From: Elusimicrobiaceae bacterium
GTDB lineage: Bacteria; Elusimicrobiota; Elusimicrobia; Elusimicrobiales; Elusimicrobiaceae
Assembly: GCA_016281355.1 (NCBI GenBank)
Contig: JAEEIL010000032.1
Location: forward strand, 62,001-126,000
DNA: 64,000 nt
Direction: 5' to 3'
The position numbers and the translations under genes were made by a program. The notes under the pieces are model-generated. The model did not search any database, had not been told where the DNA came from, and saw only the letters and a list, made by a program, of their open reading frames with translations. Below, piece after piece: positions 1 through 64,000 of this stretch; position 1 is the stretch's first letter, and each line of letters begins with the position of its first letter.

Positions 1-390
1 TTACCTGCTTTACCTGCCGCAGTTTGTACTTCTATGGGCAATCCGCATGCTGTATTTTTTGTTAAAAATGTAGCAAAAATAAATATTGCCGAACTTGGTA
101 AAAAAGTGGAAAACAGTAAAATTTTCCCACAAAGAACTAATGTGGAATTTGCACAAATTTTAGGACCGCAAAAAATACGCATGCGTGTTTGGGAACGCGG
201 TGCCGGCATAACGATGGCTTGCGGCAGTGGGGCTTGTGCAACTTTAGCAGGGGCAATCAGACGTGGCCTCATTAAAAATAAGGCAGCAATTATTATGGAT
301 GGCGGCACTTTGTTTATAGAACAAAAAGAGGGCCACATCTTAATGAGTGGCCCCGTAAACAAAGCTTTTAACGGTATTTACTTCGCTTAA
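1..390 (+). CDS. dapF: Diaminopimelate epimerase, C-terminal part (truncated by window edge)
   Basis: DapF interconverts LL- and meso-diaminopimelate for lysine and peptidoglycan synthesis in the cytoplasm. The frame is open from base 1, so the N-terminal half lies outside the window. The GNPH motif is visible at about residues 13-16 of the fragment. The active-site stretch ERGAGxTxACGSGACA follows and carries the second catalytic cysteine. The family is about 270 residues long, so roughly half is present. An internal ATG at 34 should not be taken as the start. It converges with the minus-strand gene ending at 394, leaving three bases between the stops. Confidence 0.93.
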   Translation, partial: LPALPAAVCTSMGNPHAVFFVKNVAKINIAELGKKVENSKIFPQRTNVEFAQILGPQKIRMRVWERGAGITMACGSGACATLAGAIRRGLIKNKAAIIMDGGTLFIEQKEGHILMSGPVNKAFNGIYFA

Positions 391-393
391 TTT

Positions 394-1149
394 CTATCCG
401 AAAACCGACAATGCGAAGTTCCTTGTTCTGGGATTATCCAACAAAACTGTTTTTAAATTTTCTTCTTTAAGAAGAGGTGCAAGAGTTTTGTTCCCTTCAA
501 TAAGTTTCTTCGCCTGGTTCGGATTATTTAAGAAGTAATTTGCACTTCTACTAAGCAAGACCTGTTGAACTAAAGTGCTGTTAAAAAGTTTATTAAGTAG
601 ATCCTGATCTTTCAAAACACCTTTAAAGGCACTACCTTCTATGAGCGAAACCATTTCTGGAGAGTTATTCTCGACCAAATCCGAAATTGAAAGATAATTA
701 CTTAAAATATCAATAACATCCGCGCGATTAAAAAACCCGTCCATGACATCCTTGTTATTAAAAACGACTTCAATAACTTGCGGGAAATCTAAATTATTTG
801 CAACTGTATTGTTTAAGCTCCAATTCGTCGCCCCGATTAAACGTAAATCTTCAGGAGATGCATAGGCTATATTACCTATATTCAAACTCTTAATTGCCTG
901 CCCTACATCATCATAACGGGCGGCCTGTGTTTGGCGTGTTTCCACAGGAGCGACAAAAGTTTCTTCCGAATTGACCGGAGCCTGTTCCACATATTCAACT
1001 TTGTCGTTGGTAAAAGAAGCTAATTGCTCTTTAGTGATTTTGGAACTCAAATCACTGCTTTCTTTAGCATAGCGGGAAACACCGTAAGTGATCAAAACTG
1101 CCAAGAACATAACAACTATAACATGGAAAAATGTAGAGTTTTCTTTCAT
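394..1149 (-). CDS. Hypothetical single-pass membrane protein
   Basis: I do not recognise this 251-residue protein. A hydrophobic segment at about residues 8-24 follows a short N-terminus and looks like an inner-membrane anchor or uncleaved signal. The rest is predicted soluble and rich in Asn, Leu and Ser, without cysteines or evident catalytic motifs. Several asparagine/leucine-rich helical stretches in the second half (about 115-245) resemble one another loosely and may be degenerate repeats. It stands alone between dapF and folK. The start has no Shine-Dalgarno but has TAAAAT six bases upstream, suggesting a leaderless mRNA. Confidence 0.7.
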   Translation of the reverse strand: MKENSTFFHVIVVMFLAVLITYGVSRYAKESSDLSSKITKEQLASFTNDKVEYVEQAPVNSEETFVAPVETRQTQAARYDDVGQAIKSLNIGNIAYASPEDLRLIGATNWSLNNTVANNLDFPQVIEVVFNNKDVMDGFFNRADVIDILSNYLSISDLVENNSPEMVSLIEGSAFKGVLKDQDLLNKLFNSTLVQQVLLSRSANYFLNNPNQAKKLIEGNKTLAPLLKEENLKTVLLDNPRTRNFALSVFG

Positions 1150-1155
1150 AAAAAT

Positions 1156-1161
1156 ATTTTA
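1156..1161 (-). promoter_or_regulatory. Putative -10 box (TAAAAT) of a leaderless promoter for the gene starting at 1149
   Basis: TAAAAT on the minus strand is separated from the ATG by exactly six bases. This would place the transcription start at or next to the A of the ATG. There is no purine-rich Shine-Dalgarno in between. The sequence deviates by one base from TATAAT in AT-rich DNA, so it is weaker than the other members of this set. Confidence 0.4.
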
Positions 1162-1186
1162 ACATAAAATATTAAAATTTACAAAA

Positions 1187-1642
1187 TTATTTTAGCTCTT
1201 TTAACAAAGTTCTTACTTGTTTTTTGAGAACAGGATGCCTTTTATATGCCGCAATCTCAGATAGAGGCCTTAGGACAAAAAACCTCTTATCGGCACGCGG
1301 ATGCGGTATTATTAAAGCAGGTGTTTTAAAAACTAAATTTCCATAGAAAATTATATCCAAATCAATAGTACGCGGGCCATTTCTAAACGGAGTATTACGT
1401 TTTAATAAATGCTCGATATTTTTAAGTTCTTTAAGTAAATTTTTAGGTGTTAAAGTAGTTTTAAATTTAACTGCGCCGTTCAAAAAATCATCTTGATTTA
1501 AAAAACCCTCCGGCTTGGTTTTTATAAAGTTTGATACTTTAATAATCTCGCCGAGTTTAGCAAGTTCTTTTAAGGCAAGTTTGATATTTTTGTCAGGATC
1601 AATATTACTGCCGATAGCTAAATAAACGATGTTACTCTTCAT
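1187..1642 (-). CDS. folK: 2-amino-4-hydroxy-6-hydroxymethyldihydropteridine pyrophosphokinase (HPPK)
   Basis: FolK transfers pyrophosphate from ATP to 6-hydroxymethyl-7,8-dihydropterin, the step before dihydropteroate synthase. The 151 residues match the family's usual 150-170. The N-terminal LAIGSN motif and the signature RxGPRTIDLDIIFYG (about residues 87-101, with the magnesium-binding DxD) are clear, followed by IPHPRxxxRxFVLxPL. It is the last gene of the folate/queuosine operon and overlaps the preceding PTPS-like gene by 11 bases, so translation is probably coupled. Its substrate would come from that upstream enzyme. Confidence 0.95.
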   Translation of the reverse strand: MKSNIVYLAIGSNIDPDKNIKLALKELAKLGEIIKVSNFIKTKPEGFLNQDDFLNGAVKFKTTLTPKNLLKELKNIEHLLKRNTPFRNGPRTIDLDIIFYGNLVFKTPALIIPHPRADKRFFVLRPLSEIAAYKRHPVLKKQVRTLLKELK

Positions 1643-1973
1643 AAGTTACGGAATAATTTTCTTTTTCAAATACTTCGATTTTACAAATTTGAGGAAACTT
1701 TTCTTTTATTTTATTAAATAAAAATATTGCCACATTTTCGGTAGTAGAATTAGGAATAATTTTATTTAAAACTTTAAAAGACAAACCCTTGTTTAATTCA
1801 TTAAGAAATTGTTCTACTTCCCGAAAGTCCACCAAGAATCCTTCTTCATTTAGCGGGCCTGTTAAAGTAACAATATAAACAAAAGTATGATCGTGTATCG
1901 GCTCATCTAAAGCCCCATCATGATAATGAGAAGCACGAAATTGCGATTTAACGGAAATTTTTATATTTTTCAT
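1632..1973 (-). CDS. 6-pyruvoyltetrahydropterin synthase family protein, PTPS-III-like (possible FolB replacement)
   Basis: This 113-residue T-fold protein keeps the three zinc-binding histidines (H16 in FRASH, H27 and H29 in HDH). It lacks the catalytic cysteine of QueD: the residue two before the HxH is glutamate (E24, pattern ExxHDH). Glu replacing Cys is the mark of PTPS-III, which cleaves dihydroneopterin triphosphate to 6-hydroxymethyldihydropterin and replaces FolB in some bacteria and Plasmodium. The usual Asp-His pair (DH in QueD) is replaced by S65-F66, so the mechanism may differ. The C-terminal glutamate (EVFEKEN) is kept. It lies between folP and folK and no folB is visible, which fits a folate role. 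A second QueD, with the cysteine, is in the same operon. Function is inferred. Confidence 0.8.
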   Translation of the reverse strand: MKNIKISVKSQFRASHYHDGALDEPIHDHTFVYIVTLTGPLNEEGFLVDFREVEQFLNELNKGLSFKVLNKIIPNSTTENVAIFLFNKIKEKFPQICKIEVFEKENYSVTYEE

Positions 1974-2692
1974 AAATTTAAAGCCTCCTTAGTTTCTTTT
2001 ACTTCGTGAACACGCAAAATTAAAGGGCAATTTGTTTTCGCCGCAAGCCTTACCGCTTTTAGAGAATTTTCTAAAGTCCTACCGGTAAAGCGTTTGCGTG
2101 AAGCACCTACAAGCATTGGCAAATTAAAACTATCAAAATAATTTAAATTTTCAAGTAAAAACCAATTTTCTTCCACGGACTTTCCAAAACCAAGACCGAT
2201 ATCCAAAATTAAATTTTCTTCTTTAACGCCACAAGTTTTTGCTTGTTTGATTTTCTTTTCAAAAAACATAGCCACACTTTCTAAATTTTTAACTTCACCG
2301 GAGTGCATTATTACAAGTTTAGCATTATATTCCGTCGCAAGTCGGGCAAGATTTGTATTTTTAAGGCCACTTACATCATTAACGATATCGGCGCCTGCTT
2401 CAAGTGCGGCTTTTACCACCGGCTCTTTATAACTATCTACGGAAATTTGCGCCTTTACATTCTGCTTAATTAATTTTACGAAAGGTGCAGTGCGAGCAAT
2501 TTCGTCCTCTGCCGGAATTTCGACATACCCGGGCTTTGTACTTTGGCCTCCAATATCAATAATTTCGGCGCCTTCAGTAACTAAATTTTGTGCTTTATTT
2601 AAAACATAATCTTGGGTAATTTTAACATTAGCACCATCAAAAAAACTTTCCGGTGAAGTGTTTAAAATACCCATTAAAGTTATTTTTTGCAT
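1970..2692 (-). CDS. folP: Dihydropteroate synthase
   Basis: FolP condenses p-aminobenzoate with hydroxymethyldihydropterin pyrophosphate. The 240 residues form a compact TIM barrel, slightly shorter than the usual 260-280. The N-terminal signature GILNTSPESFFDG, the DIGGQSTKPG segment (normally DIGGESTRPG), the ISVDSY and NDVSG strands, DIGLGFGK and GASRKRF are all present in order. It overlaps the next gene downstream (PTPS-like) by four bases and shares one base with folE upstream, which indicates translational coupling within the operon. Confidence 0.95.
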   Translation of the reverse strand: MQKITLMGILNTSPESFFDGANVKITQDYVLNKAQNLVTEGAEIIDIGGQSTKPGYVEIPAEDEIARTAPFVKLIKQNVKAQISVDSYKEPVVKAALEAGADIVNDVSGLKNTNLARLATEYNAKLVIMHSGEVKNLESVAMFFEKKIKQAKTCGVKEENLILDIGLGFGKSVEENWFLLENLNYFDSFNLPMLVGASRKRFTGRTLENSLKAVRLAAKTNCPLILRVHEVKETKEALNL

Positions 2693-3318
2693 TAGACTTT
2701 TTGTATAAATTGCAAGAATTCTTGCCTGACTTCGTGTTTGTTAAATACACCGCGCAAAGCACTTGTTACCATCTCGGCATTATGTTTTTGCACACCGCGC
2801 GAACAAATACACATATGGCGCGCTTTGCAAACCACCATAACGCCCAAAGGCTGTAAATATTTCATAAGGCTATCGGCAATTTGGGCAACTAATCTCTCCT
2901 GTATTTGCAAACGCCTTGCATAAACTTCCACCAAGCGTGCAAGTTTAGAAATACCTATAACTTTTTTATTTGGTAAATAACCAATGCTTATAGTCCCGAA
3001 AAACGGTGCAAAATGATGTTCGCAAGTACTGTAAAATTCAATATCTTTTAAGATAACCATTTCTTCGCAAGAGCCTTCGGTAAATGTTTTTAAGAGGGCA
3101 GCCGGATCTTTTTTGTATCCGCTGAAAAGCGTATCCCAACTTTTAACAATGCGCTTTGGGGTTTCAAGCAAGCCTTCACGATTAGGGTTTTCCCCAATAT
3201 AGGTTATGATTTCGCGCAAATTTTGTTTGGCTTTTTCTTCGCTTATTTTATGTTTAGAAATTTGTGTAACTGCACGCTTAAGCGCAGGTTTGGTTTTTGT
3301 TTTATTAGTTTTAGGCAT
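2692..3318 (-). CDS. folE: GTP cyclohydrolase I
   Basis: FolE converts GTP to 7,8-dihydroneopterin triphosphate, the shared precursor for folate and queuosine. The 208 residues include ENPNREGLLETPKR, the zinc and active-site region STCEHHFAPF, GYLPNKKVIGISKLARLVE, QERL and the second zinc ligand region ARHMCICSRG. The ATG at 3318 lies 76 bases inside queE. It is preceded on the minus strand by AAGGAG eleven bases upstream, which supports this start, and no other Met occurs before the conserved core. The first 25 residues are lysine/threonine-rich and poorly conserved, as expected where two frames overlap. Confidence 0.95.
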   Translation of the reverse strand: MPKTNKTKTKPALKRAVTQISKHKISEEKAKQNLREIITYIGENPNREGLLETPKRIVKSWDTLFSGYKKDPAALLKTFTEGSCEEMVILKDIEFYSTCEHHFAPFFGTISIGYLPNKKVIGISKLARLVEVYARRLQIQERLVAQIADSLMKYLQPLGVMVVCKARHMCICSRGVQKHNAEMVTSALRGVFNKHEVRQEFLQFIQKV

Positions 3319-3854
3319 TGTTTAATATTCTCCTTACTGTTATTTTTGGGTTGAAGATAAAATAAAGTTTTTTTGTTTAATACTGTTTGCAAACTTTCAA
3401 TTTCCTGTAAAGTTGTTTTCGTATCGGTAATATATTTTACCGCATCCGCTTTTTTGAACATTTTTGCATTTATATAAGCCTTTGGGGAAAGTGTGCAAAA
3501 ATCAATTAGTTTTGTATCAATTAAATTTGCGCCGTTTGTTTCCAAGTGTATCTGATATTTATTTTTCTTTAACAGTTTTAAAAGCGGATTTAAATTTTGT
3601 TCTGTCGGTTCCCCTCCTGTTAAAACAACAGTTTTGCAAGGGTAGGCAGCAATCTTTTTAAGTATTTGCTCAGCCGTTAAATTAAAATTTGTTTTTTGCG
3701 CATATTTTGTATCACACCATGGGCAACACATAGTGCAACCTGCCAGACGTACAAAGATTGCCGGGCAACCGCTGAAAAGGCCTTCGCCTTCCAAAGAATA
3801 AAAAATTTCATTAACTTTATATTTATTTACGGATGACGCAGGCAGAGTCCTCAT
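3243..3854 (-). CDS. queE: 7-carboxy-7-deazaguanine synthase (radical SAM)
   Basis: QueE contracts 6-carboxytetrahydropterin to 7-carboxy-7-deazaguanine in queuosine synthesis, using a 4Fe-4S cluster and S-adenosylmethionine. The cluster motif CxxxCxxC is at C40, C44 and C47, with an extra C43. Upstream is the family N-terminus KVNEIFYSLEGEG, and downstream are VVLTGGEP and the typical end RLSVQLHKFL. Length is 203, normal for the short form. It overlaps queD by 32 bases and folE by 76 bases. The long 3' overlap is unusual because the typical QueE C-terminus lies within it, so the overlap is not an annotation error. Confidence 0.94.
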   Translation of the reverse strand: MRTLPASSVNKYKVNEIFYSLEGEGLFSGCPAIFVRLAGCTMCCPWCDTKYAQKTNFNLTAEQILKKIAAYPCKTVVLTGGEPTEQNLNPLLKLLKKNKYQIHLETNGANLIDTKLIDFCTLSPKAYINAKMFKKADAVKYITDTKTTLQEIESLQTVLNKKTLFYLQPKNNSKENIKQCLKLIKQKPNLRLSVQLHKFLNIK

Positions 3855-4167
3855 TTTCCCACAACTCCAAGGTTTTTAAAGTTAAATTTATATCTTTTAA
3901 AACTTTTTCAGCTTTATCAAAAATATATTGGCTTAAATTTTCAGCTGTCGGGTTTGGTACGAAATCATTTAAGAATTTATGATCCGGCAAAATACTGTCA
4001 AGCAATGGCTTTAGAATTTTAAAATCATAAATCATACCACTTGGCTGCACTTGGCCTTCAATCTCAAAAACCACATACCAAGTATGCCCATGCAAATTAT
4101 GGCAATCGCCATCATAATCAGGCAATTTATGTGCAGCGGAAAACTTACGCCTTATACGTAATAGCAT
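3823..4167 (-). CDS. queD: 6-carboxy-5,6,7,8-tetrahydropterin synthase
   Basis: QueD makes 6-carboxytetrahydropterin from dihydroneopterin triphosphate. The 114-residue protein has all expected residues: zinc ligands H13 (SAAH), H26 and H28 (HGH), catalytic C22 in CHNLHGH (CxxxHGH spacing), the D62-H63 pair (PDHKFLND) and the C-terminal glutamate in ELWEN. This distinguishes it from the cysteine-less paralogue at 1632-1973. It directly precedes queE, so the two form consecutive steps of the queuosine pathway. Its start shares a base with the end of the DUF1189 gene. No queC or queF is in the window. Confidence 0.95.
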   Translation of the reverse strand: MLLRIRRKFSAAHKLPDYDGDCHNLHGHTWYVVFEIEGQVQPSGMIYDFKILKPLLDSILPDHKFLNDFVPNPTAENLSQYIFDKAEKVLKDINLTLKTLELWENEDSACVIRK

Positions 4168-4997
4168 TATTCTTCGTCCTCATCAGTTTGCACTTCAACT
4201 CTTTGCATGATATTTGCACGTAAATGGAAAAATATTAAATTTAAGTAAATTACAAAAATTAGTATAGCTAACCACACGCTCATACCGACAATAGTTACAG
4301 GTAATAATGATAAAATAAGATAAATTACAAACACCGGCCCTTGCAAGTATAAAGCCAAAGTGAGCAATTTTTTAAAATCTAAATTAGCTTTAGTTACCGC
4401 ATTTATTATAAATGTAATTATCAAAGCAATAATGGAAAATATTACTAGATAAAAAGCAAGAGCCAATATAAATGCAATTGTTAATAAATAGGTAATAAAT
4501 TTAACAATCTGTTGTTTGTCTATTTGTTGTTTATTAATAGCTAGGCCGTCTTTTGAAATTTCTAAATCTAAATCTTTTTGCATTACAATAGCTTCGAAAC
4601 GCCCGCGACTAGGATCATAACCATAAACGGTGTCTTTGTTAACATAAAGCAAAATATTTTCTTTTTGCATTTGGGTTGGGTATGCAGGCTCGGCGGAGCC
4701 GGTATCTATAATAATTTTAGCACCTTGCAATTCCTTGGGGCTTATAACAAGCCTCTTATTATCATTAGCGGTTATGATACCATTATTTACTTTAATATTT
4801 GGAATATAATTTATAGTTTGTTCTACTACTGAAGTAATCGGTTGTTTTAATTTGAGCGGTGTATAGAAAGACAAGAAAATAGCGCCCAAAACAAAAAGAT
4901 ATAAGACAAAGCAGAATGCTTTCCAAAGCGACTCTTTTAAAGTTTGTAAATAAAACTTAATACTGTATAATGTTTTGATCGGTGAAATAAAGAACAT
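4167..4997 (-). CDS. DUF1189-like multi-pass membrane protein
   Basis: The 276 residues start with a short cytoplasmic segment and a transmembrane helix (about 27-47). A soluble extracytoplasmic domain of about 110 residues follows, then four hydrophobic helices between about 160 and 262 and an acidic tail (DEDEE). This topology and the N-terminus resemble the DUF1189 family, whose function is unknown. An AGGAGG Shine-Dalgarno precedes the ATG and TATAAT lies further upstream. It is first in the folate/queuosine operon, but nothing in it suggests a pterin role. Family assignment is tentative. Confidence 0.65.
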   Translation of the reverse strand: MFFISPIKTLYSIKFYLQTLKESLWKAFCFVLYLFVLGAIFLSFYTPLKLKQPITSVVEQTINYIPNIKVNNGIITANDNKRLVISPKELQGAKIIIDTGSAEPAYPTQMQKENILLYVNKDTVYGYDPSRGRFEAIVMQKDLDLEISKDGLAINKQQIDKQQIVKFITYLLTIAFILALAFYLVIFSIIALIITFIINAVTKANLDFKKLLTLALYLQGPVFVIYLILSLLPVTIVGMSVWLAILIFVIYLNLIFFHLRANIMQRVEVQTDEDEE

Positions 4998-5086
4998 ATT
5001 CCCTCCTATGTGTTATTTACTTTATTATATCATTTAAAGAGCGATTAGACCTCGCACATCCTCAAAATATGGTAAAATGTATATAT

Positions 5087-5157
5087 TCCGGGATGGTGTA
5101 ATGGTAGCACAAGCGCCTCTGGAGCGTTTAGCCTAGGTTCGAGTCCTAGTCCCGGAG
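5087..5157 (+). tRNA. tRNA-Gln (anticodon CTG)
   Basis: A full cloverleaf can be drawn. The acceptor TCCGGGA pairs with TCCCGGA at 5150-5156 and the discriminator is G. The D stem is GTGT/GCAC. The anticodon stem AGCGC/GCGTT encloses loop CTCTGGA with anticodon CTG at 5119-5121. The T loop is TTCGAGT. It is read through 20 bases into tRNA-Pro, probably as one transcript. TAAAAT at 5073-5078 is a plausible -10 box. CCA is not encoded. Confidence 0.94.
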
Positions 5158-5177
5158 TTTAACGCTGCAACATATTA

Positions 5178-5249
5178 CGGGGCATGGCTCAATGGTAGAG
5201 CGCTCGCTTTGGGAGCGAGAGGTTCCCGGTTCAAGCCCGGGTGCCCCGA
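5178..5249 (+). tRNA. tRNA-Pro (anticodon TGG)
   Basis: The acceptor CGGGGCA pairs with TGCCCCG at 5242-5248, with discriminator A. The C1-G72 pair is typical of bacterial tRNA-Pro. The D stem is GCTC/GAGC. The anticodon stem CTCGC/GCGAG encloses loop TTTGGGA with anticodon TGG at 5210-5212. The 3' end is 15 bases before the next coding start. CCA is not encoded. Confidence 0.95.
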
Positions 5250-5264
5250 TTTTTTGGGGGAACA

Positions 5265-6248
5265 ATGCCAACAAAAATTTTTAAACAAGCAAGCATTTTA
5301 CCTGCCTATACCTTATTTTTAACTCCGTCAGATTTTAAAAATTTAAAAATAAATAAAGATTTACAGGTTTTTGTATCAAAAACTATAAAAACGCCTTTTG
5401 ATTTTGATAGTTTGGTGCCTTCCTTAAATGTAATTTACAAAAACAAAGATGCAGCGGTTTTGGTACAATGTGCTGTCAAAACCGAACAAGGTTGGAGTCC
5501 TTTATATAAACTTTTTTATCTCTCAAAAAACTATAAAAAAACTTTCAGTGATTTAAAAGATAAATTTATTTCCCGCAAAACAGACACTATTTTGCCGCGT
5601 ACAAAATCCGCCGCTTTTAAACTCCAAATTACTGTGCTTGGCAGTGCAAAAATAAATTTAATTACCGCTACTTTAACGAACAGAGATATTAAGCATAATA
5701 CCGAACTTTCTTTGGAGAGTCTGGGCGTTACTAATATTGAACTGCCTATAAAACCAATCAGCCAAAAAGAATATAAAATTAAAAGTTTGCGTAATGAAAT
5801 TTGCAGTCCTACCAGCCTAACAATGGCTTTAAATTATTTTGGCAAAAAAGTGAATTTAGATGAAGTCATAAAAGGTGTTTTTGATAATGGTGCAAAAATT
5901 TACGGTACTTGGCCTTTCAATACCGCATACGCCGGGGAACTCGGGCTTAAATGTTGTGTGGTGCGTTGCTCTTCACTTGCACAAGCGGAAGCAGAAATTT
6001 ACCAAGCAAGGCCTTTAATAATTTCCATTGAATTTAAAAACGGAGAGCTGAAAAATGCCCCGGTAAAACAAACTGAAGGGCATCTTGTTTTATTAACCGG
6101 AATTGATGAAAACGGTAATTTTATATGTATGGACCCTGCAGCTAAAACTGCCGCACAAGTACGTAGAATTTACAGTAGGAAAGACCTTGCCAAAGTATGG
6201 CTAAAAAATAAACGCGGACTTGCTTATGCCTTTGCTTATGAAGATTAA
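5265..6248 (+). CDS. C39-like papain-fold peptidase domain protein
   Basis: The 327-residue protein has an N-terminal region of about 180 residues with beta-rich character and no known motif. A C-terminal peptidase-C39-like domain follows: NEICSPTSLTMALNYFG (likely catalytic Cys), GHLVLLTGID (likely His) and CMDPAA (likely Asp). No signal peptide is seen, so it may act in the cytoplasm. The ATG at 5265 is preceded by GGGGGA and is preferred to a GTG at 5241 that lies inside tRNA-Pro. It overlaps the peptide-binding lipoprotein gene by 11 bases, suggesting a joint role in peptide handling. The substrate is unknown. Confidence 0.8.
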   Translation: MPTKIFKQASILPAYTLFLTPSDFKNLKINKDLQVFVSKTIKTPFDFDSLVPSLNVIYKNKDAAVLVQCAVKTEQGWSPLYKLFYLSKNYKKTFSDLKDKFISRKTDTILPRTKSAAFKLQITVLGSAKINLITATLTNRDIKHNTELSLESLGVTNIELPIKPISQKEYKIKSLRNEICSPTSLTMALNYFGKKVNLDEVIKGVFDNGAKIYGTWPFNTAYAGELGLKCCVVRCSSLAQAEAEIYQARPLIISIEFKNGELKNAPVKQTEGHLVLLTGIDENGNFICMDPAAKTAAQVRRIYSRKDLAKVWLKNKRGLAYAFAYED

Positions 6249-7968
6249 AATTTTTATCGCATTTTTGTTATGTTGTTGCCTTATTTCTTGCGCACCAAAA
6301 CGCAGTAAAAAGGAATTAACAATAGCCCTTGCCGGTGAAACAGAAACTTTAGACCCTGCTTTATCCTATGACGGGATAACCCATGGCGTGCTTTTAAATA
6401 TTTACGATACAATTATCCGCTTTAAAGGTTCTTCAATAAATGAATTTGAACCTTTAATTGCAAGCCAAGTACCAAGTGTAGAAAATGGCCTTATTTCAAA
6501 AGATGGACTTATTTATACTTTCCCAATCCGCCAAGATATTAAATTCGCAGACGGCACGCCTCTTACTGTTGAAGATGCGGTTTATTCTTTAAGAAGATTT
6601 TTACTGACAGACAGTTCCGGCGGTCCTTCCGCACTTTTGCTTGAACCGATTTTGGACCTTAGTTCCACACGTGATGAAAAAGGCAATTTGCAAATAACTT
6701 TTGACGACCTCAAAAATGCCATTTATGCCGATGGTAATAATTTAATAGTCAAACTCAAAAAACCTTTTGCACCTTTTTTGGCAATTATGGCCAGATGGTC
6801 TTATGTAATAAATAAAAACTGGGCTATTGAACAAGGTGCTTGGGACGGTACTGCCGAAACTATGCCTAAATTTAATAACCCGGAAAAACAAGATTCCGCC
6901 CTATTTAATAAAGCAAACGGTAGCGGTCCTTTTATTATAGAGCGTTGGGATAAACCAAAAAAACGTTTGTATTTAAAAGCAAATAAAAATTATTTTTTGG
7001 GCGCACCGAAACTTAACCGTGTTTATATTATCACTCTTGCGGAGCAAAGCACAATGCGCCTTATGTTACAAAGCGGAGAACTTGATATCGCGGAAATTGC
7101 CCCTTCTTTAACCCCTCAACTTGAGGGAGATAAAAATGTCAAAATTTATGATACTTTACCTCGTTTAAAAACGGATCCTGTTTTATTTTTTACTTTTAAA
7201 ATTAACCCGGAAAATAACCCTGATATCGGCAGCGGAAAACTTGACGGTAAAGGTATACCACCCGATTTCTTTGAAGATAAAACCTTGCGTCAAGCATTCG
7301 CTTATGCTTTTGATTATGATGCGTTTTTAAACCAAACCATGCGTGGCAAAGCACCGCGTGCCTGCGGCCCTATCCCACCAAAACTTTTGCAAAACCCGGC
7401 ACCACAAAAATGTTATGACCTTGACTTAGAAAAAGCAAAAAAACTTTTTAAAACCGCCCAAAACGGTAAAGTGTGGGAAAAGGGCTTTAGTTTTACTTTA
7501 ACCGTGAATTCCGGTAGCACTTTGCGCAAATCAGCTGCAGAAATTTTAAAGAAAAATGTTGAAAGTATTAATCCTAAATTTAAAATAGAAATACGTGAAA
7601 TACCTTGGGCGAACTTCCTTGAAAAAACCCAAAACCACAAAATGCCGCTTTGGGTGCGCGGTTGGGTGGCAGATTACCCGGATGCTCACAATTTTGCCTT
7701 TCCTTTCTTACATTACAACGGACGTTATGCGATAGCACAAAATTATAATAACCCGGAAATCACCAAACTTATTGAACAAGCAAAGATAGAGACTTCCCCC
7801 AAAAAACGTGCCGAACTTTATAGTAATTTGCAAGCTTTAAACTACGAGGAAGCCACACAAATTTATACTGTATATTCCCCCGGTGTTTGGGTTTTGCACA
7901 GTGAAGTTAAAGGCTTTTTGGATAACCCGGTATTTATGGGAATTTATCTATACCCGCTATACAAATAA
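6238..7968 (+). CDS. ABC transporter solute-binding lipoprotein, peptide type (SBP family 5)
   Basis: This is an OppA/DppA-like extracytoplasmic binding protein of 576 residues. A signal peptide ends in the lipobox LISC, giving a lipidated Cys at residue 18. Family features follow: ETLDPALSYD near the N-terminus, FADGTPLTVEDAVYSLRRF, GSGPFIIERWD, LRQAFAYAFDYDAF and a C-terminal LWVRGWVADYPDAHNF segment. The ATG at 6238 is chosen over an upstream ATG at 6220 because it starts the signal peptide directly. No permease or ATPase genes are adjacent, so it must use subunits encoded elsewhere or act alone. Confidence 0.92.
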   Translation: MKIKIFIAFLLCCCLISCAPKRSKKELTIALAGETETLDPALSYDGITHGVLLNIYDTIIRFKGSSINEFEPLIASQVPSVENGLISKDGLIYTFPIRQDIKFADGTPLTVEDAVYSLRRFLLTDSSGGPSALLLEPILDLSSTRDEKGNLQITFDDLKNAIYADGNNLIVKLKKPFAPFLAIMARWSYVINKNWAIEQGAWDGTAETMPKFNNPEKQDSALFNKANGSGPFIIERWDKPKKRLYLKANKNYFLGAPKLNRVYIITLAEQSTMRLMLQSGELDIAEIAPSLTPQLEGDKNVKIYDTLPRLKTDPVLFFTFKINPENNPDIGSGKLDGKGIPPDFFEDKTLRQAFAYAFDYDAFLNQTMRGKAPRACGPIPPKLLQNPAPQKCYDLDLEKAKKLFKTAQNGKVWEKGFSFTLTVNSGSTLRKSAAEILKKNVESINPKFKIEIREIPWANFLEKTQNHKMPLWVRGWVADYPDAHNFAFPFLHYNGRYAIAQNYNNPEITKLIEQAKIETSPKKRAELYSNLQALNYEEATQIYTVYSPGVWVLHSEVKGFLDNPVFMGIYLYPLYK

Positions 7969-7986
7969 CCCATCCTGACTGATAAT

Positions 7987-8015
7987 TTGACACACGCGTG
8001 ATATTATGATTAAAT
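7987..8015 (+). promoter_or_regulatory. Possible sigma-70-type promoter for the coiled-coil gene
   Basis: A perfect TTGACA at 7987-7992 is followed after 17 bases by TTAAAT at 8010-8015. A consensus TATAAT also occurs at 8017-8022, but the spacing from TTGACA would be 24 bases. The ATG at 8044 follows GGTGGGG. The -10 assignment is uncertain. Confidence 0.4.
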
Positions 8016-8043
8016 ATATAATATATTGTTGGTGGGGTGTGTT

Positions 8044-11000
8044 ATGTCAAATGTTGACAAAAATTACGAAGATTTTTTAAAATCTTTACAAGAAGATAAT
8101 GGTAATTCGTTAGAAAGTTTCCCTTTTAACGAAGATTTCGATATTGAAAGTTTTATTAAAACCACGGAAGCACCTGCACAGGAACCTATACAGGCGGCTC
8201 AAACTACACCCGTACAAACCGCACCTGTAAGGCCGGCACCCCCTACAGCGGAACAGATAAATAAAGCAAAAGAAAACGAATTTATTTTACCCAGTGACAA
8301 CAATCAACAAGTTAATTTTGAAACTGCCGAAGATAAAAATTATTCTATAAAACGCTTGGAAGAAAAGTTAAGTGACCTCCAACAAAGATTTAATGAAGCA
8401 AATACAGCTAAAGAAGAAGAATCCGCTTTCGCGGCCGAACTGAACAAAGTAGATGAAGATGATACCAAAACAGAACCTGTAAAGAGTGATGAAGAGTTCT
8501 TTTCAAACATATCAACTGCTATACAAAATTTAAAGGGCAGTTTGGATAATATCGTCAATACACGTCTCCATTATGAAGAGAATTTAATCAGGCAAGATCA
8601 AACTTTAATAGCCCGTTTAAAAGAAAAAACAACACGCTTAAAAGCAATAAATTTAGCCTTAAACAGTGAAGTAAAACGCTCCAGAAGCGAAAAACTTGAA
8701 TATCTCCGCAGATCTGCAGAACAAACTAAGGAGTTATTATCACTGCGTATGCAGCTTTCACACGCAGAAGAGCGTACAAAACAAGGGGACTTTAAAGTTT
8801 CAGGCTTAGAACAACAAATAACGGTGCTTACCCAAGAAAAGAACTTACTCGATGAAGAAATTTCAAAAATAAGGCAAGAAAAATTAAATTACTTACAAAG
8901 TTCTACCGAGCAAACAAGAAATATAATGCAACTTCGTCATCAACTTGCCACTAAAGAAGAAGCTTTAAAACAAGAAGAAGTAAAAACCAACTTTTTGGAA
9001 CAACAATTAAAAACTGTTGAAGCCGCACATCAAGCTTTGCAAAAACAACAGCAAAATTCAGAAATTCAAAAATCCGAAGCGGAAAAAACTTTGCTCTTGC
9101 AAAGAGAGGAAATAAATTCTTTAACAAACCAGTTAACGCAAAGCAGAAATGAGCTCGCACAAAAGAGCCAAGAAGCCACTGATTTGCGCCAACAACTATT
9201 GAATTTACAATTATCCCCAGAACAAAATAAAAATGACTTAGCTGCCTTTACCGTTAAGCAAGAAGAAATATTGGCACCTTTAAAATCTTCACAACAAGAA
9301 CATGAACAAAAAATTGCTTTCTTAAGAACGGAACAGAGCGCAGAACTCCAACGTTTAAGAACAAAAGCTTTACAGGAAGAAAATATACTCCGCGCTGAAC
9401 TTCAAAAAGCGGAAGCCAAATATTTCCAAGAAGAAAGTTTGGTGAATTCATTAAAAACTCAAATTATCAATTTGGAAAACAACTTAAGGACATTAGAACA
9501 AGAAAAATCAAATTATAAAAATGAATCGGAAGGTTTAGCTAAAGAGCTTGACTCTATTAAGAAAAGTGATCAATCCGAATTAGTAAAATTAAGAGAAAAG
9601 TTACAACAAGCACAAAACTCCTATGACAGACAACAGGAACTTTACAATAATTTAGAAACGCAATACAGAAATGCCCAAAGGGAAAAGTATTATCTAAGTG
9701 AAGAAATTAAAAAAGCTATTATGCAAAGAGATAATGCTTTGCTGGAAAACGAAAGATATTTAACGGAAATTGAAAAACTTAAAAATGCACAAAACAATTT
9801 AACTAAAGATTTAAAGGAAGAAATACAAAAAATACTTGCAAGCAAAAACCAAATTGCCAGAGATTTATATGCCCTTAAGCAAAATAAGGAAACCCCTGCC
9901 GCAAGAATACAGCAAAGCCAAAGTTACTTACAGGAAAAGGACTCTTCACTTGAACTTTTAAAGAGCCAGATGGCTGCCTTATTAAGTTCGAAAGAGAATA
10001 CAGATAAAGCACTCTTGGAAGCCAGGGAAGAAAAATTTAAATTACTTAAACAACTTGAAGCCCAAACAAGGCAGTTAAATACTTTCCAATTAAGTTACCA
10101 AAATGAAATTGTTGCTTTAAGGCAAGAAAAGATGCAAGCCCAACTTGAGGCGGAAACGAAAATAAAGAACTTGCAAGAAAAATTAATTGCCGGCCAAAAT
10201 TTAATTTACTCTCTTAACCAACAACTTAAAGATGTCGGTCCGCAAAGCAAATTAGAAGAAGAAAAAGCAAAAGCAGCCCGCTTGGAACAGGAACTTGAAA
10301 AGGCAAAAAAAGTTTTTAATCAAGATACTGTTTTACTCGGAGAACTAAAAAATCAATATTCCAAGTTGCAAGACCGCAATGAAATCTTGGAACAAGAACT
10401 TTTTAAAGCAAAAGAAGAAAATGAACTTATAGAACAGGAATGCCAAAGTTATAAAGCACAAGTGGCAGACCTCAGCAAACAACTTTCTGAAGTTAAAGCG
10501 GAACTTAAGCAAGGGCAAGAATTTACTAAAAAACTTTCTGCACAAATTAACAAACTCAAAACAGTAAATGTAGCCCTTAATGCCGCATTAAAACAGATGC
10601 AAGAGCAGAAGATTGAGGCACTTAATACAACTGCACAGCAGACAAGAGATATTTTAGAACTAAGAGAACAATTAAAACGTGTACAGGCAGATCCTAAATC
10701 ATTAAATTTCACAAACGGCACTATCTCCGTAAGCGCAGAAAATGAAATGAAGATTAAGAGCCTAGAAGAAGAACTAAAACGTGTTTCAGAAGTATGCATG
10801 ACACAAGTACAGGAAATAAACAAAATCAAGACAGATAATTCACAATTAAAAACTGTCGCAGAAGAGAAAATGCTGCTTCAAAACCGCTTAAATGCTTTAC
10901 AGAGGCATTTTAATTTAATGAGTGAAGAACTTGAAACTTATAAAAACAATACAGAAAAAGATACCTTGATGAAAGCCAAAGCAACTGCATTGACTGTACA

Positions 11001-11841
11001 ACTTGAACGTGTAAGCCAAGAAAAAGATAATTTAAAAAATAAATTAGAGGCTGCCCAAGCACAACTAAGAGAAGCCGCTGAGCGTGAACGCAAAACAAGC
11101 CAAGAATTAGAGGCTTTACGCCAAGCTTTATCTAAAAACAGTGACAATATCTTCAAGTTAAAAGAAGAAATTGCCCCCTTAATGCAAACTCAAGAACAAC
11201 CTAAAGCCCCCGTTAAAGAAGAACCTACTGCAAGTACTATCAAAAACGAAAGAGAAGAACTTGCAAAAGAGCTTTTTGCAGATACAAAAAACGATATAAA
11301 AGATGTTGAAGAAGAAAACACATCATCTGACTATACAGAAACATCAACCGGAACTGAATTTAAAAACAATGGGGATACCACTTTCCAGCGGGATATCCTT
11401 GAAGACTACGAAAATGATGAAATCGCTGAGGAAGAAAGCACGGATAATCTACCATTCTTAGGAAATCAGACTTCGGAAAAGTCATTAGAAGAAGTTTATC
11501 TACCGGAACAAGAAATTGACCTGGAAAATTTATTTAAGGAAGACGAGAACTCCAATACTTCAATGGAAGTAACGGAAGAGGAAAATGGGGTTATTATCGA
11601 AGATGTAAGGCCTACTGATGTAAATGCAAAAACAGCCACATCAGAAGTAAAAGAAGAAAAAGAAGTACAAGTTGATGAAAATACCTATACAGACCACTCC
11701 ATAAGAAGAAGTGTTATCAGCAGACGTCAACATGTAAGAAACCCGATAACAACTTTCCGCAAAGATGAAGAATATTCCGATTTCTTAAAAAAGACCAAGA
11801 GTTTGTTCTACAGAATTAAATGGTCGCTCTTTAAGGATTAA
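8044..11841 (+). CDS. Large coiled-coil protein of unknown function
   Basis: This 1265-residue protein is almost entirely predicted coiled coil from about residue 95 to 1060, rich in Glu, Lys, Gln and Leu in heptad spacing, with no signal peptide. The N-terminal 90 residues are acidic, then proline/alanine/threonine-rich. A long acidic segment spans about 1070-1215, and the last 45 residues are basic and aromatic. A module of the form LKxxNxALNxxxK followed by QTxxxLxLRxQL recurs near residues 195-235 and 840-880, with a partial copy near 275-300. The two ends share a YxDFLK motif. The ATG at 8044, behind GGTGGGG, is chosen over an in-frame TTG at 8026. It lies two bases before ddl. A cytoskeletal or scaffold role is conceivable but unsupported. 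Confidence 0.85.
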   Translation: MSNVDKNYEDFLKSLQEDNGNSLESFPFNEDFDIESFIKTTEAPAQEPIQAAQTTPVQTAPVRPAPPTAEQINKAKENEFILPSDNNQQVNFETAEDKNYSIKRLEEKLSDLQQRFNEANTAKEEESAFAAELNKVDEDDTKTEPVKSDEEFFSNISTAIQNLKGSLDNIVNTRLHYEENLIRQDQTLIARLKEKTTRLKAINLALNSEVKRSRSEKLEYLRRSAEQTKELLSLRMQLSHAEERTKQGDFKVSGLEQQITVLTQEKNLLDEEISKIRQEKLNYLQSSTEQTRNIMQLRHQLATKEEALKQEEVKTNFLEQQLKTVEAAHQALQKQQQNSEIQKSEAEKTLLLQREEINSLTNQLTQSRNELAQKSQEATDLRQQLLNLQLSPEQNKNDLAAFTVKQEEILAPLKSSQQEHEQKIAFLRTEQSAELQRLRTKALQEENILRAELQKAEAKYFQEESLVNSLKTQIINLENNLRTLEQEKSNYKNESEGLAKELDSIKKSDQSELVKLREKLQQAQNSYDRQQELYNNLETQYRNAQREKYYLSEEIKKAIMQRDNALLENERYLTEIEKLKNAQNNLTKDLKEEIQKILASKNQIARDLYALKQNKETPAARIQQSQSYLQEKDSSLELLKSQMAALLSSKENTDKALLEAREEKFKLLKQLEAQTRQLNTFQLSYQNEIVALRQEKMQAQLEAETKIKNLQEKLIAGQNLIYSLNQQLKDVGPQSKLEEEKAKAARLEQELEKAKKVFNQDTVLLGELKNQYSKLQDRNEILEQELFKAKEENELIEQECQSYKAQVADLSKQLSEVKAELKQGQEFTKKLSAQINKLKTVNVALNAALKQMQEQKIEALNTTAQQTRDILELREQLKRVQADPKSLNFTNGTISVSAENEMKIKSLEEELKRVSEVCMTQVQEINKIKTDNSQLKTVAEEKMLLQNRLNALQRHFNLMSEELETYKNNTEKDTLMKAKATALTVQLERVSQEKDNLKNKLEAAQAQLREAAERERKTSQELEALRQALSKNSDNIFKLKEEIAPLMQTQEQPKAPVKEEPTASTIKNEREELAKELFADTKNDIKDVEEENTSSDYTETSTGTEFKNNGDTTFQRDILEDYENDEIAEEESTDNLPFLGNQTSEKSLEEVYLPEQEIDLENLFKEDENSNTSMEVTEEENGVIIEDVRPTDVNAKTATSEVKEEKEVQVDENTYTDHSIRRSVISRRQHVRNPITTFRKDEEYSDFLKKTKSLFYRIKWSLFKD

Positions 11842-11843
11842 AA

Positions 11844-12875
11844 ATGAAAACTTTAACTATTGCGATTATATATGGCGGAAAAAGTACCGAACATGAGGTA
11901 TCTGTCCACTCCGCAGGTGATGTTTGCAAAGAACTTCAGAAAAAATATAAAATTTTACCTATCTTTATTTCTAAAACAGGCCAATGGTTTTTGCAAAAAA
12001 CTTGTGGATTTAAAACAAAAAACGATATTGAAATTTCCCCCCTTTTTGACGGTAATTTGATTGATAAAAAAGGAAAAAAATATAAGGCAGATTTATTTTT
12101 CCCTGTTTTACATGGCACTTTCGGTGAAGACGGTTGCGTGCAAGGTTTATTTGAAACTTTAGGTATCAAATATGTAGGTTGCAAAGTTTTAGCATCAGCA
12201 CTTGCCATGAACAAAGAACTTTCAAAAGAAATTGCGGTAAAAGCAAAAATACCTGTTTTACCGTGGTTTTCCTTGAATAAAAATGATAAATTAGATAAAA
12301 AAACTATTTTACGAAAGGCCAAAAAATTAGGTTACCCTATTTTTGTTAAGCCAAACAGTTTAGGTTCTTCGATAGGTATAACTAAAGTAAATAAAGAAGA
12401 TGAACTTTTGCCCGCTATTAAAAAGGCATTTGCTTTTGAAAATCATATCCTTGTTGAAAAAGGCCTTGATAATGCGCGTGAAGTATTTTGCGCAGTTATT
12501 GAAGTTACGCCCGAGACTTTTGAAGCCTCCGCTTGCGGGGAATTAATTAAATCTGACAGTGAATTTTTCGACTATGAAACGAAATACCATAATCCGCATG
12601 GTTGTGATATGGAAATACCCGCAAAATTACCTATAAAACTTCAAAAGAAATTACAGGAATACACTAAGAAATTCTTTATTGCTTTAGGAGGAACAGGTTT
12701 ATCAAGAATAGATTTTTTAATTTCTCAAGATGGCAGGCAAGCATACTTCTCCGAGATAAATACTTTGCCGGGGCTTTCAAAAACAAGTTTATTTCCTAAT
12801 TTGCTTAAAGCAAAGAGATTGTCATACACGAAACAATTGGATATCTTGATTAAAACTGCTCTAAATAGGGATTAA
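11844..12875 (+). CDS. ddl: D-alanine--D-alanine ligase
   Basis: Ddl joins two D-alanines for the peptidoglycan stem peptide. The 343 residues show the ATP-grasp architecture: N-terminal IYGGKSTEHEVSVHSA, central FPVLHGTFGEDGCVQGLFE, the ATP-binding KPNSLGSSIGITK loop and the C-terminal metal-binding EINTLPGLSKTSLFP. Length is normal. It begins two bases after the coiled-coil gene and is followed two bases later by a small membrane protein gene, so all three are probably cotranscribed. Confidence 0.96.
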   Translation: MKTLTIAIIYGGKSTEHEVSVHSAGDVCKELQKKYKILPIFISKTGQWFLQKTCGFKTKNDIEISPLFDGNLIDKKGKKYKADLFFPVLHGTFGEDGCVQGLFETLGIKYVGCKVLASALAMNKELSKEIAVKAKIPVLPWFSLNKNDKLDKKTILRKAKKLGYPIFVKPNSLGSSIGITKVNKEDELLPAIKKAFAFENHILVEKGLDNAREVFCAVIEVTPETFEASACGELIKSDSEFFDYETKYHNPHGCDMEIPAKLPIKLQKKLQEYTKKFFIALGGTGLSRIDFLISQDGRQAYFSEINTLPGLSKTSLFPNLLKAKRLSYTKQLDILIKTALNRD

Positions 12876-12876
12876 A

Positions 12877-13329
12877 ATGAAAAATACAAAAATAAAAAAA
12901 TATCTTAAAAGTTTTAATTTTATAGTTTATCTTATTTTGATTCTTTGTATTCTTGGCTTAGTCAGAAATATATTGTTTTTAAAAAACTTTCATGCACTTG
13001 GGAAAGATGCAAGCAATTTGTTTATTGCAATGATAGCAATATATTTTGCCCAAATAGTACTAATACTGGCAAAAAAATGGCAAGTATGGATAATCTCTTT
13101 GATTCAAGTAATATTTTGTATATATGTTTTCCCAGATTTTACAATTACCCCAATTAGCGCAGTTATAAAATTCGTATTTTTTAATAAAATGATAGAAGGC
13201 AACTATGCATGGGCAACTTTTATAAATTTTATGTTTATTTCTTTCGGTTTTAGTGCAGAAATGATAAAAACTTATTTACTTTATGTTTACTTTCCACGCG
13301 AAACAAAATCTATAACTGTAAATTCTTAA
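12877..13329 (+). CDS. Small integral membrane protein, unknown
   Basis: This 150-residue protein has about four hydrophobic helices (roughly 15-32, 45-65, 70-88 and 100-132) and a basic N-terminus (KKYLK). I recognise no family. It follows ddl by one base, so it is likely translated from the same mRNA. Its stop codon overlaps the stop of the convergent GNAT gene through a shared TTAA. No Shine-Dalgarno stands out other than purines at the end of ddl. Confidence 0.7.
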   Translation: MKNTKIKKYLKSFNFIVYLILILCILGLVRNILFLKNFHALGKDASNLFIAMIAIYFAQIVLILAKKWQVWIISLIQVIFCIYVFPDFTITPISAVIKFVFFNKMIEGNYAWATFINFMFISFGFSAEMIKTYLLYVYFPRETKSITVNS

Positions 13330-14423
13330 ATATTCTTTTTATAAATGCGGTAAGTCTTGGTTTTATAGCAACCGGTTTCTTGTACAACGGAGATTATGCC
13401 TTTATTGTCTTCCAAAAGCCAAGAAAGTTCTGCTTTATGCCAACCTTTTTTGACAGATTTATCAATAATTTCATTAACTACTAAAAGTTCAAGCCCGCGC
13501 CCACGATGATTTGGGTGCACACCGAGCATAAGCATACGGCAATCATCCATATTAAAATAGGCTTTTATTGCTTTAAAAAATTTACTGAAGCCGGAATTTT
13601 GTTGCCATTCTTTTAAAACTTTATTAAAGTTTGGTACGCAAATTGCAAAGGCGACGACTTCCCCTTTAACTTCACATATAGTAGTCATCTCCGTCTTGAC
13701 TATAGTTTTTAATTCTTTGGCGGTTTGTTTAATTTCGGCATCACTTATAGGTACAAAACCCCAATTTTGAGCCCAAGATTCATTATAAATCTTGCAAATT
13801 TTATCTACTTCTTCGTCAAAGTTCTTTAAATTTATAGGGCGAAAGGTAATATCTTTATTTCTTTTAAAACGTTCAATAAGTTTTTGCATTCGCGGAGTAT
13901 ATTCTTCTTTATCAGTACGTTCAAATGCCACTAGATCTTTTGCTTTTTCAAAACCGCAACTTTTTATAAGTTCATCATAATAAGAAAAATTATAGGGCAT
14001 CATTATAAATGGGTCTTTATCAAAATTATCAAGCAAAACACCGCAAGTATGGTTAGTGCTTGGGTTTACCGGACCTTGAATAATTTTACAGCCTTTTTGC
14101 CTGAGCCAAGCAGAAGCAGAAGCAAATAAAGTTTTGGCTGCTTTTGTATCGTTTATACAATCAAAAAAGCCGAAAAACCCTGTTTTATCTTGCCAATGCT
14201 TATTATGCGCCAAGTTCGTTAAGGCACAAATGCGGCCGATAATTTCCCCATCTTCATAGAGTAAAAAAAGAGCCCTTTCATTATTTTGCCAAAAAGGGTC
14301 TTTAGTTAAAAGTTTTATAAGATTACTTTTTAAATCAGTTATATAATGCGGACAACCTTTATAAAGTTTAAAAGGAAAATTAACAAACTTTTTTACATTT
14401 TTTGTTTCTATAACTTTAAACAT
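13326..14423 (-). CDS. GNAT-fold N-acyltransferase-like protein
   Basis: The 365-residue protein has a C-terminal GNAT-like acetyl/acyl-CoA domain (LGVHPNHRGRGLELLVVNEII, about 295-315) and an N-terminal segment with LYEDGEIIGRICALTN and PVNPSTNHTCGVLLDNF. It resembles the large YghO-type acyltransferases. Its start shares one base with the stop of the serine-palmitoyltransferase-like gene, so the two are translationally coupled. Caulobacter ceramide synthesis includes a separate N-acyltransferase acting after Spt. From this I infer that the present protein may acylate the long-chain amino product. I cannot verify homology to that enzyme. Confidence 0.75.
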   Translation of the reverse strand: MFKVIETKNVKKFVNFPFKLYKGCPHYITDLKSNLIKLLTKDPFWQNNERALFLLYEDGEIIGRICALTNLAHNKHWQDKTGFFGFFDCINDTKAAKTLFASASAWLRQKGCKIIQGPVNPSTNHTCGVLLDNFDKDPFIMMPYNFSYYDELIKSCGFEKAKDLVAFERTDKEEYTPRMQKLIERFKRNKDITFRPINLKNFDEEVDKICKIYNESWAQNWGFVPISDAEIKQTAKELKTIVKTEMTTICEVKGEVVAFAICVPNFNKVLKEWQQNSGFSKFFKAIKAYFNMDDCRMLMLGVHPNHRGRGLELLVVNEIIDKSVKKGWHKAELSWLLEDNKGIISVVQETGCYKTKTYRIYKKNI

Positions 14424-15610
14424 TATTTTATTATGCCAAGTTCGCGCCCAGCTTTAGTGAAAACTTCAATGATTTTATCAATTTGTTCGTCAGTATGTGT
14501 CGCCATTAAAGTAACACGCATCATGCATCTGTTTGGAGGAACAGCAGGCGGAATAACAGGTGTTGTAAAAATGCCACCTTCTAAAGTAGCGCGCCACATT
14601 TTAAAACATGTATCCATTTCACCGACGAAAACTGGCACTATCGGCGTTTGTGTTTTGCCGATATCAAAACCTGCTTTTTTAAAACCTTTTTTAAGACGTT
14701 CGGAATTAGCCCAAAGTTTATCTTTGCGACTCATATCGTCACTAATTAAATCTATCGCACGGGAAATTGACGCAACGGAAGCAGGTGGCAAAGCTGCAGA
14801 AAATATTTGGCTTCTTGCATTATGCCTAATATAGTGAATAATATCTGCATCCCCTACTACAAAACCGCCTACGCTTGCAAAAGTTTTTGAACAAGTACCG
14901 ACTACCAAATCAACTTCTTTATGTAAATTAAAATATTCACAAGTACCACGCCCGGTTTTACCTAAAACGCCTGTTGCGTGAGCATCATCAACAATAATTC
15001 TTGCACCGTATTTTTTTGCAAGTTTAACAATTTCCGGTAAATTGCAAATATCGCCTTCCATGCTAAAAACGCCGTCAACAACAATTAATTTGCCCTTTTC
15101 TTCCGGTATTTTGGAGAGGACTATTTCCAAATCCTTCATATCATTATGTTTGAAACGTATCATCTCCGCTTCGGAGAGTTTTACCCCATCTAAAATACTT
15201 GCATGGTCAAGTTTATCAACTATGGCGACATCACCCTTCTTAAGTAAACTTGAAATTACACCTAAATTCATCTGGTATCCGGCAGAAAATATTAACCCTG
15301 CCTCTTTACCTTTAAATTTGGCGAGTTTAGCTTCAAGTTCTTCTGCGGCAACGGTGTTACCGTTTAAAAATCTTGAACCTGCTGAACCTGTACCGTATTT
15401 GGAAACAGCTTCAAGGGCGGCTTCTTTCATTTTAGGATCATTTGCCAGGCCTAAATAGTTGTTAGAACCTGCCATGATATATTTTTTACCCTTAAGCATA
15501 ACTTCAGGCCCCTGGGCCGAAGAAATGGGCTGAAAATAGCCATAAATACCAAGTTCCATTAAACGTTTTGCGTCTTTAAAGTTTCTGCACTTTTCAAATA
15601 TATCTGCCAT
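14423..15610 (-). CDS. PLP-dependent alpha-oxoamine synthase, serine palmitoyltransferase-like
   Basis: This family condenses an amino acid with an acyl-CoA or acyl-ACP. The 395 residues include the SPT-type start YFQPISSAQG then AGSNNYLGL, LDHASILDG, DDAHATGVLG (PLP Asp), the Schiff-base lysine K242 in GTCSKTFASVGG, RHNARSQIFSAALPP and PAVPPNRCMMR. These variants match serine palmitoyltransferases better than Kbl or BioF; a separate Kbl with tdh lies at 50986-52170 and no other bio genes are near. It sits between hldE2 and the GNAT gene in an operon with accB and accC. A sphingolipid-type product is likely but unproven. Confidence 0.85.
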   Translation of the reverse strand: MADIFEKCRNFKDAKRLMELGIYGYFQPISSAQGPEVMLKGKKYIMAGSNNYLGLANDPKMKEAALEAVSKYGTGSAGSRFLNGNTVAAEELEAKLAKFKGKEAGLIFSAGYQMNLGVISSLLKKGDVAIVDKLDHASILDGVKLSEAEMIRFKHNDMKDLEIVLSKIPEEKGKLIVVDGVFSMEGDICNLPEIVKLAKKYGARIIVDDAHATGVLGKTGRGTCEYFNLHKEVDLVVGTCSKTFASVGGFVVGDADIIHYIRHNARSQIFSAALPPASVASISRAIDLISDDMSRKDKLWANSERLKKGFKKAGFDIGKTQTPIVPVFVGEMDTCFKMWRATLEGGIFTTPVIPPAVPPNRCMMRVTLMATHTDEQIDKIIEVFTKAGRELGIIK

Positions 15611-15636
15611 AATTTTACCTATATAAATATTTTACT

Positions 15637-16104
15637 TTATTGTAAAGATATTTTGTTAATTAAATTTGTTGTGGAACGCCCTTTAACTAAAGGGAACAAA
15701 ACCACACGACCTGCAAATTGTTCACCTACGACCTTTTTATTTTTATAATCTGCCCCTTTTACCAAGACATCAGGCCTTACAAGTCTTATAAGTTCAAGGG
15801 GTGTATCTTGGCTAAACAAACAAACTGCATCAACCGCGCCCAAGGATGCTACTACAAGTGCCCGATCGGATTGTTTATTTATCGGGCGTTTGGGCCCTTT
15901 TAAACGTTTGACAGAAGCATCACTGTTTAAACCAAGCACCAAAATATCGCCTTTACTTTTAGCAAATTCTATACTACTTACGTGGCCTGCGTGCAAGATA
16001 TCAAAACAACCGTTTGTAAAAACGATTTTTTTGCCTTGTGCTTTCGCTTTTTTAACGAAAGAAGCGAGTTTCGCACGGGTCATTATTTTACTTTTTGCTT
16101 TCAT
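15637..16104 (-). CDS. hldE2: D-glycero-beta-D-manno-heptose 1-phosphate adenylyltransferase
   Basis: This is the nucleotidyltransferase half of HldE, found here as a separate 155-residue protein (also called rfaE2 or hldC). It makes ADP-heptose for the LPS core. The motifs FTNGCFDILHAGHV (HxGH adenylyltransferase site), LVLGLNSDASVKRLKGPKRPI, PDVLVKGADY and GRSTTNLI are complete. The kinase half is not in the window. Its start overlaps the end of accC by 17 bases. Confidence 0.93.
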   Translation of the reverse strand: MKAKSKIMTRAKLASFVKKAKAQGKKIVFTNGCFDILHAGHVSSIEFAKSKGDILVLGLNSDASVKRLKGPKRPINKQSDRALVVASLGAVDAVCLFSQDTPLELIRLVRPDVLVKGADYKNKKVVGEQFAGRVVLFPLVKGRSTTNLINKISLQ

Positions 16105-17452
16105 TTAAAATTTCCTCTACCAAGGCGGTATTTGTTTGACCTTCCTGAAATTTTTTATTTTGTAAAATCAATTTATGAAAATCTAAAGTATTCTTGATGC
16201 CTTTGATTCTAAATTCATCCAAAGCCCTTTGCGCACGTTTTAAGGCTTGTTCTCTATTCGGTGCACTGATTATAAGTTTTGCAATTAAACTGTCATAAAA
16301 AGAAGGTATTTCATAACCTCCGTAAATGGCACTGTCTACCCTAATGCCTAAACCGTCCGGTGTGTGAAAATAAGTTACAAGCCCGGAATTAGGTAAAAAG
16401 TTTTGCTCATAATCTTCGGCATTAATTCTGAATTCTATGGCATGGCAATTTATTTTTTGTGCTTCGGTTTGTGTTAAAGTTAATGGTTGGTTTTGTGCAA
16501 TTTCCACTTGCATTTTAACAAGATCTACACCCCCGCAAACAGCTTCGGTGACAGGGTGTTCCACTTGCAAACGGGTATTAACTTCCATAAAATAAAAATT
16601 TTTATTTTCGTCCATCAAAAACTCAACTGTGCCTACGCCGCTATATTTGGCTTGTTTTACCAAAGCAACAGCCGCAGCAATTAATTTTTTACGGATTTCA
16701 GCCGTAACAAAAGGTGAAGGCGATTCTTCAATCAACTTTTGATTTTTGCGTTGCATAGAACAATCGCGTTCCGTAAATGCAACAACATTCCCTAAATTAT
16801 CCGCAGCAAATTGCACTTCTATGTGACGAGGATTAATTAAAAGTTGTTCAAAGTAAACATCATCATTACCAAATGCAATTTTAGCCTCTGCTTTAGCGGT
16901 TTCAAAAGCTGTTTCAAAAGCATCTTCGGTTTGGGCGACACGCATACCTCGCCCCCCGCCACCGAGAGCTGCCTTTATCATCAACGGGAACCCTATTTTT
17001 TTAGCTTCAAGCAAGGCATTGCCTTTAACAATACCGTCACTACCTTTAATTACCGGAACACCTGCTTTTATTGCAAGAGCCCGGGCTGCCGCTTTTTGGC
17101 CGAGTTTGGAAATTGCTTCGGCACTTGGCCCAATAAAATCGATACCTGCTGAAGTAACTTCTTTAGCGAAATCAGCATTTTCGGAAAGAAAACCATAACC
17201 GGGGTGAATTGCTTCCGCTTTCGTAATTTTTGCAGCGGCAATAATTGCATCAATATTTAAGTAACTTTCTTTGCTTTCAGCCGGACCTATACAAAGAGCT
17301 TCATCAGCTACAAGAACGTGGGCGGAAGTTTTATCTTCTTCAGAGTAAACCGCAACGGTTTTAATATCCATTTCTTTTAAAGTACGAATAATTCTTAAAG
17401 CAATTTCACCACGGTTTGCAACTAAAATTTTTGTATATTTTTTCTCTTTCAT
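16088..17452 (-). CDS. accC: Acetyl-CoA carboxylase, biotin carboxylase subunit
   Basis: AccC carboxylates the biotin carried by AccB at the expense of ATP, the first step of malonyl-CoA formation. The 454 residues match the family. Visible are LVANRGEIALRIIRT, HPGYGFLSENADFA, the ATP-grasp glycine-rich loop GGGGRGMR, ERDCSMQRKNQKLIEESPSP and EVNTRLQVEHPVTE. It follows accB by three bases. The neighbouring AccB has an atypical biotinylation site, yet AccC itself looks fully intact. The carboxyltransferase subunits accA/accD are not in the window. Confidence 0.96.
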   Translation of the reverse strand: MKEKKYTKILVANRGEIALRIIRTLKEMDIKTVAVYSEEDKTSAHVLVADEALCIGPAESKESYLNIDAIIAAAKITKAEAIHPGYGFLSENADFAKEVTSAGIDFIGPSAEAISKLGQKAAARALAIKAGVPVIKGSDGIVKGNALLEAKKIGFPLMIKAALGGGGRGMRVAQTEDAFETAFETAKAEAKIAFGNDDVYFEQLLINPRHIEVQFAADNLGNVVAFTERDCSMQRKNQKLIEESPSPFVTAEIRKKLIAAAVALVKQAKYSGVGTVEFLMDENKNFYFMEVNTRLQVEHPVTEAVCGGVDLVKMQVEIAQNQPLTLTQTEAQKINCHAIEFRINAEDYEQNFLPNSGLVTYFHTPDGLGIRVDSAIYGGYEIPSFYDSLIAKLIISAPNREQALKRAQRALDEFRIKGIKNTLDFHKLILQNKKFQEGQTNTALVEEILNESKK

Positions 17453-17455
17453 AAA

Positions 17456-17821
17456 TTAATCAATAAAAAATAAAGGTTGATTATATTCGACGTCTGTATC
17501 TTCTTTTATGGATATAGATTTTAATACGCCCGCTTTAGGGGCAAAGATATCTACTGTTTTTTTATGGCATTGCACAATACCTAAAAATTGGCCCTTTTTT
17601 AAAGTCATGCCTTCTTCCAATTTAGCTTTATCTTTACTACTTTTTGATTTGTAAATACCTACGGCCGGTGCAAGAACTTTAGTTAATTTGGAAGTATAAC
17701 TGTTAAAGGCGGTCTCCGCACTTCTAAATTCTACTGTAACCGGGCCCCGCTTGCAGATAAGTTCCTGCAAATCGGTAGTTTTGGCCCATTTGATAAATTC
17801 ATACAATGTCGCTGTATCCAT
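17456..17821 (-). CDS. accB: Biotin carboxyl carrier protein homologue with altered biotinylation motif
   Basis: The 121 residues resemble AccB: an N-terminal helix region, an APAVGIYKS strand and a C-terminal biotinyl domain ending in VEYNQPLFFID. The canonical EAMKMMNEI is replaced by QCHKKTVDI. The lysine (K87) is retained and lies 34 residues from the C-terminus, the same distance as in the E. coli protein, but both flanking methionines are lost. It stands three bases before accC, so it presumably serves it. Whether it is biotinylated is open. TATCAT seven bases before the ATG may be a leaderless promoter. Confidence 0.85.
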   Translation of the reverse strand: MDTATLYEFIKWAKTTDLQELICKRGPVTVEFRSAETAFNSYTSKLTKVLAPAVGIYKSKSSKDKAKLEEGMTLKKGQFLGIVQCHKKTVDIFAPKAGVLKSISIKEDTDVEYNQPLFFID

Positions 17822-17874
17822 ATATTAAATGATACCATTTTTTGAGCGTATTTTATATATAGACAGCTACCTAT

Positions 17875-18855
17875 CTACAGCTTAATACCGAGAATTTGTG
17901 TGGTAAGTTCTTGCGGGGTTTGATTCTTTAAGTCATTTTCATCTAATGATTTAAAGATTTGACGCGGTTTTTTGTTTTTACAAAAAATATCAAAAATATC
18001 TTCGCTTTTTTCTAAAGAAAAAGAAAGTTCTTTATTATTTTTAACTGTATAAGGTAAAAGTTTGGCGGTATGCAGAAAAATATCTGTGTCATTTAAATTT
18101 TGGGAAACAATTTCCTTAAATTCTTTACTGTCTTTGGCTACAATCTGTTGATAAGGTACATCAAATAATTGATCGCTTATAAAAGTAACTTTTGCACCGC
18201 AAATATGTAAAAAATCCGCAAGTGTTTTGCCAAAATGTGCATTTATACCTGCGGTTAAATAAAATTCACCGCATTGTTCTTTTATATTGCCGTCTGTAAT
18301 CAAAATATTTTTGCCTTTTAATTTTCCTTGAAATTGTAAAAGTTTTTTAAGTTCCTTATAAATTAAATCGATATCAGGTAATGCACCTTTCGGGGAATCT
18401 ATTACAATTGCTCCGCGTTTCCTTAAAGCGGAAATATTGGCTTGTGTTGCCGGGTTAAACCACATTCCGGGGTTCATGGCAGGTGCTATAAGCATAGGTT
18501 TTTGCCAAGCGCATAAAACTGATGTAAGTAAATTATCTGCCACGCCGTTAGCAACTTGGCTGATTGTATGTGCAGTGGCAGGGGAAAGCAAAAAGATATC
18601 CCCTTCCTCCGATAAACTTTTATGATTTTCATCAAATTTTTTAGGGTTAAATTGTGTTGTTAGAACTTCCGTTTTAGCTAAAGTTTGAAGTGTGGTTTTG
18701 GTGATAAAATTTAAAGCGTTTTCACTCGCTACAACACGGAAACGTGCGCCTTCCTTTTTAAGACGTTGAATTAATGGGCAGATTTTAAAACAAGTCAAAG
18801 CACCTGTTAAGCCCAAAACAATTATTTTACCTTCAAAAATATTCTGTTTTTCCAC
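17875..18855 (-). CDS. coaBC: Divergent CoaBC-like protein (phosphopantothenoylcysteine decarboxylase/synthetase)
   Basis: CoaBC makes 4'-phosphopantetheine in coenzyme A synthesis. The 326 residues are shorter than the usual 390-420. The flavoprotein half keeps SPATAHTISQVANGVADNLL, the PAMN motif (APAMNPGMW) and a His before it (NHKS). The flap cysteine normally in xACGxxGxGRM is missing (SPKGALPD). The synthetase half keeps an Asn in INAHFGK and a lysine in LEKSEDIF, but ADY is absent and the C-terminus is truncated. It may be a degenerate but working enzyme or have another role. It begins with GTG six bases after TATAAT. Confidence 0.7.
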   Translation of the reverse strand: MEKQNIFEGKIIVLGLTGALTCFKICPLIQRLKKEGARFRVVASENALNFITKTTLQTLAKTEVLTTQFNPKKFDENHKSLSEEGDIFLLSPATAHTISQVANGVADNLLTSVLCAWQKPMLIAPAMNPGMWFNPATQANISALRKRGAIVIDSPKGALPDIDLIYKELKKLLQFQGKLKGKNILITDGNIKEQCGEFYLTAGINAHFGKTLADFLHICGAKVTFISDQLFDVPYQQIVAKDSKEFKEIVSQNLNDTDIFLHTAKLLPYTVKNNKELSFSLEKSEDIFDIFCKNKKPRQIFKSLDENDLKNQTPQELTTQILGIKL

Positions 18856-18861
18856 GATATA

Positions 18862-18867
18862 ATTATA
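18862..18867 (-). promoter_or_regulatory. Putative -10 box (TATAAT) for a leaderless coaBC-like mRNA
   Basis: A consensus TATAAT on the minus strand is followed by six bases and the GTG start. There is no Shine-Dalgarno. The upstream TTACTC, 17 bases away, is a weak -35 match. Confidence 0.6.
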
Positions 18868-18931
18868 ACAAATCTATAAGTAATGAGTAAATATTATATA
18901 ATAAGATTATATTTTCAAAAAGGGAGATATT

Positions 18932-20407
18932 ATGCGTAAATTTTTATTAATTTTCAGTATATTTAGTATAGGTATTTTAGTAGGCTGTTCCGATAAAGCA
19001 GATACAAATAAACCTATTCAAAAAGAAAGTAAAGAAATTAAAACTGAAACCTCTAATATTTCTGATAGAAAGGAATATTCCAATTTAAGCCAAAAGCAAT
19101 TTAACGAACTTATTGAAACTACTAGAAAAGAGAAACTAGAAGAAGAACATCTCGAAGCAGAAATTAAAGAAATCAATAACGCTGAACCTGCAGAAAGTTT
19201 ATCTGATGTGCAAGAAATTGTATTAATACCTCAAGGAAAAGACCAAGCATTTCCAGATATCAAGTTGATTCAATCAATATTAAATTTTGCTCCTATCAGA
19301 GATTGTATATATTACCCAGATTCATACACACCATTGATGAAAGCTATTGAAAAAGAAGATTTTGATAAGATAGCAGAACTTATTAAGGATGGGGAGGATA
19401 TTAACAAAATTTTATCTGGAGGAGGTGAGAATTGCCCTGATTATAAACCTTTACTAATAGGACTATTAACCGGCAATAAAGAACTAATATTCTATTTAGT
19501 TGAACAAGGGGCTACCCCAAATAGTTCTACATGGGAAATTATTATAGAAAAAGACTTACAAGATGTAGCTTCATTATTTTTAGCGAAAGGTTTCTACCCA
19601 GAAACAAAAATATTACGGCAAACAGTTGTTTTAAATAGATATGATTTATTAAAAAATATTTTGGAAAATGATAAAAATATATCTAATCAACAAAGAGAAG
19701 ATATTTTAGAAATGGCTAAAAGTTGGCTGAGAAATGATATCGTAGAATTGTTAGACCCAAACTACCAACTTCTTAAAAAAGCCTTGGATAATAAAGATAT
19801 AAAAAACATTAAAAATATTATTGCCTCTTCTAATACAGAGTTGGCAGCATATACTTTACTTTTGTCTGCAAAAGAGGGCAATTTAGATACCATCAAAACA
19901 TTATTTTCCTCTGATGTTAATTTACAAATAGAATGTACAGATTATCAGGGAAATACACCATTAATGTTGGCAGTAATATATAATCATCTAGATGTAGCCC
20001 AATTTTTGCTTAAGCAAGGTGCTCAAGCTGATATAACAGTTTCTTTTATCGATTTTAGTGAAACAAATTTATTAGATGAAGAAGAACATTTGGCATATGG
20101 AATTACTTCTTATACAGCTCTTATGAAAGCATTAGAAAACAAAAATCAAGATTTGGCTAATTTGCTTATCGATTATGGTGCCAAAGATCGTTTACTTGTA
20201 AAAGTCGGTATGGGTATAGAAGGTCCTTATTTAACGACGATCTCATCCGGTATTAATGGAAAGTGTTCCCGCCATCGTAATGCTAATTATTGGATTTATG
20301 GCGGTCCTGGAACTCCTTACCCAGTAACTACGGAATCTTGGGAAAAAGAGTGCGATTTCCCCACAGAATCAGAAGTGTATCACTATTTCTTTGATAATTT
20401 TGAATAG
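18932..20407 (+). CDS. Ankyrin-repeat lipoprotein
   Basis: The 491-residue precursor has a signal peptide ending in the lipobox LVGC (lipidated Cys at residue 19). A charged linker of about 70 residues is followed by ankyrin-type repeats: TPLMKAIEKEDFDKIAELI near 130, a divergent middle, YQGNTPLMLAVIYNHLDVAQFLL near 340 and YTALMKALENKNQDLANLLIDYGA near 395. The C-terminal 65 residues contain two cysteines and no repeat. The ATG follows AGGGAG. It is one of four ankyrin proteins in the window with an export or membrane signal. The ligand is unknown. Confidence 0.85.
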   Translation: MRKFLLIFSIFSIGILVGCSDKADTNKPIQKESKEIKTETSNISDRKEYSNLSQKQFNELIETTRKEKLEEEHLEAEIKEINNAEPAESLSDVQEIVLIPQGKDQAFPDIKLIQSILNFAPIRDCIYYPDSYTPLMKAIEKEDFDKIAELIKDGEDINKILSGGGENCPDYKPLLIGLLTGNKELIFYLVEQGATPNSSTWEIIIEKDLQDVASLFLAKGFYPETKILRQTVVLNRYDLLKNILENDKNISNQQREDILEMAKSWLRNDIVELLDPNYQLLKKALDNKDIKNIKNIIASSNTELAAYTLLLSAKEGNLDTIKTLFSSDVNLQIECTDYQGNTPLMLAVIYNHLDVAQFLLKQGAQADITVSFIDFSETNLLDEEEHLAYGITSYTALMKALENKNQDLANLLIDYGAKDRLLVKVGMGIEGPYLTTISSGINGKCSRHRNANYWIYGGPGTPYPVTTESWEKECDFPTESEVYHYFFDNFE

Positions 20408-20445
20408 TTCAATTAAGAATTAAACCTATATTGTTACACACAAAT

Positions 20446-20477
20446 AAAAACCCCCGAGTATTATGCTCGGGGGTTTT
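20446..20477. terminator. Bidirectional intrinsic terminator
   Basis: The stem AAAAACCCCCGAG/CTCGGGGGTTTT has a seven-base loop and A/T tails on both sides. It separates the convergent ankyrin lipoprotein and POT transporter genes. Confidence 0.92.
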
Positions 20478-20495
20478 ATTAAACTAAATTATAAA

Positions 20496-21845
20496 TTAAT
20501 TTACACCATGCATCCATTTGCGGACTTTGCCTGCCATAATCCACATAATAATACCAAATGCGATAGAGGCAATAGCCGGAACGGAGAACAAGGTAGCCAA
20601 ACTCCAAGAATCGTAGAAACTTGCAAGCCAGCCGGCAAGTAAGTTACCTATGAAACTTGCTGCAAGCCAAACACCCATAAATAAGGACATAAATTTTGCA
20701 GGTGCAAGTTTAGTTACCATTGAAAGCCCGACAGGTGATAAGCATAATTCGCCCATTGTGCAGAAGAAGTAACAGAAGACAAGCCATAAAGCACTTACAG
20801 GGCCTTGTGCAGCATAAATACTTGCACCAATTGCAATAATCATAAATGCAATACCTTGCAAGAACAAACCCCAACCGAATTTAACCGGAATTGACGGGTT
20901 TTTATCGCCCATCTTAATCCACATTTTTGCAAAAATAGGGGCAAAAATCACAACGCAGATTGGGTTAACTGCCTGGAAGTATGACGCTTTTAATTTGATA
21001 AAGCCAAGATCCAATTTTGTTGCACCTTCAGCAAAGAAGTTAAGTGATGTACCTGCTTGTTCAAAGAAAGCAAAGAAGAAAATTGCAAAGAACACAAAGG
21101 TGAAAATTGCTTTAATTTTATCCCATTCTTCTTGTGTAAGAGGTTTATTATCTACGTGGTCAACAGCTTTAGTATTTGTAACTGGGTATAAGCCGATTTC
21201 ACCGAGATATTTCTTTTGAGAAACTAAATACCAAATAAGACCGATCACCATACCGATACCGGCAGCCATAAAACCGTATTTCCATTGTGCCACATAGTGG
21301 AATTGAAACCCAAAGAAGTTATGCATAGTTTCTGTTGAAGGTTCACCTAAGAAACCGCAAACAAACGGGGCAATAAAAGCACCGACGTTAATACCCATAT
21401 AAAAAATGGTAAAACCACTATCGCGGCGCGGATCTTTTGGCGGATAAAGTTCACCAACAATTGTTGAAATATTAGGTTTAAAGAAACCGTTACCTAAAAT
21501 AATCAAAGTAAGACCGGTAAATAAAGCAAGTTTAGGATCAATTATGTCATAAGAAGCAAGGGTGAATTGACCTAAAGCCATCAAAATAGCACCGATAGTA
21601 ATAGAGTGCCTTTTGCCGATAAATCTGTCTGCTAAATAACCACCAATAACCGGGGTAAGGTAAACCAAAGCAGTAAACATACCATAAATTTTACTGGAAG
21701 TGGCTTTGGAATAATTGATTACAGTACTAATCATAAACAAGGAGAGCAAGGCCCTCATACCATAATAGTTAAACCTCTCCCACATTTCCACCATAAAGAG
21801 CATATATAACCCTGATGGATGTTTTTGTTTCGTTGCGTCGTTCAT
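20496..21845 (-). CDS. Proton-dependent oligopeptide transporter (POT/PTR family)
   Basis: This 449-residue inner-membrane transporter takes up di- and tripeptides with protons. It carries the proton-coupling motif ExxERF in VEMWERFNYYGMRALL (about 18-33), GGYLADRFIGKRHS and the PTR2 signature FYMGINVGAFIAPFVCG. About 12 hydrophobic helices can be counted, fewer and shorter than in the 14-helix forms. The ATG at 21845 follows AGGAGG and is chosen over an upstream in-frame ATG at 21944. A terminator-like hairpin stands in its 5' leader. It complements the orphan peptide-binding lipoprotein at 6238-7968. Confidence 0.92.
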   Translation of the reverse strand: MNDATKQKHPSGLYMLFMVEMWERFNYYGMRALLSLFMISTVINYSKATSSKIYGMFTALVYLTPVIGGYLADRFIGKRHSITIGAILMALGQFTLASYDIIDPKLALFTGLTLIILGNGFFKPNISTIVGELYPPKDPRRDSGFTIFYMGINVGAFIAPFVCGFLGEPSTETMHNFFGFQFHYVAQWKYGFMAAGIGMVIGLIWYLVSQKKYLGEIGLYPVTNTKAVDHVDNKPLTQEEWDKIKAIFTFVFFAIFFFAFFEQAGTSLNFFAEGATKLDLGFIKLKASYFQAVNPICVVIFAPIFAKMWIKMGDKNPSIPVKFGWGLFLQGIAFMIIAIGASIYAAQGPVSALWLVFCYFFCTMGELCLSPVGLSMVTKLAPAKFMSLFMGVWLAASFIGNLLAGWLASFYDSWSLATLFSVPAIASIAFGIIMWIMAGKVRKWMHGVN

Positions 21846-21875
21846 TAATATCCTCCTAAAATGAATAAAATATTC

Positions 21876-21941
21876 AAAAAAAAAGCACCCGCAACCAAGG
21901 CTGCCTTCCCCCAAAACTGCGAGTACTTTATATATATTATA
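21876..21941 (-). promoter_or_regulatory. Promoter and terminator-like leader hairpin before the POT transporter gene
   Basis: Reading the minus strand, TATAAT (21936-21941) would start transcription at about 21929. The transcript would then begin with a 12-bp stem, 21918-21929 paired with 21882-21893 (two G-U pairs), capped by a 24-base loop containing a small inner AAGG/CCTT hairpin. It is followed at once by nine Ts (21876-21884). About 20 bases later come AGGAGG and the ATG. This is the form of an intrinsic terminator inside a 5' UTR, suggesting attenuation or a ligand- or protein-controlled leader. Confidence 0.65.
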
Positions 21942-22049
21942 CAAAAATTTTAAGTGCTTTGAAAAAATATTGTTTGGAATGATTGTAAGTTATGCAAATA
22001 TCCTTTTAAATATGCTACTATATATTTATATAAATGTTAGGAGAGTTAT

Positions 22050-22433
22050 ATGGCAAGAAGAATAATCTCAAGCGACAGTGCGCCAAAAGCAATAGGCCCC
22101 TATTCGCAAGCAGTAAGAAACGGAAGTTGGGCCTTTATCTCAGGTTGCTTACCTGCTGATGCGGTTACAGGTGAAATTGTCGGCGGAGACATCAAAACAC
22201 AAACCAGAAAAGCCCTCGAAAATATGGGACAGATTTTAAAAGCCTGCAAAATGGAATATGACCACGTTTTAAAAACAACAGTTTTCTTAACAAGTTTAGC
22301 AGATTTTGCTGATATGAACGAAATTTATGGGCAATTTTTTGCCAAAAATCCACCTGCCAGAAGTTGTGTGCAAGTGGCCGCTTTACCGAAAGGTGCTTTA
22401 ATAGAAATTGAGGCTGTGTGCCGTAAAAATTAA
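22050..22433 (+). CDS. ridA: RidA family enamine/imine deaminase
   Basis: RidA hydrolyses reactive enamine/imine intermediates from PLP enzymes. The 127 residues match the YjgF/YER057c/UK114 family: APKAIGPYSQAVRNG at the N-terminus, SGCLPADAVTGEIVGGDI, TVFLTSLADFADMNEIYGQFF and the C-terminal PARSCVQVAALPKGALIEIEAV with the key arginine. TAGGAG precedes the ATG. It is transcribed divergently from the POT gene, with malQ 20 bases downstream. Confidence 0.95.
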   Translation: MARRIISSDSAPKAIGPYSQAVRNGSWAFISGCLPADAVTGEIVGGDIKTQTRKALENMGQILKACKMEYDHVLKTTVFLTSLADFADMNEIYGQFFAKNPPARSCVQVAALPKGALIEIEAVCRKN

Positions 22434-22453
22434 TTTTAATTATAGGGGTATTT

Positions 22454-24052
22454 ATGATTGATTTAAGTAAAAATCCGTATTTACAAAAACGTTCGGCAGG
22501 GGTATCTTTACCGCTTTCTGCCATGAAAGGAACAGAGGACTGGGGTTGTGGGGATATGTCCTCTTTAAAAGAATGGATTGAATATTTCTCAAAATATAAT
22601 ATAAAAGTCTTACAAATACTCCCACTTTGGGAAACTGCACCGCGTGAACATTGCCCTTACAGTGCTTTAAGTGCTTACGCTATTGACCCTATATATATAA
22701 GTATTAAAGATGTGCCCGAAGTACAAAAATATCAAGCGGCACAGGATATATTAAACGACTTAAAACCGGAAATTGAAAACTGGCGCAATAATTCCGCAGT
22801 TCAATTTGATGTAATAAAACCTGCAAAATACCGCGTTTTATGGGCTGCTTATGAATACTTTGAAAAAGAGGAAAAGAAAGTCCGCGCAGGAAGATGGCAG
22901 GAATTTTTAAAATTCCAAAAGAAAAATGCCTCATGGCTTTTATCTTATGCGATATTTAGAACAGCAAAAGATTTATATAACTGGACATCTTGGAAAACTT
23001 GGCCGGAAAATTTAAAAACAAGGGAAATCAACGCAATAAAAGATTTCCTAGTAAAAAACGAAAGGCAAGTTATGTTCTTTTGCTATATTCAATGGATAGC
23101 CCAAGAACAACTTGAAAATGTAATTACTTATGCCAAAGAAAAAAATGTTTCACTCTTTGGAGATATACCCTTTGGCGTAAATTTTGACAGCGCAGATGTT
23201 TGGGCAAACCAAACAAAATTTTTACTTGATACCGAAGTCGGTGCACCAAAGGATGCCTTAGCACAAGGTGGGCAGAAATGGGGGCTCCCTGCTTATAATT
23301 GGCCGTTAATTGAGGAGCAAGATTTCAATTTTTGGCGTTCAAAAATAAACCGTGCTTGCGAAATATATGATATTTTCCGCTTGGATCATTTAGTCGGTTT
23401 TTTTAGGACTTGGGTTTTCAAACAAGGTGATGAAGTAGGCGCATACGATATCAGCGATGAAGCAACACAAAAACAACGCGGGGAAAAATTCCTTGAAGCA
23501 GTTACAGAAACTGCTAAAGATAAATTACCCGTAGGTGAAGATTTAGGTGTAATACCTGATTACATGCGTGAATATATGAAAGAAATCCATATGCCCGGTT
23601 ACCGCGTTATAAGATGGGAAAAAGATAATGAAGTTTTCCGTGAGCCGCGCAATTACCCAAGTGCATCACTTGCTACAACTTCCACCCATGATACAACCAC
23701 TTTAAAACAATGGTGGGAAGAAATGCCTAATTGGCAAAGGGCAAATTTCTGGGAAATGGTATCTGCAAAAAAGACAGATGGGAATGTTCCTTACACACAA
23801 GAAGTAAATGTGGAAATTTTAAAAAGGGTTTTGGGTTCAAATTCCGATTTGGCTATCTTTCCGTTACAAGATGTAATCGGAACAACAGACCAAATAAATG
23901 TACCTGGAACAGTAAGCCCGGATAATTGGACTTACCGCTTGCCTTACACAACCAAAGAGTTCGAAGAAAAGTATAATGGAATTATGACTACTTTCCAAGC
24001 ATTAATCAAAGAAACAAACAGGACAGAGGAGGCTCAAAATGCTAATAGTTAG
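22454..24052 (+). CDS. malQ: 4-alpha-glucanotransferase (amylomaltase, GH77)
   Basis: MalQ transfers alpha-1,4-glucan segments between maltodextrins. The 532 residues are typical of the short GH77 form. Seen in order: WGCGDMSSLKEWI, LPLWETAP, GDIPFGVNFDSADVWAN, FRLDHLVGFFRTW (catalytic Asp), VGEDLGVIPDY (acid/base Glu) and TSTHDTTTLKQWW. It overlaps plsY by 14 bases. This links glycogen/maltodextrin use with the downstream lipid genes only by transcription, not by pathway. No glycogen synthesis genes are near. Confidence 0.95.
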   Translation: MIDLSKNPYLQKRSAGVSLPLSAMKGTEDWGCGDMSSLKEWIEYFSKYNIKVLQILPLWETAPREHCPYSALSAYAIDPIYISIKDVPEVQKYQAAQDILNDLKPEIENWRNNSAVQFDVIKPAKYRVLWAAYEYFEKEEKKVRAGRWQEFLKFQKKNASWLLSYAIFRTAKDLYNWTSWKTWPENLKTREINAIKDFLVKNERQVMFFCYIQWIAQEQLENVITYAKEKNVSLFGDIPFGVNFDSADVWANQTKFLLDTEVGAPKDALAQGGQKWGLPAYNWPLIEEQDFNFWRSKINRACEIYDIFRLDHLVGFFRTWVFKQGDEVGAYDISDEATQKQRGEKFLEAVTETAKDKLPVGEDLGVIPDYMREYMKEIHMPGYRVIRWEKDNEVFREPRNYPSASLATTSTHDTTTLKQWWEEMPNWQRANFWEMVSAKKTDGNVPYTQEVNVEILKRVLGSNSDLAIFPLQDVIGTTDQINVPGTVSPDNWTYRLPYTTKEFEEKYNGIMTTFQALIKETNRTEEAQNANS

Positions 24053-24647
24053 TGCGCTTATTTTAAGTTATTTTTTGGGTGCTATCCCTTCAGGATACTT
24101 AATTACAAAAAAAATTAAAGGTTTTGATATAAGAAATTACGGTTCCGGTAATCCCGGCGCGGCAAATGTTTACAGAATCGTGGGCAAAAAAGCCGGTTGG
24201 GCAACTTTTACATGTGATGCTTTAAAAGGTGCCGTTGCCGTTATTTTGGCAAGATTTTTTGCACCGGAAGTCGTGTGGCTGCCTATTGCTTGCGGTTTTA
24301 TGGCAATTTGCGCACACATGTGGACTGTATTCCTTAAATTTCGCGGAGGTAAAGGTGTTGCGACATCGGCCGGAGTCTTTGGAGCATTACTGCCGATACC
24401 GACACTTATTGCATTTTTATCTTTCATACTTGTTGTATGGAGAACAGGCCGTATTTCCCCGGGATCAATTCTGGCTTGTATAGTTTTACCTCTTGCCGCT
24501 TGGCTTACTGGGGCAAGTTTACCTTACATAATTTTTTGTGTAATTGTTGCGGCAATAGTTATCTATAAACACATTCCGAATATTAAAAGAATGCTTGAAC
24601 ATAAAGAACTTAATTTTGAGGACGGCTCTAAGAAAAATGTTAAATAA
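24039..24647 (+). CDS. plsY: Acyl-phosphate:glycerol-3-phosphate acyltransferase
   Basis: PlsY is the membrane enzyme that acylates glycerol 3-phosphate with acyl-phosphate from PlsX (encoded at 60570-61589). The 202 residues have about five hydrophobic segments and the family motifs IPSGYLITK, NYGSGNPGAANVYR and KFRGGKGVATSAGV. AGAGGAGG just before the ATG lies inside the end of malQ. It overlaps gpsA, which makes its substrate, by 11 bases. Confidence 0.96.
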   Translation: MLIVSALILSYFLGAIPSGYLITKKIKGFDIRNYGSGNPGAANVYRIVGKKAGWATFTCDALKGAVAVILARFFAPEVVWLPIACGFMAICAHMWTVFLKFRGGKGVATSAGVFGALLPIPTLIAFLSFILVVWRTGRISPGSILACIVLPLAAWLTGASLPYIIFCVIVAAIVIYKHIPNIKRMLEHKELNFEDGSKKNVK

Positions 24648-25629
24648 AGTTACTGTTTTGGGTGCAGGTGTTTGGGGCAGTGTAATCGCAAGGCATATGC
24701 ATAACTTAGGTATGCAAGTAAGCGTTTGGGAATACTCAAAAGATTTACTTGATACCATTAAAGCTAACAGCGGGGCACACCCTAATATCCCAAATTTTAA
24801 ATTTGATAATACTTACATTTTAACTAATGATTTAAAAACTGCAGTTGAAGGTGCAGATTTGCTTGTTTTTGTGTTTTCTTCGAAAGCAGTACGAAGTGTG
24901 TGCCAACAATTAAAAACCATTTTAAACGGTAAAGCTGTGCCTGTTTTAAATGCTACTAAAGGGCTTGAAGACAAAACATTTAAGACAATGAGCGAAATTA
25001 TTGAAGAGGAACTACCTTTCCTTAAAAATAAGGTAGTAGCTTTCAGCGGGCCTAGTTTTGCTTTAGAAGTGGCAAAAGGCATTCCTACCAAAATCACTTT
25101 AGCAGGTTACGATGAAGATTTATTAAAAGAATTACAAAATAAACTTACAAAAAAACCGCTTTGTTTTGAACTTTCTAAAGACAGACGCGGTGCAGAATAC
25201 GGTGGCGCAATCAAAAATGTCGTTGCTATCGGTTGTGGTATTTTGGACGGTATCGGTGAAGGAGCAAACACAAAAGCCGCCCTTTTAACCGAGGCCATGC
25301 AAGAAATGAGCAAAATAATGTTAAGCCAAGGTTGCACACTTTATACCGTTTATAGCTTATGCGGTTTGGGTGATGCTATTCTAACGGGAATGTCCGCCAT
25401 TTCCAGGAACCGTAGGCTAGGTGAAAAACTCGGTCAAGGTTTAGATTTGGAAGAAGCAAAAAAACAAGTTGGTACTATCGCGGAAGGTTTAAATTCCGTA
25501 CAAAGTGTTCAAGATATTATCAACAAAAACAATTTAAATTGCCCGGTAATAAATGCTATTTGGGAAATAGTAGTACAAGGTAAACCTGCAAATACTTTAC
25601 TTAAAGCACTTGGTTTTAAAGATGAATAA
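24637..25629 (+). CDS. gpsA: Glycerol-3-phosphate dehydrogenase [NAD(P)+]
   Basis: GpsA reduces dihydroxyacetone phosphate to sn-glycerol 3-phosphate for phospholipid synthesis. The 330 residues begin directly with the Rossmann motif VLGAGVWGSVIA. SGPSFALEVAKGIPT, the catalytic lysine region GGAIKNVVAIGCGILDG and GLGDAILT follow. The ATG at 24637 is chosen over one at 24595, which would add 14 residues inside plsY. It sits between plsY and an HU-like gene, overlapping both. Confidence 0.95.
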   Translation: MLNKVTVLGAGVWGSVIARHMHNLGMQVSVWEYSKDLLDTIKANSGAHPNIPNFKFDNTYILTNDLKTAVEGADLLVFVFSSKAVRSVCQQLKTILNGKAVPVLNATKGLEDKTFKTMSEIIEEELPFLKNKVVAFSGPSFALEVAKGIPTKITLAGYDEDLLKELQNKLTKKPLCFELSKDRRGAEYGGAIKNVVAIGCGILDGIGEGANTKAALLTEAMQEMSKIMLSQGCTLYTVYSLCGLGDAILTGMSAISRNRRLGEKLGQGLDLEEAKKQVGTIAEGLNSVQSVQDIINKNNLNCPVINAIWEIVVQGKPANTLLKALGFKDE

Positions 25630-25879
25630 AGAAGAGTTGATTAAAGAACTTTCCAATTATTTATTTGATAAACAGCAAGCTAAGATTGCCGTCGATAGGA
25701 CACTTGAAATAATCAAAGAAAATTTGCAAAAAGGCGAAAAGGTGGTGCTTTCGAACTTCGGTACTTTTAAAATCAGACAAAGTGCACCGCTTGTTTTAAA
25801 AAACCCAAAAGGGCAAATCGTAGAAGTTCCGTCAAAAAAGCGTGTAAAATTTAAACCGTCTGAAAATATTTTAAAATGA
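25622..25879 (+). CDS. HU/IHF family DNA-binding protein
   Basis: This 85-residue nucleoid protein begins MNKEELIKEL, followed by the helix-turn region and the arm-forming signature. The usual GFGxFxxxxRxxRxGRNP reads SNFGTFKIRQSAPLVLKNPKG, so the DNA-intercalating arm is atypical but the proline (NPKG) is kept. The ATG at 25622 is chosen over a TTG four codons upstream. It overlaps gpsA by eight bases and the merR gene by four. HU- or IHF-type specificity cannot be decided from the sequence. Confidence 0.9.
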   Translation: MNKEELIKELSNYLFDKQQAKIAVDRTLEIIKENLQKGEKVVLSNFGTFKIRQSAPLVLKNPKGQIVEVPSKKRVKFKPSENILK

Positions 25880-26229
25880 CTTTAGAAGAATTAACAAAAA
25901 AAGATTTTTTTACCATAGGCGAAGTGGCCCGCATTTGCAGTGTGCCTGAATATACAATCAGATATTGGGAGAAGAATTTTACTGCTTTAAACCCTATTAA
26001 AAAAGCATCACACCACCGCAGATATACAAAAACTGATGTAGAAGTTGTATTGCAAATTAAAGAGTTAATTTATAAACACAAAATGACCGTTGCCGGTGCA
26101 AAAAAACATTTAAACCGTTTCTTTTCCGTCGGTGGAAATAAAGAAGATCCAAATTTTTACAGCGCGAAAAATTTAAAATTTCTAAAAGAAATAAGAGAAA
26201 CCCTTTCACAAATCCTAAAAGAATGCTAA
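25876..26229 (+). CDS. MerR-type HTH transcription regulator
   Basis: The 117-residue protein has an N-terminal winged helix-turn-helix: FFTIGEVARICSVPEYTIRYWEKNF followed by the HHRRYTKTDVEVVLQIKELI wing and helix. A short C-terminal helix (about 95-115) could dimerise. No effector-binding domain or cysteines for metal binding are present. It starts within the HU-like stop (ATGA overlap). The plsY-gpsA-HU-merR order suggests cotranscription. Its targets are unknown. Confidence 0.9.
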   Translation: MTLEELTKKDFFTIGEVARICSVPEYTIRYWEKNFTALNPIKKASHHRRYTKTDVEVVLQIKELIYKHKMTVAGAKKHLNRFFSVGGNKEDPNFYSAKNLKFLKEIRETLSQILKEC

Positions 26230-26277
26230 AATATATATAGGCACCTATTTTGGGTACCTAAAATCAGGTAGTTATTT

Positions 26278-26349
26278 CGGGGAATGGCTTAGTGGTATAG
26301 CGCTCGCTTGGGGTGCGAGAGGTCCCGAGTTCGATTCTCGGTTCCCCGA
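26278..26349 (+). tRNA. tRNA-Pro (anticodon GGG)
   Basis: The acceptor CGGGGAA pairs with TTCCCCG at 26342-26348, with discriminator A. The anticodon stem CTCGC/GCGAG encloses loop TTGGGGT with anticodon GGG at 26310-26312. The T loop is TTCGATT. TAAAAT at 26259-26264 may be its -10 box. A second tRNA-Pro follows 29 bases later. CCA is not encoded. Confidence 0.94.
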
Positions 26350-26378
26350 TTTTTACTTTCCCTTACAAACAATTTTTA

Positions 26379-26451
26379 CGGGGCGTAGCGCAGTTGGTAG
26401 CGCGCACGGTTCGGGACCGTGAGGTCGTGGGTTCGAATCCCGCCGCCCCGA
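26379..26451 (+). tRNA. tRNA-Pro (anticodon CGG)
   Basis: The acceptor CGGGGCG pairs with CGCCCCG at 26444-26450, with discriminator A. The D stem is GCGC/GCGC. The anticodon stem CACGG/CCGTG encloses loop TTCGGGA with anticodon CGG at 26412-26414. The T arm is GTGGG/CCCGC around TTCGAAT. A terminator follows. With the TGG copy at 5178, all proline isoacceptors are in this window. Confidence 0.95.
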
Positions 26452-26464
26452 TTTTACAAACAAT

Positions 26465-26488
26465 AAACCGCATTAAGCGGTTTTTTTT
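26465..26488 (+). terminator. Intrinsic terminator after the tRNA-Pro pair
   Basis: The stem AAACCGC/GCGGTTT with loop ATTAA runs into eight Ts (26481-26488). It ends the tRNA transcript. Confidence 0.9.
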
Positions 26489-26512
26489 GTTCGTGAAATT
26501 TTGGTTAGAAGC

Positions 26513-26595
26513 GACATAAACTGCTTTATGTCACATCGGGATTTGAAGCCCGGAGCATTTTTGTCAGAAAAATGACGAAAGGGGAATCCCTCCCT
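26513..26595. other. Hairpin-rich intergenic stretch, unexplained
   Basis: Between the tRNA terminator and the DUF2157 gene lie four short inverted repeats in close order: GACATAAA/TTTATGTC (26513-26532), CGGG/CCCG near 26537-26552, GTCA/TGAC around 26563-26576 and GGGGA/TCCC(T) near 26581-26590. No open frame, T-run or known RNA motif was recognised. It could be a small RNA, a decayed tRNA-like sequence or chance. Confidence 0.3.
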
Positions 26596-26659
26596 ATTTT
26601 CTTTACTTAATTACTTATATTTGATACTATATTGATATAAGTTTATATACGGAGATTTT

Positions 26660-27628
26660 ATGTCATTACTCAAAAAAACTACTGTTTGGGTGCAAGAACA
26701 AATAATAACACCGGAACAAAAAGAAAAGATTTTAGCATTTGAACGTTCATCGGGTAATCATACCTTTTGGAACACGGCTTTTATAATAGCGGGTGTTTTG
26801 ATAGGCCTTGGAATCTGCTTATTAATAGCGGCGAATTGGTCTGTTTTACCTCCGGCAGCGAAATTGACCGGGGATTTTATATTATTCGGTGCTTTAATTT
26901 ATGCTCTTTATTGGAGCATTCAAACCGAGCATAAAGGCTTAAAAGAATTATTTGCGATTATGACCTTTTTAATAGTAGGCGGAACAATAGGATTGATAGC
27001 GCAAATATTTCAATTATCCGGCGGATGGAATAATTTTGCACTTACTTGGGCATTGCTCGGATTACCGTTTATTATATTAAGCCGTTCTACATTTTTAAAT
27101 ATAGTATGGTTACTTTTGCTTTCCAGCATGTTTGATGGAAGGTATTTAAGCAAAATACTTAATTATATCGTAGGTAAATTTACTATAAATACAGTGGTTA
27201 ATATCATTATTTTATATGTAATTTACTTCGGTATTACCAAAATACAAGATAAAACAGATCAATATACCATCTTACCCAAAACAATCGGCAAATTATTAAT
27301 TTGGGGCATATATATTTTAGTCGTATATATAGGATGCAGATGGGGATTGATATCCTCATATAATTTACATACATTTGGCGCTTATTTCGTAGTTTTCGGT
27401 TTTTTGGGATTTCGCATGTATATGGCGACAAGAGAACAAAATATTTCCTCATTTAAAAGAAATGCTATCTTAGCGGAAATTTATATTTTTGCTATTTTTG
27501 CTTCTAAAATGGGTAATTTATGGGTATCAGGTTGGGGCTTTATTTTCGGCGGTTTATTCATCTTGGCTTTTGTTTTTGCATTACGCAAGACTACCCGTTA
27601 TATTAAACAAATGGAGATTTTTAAATGA
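26660..27628 (+). CDS. DUF2157 domain membrane protein
   Basis: The 322-residue protein starts with a soluble segment of about 45 residues (VQEQIITPEQKEKILAFE), followed by roughly ten hydrophobic helices. The region FWNTAFIIAGVLIGLGICLLIAANW with a later GLIAQIFQLSGGW is typical of DUF2157. The function of the family is unknown. GGAG precedes the ATG. It overlaps the next gene, a GDYXXLXY protein, by four bases, a pairing frequent for this family. Confidence 0.85.
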   Translation: MSLLKKTTVWVQEQIITPEQKEKILAFERSSGNHTFWNTAFIIAGVLIGLGICLLIAANWSVLPPAAKLTGDFILFGALIYALYWSIQTEHKGLKELFAIMTFLIVGGTIGLIAQIFQLSGGWNNFALTWALLGLPFIILSRSTFLNIVWLLLLSSMFDGRYLSKILNYIVGKFTINTVVNIIILYVIYFGITKIQDKTDQYTILPKTIGKLLIWGIYILVVYIGCRWGLISSYNLHTFGAYFVVFGFLGFRMYMATREQNISSFKRNAILAEIYIFAIFASKMGNLWVSGWGFIFGGLFILAFVFALRKTTRYIKQMEIFK

Positions 27629-28062
27629 AAAAGAATATATTGATAGCCTTTATATCTTTACCGTTTATATGTTTGCTCGGATGGGTTGTTTTCCTCACTG
27701 TAATAAAAAACACTGGCGCAGATGTTACCTTGAGCATAACAGGATACGATCCTAGGGACTTACTCTCTGGCCATTATATTGCTTATCAAATTGATTGGGA
27801 TAATAGCGATTGCACTCAATTCGCTAACAATATTTGCCCTAAAGATAAATTCTGTAAAGAGGGCCACTGGGGCAGGGAATGCCGTTTTTATATACCCGAA
27901 TATCAAGCAAAGAATTTAGACAATCTTTTTGCGAACAGATTTCAAAATAATTTGAAATTTGAAGTGGTTTATTCTTATAATGAAAATCAAACACCAATAG
28001 CAAAAGAACTTTTAATTAATGGAAAAGATTGGCAAGAATATATGCGTCATAAAAAGTTATAA
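27625..28062 (+). CDS. GDYXXLXY-domain protein
   Basis: The 145 residues have an N-terminal transmembrane helix (about 7-28) and an extracytoplasmic domain. The family motif appears as SGHYIAYQIDW (His instead of Asp in GDYxxLxY, Ala for Leu) after DPRDLL. Four cysteines in the middle (CTQFANNIC, CKEGHWGREC region) could form disulfides. It is coupled to the DUF2157 gene. The function is unknown. The obg gene follows 18 bases later. Confidence 0.8.
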   Translation: MKKNILIAFISLPFICLLGWVVFLTVIKNTGADVTLSITGYDPRDLLSGHYIAYQIDWDNSDCTQFANNICPKDKFCKEGHWGRECRFYIPEYQAKNLDNLFANRFQNNLKFEVVYSYNENQTPIAKELLINGKDWQEYMRHKKL

Positions 28063-28080
28063 TATATTACAGAGGTCAAA

Positions 28081-29472
28081 ATGCAAGCAAATAATTTTTT
28101 AGACAGAGTTAAAATTTATGTCAAAGCCGGAAAGGGCGGTGACGGTTGTTTGTCATTTAGACGCGAAAAATTTATTGCTTACGGCGGTCCAAACGGCGGT
28201 AATGGTGGCAAAGGCGGCGATATTATTTTGCAAGCCGAGCCTAACCTTACTACCTTACAAGAACTTGCTTGCAATCCGCATATTGAAGCTGCAAACGGTG
28301 AAAAGGGTGGCACTTATAATAAAACCGGCCTTAACGGGGAAGATAAAATTGTTTTAGTTCCGCTTGGAACAGTTATTAAACTTAACGGTGAAACTGTCGC
28401 AGATTTAACTAAACCTTATCAAAAAGTTATTGTCGCGCGTGGCGGGCGTGGCGGACGCGGAAACCAAAGTTTTAAGACAAAAAATAATACAGCACCGCGT
28501 ATTGCCGAAATCGGTCAAAAAGGCGAAGAATTAACTTTAATTTTGGAACTTAAGGTCTTGGCGGATGTTGGTTTAGTCGGCTTACCGAACGCAGGTAAAA
28601 GCACATTTCTAACTGCCGTTACCGCTGCACGCCCTAAAATTGCAAATTACCCTTTTACAACTTTAAATCCGAATTTGGGTATTTGTCAGCATAAAAATAC
28701 AAGTTTTATTATTGCAGATATTCCGGGTATTATTGAAGGTGCAAGTGAGGGTAAAGGCCTTGGGCATCAATTTTTAAAACATATTGAGAGAACACGTGTT
28801 TTGGTGCATCTTGTTGACCCAAGCGGTTTTGAAAATTTTACCCCCCTTCAAACAGTAAAAACCATTAGTGATGAACTAAAAAATTTTGATAAAAAACTGG
28901 CAAAAAAACCGCGCATAATTGTTGTAAACAAAGCAGATTTAGAAGGATCTGAAAAAGTCTTTAAACAAATTGAAAAGAAATTTTCAAAAAAATATCCTGT
29001 ATTTTTAATTTCCGCCGCAGCAAGGAAAGGGCTTGCTAAAGTGCTTGATGAAATTGTTAAAACACTTATGCAAAACCCCATTAAATTTGAAAAACCGAAA
29101 CAGGAAAAAACTTTAACCTTAAAAGTTGAACCGTTTTTTACCGTTGAAAAACTTGATGAGAACCGTTTTCAAATATCCGGTAAAAAAGCGGAAGATTTTA
29201 TTTCCATGACAAACTTTTCCCAACCGCAAGCGGTACAACGCTTATGGGGAATTTTCAAAAAAGTAGGGCTTGAAAAGGAACTTCTAAAGCAAGGTATTCA
29301 AGACGGTGATATTATCGTAGCCTGCGGTAAAGAATTTGAGTGGAGCGGTGCTGAATTCAGCGGTGAAGTTTCTGCTTTGCCGGAACGCCTTGGCGGTTAT
29401 AAGCGCCGTGCTACAAAACAAGAACGCCTTGAAAAACGTCGTTCAAGGCGTCAGCAAAAATTTGATTTGTAG
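28081..29472 (+). CDS. obg: GTPase Obg/CgtA
   Basis: Obg is an essential GTPase in 50S ribosome maturation. The 463 residues show the glycine-rich Obg fold (about 1-158; GGDGCLSFRREKF, GGNGGKGGD, GGRGGRGN) and then the G domain with GLPNAGKST (P-loop), DIPGIIEGASEGKGLG (G3), NKAD (G4) and SAAARKG (G5). A C-terminal OCT domain of about 80 residues ends in an arginine-rich tail. AGAGGT precedes the ATG. TATAAT lies in the end of the upstream gene and could give it its own promoter. Confidence 0.96.
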   Translation: MQANNFLDRVKIYVKAGKGGDGCLSFRREKFIAYGGPNGGNGGKGGDIILQAEPNLTTLQELACNPHIEAANGEKGGTYNKTGLNGEDKIVLVPLGTVIKLNGETVADLTKPYQKVIVARGGRGGRGNQSFKTKNNTAPRIAEIGQKGEELTLILELKVLADVGLVGLPNAGKSTFLTAVTAARPKIANYPFTTLNPNLGICQHKNTSFIIADIPGIIEGASEGKGLGHQFLKHIERTRVLVHLVDPSGFENFTPLQTVKTISDELKNFDKKLAKKPRIIVVNKADLEGSEKVFKQIEKKFSKKYPVFLISAAARKGLAKVLDEIVKTLMQNPIKFEKPKQEKTLTLKVEPFFTVEKLDENRFQISGKKAEDFISMTNFSQPQAVQRLWGIFKKVGLEKELLKQGIQDGDIIVACGKEFEWSGAEFSGEVSALPERLGGYKRRATKQERLEKRRSRRQQKFDL

Positions 29473-29496
29473 ATTTACAACAATATAGATGTTATC

Positions 29497-29973
29497 CTAG
29501 AAAATAGGGTAATAGTCATTCACTTTTAATCTATCGGTTAAAGAAGAACAAACTTTTTCCCCATCACTATTGGTAAAACGACATCTAATAAATCTCTCTC
29601 CATAAAAACCTATTAAATCATATCCTTTATTTGATTCAGCGCCGTTTACACCAATTCTAGTGGCTACGACGCTGTTGTCATCGGAATTCATCTGATAAGT
29701 AAAATATTCTGTACTGAAACTATTTTGTGCAGAATTAAAATCGGAAATAGCCGGTCTAAAATCATTGATATCACGGAAATCTGCGCCATAAACTTCATAG
29801 TTAACAAAGTGTTTCTGTTGTGCTGCTTGAATTGCACCAATCATATGTACGGCCTCGCTGGCACGAGCGCGTTCTATAGAACTGACAAATGACGGATAAA
29901 CCAATGCTGCAAATGTAGCAATAATAATAACAACTACCATAAGTTCCATTAATGTAAAACCTTTTTTATTCAT
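29497..29973 (-). CDS. Type IV pilin-like protein (PilE type)
   Basis: The 158-residue prepilin has the class III/IV signature KKGFTLMELMVVVIIIATFAALVYP, in two parts: the cleavage site G-F with Glu5, and a hydrophobic helix. The C-terminal domain of about 110 residues contains two cysteines near the end (CRF, CSS) that may form the disulfide-bonded loop. No pilus assembly gene is nearby; it lies two bases after the end of glyS in the glyQS transcript direction, preceded by GAGAGG. Large families of such solitary pilins are known in Elusimicrobium. The role may be in pili, competence or secretion. Confidence 0.9.
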   Translation of the reverse strand: MNKKGFTLMELMVVVIIIATFAALVYPSFVSSIERARASEAVHMIGAIQAAQQKHFVNYEVYGADFRDINDFRPAISDFNSAQNSFSTEYFTYQMNSDDNSVVATRIGVNGAESNKGYDLIGFYGERFIRCRFTNSDGEKVCSSLTDRLKVNDYYPIF

Positions 29974-29974
29974 A

Positions 29975-32023
29975 TTAACCTCTCTTTTTTAATTTTCCTA
30001 AATCAGCCGTTTTAAACAAAACCGTTTTAACTTTTAAAAGCAAGGCAAGGCGGTTTTGTTTAATTTTTGCATCATTTACATTTACCATTATTTTAGCAAA
30101 AAAATCTTCCAAAGGTTGTTTTAATACGGAAAGATTTTTAAGTTCCATAGCAAAATCTTGTGCTTTGGGTAAATTATCAACTGCTTTATTTAAGGCAATT
30201 TCTTCTTGCTCTTTAAGCAAAGATGGATCTAAATCAGGTAAATTTTGAGATGCTTGCTTTAAAATATTTGTAACGCGTTTGGCCGATTCGGCGACAGCTT
30301 GCAAAGTTTCACTCTTAAGTTGTTCGGCCAAAATTCCGGCATTCACTAAAACGATATTCAGCGGTGCGTCAAAATTTTTGACTGCTGAAATAATATCTTC
30401 AGGTATTTGTTTTTCCTCTAAAATATTTTGAAGCCTCTGCCATAAAAATTCCGGCAGTTGTGCGAGTTGATTATTTTCGTTTTCCGGTAAATTTTTTGAA
30501 GCAAGTTCAATCAATTTATTAATACTTAAAGACCAATTGTTGGCAAGAACAATCCTGACTGCGCCCATAGCCTGACGGCGCAAAGCAAAAGGATCTTGGC
30601 TTCCGCTTGGCACTTGTCCTGCTTTAAAATTCGCTGCCAAAGTATCAAGTTTGCCCGCTAAACTTACCAAAGAACCGACTTTTGTTTTCGGCAAATCAGA
30701 AGACGCGGACAAAGGCAAATAAAATTCTTCCAAAGCAGTGCTTACATCAGGTGCACGGCCTTCTTTCTGTGCATAAACACCGCCCATGTAGCCTTGTAAA
30801 TCGGTAAATTCATATACAACTGAACTTGCCAAATCTGCATAAGCATAACCGGCAGCTTGTTTCGCATTTTCGGTTTCGGATGGAGTAAAATTTAATAGTT
30901 TTGCCAAAGCCGCTGTTAATTCCGTAATGCGCTTTGTTTTATCTTCCATTGTGCCCATACCGTCAATAAAATTGATGTTTTTAAGTTTACTGCGCATATT
31001 ATCAAGGCCGAGTTTAAGGTCATTTTCAAAAAAGAAAACAGCATCTGTTAAACGTGCAGTCATAACATTTTTGAAACCGGTTTTAACTTCTTCTTGATTA
31101 ACAGAAACGCCATCCCTAACGGCTATAAAATGCGGTTGCAATTCACCCTTTTTATCTACGACAGGGAACATTTTGATTTGTGTTTTCAAAACTGTTGTTA
31201 AAAGTTTTTTAGGGAGTTTCATGAAACTTAAAGCCATATCACCTGCAAGAGCAATAGGATGTTCCGTGAAATTAACAGTTTCGTCTATTAAATCTTGATC
31301 TAAATCTGCCTGATAACCCAGGAGTTTCGTGCACCCTTCAATGCTTCTTAAAAGTGCTTTTTCACGTTCTTTAAGGTCAACGAGTATCGGATGAATTTGA
31401 TTTTTTAAAGCATCTTTATAGCTTTCCGGGTTTTTAATTATTATCGGTGTTTGTTTAAAAGAACTTAAACCGTATGCCTTATTTGAAGATTTAACACCGG
31501 CGATTTCAAACTTAATAATTTTAGTACCATACAAAGCAATGATACTTCTTATAGGGCGGGCAAAGCGGAAACCTGAATCTTCCCACACCATATTTTTTGC
31601 AAAATTCAAACTTTTGATAAGTTCCGGAAAAATGGTTGCAAGAAGTTTTTCCGTTTTAACACCTTTTATCTTTATATCTGCATATATAAATGGGCCTTTT
31701 TCGGTTTCCTTTACAACTAACTGTTCGGCTTTAATGCCGTTTTTGGCGGCAAAACCTAAGGCTTGGGGTGTAAATTTACCGTCGGCACCTTTCAATAATT
31801 TGGCCGGTGGGCCTTTGACTTCTTTTGAAATATCTTCACTGACTTCAGCTAAATCTTTGATTTCAAGAACTAATTTTTTATAAGTACCGTAAGTTTCCAA
31901 AGTTTTATAATTTAAACGGTTTTCCGATAAAATATTGATTGCGTTTTCTTTAAGTTGTTCTAAAGCAGGCCTCAAAAAACGTGCAGGCAAATGTTCTGTC
32001 CCTATTTGTAAAAGTGCGTTCAT
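29975..32023 (-). CDS. glyS: Glycine--tRNA ligase, beta subunit
   Basis: This is the tRNA-binding subunit of the bacterial alpha2beta2 glycyl-tRNA synthetase, 682 residues, the normal length. Family features are the N-terminal LLQIGTEHLPARFLRPAL, KGPPAKLLKG, VWEDSGFRFARPIRSIIALYG, DPFALRRQAMGAVRI near residue 500 and a helical anticodon-binding C-terminus with LALLLKVKTVLFKTADLGKL. It overlaps glyQ by four bases, so subunits are made in coupled fashion. Confidence 0.96.
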   Translation of the reverse strand: MNALLQIGTEHLPARFLRPALEQLKENAINILSENRLNYKTLETYGTYKKLVLEIKDLAEVSEDISKEVKGPPAKLLKGADGKFTPQALGFAAKNGIKAEQLVVKETEKGPFIYADIKIKGVKTEKLLATIFPELIKSLNFAKNMVWEDSGFRFARPIRSIIALYGTKIIKFEIAGVKSSNKAYGLSSFKQTPIIIKNPESYKDALKNQIHPILVDLKEREKALLRSIEGCTKLLGYQADLDQDLIDETVNFTEHPIALAGDMALSFMKLPKKLLTTVLKTQIKMFPVVDKKGELQPHFIAVRDGVSVNQEEVKTGFKNVMTARLTDAVFFFENDLKLGLDNMRSKLKNINFIDGMGTMEDKTKRITELTAALAKLLNFTPSETENAKQAAGYAYADLASSVVYEFTDLQGYMGGVYAQKEGRAPDVSTALEEFYLPLSASSDLPKTKVGSLVSLAGKLDTLAANFKAGQVPSGSQDPFALRRQAMGAVRIVLANNWSLSINKLIELASKNLPENENNQLAQLPEFLWQRLQNILEEKQIPEDIISAVKNFDAPLNIVLVNAGILAEQLKSETLQAVAESAKRVTNILKQASQNLPDLDPSLLKEQEEIALNKAVDNLPKAQDFAMELKNLSVLKQPLEDFFAKIMVNVNDAKIKQNRLALLLKVKTVLFKTADLGKLKKRG

Positions 32024-32880
32024 TTGGTGGCCTCCTTTTCTTCGTGTTGTTTAATATACTCACCGGCACAAAGTTTTGCCAAGTGGCGAATTTTAGCAAT
32101 AATATTTGTTCTGTCACTAACGGAAATTGCACCGCGTGCTTCAAGCGTATTGAAATAATGCGAAACGCGCATAGCACAATCATAAGCAGGTAAATATAAA
32201 CCTTTTTTGCAAAGAGTGCGGCATTCTTCATCATTTTCTTCTACATATCTGCGAAGATTTGCGACATTTGCTTCCTCAAAATTATAATGAGAGAATTGCC
32301 TTTCGCTTTCTTTTACCATTTCGCCGTAAGTTGTGGTATCGTTCCACATAATATCAAAAATTGTATCTTTCTTTTGGGAATACATTGCAAGACGTTCAAG
32401 CCCGTAAGTTATTTCAACTGTAATTGGTTTTAAGTTATAACCGGCCATAATTTGGAAATAAGTAAACTGTGTAATTTCCATACCGTCAAGCCAAATTTCC
32501 CAACCTACACCTGATGCACCGAGCGTAGGGGATTGCCAATCATCTTCAATCCAGCGAACATCATGAATTTCAGGGTCAAGCCCGATTGCTTTTAAAGAAT
32601 TTAAATAAAGCTGTTGAATATTTGCAGGTGAAGGTTTTAAAATTACCTGGAATTGATAATATTTGCCTAGCCTGTTTGGGTTTTCCCCATATCTACCATC
32701 GGCCGGGCGGCGGCATGGTTCAACATAACAGACACTGGTCGGTTTCGGCGTAAGAGAACCGAAAAATGTAAAAGGGTTAAAAGTACCTGCACCCTTTTCC
32801 AAATCATATGGTTGTACAACAATGCAACCTTGCTTTTTCCAATATACTTGGAGATTGTGAATTATGTCCTGAAAGTTCAT
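32020..32880 (-). CDS. glyQ: Glycine--tRNA ligase, alpha subunit
   Basis: The catalytic subunit is 286 residues and contains the class II motifs: FQDIIHNLQVYWKKQGCIVVQPYD, EPCRRPADGRYGENPNRLGKYYQFQVI, VGWEIWLDGMEITQFTYFQ and TYGLERLAMY. The ATG at 32880 gives the family's usual start; an upstream in-frame ATG at 33009 lies in the ankyrin gene region and is rejected. No Shine-Dalgarno is seen and TATAAT ends six bases upstream, so the mRNA may be leaderless. Confidence 0.96.
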   Translation of the reverse strand: MNFQDIIHNLQVYWKKQGCIVVQPYDLEKGAGTFNPFTFFGSLTPKPTSVCYVEPCRRPADGRYGENPNRLGKYYQFQVILKPSPANIQQLYLNSLKAIGLDPEIHDVRWIEDDWQSPTLGASGVGWEIWLDGMEITQFTYFQIMAGYNLKPITVEITYGLERLAMYSQKKDTIFDIMWNDTTTYGEMVKESERQFSHYNFEEANVANLRRYVEENDEECRTLCKKGLYLPAYDCAMRVSHYFNTLEARGAISVSDRTNIIAKIRHLAKLCAGEYIKQHEEKEATK

Positions 32881-32886
32881 ACTTAC

Positions 32887-32892
32887 ATTATA
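32887..32892 (-). promoter_or_regulatory. Putative -10 box (TATAAT) for leaderless glyQS mRNA
   Basis: TATAAT on the minus strand is followed by GTAAGT and the glyQ ATG. The start of transcription would fall on the start codon. No ribosome-binding site lies between. I see no good -35 element. Confidence 0.6.
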
Positions 32893-32920
32893 TAATTTTA
32901 GGAGAGGAAATTTGCAGTCC

Positions 32921-33493
32921 CTATTTTTTAGTGTATTTCTCAAAAAGTTTAATAATTGCTTGATTATTATTTTGCATAGCATAATCAAAAGGAGTATAAC
33001 CTTTATCATCTATACATAGTGGGTTTGCTTTAAACCCTAACAAAATATCGCATGCAGATACATTACCTACTGCTACTGCTAAATGTAAAAGAGTAAAACC
33101 ATCTGATAACTTTTGATTAGATAAAGCTTCCCAATGAGTTTTATTTTTACCCATAATTTGTATAATTTTCCAATCATTCCCATCTAAAATAGCACATGCC
33201 AATGGGGTAGAACGGATTTTAAAAAGCATTTCTCGAGAAAAAATTTTATCAGCAACTTTCCAATAACCTTTATGTGTTTTGGCCCATAACCAACTAATAA
33301 ATGTTATAGCCCCTACAATGACTCCAACCAATCCAAGCATGAATATTTCTTTTGGGAGAGGAATACCTGTCTTTTGCAAAAACGGCCCTATATGGTTTAT
33401 ACAATAACCAAACCCCAAAATGCACCCTACAAAGAATGCACCTGCAACAATTCCCCAAAACAACAATAGAAGTGTATCTTTAAGTTTATTCAT
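32921..33493 (-). CDS. Membrane-anchored ankyrin-repeat protein
   Basis: The 190 residues have two hydrophobic helices (about 8-33 and 50-70) separated by a short loop, then a soluble part. Ankyrin motifs occur at about 130-160 (DGFTLLHLAVAVGNVSACDILLGFKANP) and 163-188 (DKGYTPFDYAMQNNNQAIIKLFEK). The protein probably faces the cytoplasm or periplasm with the repeats free to bind a partner. It lies 40 bases upstream of glyQ, which has its own promoter. No partner is evident. Confidence 0.8.
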   Translation of the reverse strand: MNKLKDTLLLLFWGIVAGAFFVGCILGFGYCINHIGPFLQKTGIPLPKEIFMLGLVGVIVGAITFISWLWAKTHKGYWKVADKIFSREMLFKIRSTPLACAILDGNDWKIIQIMGKNKTHWEALSNQKLSDGFTLLHLAVAVGNVSACDILLGFKANPLCIDDKGYTPFDYAMQNNNQAIIKLFEKYTKK

Positions 33494-33575
33494 ATATTTA
33501 CCTTATAGTTTATACTTACTGTTACGTTTCGTTATTATAACAATTTATAATAGTTTGTCTTTATATAATAAAAAA

Positions 33576-33647
33576 TGCCGAGGGACAGGATCGAACTGTC
33601 GACACCTGGTTTTTCAGACCAGTGCTCTACCACTGAGCTACCTCGGC
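33576..33647 (-). tRNA. tRNA-Phe (anticodon GAA)
   Basis: On the minus strand the acceptor GCCGAGG pairs with CCTCGGC, with discriminator A. The D stem GCTC/GAGC has loop AGTGGTA. The anticodon stem CTGGT/ACCAG encloses CTGAAAA with anticodon GAA. The T loop is TTCGATC. It stands alone between the thioredoxin-like and ankyrin genes. CCA is not encoded. Confidence 0.94.
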
Positions 33648-33710
33648 AAGTGAATTATCACTATATATATGATACAAAATTATTGAACGCCTTGCAAATT
33701 TTATAATAAA

Positions 33711-33754
33711 AATCCCCCTGCAAATAGTGTAAATGATTACTAAAACAGGGGGAA
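33711..33754 (-). terminator. Intrinsic terminator after the thioredoxin-like lipoprotein gene
   Basis: The minus-strand stem TCCCCCTG/CAGGGGGA has a long loop (about 25 bases) and runs into ATTTTTATT. It begins seven bases after the stop of the upstream gene. Confidence 0.7.
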
Positions 33755-33760
33755 AGATTT

Positions 33761-34267
33761 TTATTTTAAGTTGTTAAGTGTTTCTAAAATATCAGCGACA
33801 TGATCCGGGGAATAACCGCGCCATGTCTCAACTGCTTTACCATCCTTAAATAGCATAATTGTCGGGAAACCTCTGACACCTTGCTCTTGCATCAACTCAC
33901 TTGCATTATAATAAATTTGAATATTTTTTGTTGCTTTAACGGGATCCAAATTTTTAAGGTTTGAAGAACTTCCATCCATAAAAGCAATTATTACATCTGC
34001 TTGGGTAGAAGGAACTTTGCCTGCGAGTTCGTCCATATAAGGGACCATTTTTTTACACCAACCGCAAAACCCGGCCATAAATGCCACTACAACGGGTTTT
34101 TGATTGATATTTTCAGTAAAATTGTAACTGTCCCCTTTTAAACCGGGCAAGACATAGCCTTGCACGTTCTGCACCGCTTGGTTTCCTTCTTGCGATGCAG
34201 GTTTTGCAACTTGATCGCAAGCTGCAAAAGAAAGTACTGCCAATGTTAATATTAATATTCTTTTCAT
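33761..34267 (-). CDS. Thioredoxin-fold lipoprotein (TlpA/DsbE type)
   Basis: The 168-residue precursor has a signal peptide with lipobox SFAAC (lipidated C17). A thioredoxin fold follows with active site CGWC at C68-C71 in FMAGFCGWCKKMVPYMDEL and a cis-proline in GFPTIMLFKDGKAVETWRGY. It likely acts in the periplasm as a thiol-disulfide oxidoreductase; reducing or oxidising direction cannot be told. It is monocistronic, with a leaderless-type promoter upstream and a terminator downstream. Confidence 0.92.
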   Translation of the reverse strand: MKRILILTLAVLSFAACDQVAKPASQEGNQAVQNVQGYVLPGLKGDSYNFTENINQKPVVVAFMAGFCGWCKKMVPYMDELAGKVPSTQADVIIAFMDGSSSNLKNLDPVKATKNIQIYYNASELMQEQGVRGFPTIMLFKDGKAVETWRGYSPDHVADILETLNNLK

Positions 34268-34273
34268 AATTAA

Positions 34274-34279
34274 ATTATA
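34274..34279 (-). promoter_or_regulatory. Putative -10 box (TATAAT) for leaderless thioredoxin-like mRNA
   Basis: TATAAT on the minus strand is followed by TTAATT and the ATG. There is no Shine-Dalgarno and no clear -35. Confidence 0.6.
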
Positions 34280-34389
34280 TCTTATTTAAGTCAAAAATAA
34301 TTAACCGGCAAACAATAAGTTAAATTTATATTTGATTTTGGCTTTAAAAATTGTAATATATACTGGTAGTTAGTTAAAGGAGGATGTTC

Positions 34390-34941
34390 ATGAAAAAGTT
34401 ATTAATGCTTGTTGCATTAGTTGCCACATTAGGCGTTTATGCAGCTGCTGAATCACCAATCAAATTGTCCTTATATGACAATATTGCTTGGCCCAACACA
34501 AACAATACCAATATCGTTTTAGGTCTTGTTGATAACAACACACCAACCGTTAAAGGTGTTTCTTTAGCAATCGGTTCTTCAAGAGTTGATGATCTTACTG
34601 GGTTGTCTTTTGCTTATTTCTATGCAAGATCAAATGATTTAACCGGTGTACAAGTAGGTTTATATAACGTAACCCACAATGCAACCGGCGTAGTTTGGGG
34701 CCTTGTTAACCACAACAAAAGAGCTTTCACCGGTGCACAACTTGGTTTAGTAAACCTTGCAAATAATATGAAAGGTCTCCAATGGGGCTTTTATAACCAA
34801 GCAGAAACCTTAACCGGTTTACAACTCGGTTTTGTAAACTATATCAACAGAATCGATAAAGGTTTACAAATCGGTTTAGTTAACATCATTGAAAACAATG
34901 GTTGGTTACCAATCATGGTTATCGTTAACGGCAGATTCTAG
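34390..34941 (+). CDS. Exported repeat protein, first of a tandem pair (LA_2272-like surface repeat)
   Basis: The 183-residue precursor has a signal peptide cleaved near AAAES. Its body is a series of about 9-11-residue beta-type repeats of the form LTGxQxGLxN, spaced across about 60-165. Similar repeats occur in Leptospira LA_2272-type surface proteins; the match is from pattern memory. A strong AAAGGAGG lies six bases before the ATG at 34390, which is preferred to an ATG two codons upstream. The C-terminal 25 residues are nearly identical to those of the next gene. Location may be the outer membrane or periplasm. Confidence 0.8.
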   Translation: MKKLLMLVALVATLGVYAAAESPIKLSLYDNIAWPNTNNTNIVLGLVDNNTPTVKGVSLAIGSSRVDDLTGLSFAYFYARSNDLTGVQVGLYNVTHNATGVVWGLVNHNKRAFTGAQLGLVNLANNMKGLQWGFYNQAETLTGLQLGFVNYINRIDKGLQIGLVNIIENNGWLPIMVIVNGRF

Positions 34942-34956
34942 TCTTTAAAGACTTTT

Positions 34957-34986
34957 AAAAAGGCCTGCTTAATGCAGGCCTTTTTT
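34957..34986 (+). terminator. Intrinsic terminator of the first repeat-protein gene
   Basis: The stem AAAAAGGCCTGC/GCAGGCC with loop TTAAT runs into six Ts. It is preceded by the palindrome AGTCTTTAAAGACT (34940-34953). The second gene carries the same arrangement. Confidence 0.92.
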
Positions 34987-35043
34987 ATTATACTTTTTGT
35001 ACAAAAAATTGTAACATATATGTATATTTAAAGGAGGATGTAC

Positions 35044-35685
35044 ATGAAAAAGTTATTAATGCTTACCGCATTAGTTGCTGCTTTTGCAGTGAATGCAGCA
35101 GCAGAGTCCCCAATCAAATTATCTTTATATGATAATATTGCTTGGCCCAAAACAAATAATACTAATATCGTATTAGGTCTTATTGACAGCAATACCCCCA
35201 CCGTTAAAGGTGTTGCTTTAACCATCGGTTCTACAAGAGTTGATGACCTTACCGGTTTATCTTGGGCTTGGATTTATACAAGAACAAACCATTTGGCCGG
35301 TGTGCAATGGGGCGGTTTATACCACGTAACAAATGATGCTACCGGTGTTACCGGCGGTCTTGTTAACCATAACAAAGGTAATTTAACCGGTGTACAATTT
35401 GGTTTTGTAAACATCGCAAAAAATTTTACCGGTGTAGAATGGGGCGCAGTAAATGTCGCTAAAGATTTTACCGGTGCTCAATTAGGTCTTGTTAACGTTG
35501 CCAATAACGTTAAAGGTGCTCAATTAGGCTATTTATTTAACTATGCAGAAAATTTAACAGGCTTGCAACTTGCTCTTGTTAACTACACAAAACGCATTGA
35601 TAAAGGTTTACAAATCGGTTTAGTTAACATCATTAACAATAACGGTTGGTTACCAATCATGGTTATCGTTAACGGCAGATTCTAG
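35044..35685 (+). CDS. Exported repeat protein, second of a tandem pair (LA_2272-like surface repeat)
   Basis: The 213 residues are a paralogue of the preceding protein with the same signal peptide, first 60 residues and last 25 residues, but 30 residues longer. The extra length comes from added LTGVQxGxVN-type repeats between about 95 and 150. It has its own AAAGGAGG, an ATG at 35044 and its own copy of the terminator. The pair looks like a recent tandem duplication followed by repeat expansion or loss. The high and regular promoter-RBS quality suggests strong expression. Confidence 0.8.
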   Translation: MKKLLMLTALVAAFAVNAAAESPIKLSLYDNIAWPKTNNTNIVLGLIDSNTPTVKGVALTIGSTRVDDLTGLSWAWIYTRTNHLAGVQWGGLYHVTNDATGVTGGLVNHNKGNLTGVQFGFVNIAKNFTGVEWGAVNVAKDFTGAQLGLVNVANNVKGAQLGYLFNYAENLTGLQLALVNYTKRIDKGLQIGLVNIINNNGWLPIMVIVNGRF

Positions 35686-35700
35686 TCTTTAAAGACTTTT

Positions 35701-35730
35701 AAAAAGGCCTGCATTAAGCAGGCCTTTTTT
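35701..35730 (+). terminator. Intrinsic terminator of the second repeat-protein gene
   Basis: The stem AAAAAGGCCTGC/GCAGGCC with loop ATTAA runs into six Ts. It is a near-identical copy of the terminator at 34957-34986, differing in the loop. Confidence 0.92.
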
Positions 35731-35732
35731 AT

Positions 35733-36581
35733 TTAAAAATATTTTTCAAGAAATTTAGAAATCTCTTGTAGGTATTTGGGGCCGGCAATTTCGTGGCAAC
35801 GGGTATGCCCGGCACCTTCTACAAGCCAAAGTTCCTTTGTGGTTTTAATGTTATCAAAAACACGCAAAGCCCTTTTGTAAGAAACCAAATGGTCATTTTT
35901 ACCGTGTATTTGTAAAACAGGGCACTTAATTAAAGGTGCGGAAGTTTTGGGGGATAGATCTTCAAGCCCCGTCCTAAATTTTAATCTTTTAAAGCGTAAG
36001 AAAATATAAACAATAGGGTAATAAGGCAAGGTATGATGATTCCATGCCCACTTGCGAACTACTCTTTTATAAGAGTAGAAGCAAGCCTCTAAAATTACTG
36101 CTTTAATTGCTTTATCTGTGGCAGCAATATAAGAAGCAACCGAAGCACCTAAACTTATGCCATATAGAGCAATCTCTTTACATTGATTAGGTTTGTTTTT
36201 ACGGAGATATTCCAAGGCGGCTAGCGCATCAAGATGTTCCCTCATCCCTTGGGCACTTTTACCGGTACTTTCCCCCATACCGCGAAAATCAAAATAAAAT
36301 AAATTATATTTTTTGGCTAAGTTTATAGTTTGCGGAAGTATTTGGCTTTTATCCATTTCAAAACCATGCATTAAGACAAGCGTTTTGCTTGAGCTGGAAC
36401 AAGGTATAAACCAGCCTTTTAAATCTATGCCATCTGAGTTTTGGAAAGTTATATTTTCCGCTTCAAAACCGAGGTCTTTCGGATAAATCCTTAAAGGAGG
36501 CTGATGCCAATTAAGCGCCTTATAAAGTTTAACACAAAAAGCCATTATAATTAAAGCAATTAAAACAATAATTACCGTCAT
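35733..36581 (-). CDS. Alpha/beta hydrolase with N-terminal membrane anchor
   Basis: The protein is 282 residues from the ATG at 36581. An N-terminal hydrophobic helix (about 1-20) anchors it. The hydrolase fold follows: VLMHGFEMDKS (oxyanion strand), FDFRGMGESTGKS, nucleophile elbow GISLGAS, an Asp in IHGKNDHLV and the His in EGAGHTRC. It resembles the BAAT/YfhR-type inner-membrane esterases. The substrate is unknown. The listed in-frame TTG at 36596 is rejected because it overlaps the -10 box. It lies downstream of kdsC, separated by a terminator. Confidence 0.88.
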   Translation of the reverse strand: MTVIIVLIALIIMAFCVKLYKALNWHQPPLRIYPKDLGFEAENITFQNSDGIDLKGWFIPCSSSSKTLVLMHGFEMDKSQILPQTINLAKKYNLFYFDFRGMGESTGKSAQGMREHLDALAALEYLRKNKPNQCKEIALYGISLGASVASYIAATDKAIKAVILEACFYSYKRVVRKWAWNHHTLPYYPIVYIFLRFKRLKFRTGLEDLSPKTSAPLIKCPVLQIHGKNDHLVSYKRALRVFDNIKTTKELWLVEGAGHTRCHEIAGPKYLQEISKFLEKYF

Positions 36582-36587
36582 ATTTAA

Positions 36588-36593
36588 ATTATA
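36588..36593 (-). promoter_or_regulatory. Putative -10 box (TATAAT) for leaderless hydrolase mRNA
   Basis: TATAAT on the minus strand is followed by TTAAAT and the ATG at 36581. The box lies just downstream of the kdsC terminator, which supports an independent promoter here. Confidence 0.65.
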
Positions 36594-36600
36594 CAATATA

Positions 36601-36630
36601 AAAACACCCCCACAAAAGTAGGGGTGTTTT
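36601..36630 (-). terminator. Intrinsic terminator after kdsC
   Basis: The stem AAAACACCCC/GGGGTGTTTT has a ten-base loop. On the minus strand it ends in TTTT and then the AT-rich promoter of the hydrolase gene. Confidence 0.85.
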
Positions 36631-36641
36631 AAAAATAATAA

Positions 36642-37244
36642 TTATTTTTGATTTTGCTTTTTAAAATCAATAACCACTAAAGGTCTTTTTTGACTGCTGC
36701 CGATTGTGCCTTCTTCGGACTTTTTTAAAGCTTCAGGCCAAAAGCCCTGCATCTTTAAAATAAGTTCGGCAACTTCCCTAAAAGCACCTTTACCGCCGTC
36801 AACTTGCGTAATATAATCAGCCTCACTTTTAACTTCAGGTACAGCATTGTTAACCGCACAAGCAAGGCCAACATATTTTAAAGCGGGCATATCAATAAGA
36901 TCATCACCGATATAGGCAATTTCTTCCGCTTTTAAATTACAACGCGCCATTAAATCTTTTAATGCCGGCAATTTATCTAAATAATTATAGTAGAGAAAAT
37001 CTAAGCCAAGCGTGCTTGCCCTATGCTCTGTTGCCGGGGCATTGCCACCTGTAATAATACCGGTTTTGAAACCGAAATCACGAAGCAAAATAAAGCCTAT
37101 GCCGTCATAAGCACAGAATTTTTTAACTTCCGCAATTTTGCCTGCAGGTGTGCTGAAAAAGTTCATTGTGGCATCTGTTAAAACGCCGTCAACATCAGTA
37201 ATAACTGCTTTTATTTTTTTAATTTTATCAGCTAATGTATTCAT
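36642..37244 (-). CDS. kdsC: 3-deoxy-D-manno-octulosonate 8-phosphate phosphatase
   Basis: KdsC removes phosphate from KDO 8-phosphate, supplying KDO for lipid A-core LPS. The 200 residues are a C0-type HAD phosphatase without a cap: nucleophile motif DVDGVLTD (D17, D19), IITGG, a lysine in DKLPALKDL and YIGDDLIDMPAL. A C-terminal extension of about 30 residues goes beyond the usual end. The ATG at 37244 is chosen over an in-frame start at 37274 that would overlap its -10 box. With hldE2 it supports a KDO/heptose LPS. Confidence 0.94.
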   Translation of the reverse strand: MNTLADKIKKIKAVITDVDGVLTDATMNFFSTPAGKIAEVKKFCAYDGIGFILLRDFGFKTGIITGGNAPATEHRASTLGLDFLYYNYLDKLPALKDLMARCNLKAEEIAYIGDDLIDMPALKYVGLACAVNNAVPEVKSEADYITQVDGGKGAFREVAELILKMQGFWPEALKKSEEGTIGSSQKRPLVVIDFKKQNQK

Positions 37245-37250
37245 ATTTAT

Positions 37251-37256
37251 ATTATA
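37251..37256 (-). promoter_or_regulatory. Putative -10 box (TATAAT) for leaderless kdsC mRNA
   Basis: TATAAT on the minus strand is followed by ATAAAT and the kdsC ATG. It faces the -10 box of the divergent gene across 24 bases. Confidence 0.65.
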
Positions 37257-37280
37257 GCAATTATGATGCCCCAAAATTTA

Positions 37281-37286
37281 TATAAT
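37281..37286 (+). promoter_or_regulatory. Putative -10 box (TATAAT) for leaderless CsgG-like mRNA
   Basis: TATAAT is followed by ATATTT and the ATG at 37293. There is no Shine-Dalgarno. The -35 region must overlap the kdsC promoter. Confidence 0.65.
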
Positions 37287-37292
37287 ATATTT

Positions 37293-37967
37293 ATGAAGAA
37301 ATTTTTAATACCGGCCTTGATACTCTGTTTAATATCTTGTGCCCCTAAATCTTATATAAGCAAGACTTATAACTTTAATAACATGAAACGTATAGGTGTT
37401 TTACCTTTTAGTTCTCCGACACCTACCTTTTCCGGTGCGGAAAATTTATTTACAAAATACCTTATAAAATACGGTTATACAGTTGTAGAACGTGCGCAAC
37501 TTGAAAGAATTTTAGAAGAACAAGATTTAACCGAAAATTATTTATCCCCCAATGTCACGCGCCAAATAGGTAAAATTTTGGGCGTTGATGTTTTGTTGAT
37601 TGGGGAAATAACTTCTTATTTGCCTGAGCAAAAAACAATGCTATATAGGGTAACAAAAAGCACCTCATCCACCCCCGTTTATAATACACATGTAAGCAAA
37701 GGTCAAAACGGTGAATTAAAATATAAACAAACCTATGGCGGCCAAGATTATAGGCAGAATAAAGAAGTTATGGCAACGGAACATACTATTTATGCCCAAG
37801 TCGGCGTAGTAGCAAAAATGCTCGATGTAAATACCGCTGAAGTTATCTGGGTAGGCGATGATACCCAAGAAGGAATAAGCGGCCTTGATGCTTTAGATTC
37901 CAGCGCAAAAGGCATAATAAAAAGTTTTGATAAACAAGTAAGGCTATCGCAAAGGAAATCCCTATGA
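37293..37967 (+). CDS. CsgG/GNA1162-like lipoprotein
   Basis: The 224-residue precursor has a signal peptide with lipobox LISC (Cys at residue 16). The body matches the CsgG-type fold seen in outer-membrane assembly lipoproteins: RIGVLPFSSP, a variant of ERAQLERILEEQDL, a QIGKILGVDVLLIGEI strand and LDVNTAEVIWVG. It may form or assist an outer-membrane channel or assembly complex; substrate unknown. The ATG at 37293 is preferred over 37263. It overlaps the next small gene by four bases. Confidence 0.85.
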   Translation: MKKFLIPALILCLISCAPKSYISKTYNFNNMKRIGVLPFSSPTPTFSGAENLFTKYLIKYGYTVVERAQLERILEEQDLTENYLSPNVTRQIGKILGVDVLLIGEITSYLPEQKTMLYRVTKSTSSTPVYNTHVSKGQNGELKYKQTYGGQDYRQNKEVMATEHTIYAQVGVVAKMLDVNTAEVIWVGDDTQEGISGLDALDSSAKGIIKSFDKQVRLSQRKSL

Positions 37968-38194
37968 TAAATCACCAAGATATAGAAATAGAAAGTTCAA
38001 ACTCTTTCTTTTGGGGTATTGTGTGTATTTGTATAATTTTGGCTTTGGTTTTCATCATAAAACAAAAAGACGGTGTGCAAGTTAATACAAAAACTGTACA
38101 GTCTTTTGTTTTAAAAGAATCAAAGCAACAGGTAAGCCCTATGAAGAAGTATTTCCCGGCGCCTTATTCAGTTAAAGATATTGCAGCAGAATAA
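37964..38194 (+). CDS. Small single-pass membrane protein, unknown
   Basis: The 76 residues have a transmembrane helix at about 15-32 (FFWGIVCICIILALVFII) and a basic C-terminal tail of about 40 residues. No family was recognised. The start overlaps the stop of the CsgG-like gene (ATGA type) and serS follows nine bases later, so it belongs to this operon and is likely real despite its size. Confidence 0.65.
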   Translation: MINHQDIEIESSNSFFWGIVCICIILALVFIIKQKDGVQVNTKTVQSFVLKESKQQVSPMKKYFPAPYSVKDIAAE

Positions 38195-38203
38195 AGAGGA
38201 ATT

Positions 38204-39496
38204 ATGATAGATATTAAATTTATAACCGATAATTTCGAAGAAACTAAAAAACGTTTAGCATCAAGAAATGCAAAACTTGCGGAAAGCGCACAAAAAGTTT
38301 ATGACTTGCAAAGTGAATATAAAAAAGCCTTGCAGGAACTTGAAACAGAACGCTCAAAAAGAAATGAAATTTCTAAAAAAATAGGCATGATCCGCGCCAA
38401 AGAAGGCCCGGAAGCCGCCGCTACCGCTTTAAAAGAAGCAAATGCCTTAAAAGAAAGCATGCAAGCACTTGAAGAAAAAACAACCGCTTTAAAAGCACAA
38501 GTCGAAGAAATTATGCTTACTATTCCTAATTTGCCGGATACCAGCGTACCCGTAGGAGCGGATGAAAAAGCAAATGTGGTAGTTAAAGAAAACACTTTAC
38601 CCATACCGCAATTTAATTTTAAAGTTAAAGACCATCATGAAATAGGTGAAAATCTCGGTATTTTAGATTTTGAGACAGCGTCAAAACTCTCCGGCAGCCG
38701 TTTTGCTTTGCTTTGCGGGCAAGGCAGCCGCTTGGAACGCAGTTTAATCAACTTTATGATAGACCTTCACACCAAAAACGGTTATACAGAATTTATGCCC
38801 CCTGCTATTGTTAACGCGGAAGTTTTATACGGTACAGGCCAATTACCGAAATTTAAAGAAGATATGTACCATATCGAAGGTGAGGAAGACCAATACTTAA
38901 TTTCCACCGCCGAAATTCCTTTAACAAATATGTACCGCGGTCAAGTATTGAAAGATACTGATTTACCGAAAGCCTTTTGTGCTTATACTCCATGCTTTAG
39001 AAAAGAGGCCGGCTCTTACGGTAAAGACACACGCGGTTTAATAAGAAACCATCAATTTAATAAAGTGGAACTTGTTTGGCTTGCAAAGCCGGAAGAAAGC
39101 ATGGATGTCTTAGAAAAAATGACACAAGAGGCCGAACTCGTTTTAAAAACACTAGGTTTACCTTACCGCCGCGTTTTACTTTCAAGCGGGGATATGGGTT
39201 TTAGTTCTTCAAAAACTTATGATTTGGAAGTTTGGTTTCCATCACAAAACTGCTTTAGGGAAATTTCAAGTTGTTCAAACTGCTTGGACTTCCAGGCACG
39301 CCGCATGAATTTGCGCTACAAAAGAGAAGGTCAAAAAGGTACTGCTTATGTTCATACTTTAAACGGCAGCGGGGTGGCTGTCGGGCGAACATTTGCGGCA
39401 ATTCTTGAAAATTACCAAAATGAAGACGGTTCTGTAACCATCCCGCCTGCTTTGAGGCCTTATTTCGGAAGTGAAAAAATTGAAAAAGTTAAATAA
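38204..39496 (+). CDS. serS: Serine--tRNA ligase
   Basis: The 430-residue class II synthetase has an N-terminal antiparallel coiled coil (about 25-105) that binds the long variable arm of tRNA-Ser. The catalytic core follows: motif 2 region FRKEAGSYGKDTRGLIRNHQFNKVE, STAEIPLTN and motif 3 SGVAVGRTFAAILEN. AGAGGAATT precedes the ATG. Its 3' end overlaps the next gene by 26 bases. Confidence 0.96.
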   Translation: MIDIKFITDNFEETKKRLASRNAKLAESAQKVYDLQSEYKKALQELETERSKRNEISKKIGMIRAKEGPEAAATALKEANALKESMQALEEKTTALKAQVEEIMLTIPNLPDTSVPVGADEKANVVVKENTLPIPQFNFKVKDHHEIGENLGILDFETASKLSGSRFALLCGQGSRLERSLINFMIDLHTKNGYTEFMPPAIVNAEVLYGTGQLPKFKEDMYHIEGEEDQYLISTAEIPLTNMYRGQVLKDTDLPKAFCAYTPCFRKEAGSYGKDTRGLIRNHQFNKVELVWLAKPEESMDVLEKMTQEAELVLKTLGLPYRRVLLSSGDMGFSSSKTYDLEVWFPSQNCFREISSCSNCLDFQARRMNLRYKREGQKGTAYVHTLNGSGVAVGRTFAAILENYQNEDGSVTIPPALRPYFGSEKIEKVK

Positions 39497-40658
39497 ACTC
39501 TTTGCTATCTTCGCTTTTAGCTTTCTAAGTTTAAATGCACTTGCTTGGGACAAAGTAAACCCTTCTATTTTAGCACACGCCGATAAAGGTGTTGATGCTA
39601 TTTATAATCTTGACCTTAATACTGCAAGAACGGAACTTTCTGCTTTACTTAAAGAACACCCCAATTATCCGCTTGGGCTTTTCGGTAAAGTTATGATTGA
39701 GTGGGCGCGCTATGAATATGAATTTGAGAAGAGCAATGTCGAACAAGCAAAAGTTTTTGAAGAGATGATAAATTCTTCAATAACAGGCATTGAAACATGG
39801 CTCAAACAAAATGGGGATGAAGCACAAGCCTATCTCGCACTTGGCGGAATTTACGGTGTAAAAGCACGGTTTTTACTTGCCAACCATAATTATGTACGTG
39901 CTTATTTTACGGGTAAAAAAGGCTTAAAATATATGAACAAAGCCGTGGAACTTGACCCGGAAATGTATGATGCATATCTTGGCAAGGCCATTTATGAATA
40001 TTATGCCGGCACTTTACCTGCCGTAGTACGAGTACTTGCTAAACTTGTAATAAGCGGAAACGCCGAACAAGGTATATATTACCTTAACTTAATTAAAGAT
40101 AAAGGCAGATATTCTGCAAATACCGCAAAACTTTTGTTAGTAGAAATTGCAATCCAAAATAAAAAATATTCTAACCCGGCACTTGCGGAACAGTATATCA
40201 AAGAAATTATTGCAAAATATCCGCAAAACCCGTTATTTAGATTTGTCGCAATAATTGCGGCATATCAAAATAAAAATTATGAGTATGTAAGGCAAGGTGC
40301 TAACGATTTTTTAAACAAAATCGGCACAGAACCTTTTTATAAAGAAATTTATATCGCTCGTTCTTACACTGCCCTTGCAAGTGCTGATATGCAAGAAGGC
40401 AAATATCAAGACGCTATAAAGGTTTTACAGCAAAGCATTGAAGCCACTAAACGCCAGGAAATGAGCCGTTGGCAACTTTGGAATATCTTCCGTTTAGCAC
40501 AATGTTATGACGCTTTAGGCCAACGCGAAAAGGCTTTACAAATCTACAAAAGCATTAAAGATTATAAAGAAGATTGGGATATTTATGATGAAGCAAAAAA
40601 ATATCTTAAAACCCCATTCATTGCCGGCACCGATATTGGCTTAATGAGCCCACCGTAA
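39471..40658 (+). CDS. Secreted TPR-like repeat protein
   Basis: The 395-residue precursor has a signal peptide ending near SLNALA. The mature part is alpha-helical with TPR-like pairs: AYLALGGIYGVKARFLLANHNYVRAYFTGKKG split over 120-150, MNKAVELDPEMYDAYLGKA, AKLLLVEIAIQ and a C-terminal QDAIKVLQQSIEA to LAQCYDALGQREKALQIY. It may be periplasmic and act in protein complexes. The start is GTG at 39471, 26 bases inside serS; a TTG three codons later is possible. Its 3' end is repeated at 41791-41809. Confidence 0.8.
   Translation: MKKLKKLNKLFAIFAFSFLSLNALAWDKVNPSILAHADKGVDAIYNLDLNTARTELSALLKEHPNYPLGLFGKVMIEWARYEYEFEKSNVEQAKVFEEMINSSITGIETWLKQNGDEAQAYLALGGIYGVKARFLLANHNYVRAYFTGKKGLKYMNKAVELDPEMYDAYLGKAIYEYYAGTLPAVVRVLAKLVISGNAEQGIYYLNLIKDKGRYSANTAKLLLVEIAIQNKKYSNPALAEQYIKEIIAKYPQNPLFRFVAIIAAYQNKNYEYVRQGANDFLNKIGTEPFYKEIYIARSYTALASADMQEGKYQDAIKVLQQSIEATKRQEMSRWQLWNIFRLAQCYDALGQREKALQIYKSIKDYKEDWDIYDEAKKYLKTPFIAGTDIGLMSPP
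40636..40654 (+). repeat. Direct repeat copy 1 (3' end of the TPR-like gene)
   Basis: TTGGCTTAATGAGCCCACC encodes the end of the TPR-like protein (IGLMSPP). The same 19 bases recur at 41791-41809. Both copies are followed by a base and TAAAA. The two copies flank the serine protease gene. Confidence 0.85.
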
Positions 40659-40719
40659 AATAATTTATCATAATATTTTAACTCCATAAAGACCCAAGTA
40701 AAAATAGGCCTTTTAGCCC

Positions 40720-40748
40720 TTGTTTTTAGTTATTTTAAGGGTTATACT
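40720..40748 (+). promoter_or_regulatory. Possible promoter of the serine protease gene
   Basis: TTGTTT (40720-40725) and TATACT (40743-40748) are 17 bases apart. AGGTG lies before the ATG at 40769, so this transcript would have a leader. Confidence 0.4.
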
Positions 40749-40768
40749 AAAACTAACAGGTGAAATTT

Positions 40769-41755
40769 ATGAAAAAATTAATATTTTGTTTATTTGGTTT
40801 TATTGTTTTAATTAATTTTCCTTTACAAGCAATGGAAATAGATATGTCTATGTTAAATGATATGTCGAAAAATATATCAAAAGAAATACATCTTCATACA
40901 ATAGTGGGCTTCGATGACAGAGAAGAAATTACCGGCAAAGCAACCGGACCGGAAAAAGCGGTAATCGTAATTGATATAGTTTCAAATGACGGACATAGTT
41001 ATATCTGTTCCGGTTCTATAATAGGGTATAAGACGGTATTAACTGCGGCCCATTGTTTAATTGATGATAGAGGTAAGTACGCAAAAGAAATAAAAGTCTA
41101 TGCCACAGGCATGCCGGCGAAAGAAGAAAAACCAAAGGGTCTCACTCCCGCTTCTAATGACAATGAAGAGCCAAACAATTATAAGGAAGAATTGGTAAAA
41201 AAAGTTAGGAAAGGTTGGGAAGGAGCATTTCCAGATGGGTCTAAATTCCCTAATGCAAAAGCAAAATCATTATGGGTCCCGGATAAATATAAGAAAGGTA
41301 TCCATAATAACGATGAAACAGAGAAGCAAGATAATGATTATGGCATTATATTCCTTGATTCCGAACTAGGTAAAGATATAGGCCAAGTATTAGGGTTAAA
41401 AGTTCTATCAGAGGTGCAATTTTTCAATATCGATATTGTAGTAATAGGTCGTGGCTATGATAAATCTAATTATTCTTTATGGAAATCACCGGGGCATATC
41501 AAAAAAGATGATGTTTTATTTTTTATGAACATGGTCTTTTTTGACGCAGACGTAATGGAAGGAAACAGTGGGGGCCCCATATTTAAGAAAAACGACCCCA
41601 AAAACATTATTGCTTTGGCTACTGGGGAACTACCTGCTAATTGTTATGATTGTTCACCTAATGTCGGTCTACCAATTAGACAAGAAATCGTAAACAATGT
41701 TAACAGAGCAAAGAAAGGTGAATTAAAAACGTATAATTTACTAGATACCGATTAA
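40769..41755 (+). CDS. Secreted trypsin-like serine protease (V8/S1B type)
   Basis: The 328-residue precursor has a signal peptide ending near QAMEI. The catalytic triad is readable: H95 in LTAAHC, D190 in DNDYGIIFL and S267 in GNSGGP. An insertion of about 60 residues, lysine- and proline-rich, lies between His and Asp. The fold resembles glutamyl endopeptidases. It is probably exported to the periplasm or outside. The ATG at 40769 is preferred over GTG at 40760. Its flanking repeats suggest it was inserted next to the TPR-like gene. Confidence 0.9.
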   Translation: MKKLIFCLFGFIVLINFPLQAMEIDMSMLNDMSKNISKEIHLHTIVGFDDREEITGKATGPEKAVIVIDIVSNDGHSYICSGSIIGYKTVLTAAHCLIDDRGKYAKEIKVYATGMPAKEEKPKGLTPASNDNEEPNNYKEELVKKVRKGWEGAFPDGSKFPNAKAKSLWVPDKYKKGIHNNDETEKQDNDYGIIFLDSELGKDIGQVLGLKVLSEVQFFNIDIVVIGRGYDKSNYSLWKSPGHIKKDDVLFFMNMVFFDADVMEGNSGGPIFKKNDPKNIIALATGELPANCYDCSPNVGLPIRQEIVNNVNRAKKGELKTYNLLDTD

Positions 41756-41790
41756 ACTTCCGTTACATCTTTTCTGCTTCACCGTCTTAT

Positions 41791-41809
41791 TTGGCTTAAT
41801 GAGCCCACC
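41791..41809 (+). repeat. Direct repeat copy 2 downstream of the protease gene
   Basis: It is identical over 19 bases to the end of the TPR-like gene at 40636-40654, with looser similarity on both sides (ACCG upstream, TAAAA downstream). Here it is not part of an intact gene and looks like a leftover gene end. Confidence 0.85.
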
Positions 41810-41831
41810 ATAAAAATAGAATTTCACATAT

Positions 41832-41864
41832 AAAAAACGCTTGTATAAAACACAAGCGTTTTTT
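41832..41864. terminator. Bidirectional intrinsic terminator
   Basis: The perfect 13-bp stem AAAAAACGCTTGT/ACAAGCGTTTTTT with a seven-base loop lies between the convergent protease and pilin genes. Confidence 0.95.
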
Positions 41865-41892
41865 GCTTTAAATATTGTCAATACTTGTTTAT

Positions 41893-42387
41893 TTATATAA
41901 GGGTACAAGTATTCATAGTATCACAATACCCCCAACCTTGATCTTGTAATAACCCACAAATATAACGGCCGACCTCTGTTTCTCTAGTAATACAGCCACG
42001 AACGGTTTGCACTTTAAGAGGGTCCCCTTCAAGTTTTATTTGTGTTACTAAAAGATATGATCCATTGTTTCTCTCTGCTTCAATTGCAACAAAAGTAGTC
42101 TTAGTCAGAGATCCTTCAAGATAATAATTAAAATGGTTGGTAACATATACTTCGTCTTCATCGGCAGGAAACTCCACATCAAGTTCACTAAAAGTAACTT
42201 CTTCACCGGAATCATGTTCATATAAAAACCTATGTGCTGAATCTACAAGACTTTTTACAACTGATAGTGCCTCAGATAACCTTGCTTTTTCAACTACTTT
42301 CGTATATTGCGGTAAGGCAATAGATGCTAATATTCCTATAATTAAAACGACTACTAATAATTCAAGTAATGTAAAACCCTTTTTCAT
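41893..42387 (-). CDS. Type IV pilin-like protein (PilE type)
   Basis: The 164-residue prepilin begins KKGFTLLELLVVVLIIG with the cleavage site G-F and Glu5, and has the usual long hydrophobic helix. Toward the C-terminus are four cysteines (CITRE, CGLL, CDTMNTC). TAGGAGAG precedes the ATG. It is downstream of lolD, which starts an unrelated operon function, so it is a second solitary pilin. Paralogous to the one at 29497-29973 only in the N-terminal helix. The function in pili or secretion is unknown. Confidence 0.9.
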   Translation of the reverse strand: MKKGFTLLELLVVVLIIGILASIALPQYTKVVEKARLSEALSVVKSLVDSAHRFLYEHDSGEEVTFSELDVEFPADEDEVYVTNHFNYYLEGSLTKTTFVAIEAERNNGSYLLVTQIKLEGDPLKVQTVRGCITRETEVGRYICGLLQDQGWGYCDTMNTCTLI

Positions 42388-42404
42388 AAACTCTCCTATT
42401 ACAT

Positions 42405-43067
42405 CTATTCTACTTTGCCGCCCTCTATTTTATAGCACTTGTCTGCATAATTGGCAGCGTGTATATCATGAGTAACCATCAAAATGGTAGTACCTTCTTC
42501 TTTTGCGGTTTGCGCAAAATCTTTAAAGATTTGCTCTTTTCTCTGGGTATCCAAATTCCCGGTCGGTTCATCAGCCAAAAGTATGGTGGGTTTATTTATT
42601 AAAGCGCGCGCTAATGCCGCACGTTGCTTTTCCCCCCCACTCAGAGAAGGCGGGAATTTGTTTGCGAGGTGCGAAATACCAAACTTTTCAAGCAAATATT
42701 TAGCATATGTTTTAGCTTTTTTATTTGCTATTATTGCAGGCATTAAAATATTTTCCAGAACAGTAAATTCAGGCAGTAAAGCATCGAACTGAAAAACAAA
42801 GCCCATATCCAAAAGACGTGTTTTGGCGGCAAGGTTTTCATCAATTTTAGTTAAATCTTTATCTTTAAAAATAATACTGCCGGAAGTGGTTTTATCTAAC
42901 ATTGCAATTAGATTAAGCAAAGTCGTTTTACCTGAACCGGAAGGGCCGATAAAGACGATAAATTTGCCTTGTTCCACGGAAAATGAAACATCTTTTAAAA
43001 CACAAATTTCATTTTGCGCTTCTTTATAAATTTTTGTTAAATTTTTAATTTCTAAAATATTAGCCAT
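42405..43067 (-). CDS. lolD: Lipoprotein-releasing system ATP-binding protein LolD
   Basis: LolD powers the release of outer-membrane lipoproteins from the inner membrane to LolA. The 220 residues contain Walker A GPSGSGKTT, the Q-loop FVFQFDALLPEFTVLENI, the signature LSGGEKQRAALARAL, Walker B ILLADEPTGNLD and the H-loop VTHDIHAA. The start MANILEIKNLTKIYK at 43067 is preferred over an upstream ATG at 43082. It overlaps the permease gene by eight bases. Confidence 0.94.
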   Translation of the reverse strand: MANILEIKNLTKIYKEAQNEICVLKDVSFSVEQGKFIVFIGPSGSGKTTLLNLIAMLDKTTSGSIIFKDKDLTKIDENLAAKTRLLDMGFVFQFDALLPEFTVLENILMPAIIANKKAKTYAKYLLEKFGISHLANKFPPSLSGGEKQRAALARALINKPTILLADEPTGNLDTQRKEQIFKDFAQTAKEEGTTILMVTHDIHAANYADKCYKIEGGKVE

Positions 43068-44268
43068 AGCGCACCGCATCAACAGGGTTTATTTTTGATG
43101 CCTTATATGCCGGATATAAGGCTGATATAAAACAAACTAAATAACTGCCGAAAATTACTGATAAAATATCAAATGCTTGCAAACAAACAGGGACTTTAGT
43201 TAAATAATAAATATCGGCAGGAAGTTGTACGATATTTGTGTTTGCAATTATAAAGCAAAGTATAAAAGCAAGTATCAAACCTAAAACTACGCCGGCAGTA
43301 GCAATAAATAAGCCCTCAAGCAAAAAAACATGCCTGATTTTCGCCGGGCTTGCACCAAGAGTACGCAAGATACCGATATCACGCAACTTTTCAGTTCCAA
43401 ATAAAATTAAATTTGAAGTTATATTTAAAGCCGCAACAATGATGATTAAGAATAAAATTATGAACATAACCGTTTTTTCAAGTTTTAATGCGGCATATAA
43501 AGTCTGGTTCATTTGCGCATAAGTTTTAACTGTATATTGATGGCCTATTGTGTTAATAATTTGGGCAGCGACTTCGTCTGCTTTATCAAGGTTCTTTATT
43601 TTTACATTTAAACCTGTTACAGCACCTTTTAAGCCAAGAAAATCAGAGGCATTTTGTAAATCAGTATAAACTATTGTATTATCAAATTCATAATAACCTG
43701 TTTTTAAAAGACCGGTAACTTTAAAGCGTTTCATTTTAGGAAGCCCACCGGCCAAACCTTGCGGGGAAACCAAAACAACTTCATCATCAATATCCAGCCC
43801 CATATTTTCGGCAAGTTCAGTGCCAAGAACAAGCGGCGGAAGCGCGGCATTTTCCCCCGCCTCAAAACTGCCTTCTGTTAATGAAGAAACTAAAGTATTT
43901 GTTTTTGCTTCCTGTTCAGCATCAAGCCCGCGAAGTATTACCCCGTGTGAAGATTGTGCATAACTTAAAATTGCTTGCCCGTAAATTGTAGGCGCTGTTG
44001 CAACAGCCTGTGGTAATTTTTCAATTTGTTCCTGGACTTTTTGGTATCTGCCTTCCGGCATTTTACCTAAGATCATTATATGTGCCTGTGCACCGATAAC
44101 ATGTTTTTTTATATCGTTTTGAAAGCCTGTCATAACAGCCAAAGTTGTGATTAAAGCAGCAACACCGACTGCCACACCAAGTACGCCGATAAGGGTTGTT
44201 ATCAAAGAAAACACCCCTTTGCTCTGGCTCATCAAATAACGTTTGGCTACAAAACTTTCAAAACGCAT
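43060..44268 (-). CDS. lolC: Lipoprotein-releasing system permease LolC/LolE
   Basis: The 402 residues show the LolC/E architecture: an N-terminal FVAKRYLMSQSKGVFSLITTLIGVLGVAVGVAALI helix (in two parts), a periplasmic domain of about 200 residues, and three C-terminal helices with GTEKLRDIGILRTLGASPAKIRHVFLLEG-type coupling-helix sequence (about 305-333). Only one permease gene is present, as in LolF-type systems that use a homodimer. This gives the many lipoproteins of the window an export route. Confidence 0.93.
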   Translation of the reverse strand: MRFESFVAKRYLMSQSKGVFSLITTLIGVLGVAVGVAALITTLAVMTGFQNDIKKHVIGAQAHIMILGKMPEGRYQKVQEQIEKLPQAVATAPTIYGQAILSYAQSSHGVILRGLDAEQEAKTNTLVSSLTEGSFEAGENAALPPLVLGTELAENMGLDIDDEVVLVSPQGLAGGLPKMKRFKVTGLLKTGYYEFDNTIVYTDLQNASDFLGLKGAVTGLNVKIKNLDKADEVAAQIINTIGHQYTVKTYAQMNQTLYAALKLEKTVMFIILFLIIIVAALNITSNLILFGTEKLRDIGILRTLGASPAKIRHVFLLEGLFIATAGVVLGLILAFILCFIIANTNIVQLPADIYYLTKVPVCLQAFDILSVIFGSYLVCFISALYPAYKASKINPVDAVRYG

Positions 44269-44270
44269 TT

Positions 44271-44651
44271 TTATTTATTAGCACCGCAACATTTTTTATA
44301 TTTTTTACCGCTACCGCAAGGGCAAGGATCATTACGGCCCGGCTCTTTTTCCTTTACGACCGGTTTAACAGAACCGAACTCCTGTTCTCTAATCTTTTTT
44401 TGATTAGCTTTTGCCCACTTGCGCATGGCAGAAGGTGAGGACATATCCACCCCATCTGCTTCCATCTGCTTTGCTACTTTGATAAAACGCTCCTTTAAAG
44501 AAGGATCTTTATCAAGCATGTTTTTTATGGAAGAAGGTAAATTTTTCTTTTCTGCTTCCAAACGCTCTTCAAGAGTCAGTTTCTTCGCAGAGTCTGATGA
44601 TTTGGAATTTTCTTCTTGCTTTTTCTTACGTTTTAAAAAATCGAACAACAT
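44271..44651 (-). CDS. SEC-C motif protein
   Basis: The 126-residue basic protein is helical and lysine/glutamate-rich in the first 90 residues. It ends in the zinc-binding SEC-C motif [17 protein letters not shown] (about 107-123). Such motifs occur at the end of SecA, where they bind SecB and ribosomes. Standalone proteins of this type are common but poorly understood. It lies two bases from both the lolC and the AAA ATPase genes. Confidence 0.88.
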
Positions 44652-44653
44652 TT

Positions 44654-45229
44654 TTATATCTCTCCGTCAACAATTTGTTTTACGGTCTTGCGAACCAAGA
44701 GGGCTTTTTCCACGAAGTCATCATAAGCAGGTATGATTACACGGCGCGGATGGCCTTCCCAAATTTTTAAAATTTCACGATCAACTTCCAAAGCACGATC
44801 CAAAGTTTCAATACGAACAGCGGTATTTTGATAGTATTTAGGATCATTAGGTGGGGACATGTGTATAATGGCATAATAACGTTCAAACTCAGTTTTAACA
44901 TCTGTACCCATAACTTTAAGGAAATCTTCCGCGCCATAAGGCCAATAAACTGCACCGTCTAAAGAGCCTCTATCACATAAAATTAGTTTAGCAGCAGGAT
45001 TAATTTCGGTAGCTAGATCTTCAAGTTCCCTGGTACATGTGTAAATAATACGTTGCGCGTGGTAGGTATAGCGTTTACTGGCATCATTTCTGGGAAAACC
45101 GCCGCTGTAAACTAAGGTTGCGGCTTCTTTTGCGACTTCGATATCAGTGCCGTATTCCTCTTTCAAAATTGAAAGCATGGTTGTTTTCCCTGAAGCAGGG
45201 CCACCTGTTAAGACAATTTTTTTAGTCAT
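44654..45229 (-). CDS. AAA-type P-loop ATPase/kinase-like protein
   Basis: The 191 residues begin with a P-loop [14 protein letters not shown], contain a conserved [14 protein letters not shown] segment and a Walker-B-like [16 protein letters not shown], and end in a helical region. This resembles the AAA_28 family near NadR/thymidylate-kinase-type folds. The true substrate is unknown. It may be a small-molecule kinase rather than a motor ATPase. GAGGTGG precedes the ATG. It is upstream of the SEC-C and lol genes. Confidence 0.8.
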
Positions 45230-45239
45230 AAGCCACCTC

Positions 45240-46460
45240 TTATTTATTTTCTAAAATTTTATCAAGTAAAGCTTTATACTCTTCTTTTATTTTATTAAAT
45301 TCTTCACGTTTTTGCGCAGGTATTTCACGCGCTGCAGAACTGCGCTGTTTACTATTTAAAAAGTCAAAGTATTTATTACCTTGCCTAATACGAAAATCCA
45401 AATGCGGGCCGGTTGATAAACCTGTACTACCGACATATGCAATAGTTTGGCCTTGCCGGACTTTTACGCCGACGTTTATACCCTTTGCAAAACTTTTTAA
45501 ATGCCCATAACAAGTAGTGTAATTATTGGGGTGGGCAACTTCCATATAATTACCGAAACCGCCTTTCCAACCCTTGAATTTAACAACACCGTCCGCTACT
45601 GTTTCAACAGGTGTACCTACAGGTGCTGCATAGTCTATACCTAAATGCGGACGCCTTATACGCAAAATAGGGTGCATACGCCCTCTGGAAAAACGCGAAC
45701 TAATACGTACGCCCCTAACGCTAATAGGAGATTTTAAAAACATCTTTTTGGAAAATTTACCGGTTTCGTCATAATATTCATCTTCAAACAAAAATGCATA
45801 GTTTTTGCCGGTTGCTTCGCCGCCATAATAAGCAGCCAAAATATTTTCGTTTAAAGTCTTGCCACCTTTTGTATAGTCTTCTTCCCAAATAACGGCGAAT
45901 TTGTCGCCCACACGCGTTTCGGTATTAAAATCAATTGCCCAAGAGAAGACATCCGTAAAATCTAAAATAAAACCGGGCCTTAAACCTTGTGCTTGCATTG
46001 ATGTAAATAAATAATCTTTAACTTCTCCGCTTAATTGGCGCTTTCTATTATCGACAGTAATATCCAAAATACCGGCAACAAGTTCACCGTCAACGGAAGT
46101 AACAAAATATCTTGAAAAATCTTTTGTAACAACTAGCATTTTAAAGTTATCATTTTCATCCAAGGTAAGTAAATATTTATCGTATTTTGAGACACGACGC
46201 ATATTTAAAACAGTATCAAGTTTATTAACGATTTTATGGGCATCTTCCTTGCTTAAACCGTCCTCTTGCAAAGATTTTTGCAAAGGCTGGCCTAAATTGC
46301 CCGTCGCCTTTTTAAAATAAATTTCTTCCGGGGCATTGGCAATTTCTACTTGTGTACGGTGATTAGATATGAAAAATATCATAAACACCCCCACGGCCAA
46401 ACACGGGAGCCCCCATATTAAAAATACTTTTAAAAATTGTTTACAATATTCTTTCCACAT
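45240..46460 (-). CDS. M23 family metallopeptidase (membrane-anchored)
   Basis: The 406 residues start with a transmembrane anchor (about 9-30), followed by a periplasmic region with an OapA/LysM-like central part. The C-terminal M23 domain (about 255-370) has the zinc ligands in HLGID (HxxxD), GHLKSF and HLDFR (HxH form). It likely cleaves peptidoglycan cross-links. The residues look intact, so enzymatic activity is expected. Its ATG is only four bases after the T-run of a terminator, which is odd for a separate gene. Confidence 0.92.
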   Translation of the reverse strand: MWKEYCKQFLKVFLIWGLPCLAVGVFMIFFISNHRTQVEIANAPEEIYFKKATGNLGQPLQKSLQEDGLSKEDAHKIVNKLDTVLNMRRVSKYDKYLLTLDENDNFKMLVVTKDFSRYFVTSVDGELVAGILDITVDNRKRQLSGEVKDYLFTSMQAQGLRPGFILDFTDVFSWAIDFNTETRVGDKFAVIWEEDYTKGGKTLNENILAAYYGGEATGKNYAFLFEDEYYDETGKFSKKMFLKSPISVRGVRISSRFSRGRMHPILRIRRPHLGIDYAAPVGTPVETVADGVVKFKGWKGGFGNYMEVAHPNNYTTCYGHLKSFAKGINVGVKVRQGQTIAYVGSTGLSTGPHLDFRIRQGNKYFDFLNSKQRSSAAREIPAQKREEFNKIKEEYKALLDKILENK

Positions 46461-46464
46461 AGTT

Positions 46465-46488
46465 AAAAGGGGGCAATTACTTGCCCCC
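46465..46488 (-). terminator. Intrinsic terminator between ptb and the M23 peptidase gene
   Basis: On the minus strand the stem GGGGGCAA/TTGCCCCC with a four-base loop runs into TTTT. It ends four bases before the M23 ATG. Confidence 0.85.
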
Positions 46489-46495
46489 GGTTAAG

Positions 46496-47413
46496 TTATC
46501 TAAAGTTTTTCAAATAGCAGCAAAGTGCAATTGAGTTCATTTTAAGTTTCGGGCTATCAGCGCGAGAGGGTAAAATTACGGGAATTTTCGGCCCGGCTAA
46601 GACTGCTGCTGCTTCAGCACCGTCACCAAAGAAGGCAAGTGCTTTGTAAAATGGATTGGCTGCATCCAAATCAGGCAATACTAAAAGATCGGCATTACCT
46701 GCAACTTTTGCGCCTTTAATACCCTTTTCTTCTGCGCGTTCTTTGGAAACGGAAATATATAAATCGTAAGGCCCTTCAACTACACAACCGTTAATTTTAC
46801 CATCTTTATTCATTTGAACTAAAGCTGCTGCATCAACGGTAGAAGGGATTTTTTCATTAACCTTTTCCACAGGGCAGACGATGGCGACTTTCGGTTCTTC
46901 CACACCGCATTTATGGAAAATATCTACTGCATTGCCGACAATTTGTGCTTTTTGTTCTAATGTCGGAGCAATTACGACGGCTGAATCTGTTACTGCAAAC
47001 ATTTTGGGATATTTATTTGTTTTAAATAAAACAAAATGAGTTAAAAGTGTGCCTTGCGGAACAAAGCCGAATTCTTTATTTAAAATCGCTTTCATGTAGT
47101 ATTTTGTATCTACAAGACCTTTTACCAAAAAGTCACCCTTGCCTTCATAAACCATACGGGCCGCAATATTGCACATTTCGGGAACATCTGTGCATTGAAT
47201 AAATTCAAATTTTTCTTCCGGTAAACCGACTTCACGGACCATTTTTTTAACTACTTCGGTATCACCGATTAAGATACCGTGTGAAATAAGGCCTTTATCA
47301 TCTGCCATTTTAATGGCTGTTAAGGCTTCTTTATTATTTGCGCCCGGAACTACGACGCGGTTTTCTTGGCCTTTAACAAGGTCAATTAGTTCATCAAAAC
47401 TGTTGAATTTCAT
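46496..47413 (-). CDS. ptb: Phosphate butyryltransferase / phosphotransacetylase family
   Basis: The 305 residues match the Ptb branch of the PTA/PTB family: VVVPGANNKEALTAIKMA, a GLISHGILIGD segment, VKGLVDTKYYMKAIL, FAVTDSAVVIAPTLEQK and LLVLPDLDAANPFYKAL. The reaction is acyl-CoA plus phosphate to acyl-phosphate plus CoA. No buk kinase is adjacent, so the direction and the acyl group are uncertain. AGGAGAT precedes the ATG. Confidence 0.88.
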   Translation of the reverse strand: MKFNSFDELIDLVKGQENRVVVPGANNKEALTAIKMADDKGLISHGILIGDTEVVKKMVREVGLPEEKFEFIQCTDVPEMCNIAARMVYEGKGDFLVKGLVDTKYYMKAILNKEFGFVPQGTLLTHFVLFKTNKYPKMFAVTDSAVVIAPTLEQKAQIVGNAVDIFHKCGVEEPKVAIVCPVEKVNEKIPSTVDAAALVQMNKDGKINGCVVEGPYDLYISVSKERAEEKGIKGAKVAGNADLLVLPDLDAANPFYKALAFFGDGAEAAAVLAGPKIPVILPSRADSPKLKMNSIALCCYLKNFR

Positions 47414-47482
47414 AAGATCTCCTTAAATGTTATTTATATATATTTTAGCAAATTAGAAAAGGGAAGTTTTACCTTATATAAC

Positions 47483-47511
47483 AAAACCCCTGCTTAAAAA
47501 ACAGGGGCTTT
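47483..47511 (-). terminator. Probable terminator after DUF805 gene
   Basis: The minus-strand stem CCCCTG/CAGGGG with flanking AAA/TTT (one mismatch) runs into TTTTG. It is weaker than the others because the T-run is short. Confidence 0.65.
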
Positions 47512-47531
47512 GGTAAAACTTAATTTTTTGT

Positions 47532-47855
47532 TTATTTGCTCGGCATAATACAAAGGATTAATAAAATAATCCAACCAATAAACGGAATAAGACCTATTAA
47601 AAGGAGCCAAGGAGTAAAACCGCCGTCTCTAAGTCTTCTGGCAGCAATACCCAAGCAAGGTAATAATAAGGCAAGCCAATAGATGGTGCCTATTATACTC
47701 GCAGTTTTTTCTTTCAAAAACATACTGCAAACAAACCCTAAAACAAGGCCTACGATAAAATTAATCAACGCAAACATCCAGAATTGTGTGCGTGTTGCAC
47801 GGCCACTAAAATCAAAATAATGATTTTTAATGACGTCAATAAAATACTGATTCAT
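47532..47855 (-). CDS. DUF805 membrane protein
   Basis: The 107-residue protein shows the DUF805 layout: an N-terminal FDFSGRATRTQFW motif and then four hydrophobic stretches (about 24-45, 50-67, 78-90, 92-105) with the LPCLGIAARRLRDGGFTPWL loop. The family's function is unknown, probably an integral inner-membrane protein. AAAGGAGG is before the ATG. It is downstream of nth and has its own terminator. Confidence 0.92.
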   Translation of the reverse strand: MNQYFIDVIKNHYFDFSGRATRTQFWMFALINFIVGLVLGFVCSMFLKEKTASIIGTIYWLALLLPCLGIAARRLRDGGFTPWLLLIGLIPFIGWIILLILCIMPSK

Positions 47856-47886
47856 ACACTCCCTCCTTTAAATAACTTCAAAAACA

Positions 47887-48519
47887 TTATACATTTTTTA
47901 TGCCGTTTTTGGGGCAAAGTCTGGCAAGTGCGCAAGCAGAGCAATTTGGCTTTCTGGCGTCACATACGCGGCGGCCATGGTAAATTAAAGCATTACTCAA
48001 ATAATACCAATATTTTTTGGGGAAAAGTTTCATTAAATCTTGTTCCACTTTTTTAGGATCGGTATTTTTTGTAAGGCCAAGGCGGAAAGAAAGCCGTTTT
48101 ACATGCGTATCTACAACAACGCCCTCAACCACATCAAAACAATCACCCAAAACGACATTTGCCGTCTTACGAGCAACACCTTGCAAGGTTAGAAGTTCAT
48201 CCATTGTTTGCGGGACTTGGCCACCGAAATCTGCAACAATTTTTTTTGCGCTTTCGTGCAAACTTTTCGCTTTTGCGTGGTAAAAACCGGTAGATTTAAT
48301 GATTGTTTCAATATCTTCCCTCTTGGCTTTTGCCATTTTTTGCGGCGTACCGAAACGCTTAAAAAGTTCCGGCGTAACTAAATTTACGCGGGCATCGGTG
48401 CATTGTGCGGAAAGTATAACAGCACAAAGCATTTCAAAAGGGCCGTTATGCTTTAGAGCCGGTTTGGTTTTAGGATATAATTTTTTGAGTTCTTTAATTA
48501 ATTTTTCCGGACTTAGCAT
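47887..48519 (-). CDS. nth: Endonuclease III (DNA glycosylase/AP lyase)
   Basis: Nth excises oxidised pyrimidines. The 210 residues carry the helix-hairpin-helix with catalytic lysine (LTLQGVARKTANVVLG), the catalytic aspartate in VDTHVKRLSFRLG and the 4Fe-4S ligands CxxxxxxCxxCxxxxxC near the C-terminus (CDARKPNCSACALARLC). Its start lies inside the metal permease gene (26-base overlap), so expression is tied to the metal transport operon. Confidence 0.95.
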   Translation of the reverse strand: MLSPEKLIKELKKLYPKTKPALKHNGPFEMLCAVILSAQCTDARVNLVTPELFKRFGTPQKMAKAKREDIETIIKSTGFYHAKAKSLHESAKKIVADFGGQVPQTMDELLTLQGVARKTANVVLGDCFDVVEGVVVDTHVKRLSFRLGLTKNTDPKKVEQDLMKLFPKKYWYYLSNALIYHGRRVCDARKPNCSACALARLCPKNGIKNV

Positions 48520-49315
48520 ATTTAATTAAACCGCAGATACATAAAATTATTAAGTTTAAAATTATTATTAAAGCACTCGGCGGTAAATTGAAAAGGAAAG
48601 AAAGATATACACCGCCAACTGTGGCAAAAACGGAAAATATACAGGCGCAAATTAAAACACTTTTAAATTTTTTGGCAATTTGCAAAGCGCTTGTAGGCGG
48701 AATAATTATTAAAGCAGATACAAGCATTATGCCCACCGTTTTAACCGCAAGAACAACAACAACCGCGCTTAAAAGCACTAAAAGAATATTGATTTTATCC
48801 GTATCAACACCGGCTGTTTTGGCGAAATGTTCGTCAAAAACAGTGGCAATTAAGGCATTATAAAAAAAGTATAAGCAGGCAATAACTATAGCAAAAATTA
48901 TTACGCTTAAAACAGTTTCAGCCGGGGTAACGGTTAGAATGTTCCCAAATAAAAAGCCCATCAAGTCAGTATTAAACCCGCCGGCAAGCGCAGCAATGAT
49001 TAAGCCAAGAGCAATACCGGCAGAAGATACTATTCCCAAAGCACTATCAGCGTAAATTTTTTTGTTTTTACTGAGTTTAAAAATTCCAAGTGAACTAAGC
49101 ATTACAATAGGCAAAGCAGCGAAAATCGGTGTTACATTTAAAATTAAACCAACCGCCACACCGCTAAGTGCAATATGACTTAAACTGTCCCCGATTAAAG
49201 AGAGGCGCTTTAAAACCAAAAACACCCCAAGCATGGCCGTAATTAAAGATACTAAAACACCGGAAATTAAAGCGCGTTGTACAAAACCGTAAGAGATAAA
49301 TTCAGCAAAATTCAT
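48494..49315 (-). CDS. znuB: Metal ABC transporter permease (ZnuB/MntB family)
   Basis: The 273 residues form about eight transmembrane helices. Features are the GVLVSLITAMLGVFLVLKRLSLIGDSLSHIALSGVA start region (read as two motifs) and LLVLLSAVVVVLAVKTVGIMLVSALIIIPP. These are typical for ABC-3 family zinc or manganese permeases. The ATG at 49315 follows GGAGG and is preferred over 49351. It is in the operon znuA-znuC-znuB-nth. Confidence 0.93.
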   Translation of the reverse strand: MNFAEFISYGFVQRALISGVLVSLITAMLGVFLVLKRLSLIGDSLSHIALSGVAVGLILNVTPIFAALPIVMLSSLGIFKLSKNKKIYADSALGIVSSAGIALGLIIAALAGGFNTDLMGFLFGNILTVTPAETVLSVIIFAIVIACLYFFYNALIATVFDEHFAKTAGVDTDKINILLVLLSAVVVVLAVKTVGIMLVSALIIIPPTSALQIAKKFKSVLICACIFSVFATVGGVYLSFLFNLPPSALIIILNLIILCICGLIKYAKSGKIN

Positions 49316-50103
49316 TTTACCTCCTCCGAATGACAATGTGGCATTGGGCAAGTTCCCTCCGTATGTAAATGGTCAATTAAATGCTGGGTGTATGGGCCGA
49401 AATAAGATGTGACCTCTTTTGAATCACAAAATTCTTCTTTTGAACCGTAAAAGATAATTTGTTTATCCAAAACTAAGAATTTATTTACATATTTACCGAC
49501 TTGCGAAATATCATGCGTAACCAACAAAATTGTTGTTTTCTTTTCTTCGTTTAAAGTGGAAATAATTTCAAAAAACTCTTCCCTTGAAGAACTGTCTAAA
49601 GCGGTGGAAGGCTCATCTAAAATCAAAAATTTGGGTTCATTTATAATTGTTCTTGCCAGCAAAACACGCTGCTGCTGCCCGCCTGAAAGTTCGGAAAATA
49701 ATTTATCTTTATAACTATAGCAACGTAACTTTTTCATTAATGAAATTGTTTTTTTATTATCTTCTTTATTAAAAAGTTTTAACCCTTTTTTCGTGGAAAG
49801 CAACCCAAGGCGCACTACGGCAAAAGCAGTCATTGGCATATTACGCGGTGTGGTTGTTTTTTGTTCTAAATACCCGATATTTTGCCAAGCATGAAATTTT
49901 TGTAAAGTGTTACCGAATAAATTTATTTTACCTTTTTGTGACGGTAATAAACCAAGCAGAAGTTTAATTAGCGTTGTTTTACCACTGCCGTTTGGGCCGA
50001 GCAAAGCAATATAATCACCTTCCGCAATTTTAAAATTTATATCTTTAAGTACGGTTTGCCCCGTGTACGAAAAAGATAAATTTTTAATTTCCGAGATATT
50101 CAT
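49312..50103 (-). CDS. znuC: Metal ABC transporter ATP-binding protein (ZnuC/MntA family)
   Basis: The 263 residues contain Walker A GPNGSGKTTLIKLLLG, the Q-loop GYLEQKTTTPRNM, signature LSGGQQQRVLLARTI, Walker B FLILDEPSTALD and VTHDISQV. The C-terminus has a His/Cys-rich end (HLHTEGTCPMPHCHSEEVK region), which could bind zinc and sense or protect metal supply. The ATG at 50103 is preferred over 50118. Confidence 0.94.
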   Translation of the reverse strand: MNISEIKNLSFSYTGQTVLKDINFKIAEGDYIALLGPNGSGKTTLIKLLLGLLPSQKGKINLFGNTLQKFHAWQNIGYLEQKTTTPRNMPMTAFAVVRLGLLSTKKGLKLFNKEDNKKTISLMKKLRCYSYKDKLFSELSGGQQQRVLLARTIINEPKFLILDEPSTALDSSSREEFFEIISTLNEEKKTTILLVTHDISQVGKYVNKFLVLDKQIIFYGSKEEFCDSKEVTSYFGPYTQHLIDHLHTEGTCPMPHCHSEEVK

Positions 50104-50984
50104 TATTCCCCTTTGCAATCAAGCCCTATTGCAAGATTTTTTAAATTTTCAAGCATAAGCTCTTGGTAAGATTTACCTTCTTCAAAATCTTCTTTAGTGA
50201 CACCCTCAACTGTGTTTAATATCAAAATTTTTGCACCTGTTTCTTTGCTGACAGTTTTTGCTAAAGCCGGGTTTAATTGCTCCTCAGAAAAGATATATTT
50301 TACCCGGTTATCTTTAATGGCTTTTACAAGTTCCGCAACTTCTTTTGTACTTGGCTCTTGGTCCATATCGGCGGAAAATAAGGCCTTAAATTCCAAATCA
50401 TAATCACGTGCGATATAACCGAAAGCCAAATGCCCGATATGGTAAATTGTGCGGTTTTTACAAGTGGGCATAATTTTGGAATATAAAAATTTTAGGCTTT
50501 CCATTTCTACAGCAAAAGTATTGTATCTGGGTTGAATTTGACCCTGTAGACTCGGATATTTTTGTGCAACATAATCGGCCAAATTTTTAGCCATGACACG
50601 AGCATTATCAAAACTCATCCACACATGTGGATCTTGATGTGAAAGTTCCGGCAAATTTTTAGCAAGCATTACGGCTTTTTTGTCAATTTTTAAGGCCCAA
50701 GGTTCAAGATGATTGGATGTATAAAAGAAAGATTGTGCCTGTTTTACTTCTTTAATTGTTTTTGGGTTAGGCTCAAAAGCATGGGCTTCCACTCCGGGCG
50801 GAATAAGCAAAGTTAAATTTACTGTATCCCCCAAAACAGATTTGGCAAAAGTATACGGCACATAACTTGATACAGCAATGTTTAATTTACCGTCTTGCGG
50901 CTTATGGTCATCTTTACCGGAACAAGAAATAAAAACTGCCGCACATATTAGCAATACAGCAGTTTTTATAAAACAGTTTTTCAT
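50103..50984 (-). CDS. znuA: Metal ABC transporter substrate-binding lipoprotein (ZnuA/MntC family)
   Basis: The 293-residue cluster A-I binding lipoprotein has a signal peptide with lipobox FISC. Metal-binding residues: His in GVEAHAFEPNPK, His in DPHVWM, His in YHIGHLAFGY and a C-terminal acidic residue in the FSEEQLN region. Unlike ZnuA of enterics, it lacks a His-rich loop. Substrate (Zn or Mn) cannot be decided from sequence. It shares one base with znuC and is preceded at one base by kbl. Confidence 0.92.
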   Translation of the reverse strand: MKNCFIKTAVLLICAAVFISCSGKDDHKPQDGKLNIAVSSYVPYTFAKSVLGDTVNLTLLIPPGVEAHAFEPNPKTIKEVKQAQSFFYTSNHLEPWALKIDKKAVMLAKNLPELSHQDPHVWMSFDNARVMAKNLADYVAQKYPSLQGQIQPRYNTFAVEMESLKFLYSKIMPTCKNRTIYHIGHLAFGYIARDYDLEFKALFSADMDQEPSTKEVAELVKAIKDNRVKYIFSEEQLNPALAKTVSKETGAKILILNTVEGVTKEDFEEGKSYQELMLENLKNLAIGLDCKGE

Positions 50985-50985
50985 A

Positions 50986-52170
50986 TTAAATTAAACCAAG
51001 TTCTTTACCGCATTTTTTAAAGGCGGCAACGGCTTTTTCAAGATCCTTTAACTCATGGCCTGAAGTCACAATGGTGCGCAAGCGTTCTTTACCGCGCGGG
51101 ACTGTCGGGAAACAAATCGCCAAAGCAAAAACACCTTCTTCAAAAAGCATAGCACTTAATTGTTTGGCTTTTGCACTATCACCGACCATTACCGGTGTAA
51201 TGGGTGTTTCACTATGGCCTGTATCAAAACCGGCTTTTTTTAGTTCTTCTTTAAAAAATTTGGTATTGTCCCAAAGTTTTTTAAGGCGTTCAGGTTCATT
51301 ATAAATTACATCAAGCCCTGCTAAACAAGTTGCCACCACAGCTGGCGGATGTGAACTTGAAAATAAAAACGGGCGTGCGACTGATTGCATATAAGCCTTC
51401 AAATTTGCAGAACCTGCGACATAACCGCCGATGGCTGCAAAAGCTTTTGAAAGTGTACCGATTTGAATATCAACTTTCCCTTTAAGCCCAAAATGTGCAA
51501 CCGTTCCGCGCCCTTGTGGGCCGATAACACCGCTTGCATGGGCATCATCAACCATAACCATAACATCACGCGGGGCACAAAGTTTTACGATTTCAGGTAA
51601 ATTGCAAATATCGCCATCCATGCTAAAAACGCCGTCGGTAACAAGCAAACGACGGCGCGCTTGCTTGACTTCGGGCATATCTAAAATTTCTTTTAAATGC
51701 TGCATATCACTATGGCGGTAAATAAGTTTTTTTGCTTTGCTTAAACGACCGCCATCAATAATTGAAGCGTGGTTCAGTTCATCTGAAATTAAAACATCTT
51801 GTGGGCTTGTCATCAAACTTTGGCAAACAGCAGTATTTGAAGTAAAACCCGATTGTATTACCAAAGATGCCTCTGTCCCTTTAAATTCGGCAAGGCGTTT
51901 TTCGAGTTCTTCGTGTAAAGAAGTTGTACCGATAATTGTGCGGACTGCAGCAGTGCCTATACCGTATTTTTTAGTTGCTTCTACTGCGGCGGAAATCACT
52001 TTTGGGTGTGCCGTCATACAGAGATAATTGTTTGAAGTTAAATTAATAACTTTTTTACCGTTAATTGTACAAACGGCATTTTGCATATCTTCCAAAACTG
52101 CCGGTTCAATAAAACGGTTTTCTGTTTTAAGTTGTGCGATTTCGTCTTTTAAAAAATCCATATTTGCCAT
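50986..52170 (-). CDS. kbl: Glycine C-acetyltransferase (2-amino-3-ketobutyrate CoA ligase)
   Basis: Kbl cleaves 2-amino-3-ketobutyrate with CoA to glycine and acetyl-CoA. The 394 residues show the alpha-oxoamine synthase fold with LTSNNYLCMTAHPK, LNHASIIDG, DDAHASGVIG and the PLP lysine in GTLSKAFAAIGG. It sits nine bases after tdh, which supplies its substrate, so the assignment over SPT or BioF is firm. It is the second member of this family in the window (see 14423-15610). Confidence 0.94.
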   Translation of the reverse strand: MANMDFLKDEIAQLKTENRFIEPAVLEDMQNAVCTINGKKVINLTSNNYLCMTAHPKVISAAVEATKKYGIGTAAVRTIIGTTSLHEELEKRLAEFKGTEASLVIQSGFTSNTAVCQSLMTSPQDVLISDELNHASIIDGGRLSKAKKLIYRHSDMQHLKEILDMPEVKQARRRLLVTDGVFSMDGDICNLPEIVKLCAPRDVMVMVDDAHASGVIGPQGRGTVAHFGLKGKVDIQIGTLSKAFAAIGGYVAGSANLKAYMQSVARPFLFSSSHPPAVVATCLAGLDVIYNEPERLKKLWDNTKFFKEELKKAGFDTGHSETPITPVMVGDSAKAKQLSAMLFEEGVFALAICFPTVPRGKERLRTIVTSGHELKDLEKAVAAFKKCGKELGLI

Positions 52171-52179
52171 AAATCACCT

Positions 52180-53220
52180 CTATGGAACCAATATAATTTT
52201 ACCGCATTCCTTTTTAGGATCTGACGCGATTTCAAAAGCCTTTTGGAAATCTTTCATCTTAAAAGTATGTGTAATCACGGGGCGGGGGTCTATTGCATGG
52301 CTCTTTAAAAGGCTTTCCATTTTGTACCAACTTCTAAAAACTTCACGCCCGGTTATGCCTTGCATACGTATTGCTTTAAAGACGATAGAGTTTGCATAAT
52401 CGATAGTAACATCTTCTTTTGGCAAACCAAAAGCAATAAAACGCCCAGCCGGTTTAACCGCTTGTAAAGCAGTATTTATTGCGGTATTATTACCGGACAT
52501 TTCAATAACAATATCTATGCCTGACTTTTCACCGCCGGCATCAATAATCTTTTCTAAAACTTTATCTTCTAAAGGATTTATTACGGCATCAGCGCCCATT
52601 TTTTTAGCAAGTGCCGTTCTAAAGGCCGAAGTTTCAGTGCAGATAACTTTTGCCGCACCGCAAGCGCGTGCAATTTGAGTCGCAAATAAACCTTGCGGCC
52701 CACAACCGGAAACAAGTACAGTTTTACCCACTATATCTTCAGTTAAAGTTGCAAAAACGGCGTTACCCAAAGGCTCCATAATACTAGCGATATCTTTTAA
52801 AGAATTATCTGTATGCTTCCAAGCACAACGCGCAGGGATTGCGGCATATTCCGCAAAACCGCCGGGAACATCAATGCCTAAAATTTTTAAATTACTGCAA
52901 ACATGCCTTTGGTCGTTACGGCATTGATAGCACATACCGCAGAAAATGTGGGATTCTACAGACACAAAATCGCCTTTTTGGAAACCTTTTGCCTTGTCAC
53001 CGATTTCCACCACTTCACCGCAAAGTTCATGGCCGAAAATAAAGGGGAATTTATGTTTTTTTGCTGCCCAAGAACCATAATAATTATAAATCGGTAAATC
53101 ACTACCGCAAATTGAAGCACAATGAATTTTAATTAAAAGCTCATCACTTTTAATATTGGGAACATCTACATCAATATATTCTGCACCGGCGGCAGGTTTG
53201 GTTTTACAAATTGCTTTCAT
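52180..53220 (-). CDS. tdh: L-threonine 3-dehydrogenase
   Basis: Tdh oxidises threonine to 2-amino-3-ketobutyrate with NAD+. The 346-residue zinc alcohol dehydrogenase family protein has the catalytic zinc ligands in CGSD and GHELCGEVVEIGD and the structural zinc cysteines in CGMCYQCRNDQRHVC. The Rossmann motif VSGCGPQGL follows. AGGAG precedes the ATG. With kbl it forms the threonine-to-glycine pathway. Confidence 0.93.
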   Translation of the reverse strand: MKAICKTKPAAGAEYIDVDVPNIKSDELLIKIHCASICGSDLPIYNYYGSWAAKKHKFPFIFGHELCGEVVEIGDKAKGFQKGDFVSVESHIFCGMCYQCRNDQRHVCSNLKILGIDVPGGFAEYAAIPARCAWKHTDNSLKDIASIMEPLGNAVFATLTEDIVGKTVLVSGCGPQGLFATQIARACGAAKVICTETSAFRTALAKKMGADAVINPLEDKVLEKIIDAGGEKSGIDIVIEMSGNNTAINTALQAVKPAGRFIAFGLPKEDVTIDYANSIVFKAIRMQGITGREVFRSWYKMESLLKSHAIDPRPVITHTFKMKDFQKAFEIASDPKKECGKIILVP

Positions 53221-53299
53221 AAAAACTCCTTTGACTGAAAATATGCGAAAAACAGTCTGCTTATATTTAACATTATATATTAAATGGAGACATTTTTAC

Positions 53300-53335
53300 A
53301 AAAAATATCCCCCTTTTAAAACTAAAGGGGGATAT
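53300..53335 (-). terminator. Intrinsic terminator after nupC
   Basis: The minus-strand stem ATATCCCCCTTT/AAAGGGGGATAT, loop of seven, runs into TTTTTG. It ends the nupC transcript just before tdh. Confidence 0.88.
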
Positions 53336-53352
53336 AGTTAAAGCTAAATAAT

Positions 53353-54597
53353 TTAACCAATCAATAAACCGGCGAGTATTGCACGTGTGCAACTTGAAAA
53401 TAAACCGGCAAGCAAAGCCCTAAAGCCAAGGCGGGATAAATCACCGCGTCTGCTTGGCGCAAGGGAACCGATACCGCCGATTTGTATACCGATTGAAGAG
53501 AAGTTAGCAAAACCGCATAAAGCATAACTCAAAATAACTTTCGTACGCATGGTAAGTTCTACGGTGTGTCCGTTTAAGATATTGGAGAAATTTGCATAAG
53601 CAATAAACTCATTTAATACAGTCTTTTCACCAACCAATTGGCTTGCGGTGAGAACGTCACTGGCATTAACACCCATAAGCCATGTCAATGGTGAAAATAC
53701 ATAAGCAAAAACTTGTTGCATGGAAAGTGCTTTGGTTAAGAATAAACCTGTTATCCACTCAAGTGCACCGTTACATAAAGCAATTAAAGCAGTAAATGCA
53801 ACCAACATACCTGCGACATTGATTGCCAAAGAAACACCGGTAGTTGTACCATTTGAAATGGCTTCTAAAACATTTGCGCTTGGATCTTTATAAGCGATTT
53901 TAATTGTACCACCGGTAAGAGGTTTTTCCGTTTCAGGAACAAGAAGTTTTGAAAACATAACACCGGCAGGTGCGCCCATCATACTTGCAGCAATTAAATG
54001 CCCTGCAATACCGGGGACAGTATCTTTAAGCATAGTGACATAAGCCATCATTACACCGCCGGCAACTGTTGCCATTCCGCCAGTCATAACGCACATAAGT
54101 TCTGACTTAGTCATTTTTTCCACATAAGGTTTAATGAGCAAAGGAGCTTCTGTTTGGCCTACGAAAATATTTGCGGCAGCACTCAAACTTTCCGCACCGG
54201 ATAATTTGCAAGTTTTACCGATAATTACGGCAAAAGCATAAACCACCCACTGCATAATACCTAAATAATAAAGCAAAGAAATTAAAGCAGAGAAGAAAAT
54301 AATCGTAGGTAAAACCTGAAAGGCAAAAATATAACCCAGGCTATCTGATTTAGCCAAATTACCAAACACCATTTCCGCACCGGCTTGTTGGAAGGCAAGG
54401 ACTTTAAGGACTATATCATTAAGCCAATCAAAAACTGTTATACCGACGCTGGTTTTCAAAATCAGTACGGCAAAAATTACTTGCAAGCCAAAGGCCCAAG
54501 CAATGGTTTTCCAATTAATAGCCTTTTTGTTTGTGCTGAAAAGGAAAGCAATTAGTGTGAATACAAAAAGACCCAAGACTGCTGCTACGTTTTCCAT
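53353..54597 (-). CDS. nupC: Concentrative nucleoside transporter (CNT/NupC family)
   Basis: The 414-residue inner-membrane protein has the CNT motifs GQTEAPLLIKPYVEKMTKSEL (substrate site) and MTGGMATVAGGVMMAYV, with about eight to ten hydrophobic helices and the C-terminal ALCGFANFSSIGIQIGGIG segment. It likely imports nucleosides with cation symport. AGGAGAT precedes the ATG. It is monocistronic with its own terminator. Confidence 0.94.
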   Translation of the reverse strand: MENVAAVLGLFVFTLIAFLFSTNKKAINWKTIAWAFGLQVIFAVLILKTSVGITVFDWLNDIVLKVLAFQQAGAEMVFGNLAKSDSLGYIFAFQVLPTIIFFSALISLLYYLGIMQWVVYAFAVIIGKTCKLSGAESLSAAANIFVGQTEAPLLIKPYVEKMTKSELMCVMTGGMATVAGGVMMAYVTMLKDTVPGIAGHLIAASMMGAPAGVMFSKLLVPETEKPLTGGTIKIAYKDPSANVLEAISNGTTTGVSLAINVAGMLVAFTALIALCNGALEWITGLFLTKALSMQQVFAYVFSPLTWLMGVNASDVLTASQLVGEKTVLNEFIAYANFSNILNGHTVELTMRTKVILSYALCGFANFSSIGIQIGGIGSLAPSRRGDLSRLGFRALLAGLFSSCTRAILAGLLIG

Positions 54598-54697
54598 AAT
54601 ATCTCCTTATTTAGATTAGTATAATTCCATTTTACAAATAAAAAACCGAATTGGCAAATTTCACATTTATTTACTTCATAAGTATTGCCAAATATAC

Positions 54698-54703
54698 TAT
54701 AAT
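54698..54703 (+). promoter_or_regulatory. Putative -10 box (TATAAT) for leaderless phosphoesterase mRNA
   Basis: TATAAT is followed by ATCTTA and the ATG at 54710. No Shine-Dalgarno is present. Confidence 0.65.
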
Positions 54704-54709
54704 ATCTTA

Positions 54710-55450
54710 ATGATATACGCAGTACTATCAGATATTCATGCAAATTATGAAGCCCTAACAGCCGTGCTTAAAAAAGCGGAGGAACTGGGGGCTGAGGCAT
54801 ATGTATTTTGTGGGGACCTCGTCGGATATGGGCCGGACCCGGAAAGATGTACACAACTTATTAAAAAAACGAAGCATTTTTTTGGAATCATGGGAAACCA
54901 TGATTATGCCTTATTTGATAGAGGGGCTGAATCTTGGTTCAGCGATTATGCAAAAATTTCTTTAAATTATACTTTGAAAAACTTATCAAAATCTTCTTTA
55001 GATTTTATTAAGACTTTCCCAACATCATTTCAGGGAATACATTTTGCCGCAGTACACGGTTCTTTTGTCGATCCTTTTAGAGATTATTTGCTGACTTCGG
55101 AACAATTTTTAATTAATTTAAAATATTGGAAAGGTCCTTTATGTTTCGTTGGGCACAGTCATATACCGTTTTTAATGAGTTATACTCAAAATAAACTCCC
55201 TAAAATTGAGGTATTTATCGGCAAAGATGTAACTATTAAAATGTTACCCAATGTCAGGTATATGATTAACCCTGGATCTATAGGGCAACCAAGAGATTTA
55301 AATGCATGTGCATCCTTCGGACTTATAGATACCAAGAAGAATACTTTCCGTTTAGTGAGAGTTGAATATAATGTCGCTGCCGTACAACGCAGGATGAGAC
55401 ATTGCGGTTTGCCGGAATTTTTATACAACCGTTTAGGAAAAGGTAAATAA
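54710..55450 (+). CDS. Calcineurin-like metallophosphoesterase
   Basis: The 246 residues hold the dinuclear metal motifs: SDIHANYEAL (DxH), FCGDLVGYGPDP (GDxxGYGP), MGNHDY (GNHD) and VGHSHIPF (GHxH). The family is YfcE/DR1281-like; the substrate may be a phosphodiester or phosphomonoester in the cytoplasm. It starts a plus-strand operon with the HAD phosphatase gene, which begins on the next base. Confidence 0.92.
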   Translation: MIYAVLSDIHANYEALTAVLKKAEELGAEAYVFCGDLVGYGPDPERCTQLIKKTKHFFGIMGNHDYALFDRGAESWFSDYAKISLNYTLKNLSKSSLDFIKTFPTSFQGIHFAAVHGSFVDPFRDYLLTSEQFLINLKYWKGPLCFVGHSHIPFLMSYTQNKLPKIEVFIGKDVTIKMLPNVRYMINPGSIGQPRDLNACASFGLIDTKKNTFRLVRVEYNVAAVQRRMRHCGLPEFLYNRLGKGK

Positions 55451-56161
55451 ATGATAAATTTCAGAAATATTAAAGTTATAAGTTTTGACGCTGATGATAC
55501 TTTGTGGCAAAATGAAAAATTGTTCCGCCAAACCGAATGTGATTTTTGTAAATTAATGGCCCATTATATTGCCCCCACAAAAGCTTTAAAAATACTTTGG
55601 AACATGGAAGTAAAAAATATTCCTTGTTACGGCTATGGCATTAAAGCTTTTGTTTTGGACATGCTTGAAGCAGCCCTGAAAATATCAAAAGGCAAAATGA
55701 CTGCGAGGGAAACAAAAAAATTAATTGACCTCGGTAAAAAACTGATTGAAAGCCCGATAGTTTTGTTTGAAGGGGCCGAAAATACCCTTAAGAAATTAAG
55801 TAAAAAATATAAAATTATTGTTACCACAAAAGGCGATTTGCTTGAACAGGAAAATAAAGTTTACCGCTCCGGCTTAATAAAATATCTGCGCCATATTGAA
55901 GTAATGAGCGAGAAAAATAAACCCGCATATGCCCGTTTGATTAAAGAATTAAACATTAAACCGCAAGAATTTTTGATGGTAGGCAATTCGGTTAAATCAG
56001 ATATTTTACCCGTATTAGCCGTCGGCGCCAAGGCCGTATTTATACCCAGCAAATTTACCTGGTTTTATGAAGACGGCGACGCCAGCAAAATCCCTACAAA
56101 AAACTGCCTCAAATTAGAAAAAATTTCCCAATTATTAGATTTTTTGATAAAATATCAGTAA
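55451..56161 (+). CDS. HAD-family hydrolase
   Basis: The 236 residues have the HAD motifs: FDADDTLWQNE (nucleophile DxD), TTKGD (motif II Thr), a lysine near SEKNKPAYA and VGNSVKSDILP (motif IV). A helical cap of about 75 residues lies between motifs I and II. It likely dephosphorylates a small metabolite; no specific family. It follows the phosphoesterase gene directly. Confidence 0.9.
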   Translation: MINFRNIKVISFDADDTLWQNEKLFRQTECDFCKLMAHYIAPTKALKILWNMEVKNIPCYGYGIKAFVLDMLEAALKISKGKMTARETKKLIDLGKKLIESPIVLFEGAENTLKKLSKKYKIIVTTKGDLLEQENKVYRSGLIKYLRHIEVMSEKNKPAYARLIKELNIKPQEFLMVGNSVKSDILPVLAVGAKAVFIPSKFTWFYEDGDASKIPTKNCLKLEKISQLLDFLIKYQ

Positions 56162-56184
56162 ATAATCTTTTGAGTGAGGATATT

Positions 56185-57030
56185 ATGAAAAAATTATTAT
56201 TGTTATATTTTATAATTTTTGGAGTTATTCAATTAAATGCTGAAATTTCAACGCAAACACAATTACGTGAAGCCATAGAACAAAACAACGCGAAATTGAT
56301 ACAACAACTAATTAAACAAGGGGCAAACGTAAATGCAAAATATGAAAGTGGCACAACACCCTTGCATATCGCTGCCAGTAAGGGAAATTTAAAAATAGTA
56401 AAACTTCTTGTAGAAAATGGTGCAGATGTTAATGCACTTCATGCAGGCGCAAACCCACTTTATTTCGCAGCCATGGGGAATCATACTAAAGTCATGAAAT
56501 ACTTGATTGAAAAGGGCGCTGATGTAAATACAACATTTGATAGAATGTCAATATTTTTCTATCCCTGTAAAAATTGTTATAAAGATGCTATCGAAATCTT
56601 ACTAAAAAATAAGGCGGAAGTTAATGTAAACTCAGGAGGATTGACAACAACAGAATTAGTTGTCCTTGCAGATAAAAAAACTTGTCCTTTAAATAAAAAA
56701 GAACAAATATTAAAAATGATGATTAAATACGGTGCAGACATTAATATGAATCAAACCGATATGACAATTAATGCTCTTGACGTCGTTATTATGTCCAATA
56801 TGGTTGACGAAGAAAAGATGCTTGTTAAATTAGGCGCAAAAAGTAATTATGCAATAATTGCACATTCCACAAATGACAATAAGGAAATGATAGAATTTTT
56901 GCTAGAAAACGGTTTTGATATAAATGCTCAAAACCCCGAAGGAGAAACTGCGCTTGATTATGCAAAAACCGAAGAAATGAAACAATTCTTAATCTCTCAC
57001 GGGGCAAAAAGCGGTAAAGAATTAAAATAA
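56185..57030 (+). CDS. Exported ankyrin-repeat protein
   Basis: The 281-residue precursor starts with a signal peptide (MKKLLLLYFIIFGVIQLNA) and lacks a lipobox. Six or seven ankyrin repeats follow: QLREAIEQNNAKLIQQLIKQGANVNAK region, SGTTPLHIAASKGNLKIVKLL, NPLYFAAMGNHTKVMKYLI, with later divergent copies to EGETALDYAKTEEMKQFLISHGA. The ATG at 56185, behind GAGGAT, is preferred over TTG at 56170. It converges with another ankyrin gene with a two-base gap, suggesting a duplicated neighbourhood. The ligand is unknown. Confidence 0.88.
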   Translation: MKKLLLLYFIIFGVIQLNAEISTQTQLREAIEQNNAKLIQQLIKQGANVNAKYESGTTPLHIAASKGNLKIVKLLVENGADVNALHAGANPLYFAAMGNHTKVMKYLIEKGADVNTTFDRMSIFFYPCKNCYKDAIEILLKNKAEVNVNSGGLTTTELVVLADKKTCPLNKKEQILKMMIKYGADINMNQTDMTINALDVVIMSNMVDEEKMLVKLGAKSNYAIIAHSTNDNKEMIEFLLENGFDINAQNPEGETALDYAKTEEMKQFLISHGAKSGKELK

Positions 57031-57032
57031 AA

Positions 57033-58877
57033 TTAATTACCGGAAGTTTGAAGTTTGTTGATTTGAGTTTTTGGCATACCGTTTGCGTAGGTGCTATTAG
57101 TTGTTGTGCTCAAATCTTTTGGCTGAAAATTACTTCCTGATGTAGTAGCATTTTGCGCTTGCTCCATTTGTTGTTGTGCTTGTGTTATAGTGGCAATTTG
57201 ATCTTCCGGAACACCCATCGATTTTAATTGATCAGGGCTCATTGAAGATAAATTATTTAAATCTACACCGGCAGGTAAAGCACCGGCCGGAATCATCTTT
57301 GAAATATCATTCATATTCATACCGGCAGGCATTTGTACATCCGTAGGCATACCTTGCATTTGCTGGGTTTTAGAGCCACTTTGCGAAGCCATGCCTATAT
57401 TTTGCATTTGCTTAATCATATTCCCCATATTGCCGCCTTGTGTGCCACCCCCCATCATTGACGTTATCGCGGACATATCCATCCCGCCAGGCATCTGTGG
57501 CATTTGAGGATTATCCGGTTGAGTAGATGCATTTTGCATAGCATTTATTTGTGTTTTCGGCTGTTGTTTAGGCAATTGATTAGATGTCGGCAATTGGTTT
57601 AGTTGCGTAACATTTTGCGTTTGCTGGGTTTGTGAAGGAGCAGAAACTGCCGTTTGCTGTGAAACAGTTTGGTTTTGTTGTACAGGTTGGGCCGTCGGTT
57701 GACTTTGTTGTGTCTGGCTCTGAATTACTGCAGCAATATTACCGCTTATATCACCTTCAACGGTGTTTTGTTGCGTAGCAATGGAAGCCGTATTATTGCC
57801 TGCATTTTGTTGGTTAACTTTTGGCAAAATAATATTTCCTTTACTATCACGCGGCAAGTTTTTATATGCAATAAAATCTTCCAACATTTTAGCAGCTTCT
57901 TTATGGCCAAGTGCTTGTGCCATCTGTAAGGCTGTTTGCCCGCGACGGGTTTTCTTTTCATAGTTTGCGCCACGCATTAAAAGATCATGCACTAAATCAG
58001 CATTACCGTGATAAGCCGCCCAAAATAGTGCATTTTGACCATAAATATTATTGCTATTAATGTTCGCACCGCTATTGATTAAATACTCCGCTACATCCCA
58101 ATATTTGCCTTTTACGGCATAAAGCAACGGGGTCATACCGTATTTATTTTTGATATTTATATTAGCCCTATAAGAAACAAGTTGCTTAACACTTTCCAAA
58201 TCACCATTTGCGGCAGAAATTATCAATGGAGTATTGTGATCTTTATCTGATACACTGGGCGATATACCGCCGGACAACATTAAACCAACACCAATCGGGT
58301 TCTTATTAAAAGCATATAAAAATAGATTCTCTTGACTTATCCCGTTTGTCGCACCACTTGATAATAGATGAGTAGCAATGCTTTCATTTCTTAAATCAAT
58401 AGCAAGGCCTAAAGGAGTTAATCCTTGATTGGTTCCTAAATTAGGATTTGCCCCGGCATTTAATAAAATGGAAATTGTATCAAAATTCTGATTTCTTACT
58501 GCTTTAATTAAAGCAGTTTCGGAAGTATTTAAATCCGCCTTATCGGGATTGGCTCCTTTTTGTATTAATGCACCTACGACATCAGTATAATCTTTTTCCG
58601 CAGCAAATACCAAAAGAGGCGTACCATGGGAAGAAGGAATATTCGGATCAGGAAGTTCTGCATTTATTTTTAGCAAAGCATCTTCCAAATCTTCTTCTTC
58701 AATTTTTTTAGTTATTTCGTCAATGATTGCGACCGGGGTTACAAGTTTTAAATTAGCAACATTGACACTAGCCTTTGGTGCTTCTTTGCGTGCTGTGTTC
58801 ATAGCATACAAAATAAGCAGTACGATCGGAGAAATTAAAAATATCCCTAAAAATAATGTTTTTATGCTTTTAAACAT
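57033..58877 (-). CDS. Membrane-anchored ankyrin protein with low-complexity Gln/Met/Gly-rich tail
   Basis: The 614-residue protein has an N-terminal membrane helix (about 8-28), a linker, and about eight ankyrin repeats from about 80 to 340 (for example NTSETALIKAVRNQNFDTISILLNAGA region and YGMTPLLYAVKGKYWDVAEYLI). The last 240 residues are low-complexity: Gln/Thr-rich at about 370-460, then Met/Gly/Pro-rich with three degenerate copies of [ML]P[GA]G[MV][DN][ML]. PKTQIN brackets this region on both sides. It is the last gene of the rpmF-rnc operon, eight bases after rnc. The function is unknown. Confidence 0.85.
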   Translation of the reverse strand: MFKSIKTLFLGIFLISPIVLLILYAMNTARKEAPKASVNVANLKLVTPVAIIDEITKKIEEEDLEDALLKINAELPDPNIPSSHGTPLLVFAAEKDYTDVVGALIQKGANPDKADLNTSETALIKAVRNQNFDTISILLNAGANPNLGTNQGLTPLGLAIDLRNESIATHLLSSGATNGISQENLFLYAFNKNPIGVGLMLSGGISPSVSDKDHNTPLIISAANGDLESVKQLVSYRANINIKNKYGMTPLLYAVKGKYWDVAEYLINSGANINSNNIYGQNALFWAAYHGNADLVHDLLMRGANYEKKTRRGQTALQMAQALGHKEAAKMLEDFIAYKNLPRDSKGNIILPKVNQQNAGNNTASIATQQNTVEGDISGNIAAVIQSQTQQSQPTAQPVQQNQTVSQQTAVSAPSQTQQTQNVTQLNQLPTSNQLPKQQPKTQINAMQNASTQPDNPQMPQMPGGMDMSAITSMMGGGTQGGNMGNMIKQMQNIGMASQSGSKTQQMQGMPTDVQMPAGMNMNDISKMIPAGALPAGVDLNNLSSMSPDQLKSMGVPEDQIATITQAQQQMEQAQNATTSGSNFQPKDLSTTTNSTYANGMPKTQINKLQTSGN

Positions 58878-58885
58878 TTAAACCC

Positions 58886-59551
58886 CTATTTTTTATTGTT
58901 ATAAAATTTTAAACCTTCTTTTGCTGCTTCCTGCTCGGCTGCTTTTTTATTACTGCCTTTACCCCTGCCGATTTCTGTCCCATTAACCATAACCGCTACG
59001 GTAAACACTTGATTGTGTTGCGGGCCTACCTTTGAAACTACCGTGTACTCCGGTATCGGTTTTTTACGATGTTGTAAATACTCTTGCAAAGTGCTTTTAT
59101 AATCGTGTGAATCTATTTCAATTTTTTGGGTTTGCAACCAATTTTTTATAAAAGCAGCAGCAGAGTCAAACCCGCCATCTAAATAAATAGCGCCGATTAT
59201 GGCTTCCATAGCATTTGATAAAATGCTTTGCCTATCGCGCCCGCCTGTTGCAATTTCCCCGGCGCCAAGTAACATAAATTTGCCGACGTCCAAACCGGCT
59301 GCCCAAACATAAAGATTGCGCCTGGAAACTAAGTTCGCTTTTATCTTAGAAAGCACCCCCTCTTCCTTTGTATCAAGTTTGCGGTATAGGTAGGCCGCAA
59401 CAACAAGACCTAAAACACTATCCCCTAAAAATTCAAGCCTCTCATTATGATGAGCGCCATTACAATGATACGAACGATGAGTGAGTGCTTCCTTTAAAAT
59501 ATTCTTATCTTTAAAGGTGTAAGAAAGGACCTTTTCAAGTTCTTCTTGCAC
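58886..59551 (-). CDS. rnc: Ribonuclease III
   Basis: Rnc cuts double-stranded RNA in rRNA maturation and regulation. The 221 residues include the catalytic signature ERLEFLGDSVLGL, GDVxx-equivalent AMEAIIGAIYLDGGF with the metal-binding Glu, and a C-terminal dsRNA-binding domain (about 150-218) ending in GKGSNKKAAEQEAAKEGL. It follows acpP at three bases. Confidence 0.96.
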   Translation of the reverse strand: MQEELEKVLSYTFKDKNILKEALTHRSYHCNGAHHNERLEFLGDSVLGLVVAAYLYRKLDTKEEGVLSKIKANLVSRRNLYVWAAGLDVGKFMLLGAGEIATGGRDRQSILSNAMEAIIGAIYLDGGFDSAAAFIKNWLQTQKIEIDSHDYKSTLQEYLQHRKKPIPEYTVVSKVGPQHNQVFTVAVMVNGTEIGRGKGSNKKAAEQEAAKEGLKFYNNKK

Positions 59552-59554
59552 TAC

Positions 59555-59797
59555 TTATTTAACTTTTGCTTTGATGTGTTCGATTGCTTCACCGACGGTT
59601 TTGATTTTTTCTGCTTGTTCATCGGGAATTTCGACATCAAATTCTTCTTCCAAAGCCATAATAAGTTCAACGGTGTCAAGGGAGTCTGCCCCTAAATCGT
59701 TAACGAATTGAGCTTCGGGTTTAACTTGTTCCGGTTCAACACGAAGTTGTTCAACGATGATATTTTTTACTCTTTCTTCTACTGATTTTGCGTCCAT
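59555..59797 (-). CDS. acpP: Acyl carrier protein
   Basis: AcpP carries growing acyl chains on phosphopantetheine. The 80 residues have the attachment motif [18 protein letters not shown], with the modified serine, and the strongly acidic helices of the family. The ATG at 59797 follows GGAGG and is preferred over 59809. It lies between fabG and rnc. It may also be the acyl donor for the SPT-like enzyme. Confidence 0.96.
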
Positions 59798-59815
59798 ATT
59801 TTCCTCCATAGAAAA

Positions 59816-60568
59816 CTATATATATAGTCCGCCGTTAACAGCCAGAACCTGGCCTGTTATGTAGCCTGCACGGTTACCGTCGGCTAGAAATAACGCCGCT
59901 TGGGCGATATCTTGAACTTCTGCAAATCTGTTTAAGGGTATCATTTTTAAGGCACCATCCTGCACTTCCTGCGGAAGTTTTGCCGTCATATCGGTTTTAA
60001 CAAAACCGGGGGCAATAGCATTTACCCTTATATTTCTTGAGGCAAGTTCTTTGGCTGCACTTTTTGTAATACCAATCAAACCTGCTTTTGATGCACTGTA
60101 ATTTATTTGCCCGGCATTCCCGCTTTGCCCGACAACTGAAGACATATTTATTATAACACCTTTTCTTGCCTTCATCATAGGGCGGGCAACTTCTTTAAGC
60201 ATCAAAAATGCTCCTTTTAAATTTATGTCAATAACCTTATCAAAATCTTCGTCTTTCATTCTAATAAGCAAATTGTCACGCGTTACACCTGCATTATTTA
60301 TTAACACATCAATTTGTTTAAAAGTTTCCAAAGTTTTATTTACTAAAGCAGTACAATCTTCTTGTTTTGAAACATCTGCTTTGAGCGCCAAAACTTTAGC
60401 TGCCTCATAAGATTTTAATAAATATTCTTTTGCTTTGGCAACACTTTCATCACTTGTTGCACAAAAGGCGACATTGGCACCTTCTTTTAAAAACGCTTCT
60501 GTTAAAGCAAGCCCTATGCCACGTGCACCGCCTGTAATTAAAACTGTTTGACCGCTGAAAGCAGGCAT
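59816..60568 (-). CDS. fabG: 3-oxoacyl-[acyl-carrier-protein] reductase
   Basis: FabG reduces beta-ketoacyl-ACP with NADPH. The 250-residue short-chain dehydrogenase has VLITGGARGIGLAL (nucleotide site), NNAGVTRDNLLIRM, the catalytic triad in INMSSVVGQSGNAGQINYSASKAGL (Ser, Tyr, Lys) and the C-terminal GYITGQVLAVNGGL. The ATG at 60568 follows GGAGGG and is preferred over 60613. No fabD or fabH is in this cluster. Confidence 0.95.
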   Translation of the reverse strand: MPAFSGQTVLITGGARGIGLALTEAFLKEGANVAFCATSDESVAKAKEYLLKSYEAAKVLALKADVSKQEDCTALVNKTLETFKQIDVLINNAGVTRDNLLIRMKDEDFDKVIDINLKGAFLMLKEVARPMMKARKGVIINMSSVVGQSGNAGQINYSASKAGLIGITKSAAKELASRNIRVNAIAPGFVKTDMTAKLPQEVQDGALKMIPLNRFAEVQDIAQAALFLADGNRAGYITGQVLAVNGGLYI

Positions 60569-60569
60569 A

Positions 60570-61589
60570 TTATTTGCCCTCCGCTTCATCGAAAACTGCT
60601 TTATGTGCGGCAATGGCTTCTTCCATTGCTTTTAAGGCTTTACTTTCTACTGTTTTTATACCTGCTTTTATAGCGCAGTATATTGCCTTTTCATTAGACT
60701 TACCGTGGCTGATAATAACATTACCGTTTACACCAAGCAAAGGTGCTCCGCCGAAAGTATCGGGGTCTGTAACTTCTTTAACTTTCATTAAAGCGGGTTT
60801 TGCAAGTAGCATCCCAAGCATTGCTAAAGGTTTGCCTTTCAAACTTGCTTTTATCATTTTAAATAAAGACTTCGCTAGGCCTTCAGATGTTTTTAAAACT
60901 ATATTGCCGACAAAACCATCACACACAACTATATCAATCATACCGCTGTGTATATCACGGCCTTCAATATTTCCGTAATAATTTAAACCTAAGCGGCGAA
61001 TATATTTTGAAGTTTCTTTTATAAGTAAATTACCCTTACCTTCTTCTTCACCTATAGACAAAAGCCCAACGGTCGCATCGGGTTTACCGTATATGTGTTT
61101 GTAATATGTACTGCCAAGTACACCAAATTGTAAGAGATTTAATGCGGTACAATCAGCATTAGCACCGGCATCAACGATTAAAGCAAAACCGGTTTGGGTC
61201 GGCATCGGGCTTGCAATAGCAGGCCTGCTGACACCTTTAAGCCGGCCAAGACCGAACAAAGCGGCAACCATTGTTGCGCCGGAATTGCCGGCTGAAATCA
61301 TGACATCGGCTTTGCCCTCTTTCACGAGTTTTGCACAAACAACAATGCTTGCATCTTTTTTACGACGATATTCCAAAGCCGGGGAGGCTTCCATATCAAT
61401 CATTTCCGGTGCATGTACAACGGTAATTTTGGCCTGGTCATATTTATGCTGCTTTAATTCTTCGCTAATTTTTACTTCGTCACCGACCAAAACGACTTCA
61501 CAGCCAAAATCCTGTGATGCCTTAATGGCACCCAGGATATTTGGTTTAACACCGTAGTCGCCCCCAAGGGCGTCAAGGGCTATTCTCAT
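60570..61589 (-). CDS. plsX: Phosphate acyltransferase PlsX
   Basis: PlsX makes acyl-phosphate from acyl-ACP, the substrate of PlsY. The 339 residues begin RIALDALGGDYGVKPNI and include SAGNSGATMVAALFGLGRLKGVSRPA (two motifs), DAGANADC and VVCDGFVGNIVLKTSEG. It lies between rpmF and fabG in the usual bacterial order. Confidence 0.96.
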   Translation of the reverse strand: MRIALDALGGDYGVKPNILGAIKASQDFGCEVVLVGDEVKISEELKQHKYDQAKITVVHAPEMIDMEASPALEYRRKKDASIVVCAKLVKEGKADVMISAGNSGATMVAALFGLGRLKGVSRPAIASPMPTQTGFALIVDAGANADCTALNLLQFGVLGSTYYKHIYGKPDATVGLLSIGEEEGKGNLLIKETSKYIRRLGLNYYGNIEGRDIHSGMIDIVVCDGFVGNIVLKTSEGLAKSLFKMIKASLKGKPLAMLGMLLAKPALMKVKEVTDPDTFGGAPLLGVNGNVIISHGKSNEKAIYCAIKAGIKTVESKALKAMEEAIAAHKAVFDEAEGK

Positions 61590-61595
61590 AAGAAT

Positions 61596-61808
61596 TTATT
61601 TCGCTTCTGGCGCTTTCTTTTCTTTTTTGACTTTGACTTCTGCTACTAATTTACCGCCGTAAAAGCCACAGGCTTTACACACATTGTGCGGCAAAACAGG
61701 TGCACCGCAATTGCTGCAAGTTACTGTTTGCACAGCAGTTAATTTTGAATTAGCGGACCTTCTGAGGTCTCTTCTTGATCTAGTATGCTTTCTCTTTGGA
61801 TTAGGCAT
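61596..61808 (-). CDS. rpmF: 50S ribosomal protein L32
   Basis: The 70-residue protein has the L32 N-terminus PNPKRKHTRSRRDLRRS and a CxxC...CxxC zinc ribbon (CSNCGAPVLPHNVCKAC), so it is the zinc-bearing form. The C-terminus has an extra lysine-rich tail (VKVKKEKKAPEAK). It is in the DUF177-rpmF-plsX order common in bacteria. Confidence 0.96.
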   Translation of the reverse strand: MPNPKRKHTRSRRDLRRSANSKLTAVQTVTCSNCGAPVLPHNVCKACGFYGGKLVAEVKVKKEKKAPEAK

Positions 61809-61825
61809 TTTATTTCCTCACTTTA

Positions 61826-62314
61826 CTACTTACTTTTAAATTTATCTTTCAAACAGGCAAAAGGGGAAAACTTTTCCTCCTTACATTTACATTGGCCCTC
61901 ATTCAAGTTTGTACCGCATATAGGGCACAAACCTTTACAATCTTTAGAGCACAAATCCTGTATCCCCACAACAAGGGGGAGTGTTTGCCTAGTTATATAC
62001 ATTATATCAATTATTTTATCTCTCTTGCTAGTCAGGGCATTGATTTCTTCCTTAAAATTCTTATCAAAACGCCTGAGACATCTGGAACAAGGCACTTCTA
62101 AAATACCGGCGACTTCCCCCTTAATTAAGATATCTTTTGATAGTACAGACATCTTTAATTTAAGGGTAATCTTTTTAAGTTTTTCTTCTTCCGGGAAGAT
62201 ATCGGCAAAATCCTTGACATTAGCCAAAAAAGAGCCCTCAAAGCCTTTTAGGGCCAAGATATCTTCCATTTTAAATTTTAGATTTTTGGGTATTTCGTAC
62301 TCTTTGTAATCCAT
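61826..62314 (-). CDS. yceD: DUF177 (YceD-like) rRNA-processing protein
   Basis: The 162-residue protein has the DUF177 core with EVPCSRCLRRF and a C-terminal CxxC cluster (CSKDCKGLCPICGTNL), then CKCKEEK. The family is needed for 23S rRNA accumulation in E. coli and plants. It is the first gene of the rpmF-rnc operon. The start shows TAAAAT six bases upstream, a possible leaderless promoter. Confidence 0.9.
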   Translation of the reverse strand: MDYKEYEIPKNLKFKMEDILALKGFEGSFLANVKDFADIFPEEEKLKKITLKLKMSVLSKDILIKGEVAGILEVPCSRCLRRFDKNFKEEINALTSKRDKIIDIMYITRQTLPLVVGIQDLCSKDCKGLCPICGTNLNEGQCKCKEEKFSPFACLKDKFKSK

Positions 62315-62320
62315 ATATAT

Positions 62321-62326
62321 ATTTTA
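62321..62326 (-). promoter_or_regulatory. Putative -10 box (TAAAAT) for leaderless yceD-rpmF operon mRNA
   Basis: TAAAAT on the minus strand is followed by ATATAT and the ATG at 62314. It differs from TATAAT by one base. Confidence 0.45.
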
Positions 62327-62342
62327 CCATATATATAGTACT

Positions 62343-62954
62343 TTAATTCTTGAGCCAATTTCTTACAGTAGTCTCTACAAACTTTGCGTCTTTTTGTGCT
62401 GTATGGCCGTAAATTGCCATACCTTTGTGAACAGTAGATTTAGGTAAAGCCTTTTTTAAAGCAGATTCCGAATGCCCCATAACACTACCTTCATGGGTTG
62501 CAAAGGGGTAAATTTGTTTACCTTCCATTTTGTAACTTTCTAAAAAAGTGTACACCGGCATTGGGGCATCCCCCCACCAAATAGGGAAACCTAAATAAAT
62601 AGTATCATACTCTTCCATATCTTCAACATAGCCTTTTATTTTAGGGCGGGCATTATTTCTAAATTCCTCTTGGGCGACTTCTGTGCATGCTTTATAAGCA
62701 TCCGGATAAGGTGTGGCAGGTTTAATTTCAAATAAAGTACCGTTTGTTTGGCGGGCAATCTCTTGTGCAACTTTATGAGTGTTGCCTATTTTAATACTTC
62801 CTACGCCATAATTATCACCGGTTTTTGAAAAAAAAGCGACTAAAACTTTGTTAGGTTTTGATTCCTGTTTTTCTACTTGAGGTTTTGCGTCTTGTGTCTT
62901 AGCACAAGCGATAAAAAGACATAGCGATAAAAACAAAGGTAAAGTTAATTTCAT
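62343..62954 (-). CDS. Flavodoxin-family lipoprotein
   Basis: The 203-residue precursor has a signal peptide with lipobox FIAC (lipidated Cys at residue 17). A flavodoxin_4-type domain follows: LVAFFSKTGDNYGVG (FMN phosphate loop region), DTIYLGFPIWWGDAPMPVYTFLES and TVHKGMAIYGHT. An exported flavodoxin-like lipoprotein could reduce periplasmic substrates or bind flavin. AAGAGG precedes the ATG. It lies downstream of the histone-like gene and has no obvious partner. Confidence 0.88.
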   Translation of the reverse strand: MKLTLPLFLSLCLFIACAKTQDAKPQVEKQESKPNKVLVAFFSKTGDNYGVGSIKIGNTHKVAQEIARQTNGTLFEIKPATPYPDAYKACTEVAQEEFRNNARPKIKGYVEDMEEYDTIYLGFPIWWGDAPMPVYTFLESYKMEGKQIYPFATHEGSVMGHSESALKKALPKSTVHKGMAIYGHTAQKDAKFVETTVRNWLKN

Positions 62955-62999
62955 AAAAACCTCTTTTATTTATTATAACTTTTTATTTACAATAAAACA

Positions 63000-63025
63000 A
63001 AAACCCCGGCTTGCGCCGGGGTCTT
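63000..63025 (-). terminator. Intrinsic terminator after the histone-like gene
   Basis: On the minus strand the stem ACCCCGGC/GCCGGGGT, loop four, runs into TTTTTGTTTT. It starts about ten bases after the stop codon. Confidence 0.92.
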
Positions 63026-63035
63026 AACTAAATAC

Positions 63036-63230
63036 TTATTTTCTTTTTGCAGTTTTCTTAGTTGTCTTTTTTGCTGCTTTTTTTGCAACTTTTTTTGTTG
63101 CTTTTTTTGCTACTTTTTTTGTAGCTTTTTTGCAGCATTTTTTTGCACAGCATTTCTTTGCAACTTTTTTTGTTGCTTTCTTTGCAACTTTCTTTGTTGC
63201 TTTTTTTGCAGCTTTTTTCTTTACGGGCAT
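63036..63230 (-). CDS. Lysine-rich histone H1-like protein with central cysteines
   Basis: The 64-residue protein is built from KKxxKK and KKATKKVAKK repeats (about 45% Lys) and ends KRK. It resembles the C-terminal domain of eukaryotic histone H1 and bacterial Hc1-type proteins, and probably binds DNA or RNA. The middle has CCAKKCC, four cysteines that could form disulfides or bind metal. GGAGAA precedes the ATG. The repetitive codons on the minus strand make a poly-T-like tract on the plus strand. Confidence 0.85.
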   Translation of the reverse strand: MPVKKKAAKKATKKVAKKATKKVAKKCCAKKCCKKATKKVAKKATKKVAKKAAKKTTKKTAKRK

Positions 63231-63419
63231 TGTTATTTCTCCTGCGTTAAGATATATACTTCACAAAATAATAATATAAAAAAAATTTTAAAAATGCAAA
63301 TTTTTTTTACAAATTTTTACAAGTAATTTTTGGGAAGTTTCTTCTGTCCGTCGAAAAATCAAAAAAAATAATTTTAAAAATTTTTAAAAATATTTTCAAA
63401 AACAATTTGACATTTCAAA

Positions 63420-64000
63420 TTATTTTATAACAATTACTGATCTTCCGTTGCTTTCTTGTTTGTTGTAAGGATCTTTAATTTCTTTACCATCAACAACAAA
63501 CATATAACGGTAAGTACCGGGGGAAATTGTTAAAGTAATTTCCCAAACACCGTTTACTTTTTTGAGTGCGCGCGGTTGTGTGGAAGTAAATCCGCTGACG
63601 ATAGCAACACTTTTTGCGTTATCAAAATATTTAAAAGTAACTTGACGCCATTTACCTGTACCGGAAACTTTAATACTCTCTTTCTTTACATCGTTTTTTG
63701 TATCCGTTACTTGTGTTTGAACTTCTTTAGGTTCTTTTTTAGGCAATGGTTTAGTTTCTTCTTTAGATTCTGTTTTAACTTCTGTAATTTCTTCTTTTTT
63801 AACTTCTTTTACAGGTTCTTGTTTGTCTTCTTTTACTTCTTCTTTTTTAGGTTCTTGTTTTATAGGTTCTGACAAATTAACTTCTTCCAAAACGACTTCT
63901 TCTGTTTTGACATCGCGATTAATTTGAACAACTTTCTTATCACTGTTAATAAAAGAATTATAAATTAAATAACTGAAAATACAAATGGCTATAAGATCAA
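63420..64000 (-). CDS. Membrane protein with Lys/Glu-rich linker and CBM48-like domain (5' end outside window)
   Basis: The frame stays open past 63890 to the window edge, so the start is missing. Read from the right end it has a hydrophobic helix (LIAICIFSYLIYNSF), a linker of about 90 residues rich in Lys and Glu (EVKKEEI-type), and a C-terminal domain of about 80 residues with WEITLTISPGTYRYMFVVDGKEIKDPYN. The last resembles the CBM48/AMPK glycogen-binding or isoamylase N-terminal fold. I cannot say whether it binds glycogen. The domain could instead be a generic immunoglobulin-like one. Confidence 0.75.
   Translation of the reverse strand, partial: DLIAICIFSYLIYNSFINSDKKVVQINRDVKTEEVVLEEVNLSEPIKQEPKKEEVKEDKQEPVKEVKKEEITEVKTESKEETKPLPKKEPKEVQTQVTDTKNDVKKESIKVSGTGKWRQVTFKYFDNAKSVAIVSGFTSTQPRALKKVNGVWEITLTISPGTYRYMFVVDGKEIKDPYNKQESNGRSVIVIK

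What the first reader, a model, noticed from the sequence alone, without database searches (positions are those of the whole stretch)
17456..17821. AccB with CHKK in place of the AMKM biotinylation motif
The biotinyl domain keeps the lysine at the same distance from the C-terminus (34 residues) as in E. coli, and is next to an intact AccC, but both methionines are changed and the surrounding EAMKMMNEI is QCHKKTVDI. The methionines are nearly invariant; substitutions mainly affect carboxylation. A second adjacent lysine is present. Either the BirA of this organism has changed, or the protein acts without biotin or takes lipoyl instead.
Basis: seen in the sequence. Interest (0 to 1): 0.55.

Follow-up and report, generated by a model that had tools for sequence, protein, structure and literature searches.

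The report
Bacterial AccB twin without biotin site
A small protein made next to the biotin carboxylase of fatty-acid synthesis has lost the site for attaching biotin in a large branch of the phylum Elusimicrobiota, while a second, normal copy keeps it, so it probably works as a biotin-free partner subunit much like the BADC proteins known from plants.

Summary
In detail: window 17456-17821 (-) encodes a 121-aa AccB-like protein with CHKK where E. coli has AMKM, three bases upstream of an intact accC. Named relatives place the genome in Elusimicrobiota. The change is not one odd protein. In 60 of 60 order genomes the accC-linked-type copy lacks AMK[MIV], and the biotin lysine itself is gone in 24 of 60. 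In 20 genomes of other classes the same gene still has [AT]MK[IVM] in 16 and arginine in 4. A second, stand-alone AccB was found in 57 of 60 order genomes and 39 of 44 chosen genomes; its motif is EAMK[VI] in 80 of 80 read. A tree separates stand-alone and accC-linked copies, with one main loss of the motif. The protein is under purifying selection (dN/dS 0.04-0.10), and its variability is highest at the former biotin hairpin. The genome has one AccC and no separate AccA or AccD match, but one MmdA/PccB-like carboxyltransferase.

Best reading: a non-biotinylated AccB paralogue kept as a partner of AccC, convergent with plant BADC. Binding and function are inferred, not shown. Biotinylation of K87 in this lineage is unlikely but not excluded. 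A changed BirA or lipoyl use is not supported.

The parts
17456..17821 (-). accB-like gene without biotinylation motif (called AccB2 here), 121 aa: N-terminal helix segment, short linker, biotinyl-type barrel with an AccB-like thumb stretch
17558..17569 (-). codons for C85-H86-K87-K88 at the position of AMKM; K87 aligns with the biotinyl lysine
   Evidence: alignment to E. coli AccB
16088..17452 (-). accC, biotin carboxylase, the only one found in the genome
15637..16104 (-). HldE-domain-II type adenylyltransferase (rfaE2), conserved next gene
14423..15610 (-). serine-palmitoyltransferase-like / BioF-family enzyme (under both curated cut-offs), conserved in the cluster
13326..14423 (-). GNAT acetyltransferase-family protein, conserved in the cluster
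17875..18855 (-). CoaBC-like flavoprotein upstream; among the loci compared, a homologue was detected only beside the CHKK/SHKK clade (4 of its 5 loci)

Best explanation
The protein is AccB2, the AccB of an accB-accC gene pair, which has lost biotin attachment and been kept as a non-catalytic partner of AccC. Biotin is carried by a second, stand-alone AccB (EAMKV) encoded elsewhere. AccB2 keeps the AccB barrel with its thumb stretch and an N-terminal helix segment. It most likely binds AccC (and perhaps the stand-alone AccB) and helps assemble or tune the AccC-AccB unit that feeds a single-chain MmdA/PccB-like carboxyltransferase, in the way plant BADC proteins do for plastid acetyl-CoA carboxylase. 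Shown here by computation: two AccB lineages, loss of the site in one, conserved linkage to accC, selection, fold. Inferred: lack of biotin in vivo, binding to AccC/AccB, the assembly or regulatory role, and that this carboxyltransferase is the partner.
For: accC-linked-type copy in the order: 0 of 60 with AMK[MIV]; residue at the biotin site K 36, S 12, N 4, G 3, A 2, R 2, T 1. Same class, other families: 24 of 30 read lack the M before the site; 3 AMKI, 2 CMKI, 1 AMQV. Other classes: 16 of 20 have [AT]MK[IVM], 4 of 20 [AT]MR[IV]. Stand-alone AccB: EAMK[VI] in 80 of 80 read (50; 30). It was found in 57 of 60 order genomes and with a strong match in 39 of 44 chosen genomes (three of the 44 were order genomes taken because they had failed). 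Tree of 116 sequences (33 of the 60 order copies, 30 class, 20 other classes, 32 stand-alone, E. coli): stand-alone 32 of 32 one clade (0.91), accC-linked 83 of 83 one clade (0.99), the 56 without that M one clade together with L134, which has an M but N at the biotin site (0.84). Without the motif columns the same groups appear (stand-alone 0.84-0.91, linked 0.82-0.84, loss clade 0.63-0.70). dN/dS 0.04-0.10 among five genomes against 0.05-0.08 for accC among four. Mean column entropy at the motif 2.80 bits in 83 sequences of the loss clade against 0.83 in 21 motif-bearing sequences, while N-terminal (1.59) and C-terminal (1.45) parts of the former stay conserved. Same strand and near accC in 58 of 60 order genomes (34 with a gap under 150 bases, 24 with 373-1979). 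Only one biotin carboxylase in the genome. Best PDB sequence match E. coli AccB 4HR7_B, E 2.6e-15; best Foldseek match 1bdo, TMt 0.85. Plant BADC: lacks AMKL, binds BC and BCCP, acts as glue (PMC11926652, passages).
Against: No interaction, expression or biotinylation data. 36 of 60 orthologues, including the window's own, still have a lysine at the site, so biotinylation cannot be ruled out from sequence in those. In 24 order genomes 373-1979 bases separate it from accC; in G044 and G056 accC was not found in the stretch taken. The N-terminal match to E. coli AccB is weak on its own (9.1 bits). The AlphaFold model rests on 20 sequences and the five models disagree in confidence (mean pLDDT 81.4 for the best, 57.5-71.0 for the others). 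dS is near saturation (0.74-1.88), which makes the dN/dS values rough. The stand-alone copy is under still stronger selection (0.007-0.026). The outgroup of the tree is a single sequence. One genome of the class, G129 (92% complete), has no match to either AccB profile or to AccC.
Confidence: 0.66

Rival explanations
1. K87 is still biotinylated in the window's lineage, so this is a second working carrier with a drifted motif.
For: K87 aligns exactly with the biotinyl lysine; a lysine is present in all 5 members of the CHKK/SHKK clade and in 36 of 60 order genomes; two BirA-type ligases in the genome. That changes of the methionines alone do not always abolish biotinylation is recalled knowledge.
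Against: Both methionines and, in the window, the preceding E are changed; lysine is lost in 24 of 60 orthologues; in the loss clade the motif is the most variable segment measured; the stand-alone AccB keeps EAMKV in the 30 order genomes read, the window's own included.
Confidence: 0.14
2. AccB2 is mainly an inhibitor or sensor rather than an assembly aid: it competes with biotinylated AccB for AccC and lowers carboxylase activity.
For: Same anatomy as the best explanation; plant BADCs were also described as inhibitors from in vivo studies (PMC11926652, passages); place beside the only accC.
Against: Presence in 60 of 60 order genomes with a mostly fixed place beside accC suits a standing subunit as well or better; no data separate the two.
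Confidence: 0.12
3. The protein carries another group on K87/K88 (for example lipoyl) or has an unrelated role.
For: The barrel family PF00364 also holds lipoyl domains; a protein that reads as a glycine-cleavage H protein is encoded in the genome, so lipoyl use is likely there.
Against: Lysine not conserved; AccB-like thumb stretch and best matches by sequence and fold to AccB biotinyl domains.
Confidence: 0.05
4. A decaying relic of accB after the stand-alone copy took over.
For: Loss of the catalytic motif in one copy of a pair.
Against: dN/dS 0.04-0.10; found in 60 of 60 order genomes; conserved N- and C-terminal parts.
Confidence: 0.03

Closest known systems
BADC proteins of plant plastid acetyl-CoA carboxylase (PMC11926652, passages seen)
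   Same: BCCP-like, no AMKL-type motif, exists beside a normal biotinylated BCCP and a separate biotin carboxylase
   Different: Bacterial, encoded next to accC, 121 aa; here the loss lies inside a bacterial AccB lineage. The paper calls BADC unique to the plant enzyme. Binding not tested; no BADC sequence was compared directly.
AccB (BCCP) of E. coli acetyl-CoA carboxylase
   Same: Barrel with thumb stretch, weakly matching N-terminal segment, lysine at the same distance from the end; place before accC (E. coli gene order recalled)
   Different: AMKM replaced by CHKK; below the TIGR00531 cut-off
Non-catalytic 'glue' subunits of certain bacterial acyl-CoA carboxylases (named in passages)
   Same: A non-catalytic subunit that helps assemble a carboxylase
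   Different: Nothing in those passages describes them as AccB-derived; no sequence comparison was made

Membership tests
AccB / BCCP | Biotinyl-domain fold with thumb | tested here: met
AccB / BCCP | [AT]MK[MVI]-type biotinylation motif | tested here: not met
   CHKK in the window; AMK[MIV] in 0 of 60 in the order
AccB / BCCP | Score over the TIGR00531 equivalog cut-off | tested here: not met
   50.1 vs 115.2 bits; note the stand-alone AccB also falls below it at 91.6
AccB / BCCP | Carries biotin in vivo | not testable with these tools
   needs protein
BADC | BCCP-like fold without the biotinylation motif, beside a normal BCCP | tested here: met
BADC | Binds biotin carboxylase and BCCP and affects holoenzyme assembly or activity | not testable with these tools
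   only genomic linkage to accC
BADC | Descent from plant BADC | not tested
   no BADC sequence was compared; the tree groups the protein with Elusimicrobiota accC-linked AccB that keep the motif, which points to an independent origin
Lipoyl domain | Conserved lipoyl-lysine | tested here: not met
   lysine absent in 24 of 60 orthologues; nearest folds are biotinyl domains

The most novel reading that the evidence does not exclude
Elusimicrobiota evolved, independently of plants, a BADC-like subunit: the accC-linked AccB lost biotin once at the base of a large clade (with further K-to-R and K-to-Q losses elsewhere) and became a fixed non-catalytic part of a carboxylase built from one AccC, a stand-alone biotinylated AccB and a single-chain MmdA/PccB-type carboxyltransferase without AccA or AccD.
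Probability: 0.6. Interest if true: 0.68.

Novelty: new variant of a known kind. Interest (0 to 1): 0.56.

Why it matters
Non-biotinylated BCCP-like subunits are described as unique to the plant plastid enzyme (PMC11926652, passages). A bacterial lineage in which several stages can be seen (EAMK kept, EAMR or EAMQ, motif erased) would give an independent test of why a carboxylase keeps a carrier that carries nothing. The proteins are small and bacterial, so they should be easy to make and mix. It also warns that an accB next to accC cannot be assumed to be the biotin carrier.

Tried and rejected
Changed BirA: rejected. Both ligase-like proteins pass the BirA ligase cut-off, and two other biotin domains of the genome keep EAMK.

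No second accB: rejected. One exists at G000:C16:40311-40784 with EAMKVFNEV.

Sequencing error or a one-genome oddity: rejected.

Clades driven by the motif itself: tested by removing those columns; the groups stay with lower support for the linked and loss clades.

A missing standard carboxyltransferase as a search failure: PF01039 and PF03255 rang in 12 of 14 control genomes each. PF01039 was found in 57 of 60 order genomes, missing in G009, G026 and G054, and gave a second protein in G043, G045, G055 and G058. The PF03255 (AccA) matches over the cut-off lie in the frames of those PF01039 proteins; one weaker match (G008:C7, a 250-aa frame) was not over the cut-off. accD was not searched with its own model.

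Literature: the listings showed no report of such a protein in Elusimicrobiota or of a bacterial BADC. Most subscription papers are not in that library. Passages of PMC3199775 and PMC11257099 were seen and gave nothing on this protein; PMC2681670 is not held.

Not done: a direct comparison with plant BADC sequences, complex modelling of AccC with AccB2, and a systematic search for the same situation in other phyla. The genome-contig scan kept the best 80 of 111 relatives; their titles bear Elusimicrobiota names (one Candidatus Avelusimicrobium) or only 'bacterium'.

Rows dropped: L136 (a fragment, genome G009) was left out of the entropy count, and L258, L266, L267, L272 and L277 (Q or R at the site) were left out of its motif-bearing set. 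Only 33 of the 60 order copies and 32 of the first 50 stand-alone copies went into the tree.

Full report
What is there. The window ORF 17456-17821 (-) is a 121-aa AccB-like protein reading QCHKKTVDI where E. coli AccB has EAMKMMNQI. K87 lies at the position of the biotinyl lysine with 34 residues after it. The accC gene follows after 3 bases and looks intact. The genome is 1.5 Mb in 46 contigs; it is placed in Elusimicrobiota by its named relatives. One relative, a single contig of 1,643,562 bases, is probably Elusimicrobium minutum Pei191; that size is recalled.

The genome's biotin parts. Four Biotin_lipoyl domains were found: an OadA/pyruvate-carboxylase-B-like protein with EAMKMEME, a stand-alone AccB with EAMKVFNEV, the window protein, and one that reads as a glycine-cleavage H protein (my reading, no family search). 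There is one biotin carboxylase C-domain, two BirA-type ligases, and one Carboxyl_trans match, a 531-aa protein nearest to mmdA (under that model's cut-off). It stands after a 2089-aa synthase and a gene that reads as a phosphopantetheinyl transferase (my reading). No AccA protein apart from this kind was found over the cut-off in 60 genomes of the order. Across 294 genomes of the phylum, 278 had a biotin carboxylase match; by my reading of that table 15 had more than one, leaving 263 with exactly one.

The accC-linked copy in relatives. It was found in 60 of 60 genomes of the order. At the four AMKM positions none reads AMK[MIV]; the biotin-site residue is K in 36, S 12, N 4, G 3, A 2, R 2, T 1. 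In 30 genomes of other families of the same class, 24 lack the M before the site; 3 read AMKI, 2 CMKI, 1 AMQV. In 20 genomes of other classes, 16 read [AT]MK[IVM] and 4 [AT]MR[IV]. These 50 outer genomes were not a random sample: 20 were picked from the hit list (L230-L249) and 30 were chosen to spread over families. In the order it lies on the strand of accC and near it in 58 of 60 genomes: 34 with a gap under 150 bases, 24 with 373 to 1979 bases. In the two wider gaps that I opened there is one gene for a 551- or 597-aa protein that begins like a zinc ribbon. Of the other loci, 21 of 22 (L230-L251, gaps up to 2174 bases) and 27 of 28 (L252-L279, gaps up to 150) have accC on the same strand nearby.

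The stand-alone copy. It was found in 57 of 60 order genomes; G010, G012 and G016, at 88, 69 and 64% completeness, gave only weak hits. It was found with a strong match in 39 of 44 chosen genomes; the five without were those same three, G281 (79% complete) and G129 (92% complete, which also lacks AccC and AccB2 matches). The motif was read in 80 and is EAMKV or EAMKI in all 80.

Tree and selection. With 116 sequences over the barrel region, stand-alone and accC-linked copies form two clades (local supports 0.91 and 0.99), and the 56 sequences without the M before the site form one together with L134, which has that M but N at the site (0.84). Without the motif columns the groups remain, with 0.63-0.70 for the loss clade. 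dN/dS among five close genomes is 0.04-0.10, like accC among four of them (0.05-0.08); the stand-alone copy is lower (0.007-0.026); dS is high (0.74-1.88), so these are rough. Among 83 sequences of the loss clade (59 order, 24 class) the former motif is the most variable segment measured (2.80 bits, against 1.45-1.89 for barrel, N- and C-terminal parts and 2.71 for the linker). Among 21 motif-bearing ones it is the most conserved (0.83).

Fold. AlphaFold2 gives an N-terminal helix followed by strands, mean pLDDT 81 for the best model, the other four lower. Foldseek ranks the E. coli biotinyl domain first (1bdo, TMt 0.85, 33% identity), and Arabidopsis BCCP1 is also listed (9a87). The family profile matches E. 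coli AccB 4HR7_B at E 2.6e-15; its N-terminal stretch (chain residues 21-58) adds only 9.1 bits and is not significant alone.

Reading. Plant BADC proteins are BCCP-like, lack AMKL, bind BC and BCCP, and are reported as inhibitors from in vivo studies and as assembly glue from in vitro reconstitution; the paper calls them unique to the plant enzyme (PMC11926652, passages only). The Elusimicrobiota protein has the same anatomy and context, with an apparently independent origin. The mechanism proposed, binding to AccC and assisting or tuning the AccC-AccB unit, is inference from anatomy and linkage. No binding data exist.

Limits. Lysine at the site in 36 of 60, including the window, leaves biotinylation possible in those. 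The outgroup is one sequence. Other phyla were not surveyed for the same situation.

Noticed in passing
window 13326-16104: Conserved cluster after accC: HldE2-type adenylyltransferase, serine-palmitoyltransferase-like enzyme and a GNAT-family protein, seen in six of six longer relative regions (L043-L048). It looks like a sphingolipid-type cluster (that link is recalled knowledge).
   Followed up: partly
window 17875-18855: CoaBC-like protein below its family cut-off (168.4 vs 219.7 bits) with a weak second domain; a homologue beside accB2 was detected in 4 of 5 CHKK/SHKK loci and in none of the other loci compared (short flanks).
   Followed up: partly
L042:507-1127 and L041:13623-14336 (G000:C24 and C22): Two BirA-type ligases; the second has GKGQYERTW in place of the usual GRGRxGRxW-like stretch (motif recalled).
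   Followed up: partly
L040:1228-9732 (G000:C18): The only carboxyltransferase found in the genome sits after a 2089-aa Pfa-like synthase and a phosphopantetheinyl transferase-like gene (my reading); a 'Type R' secondary lipid cluster in E. minutum is described in PMC3098273 (passages).
   Followed up: partly
L258, L266, L267, L272, L277: accC-linked AccB with Q (L258) or R (the other four) in place of the biotin lysine but the M before it kept, apparently further losses outside the main clade.
   Followed up: partly
L048:9621-11414 and L045:7584-9239: A 551-597 aa protein gene beginning like a zinc ribbon lies between accB2 and accC in the second family of the order.
   Followed up: no
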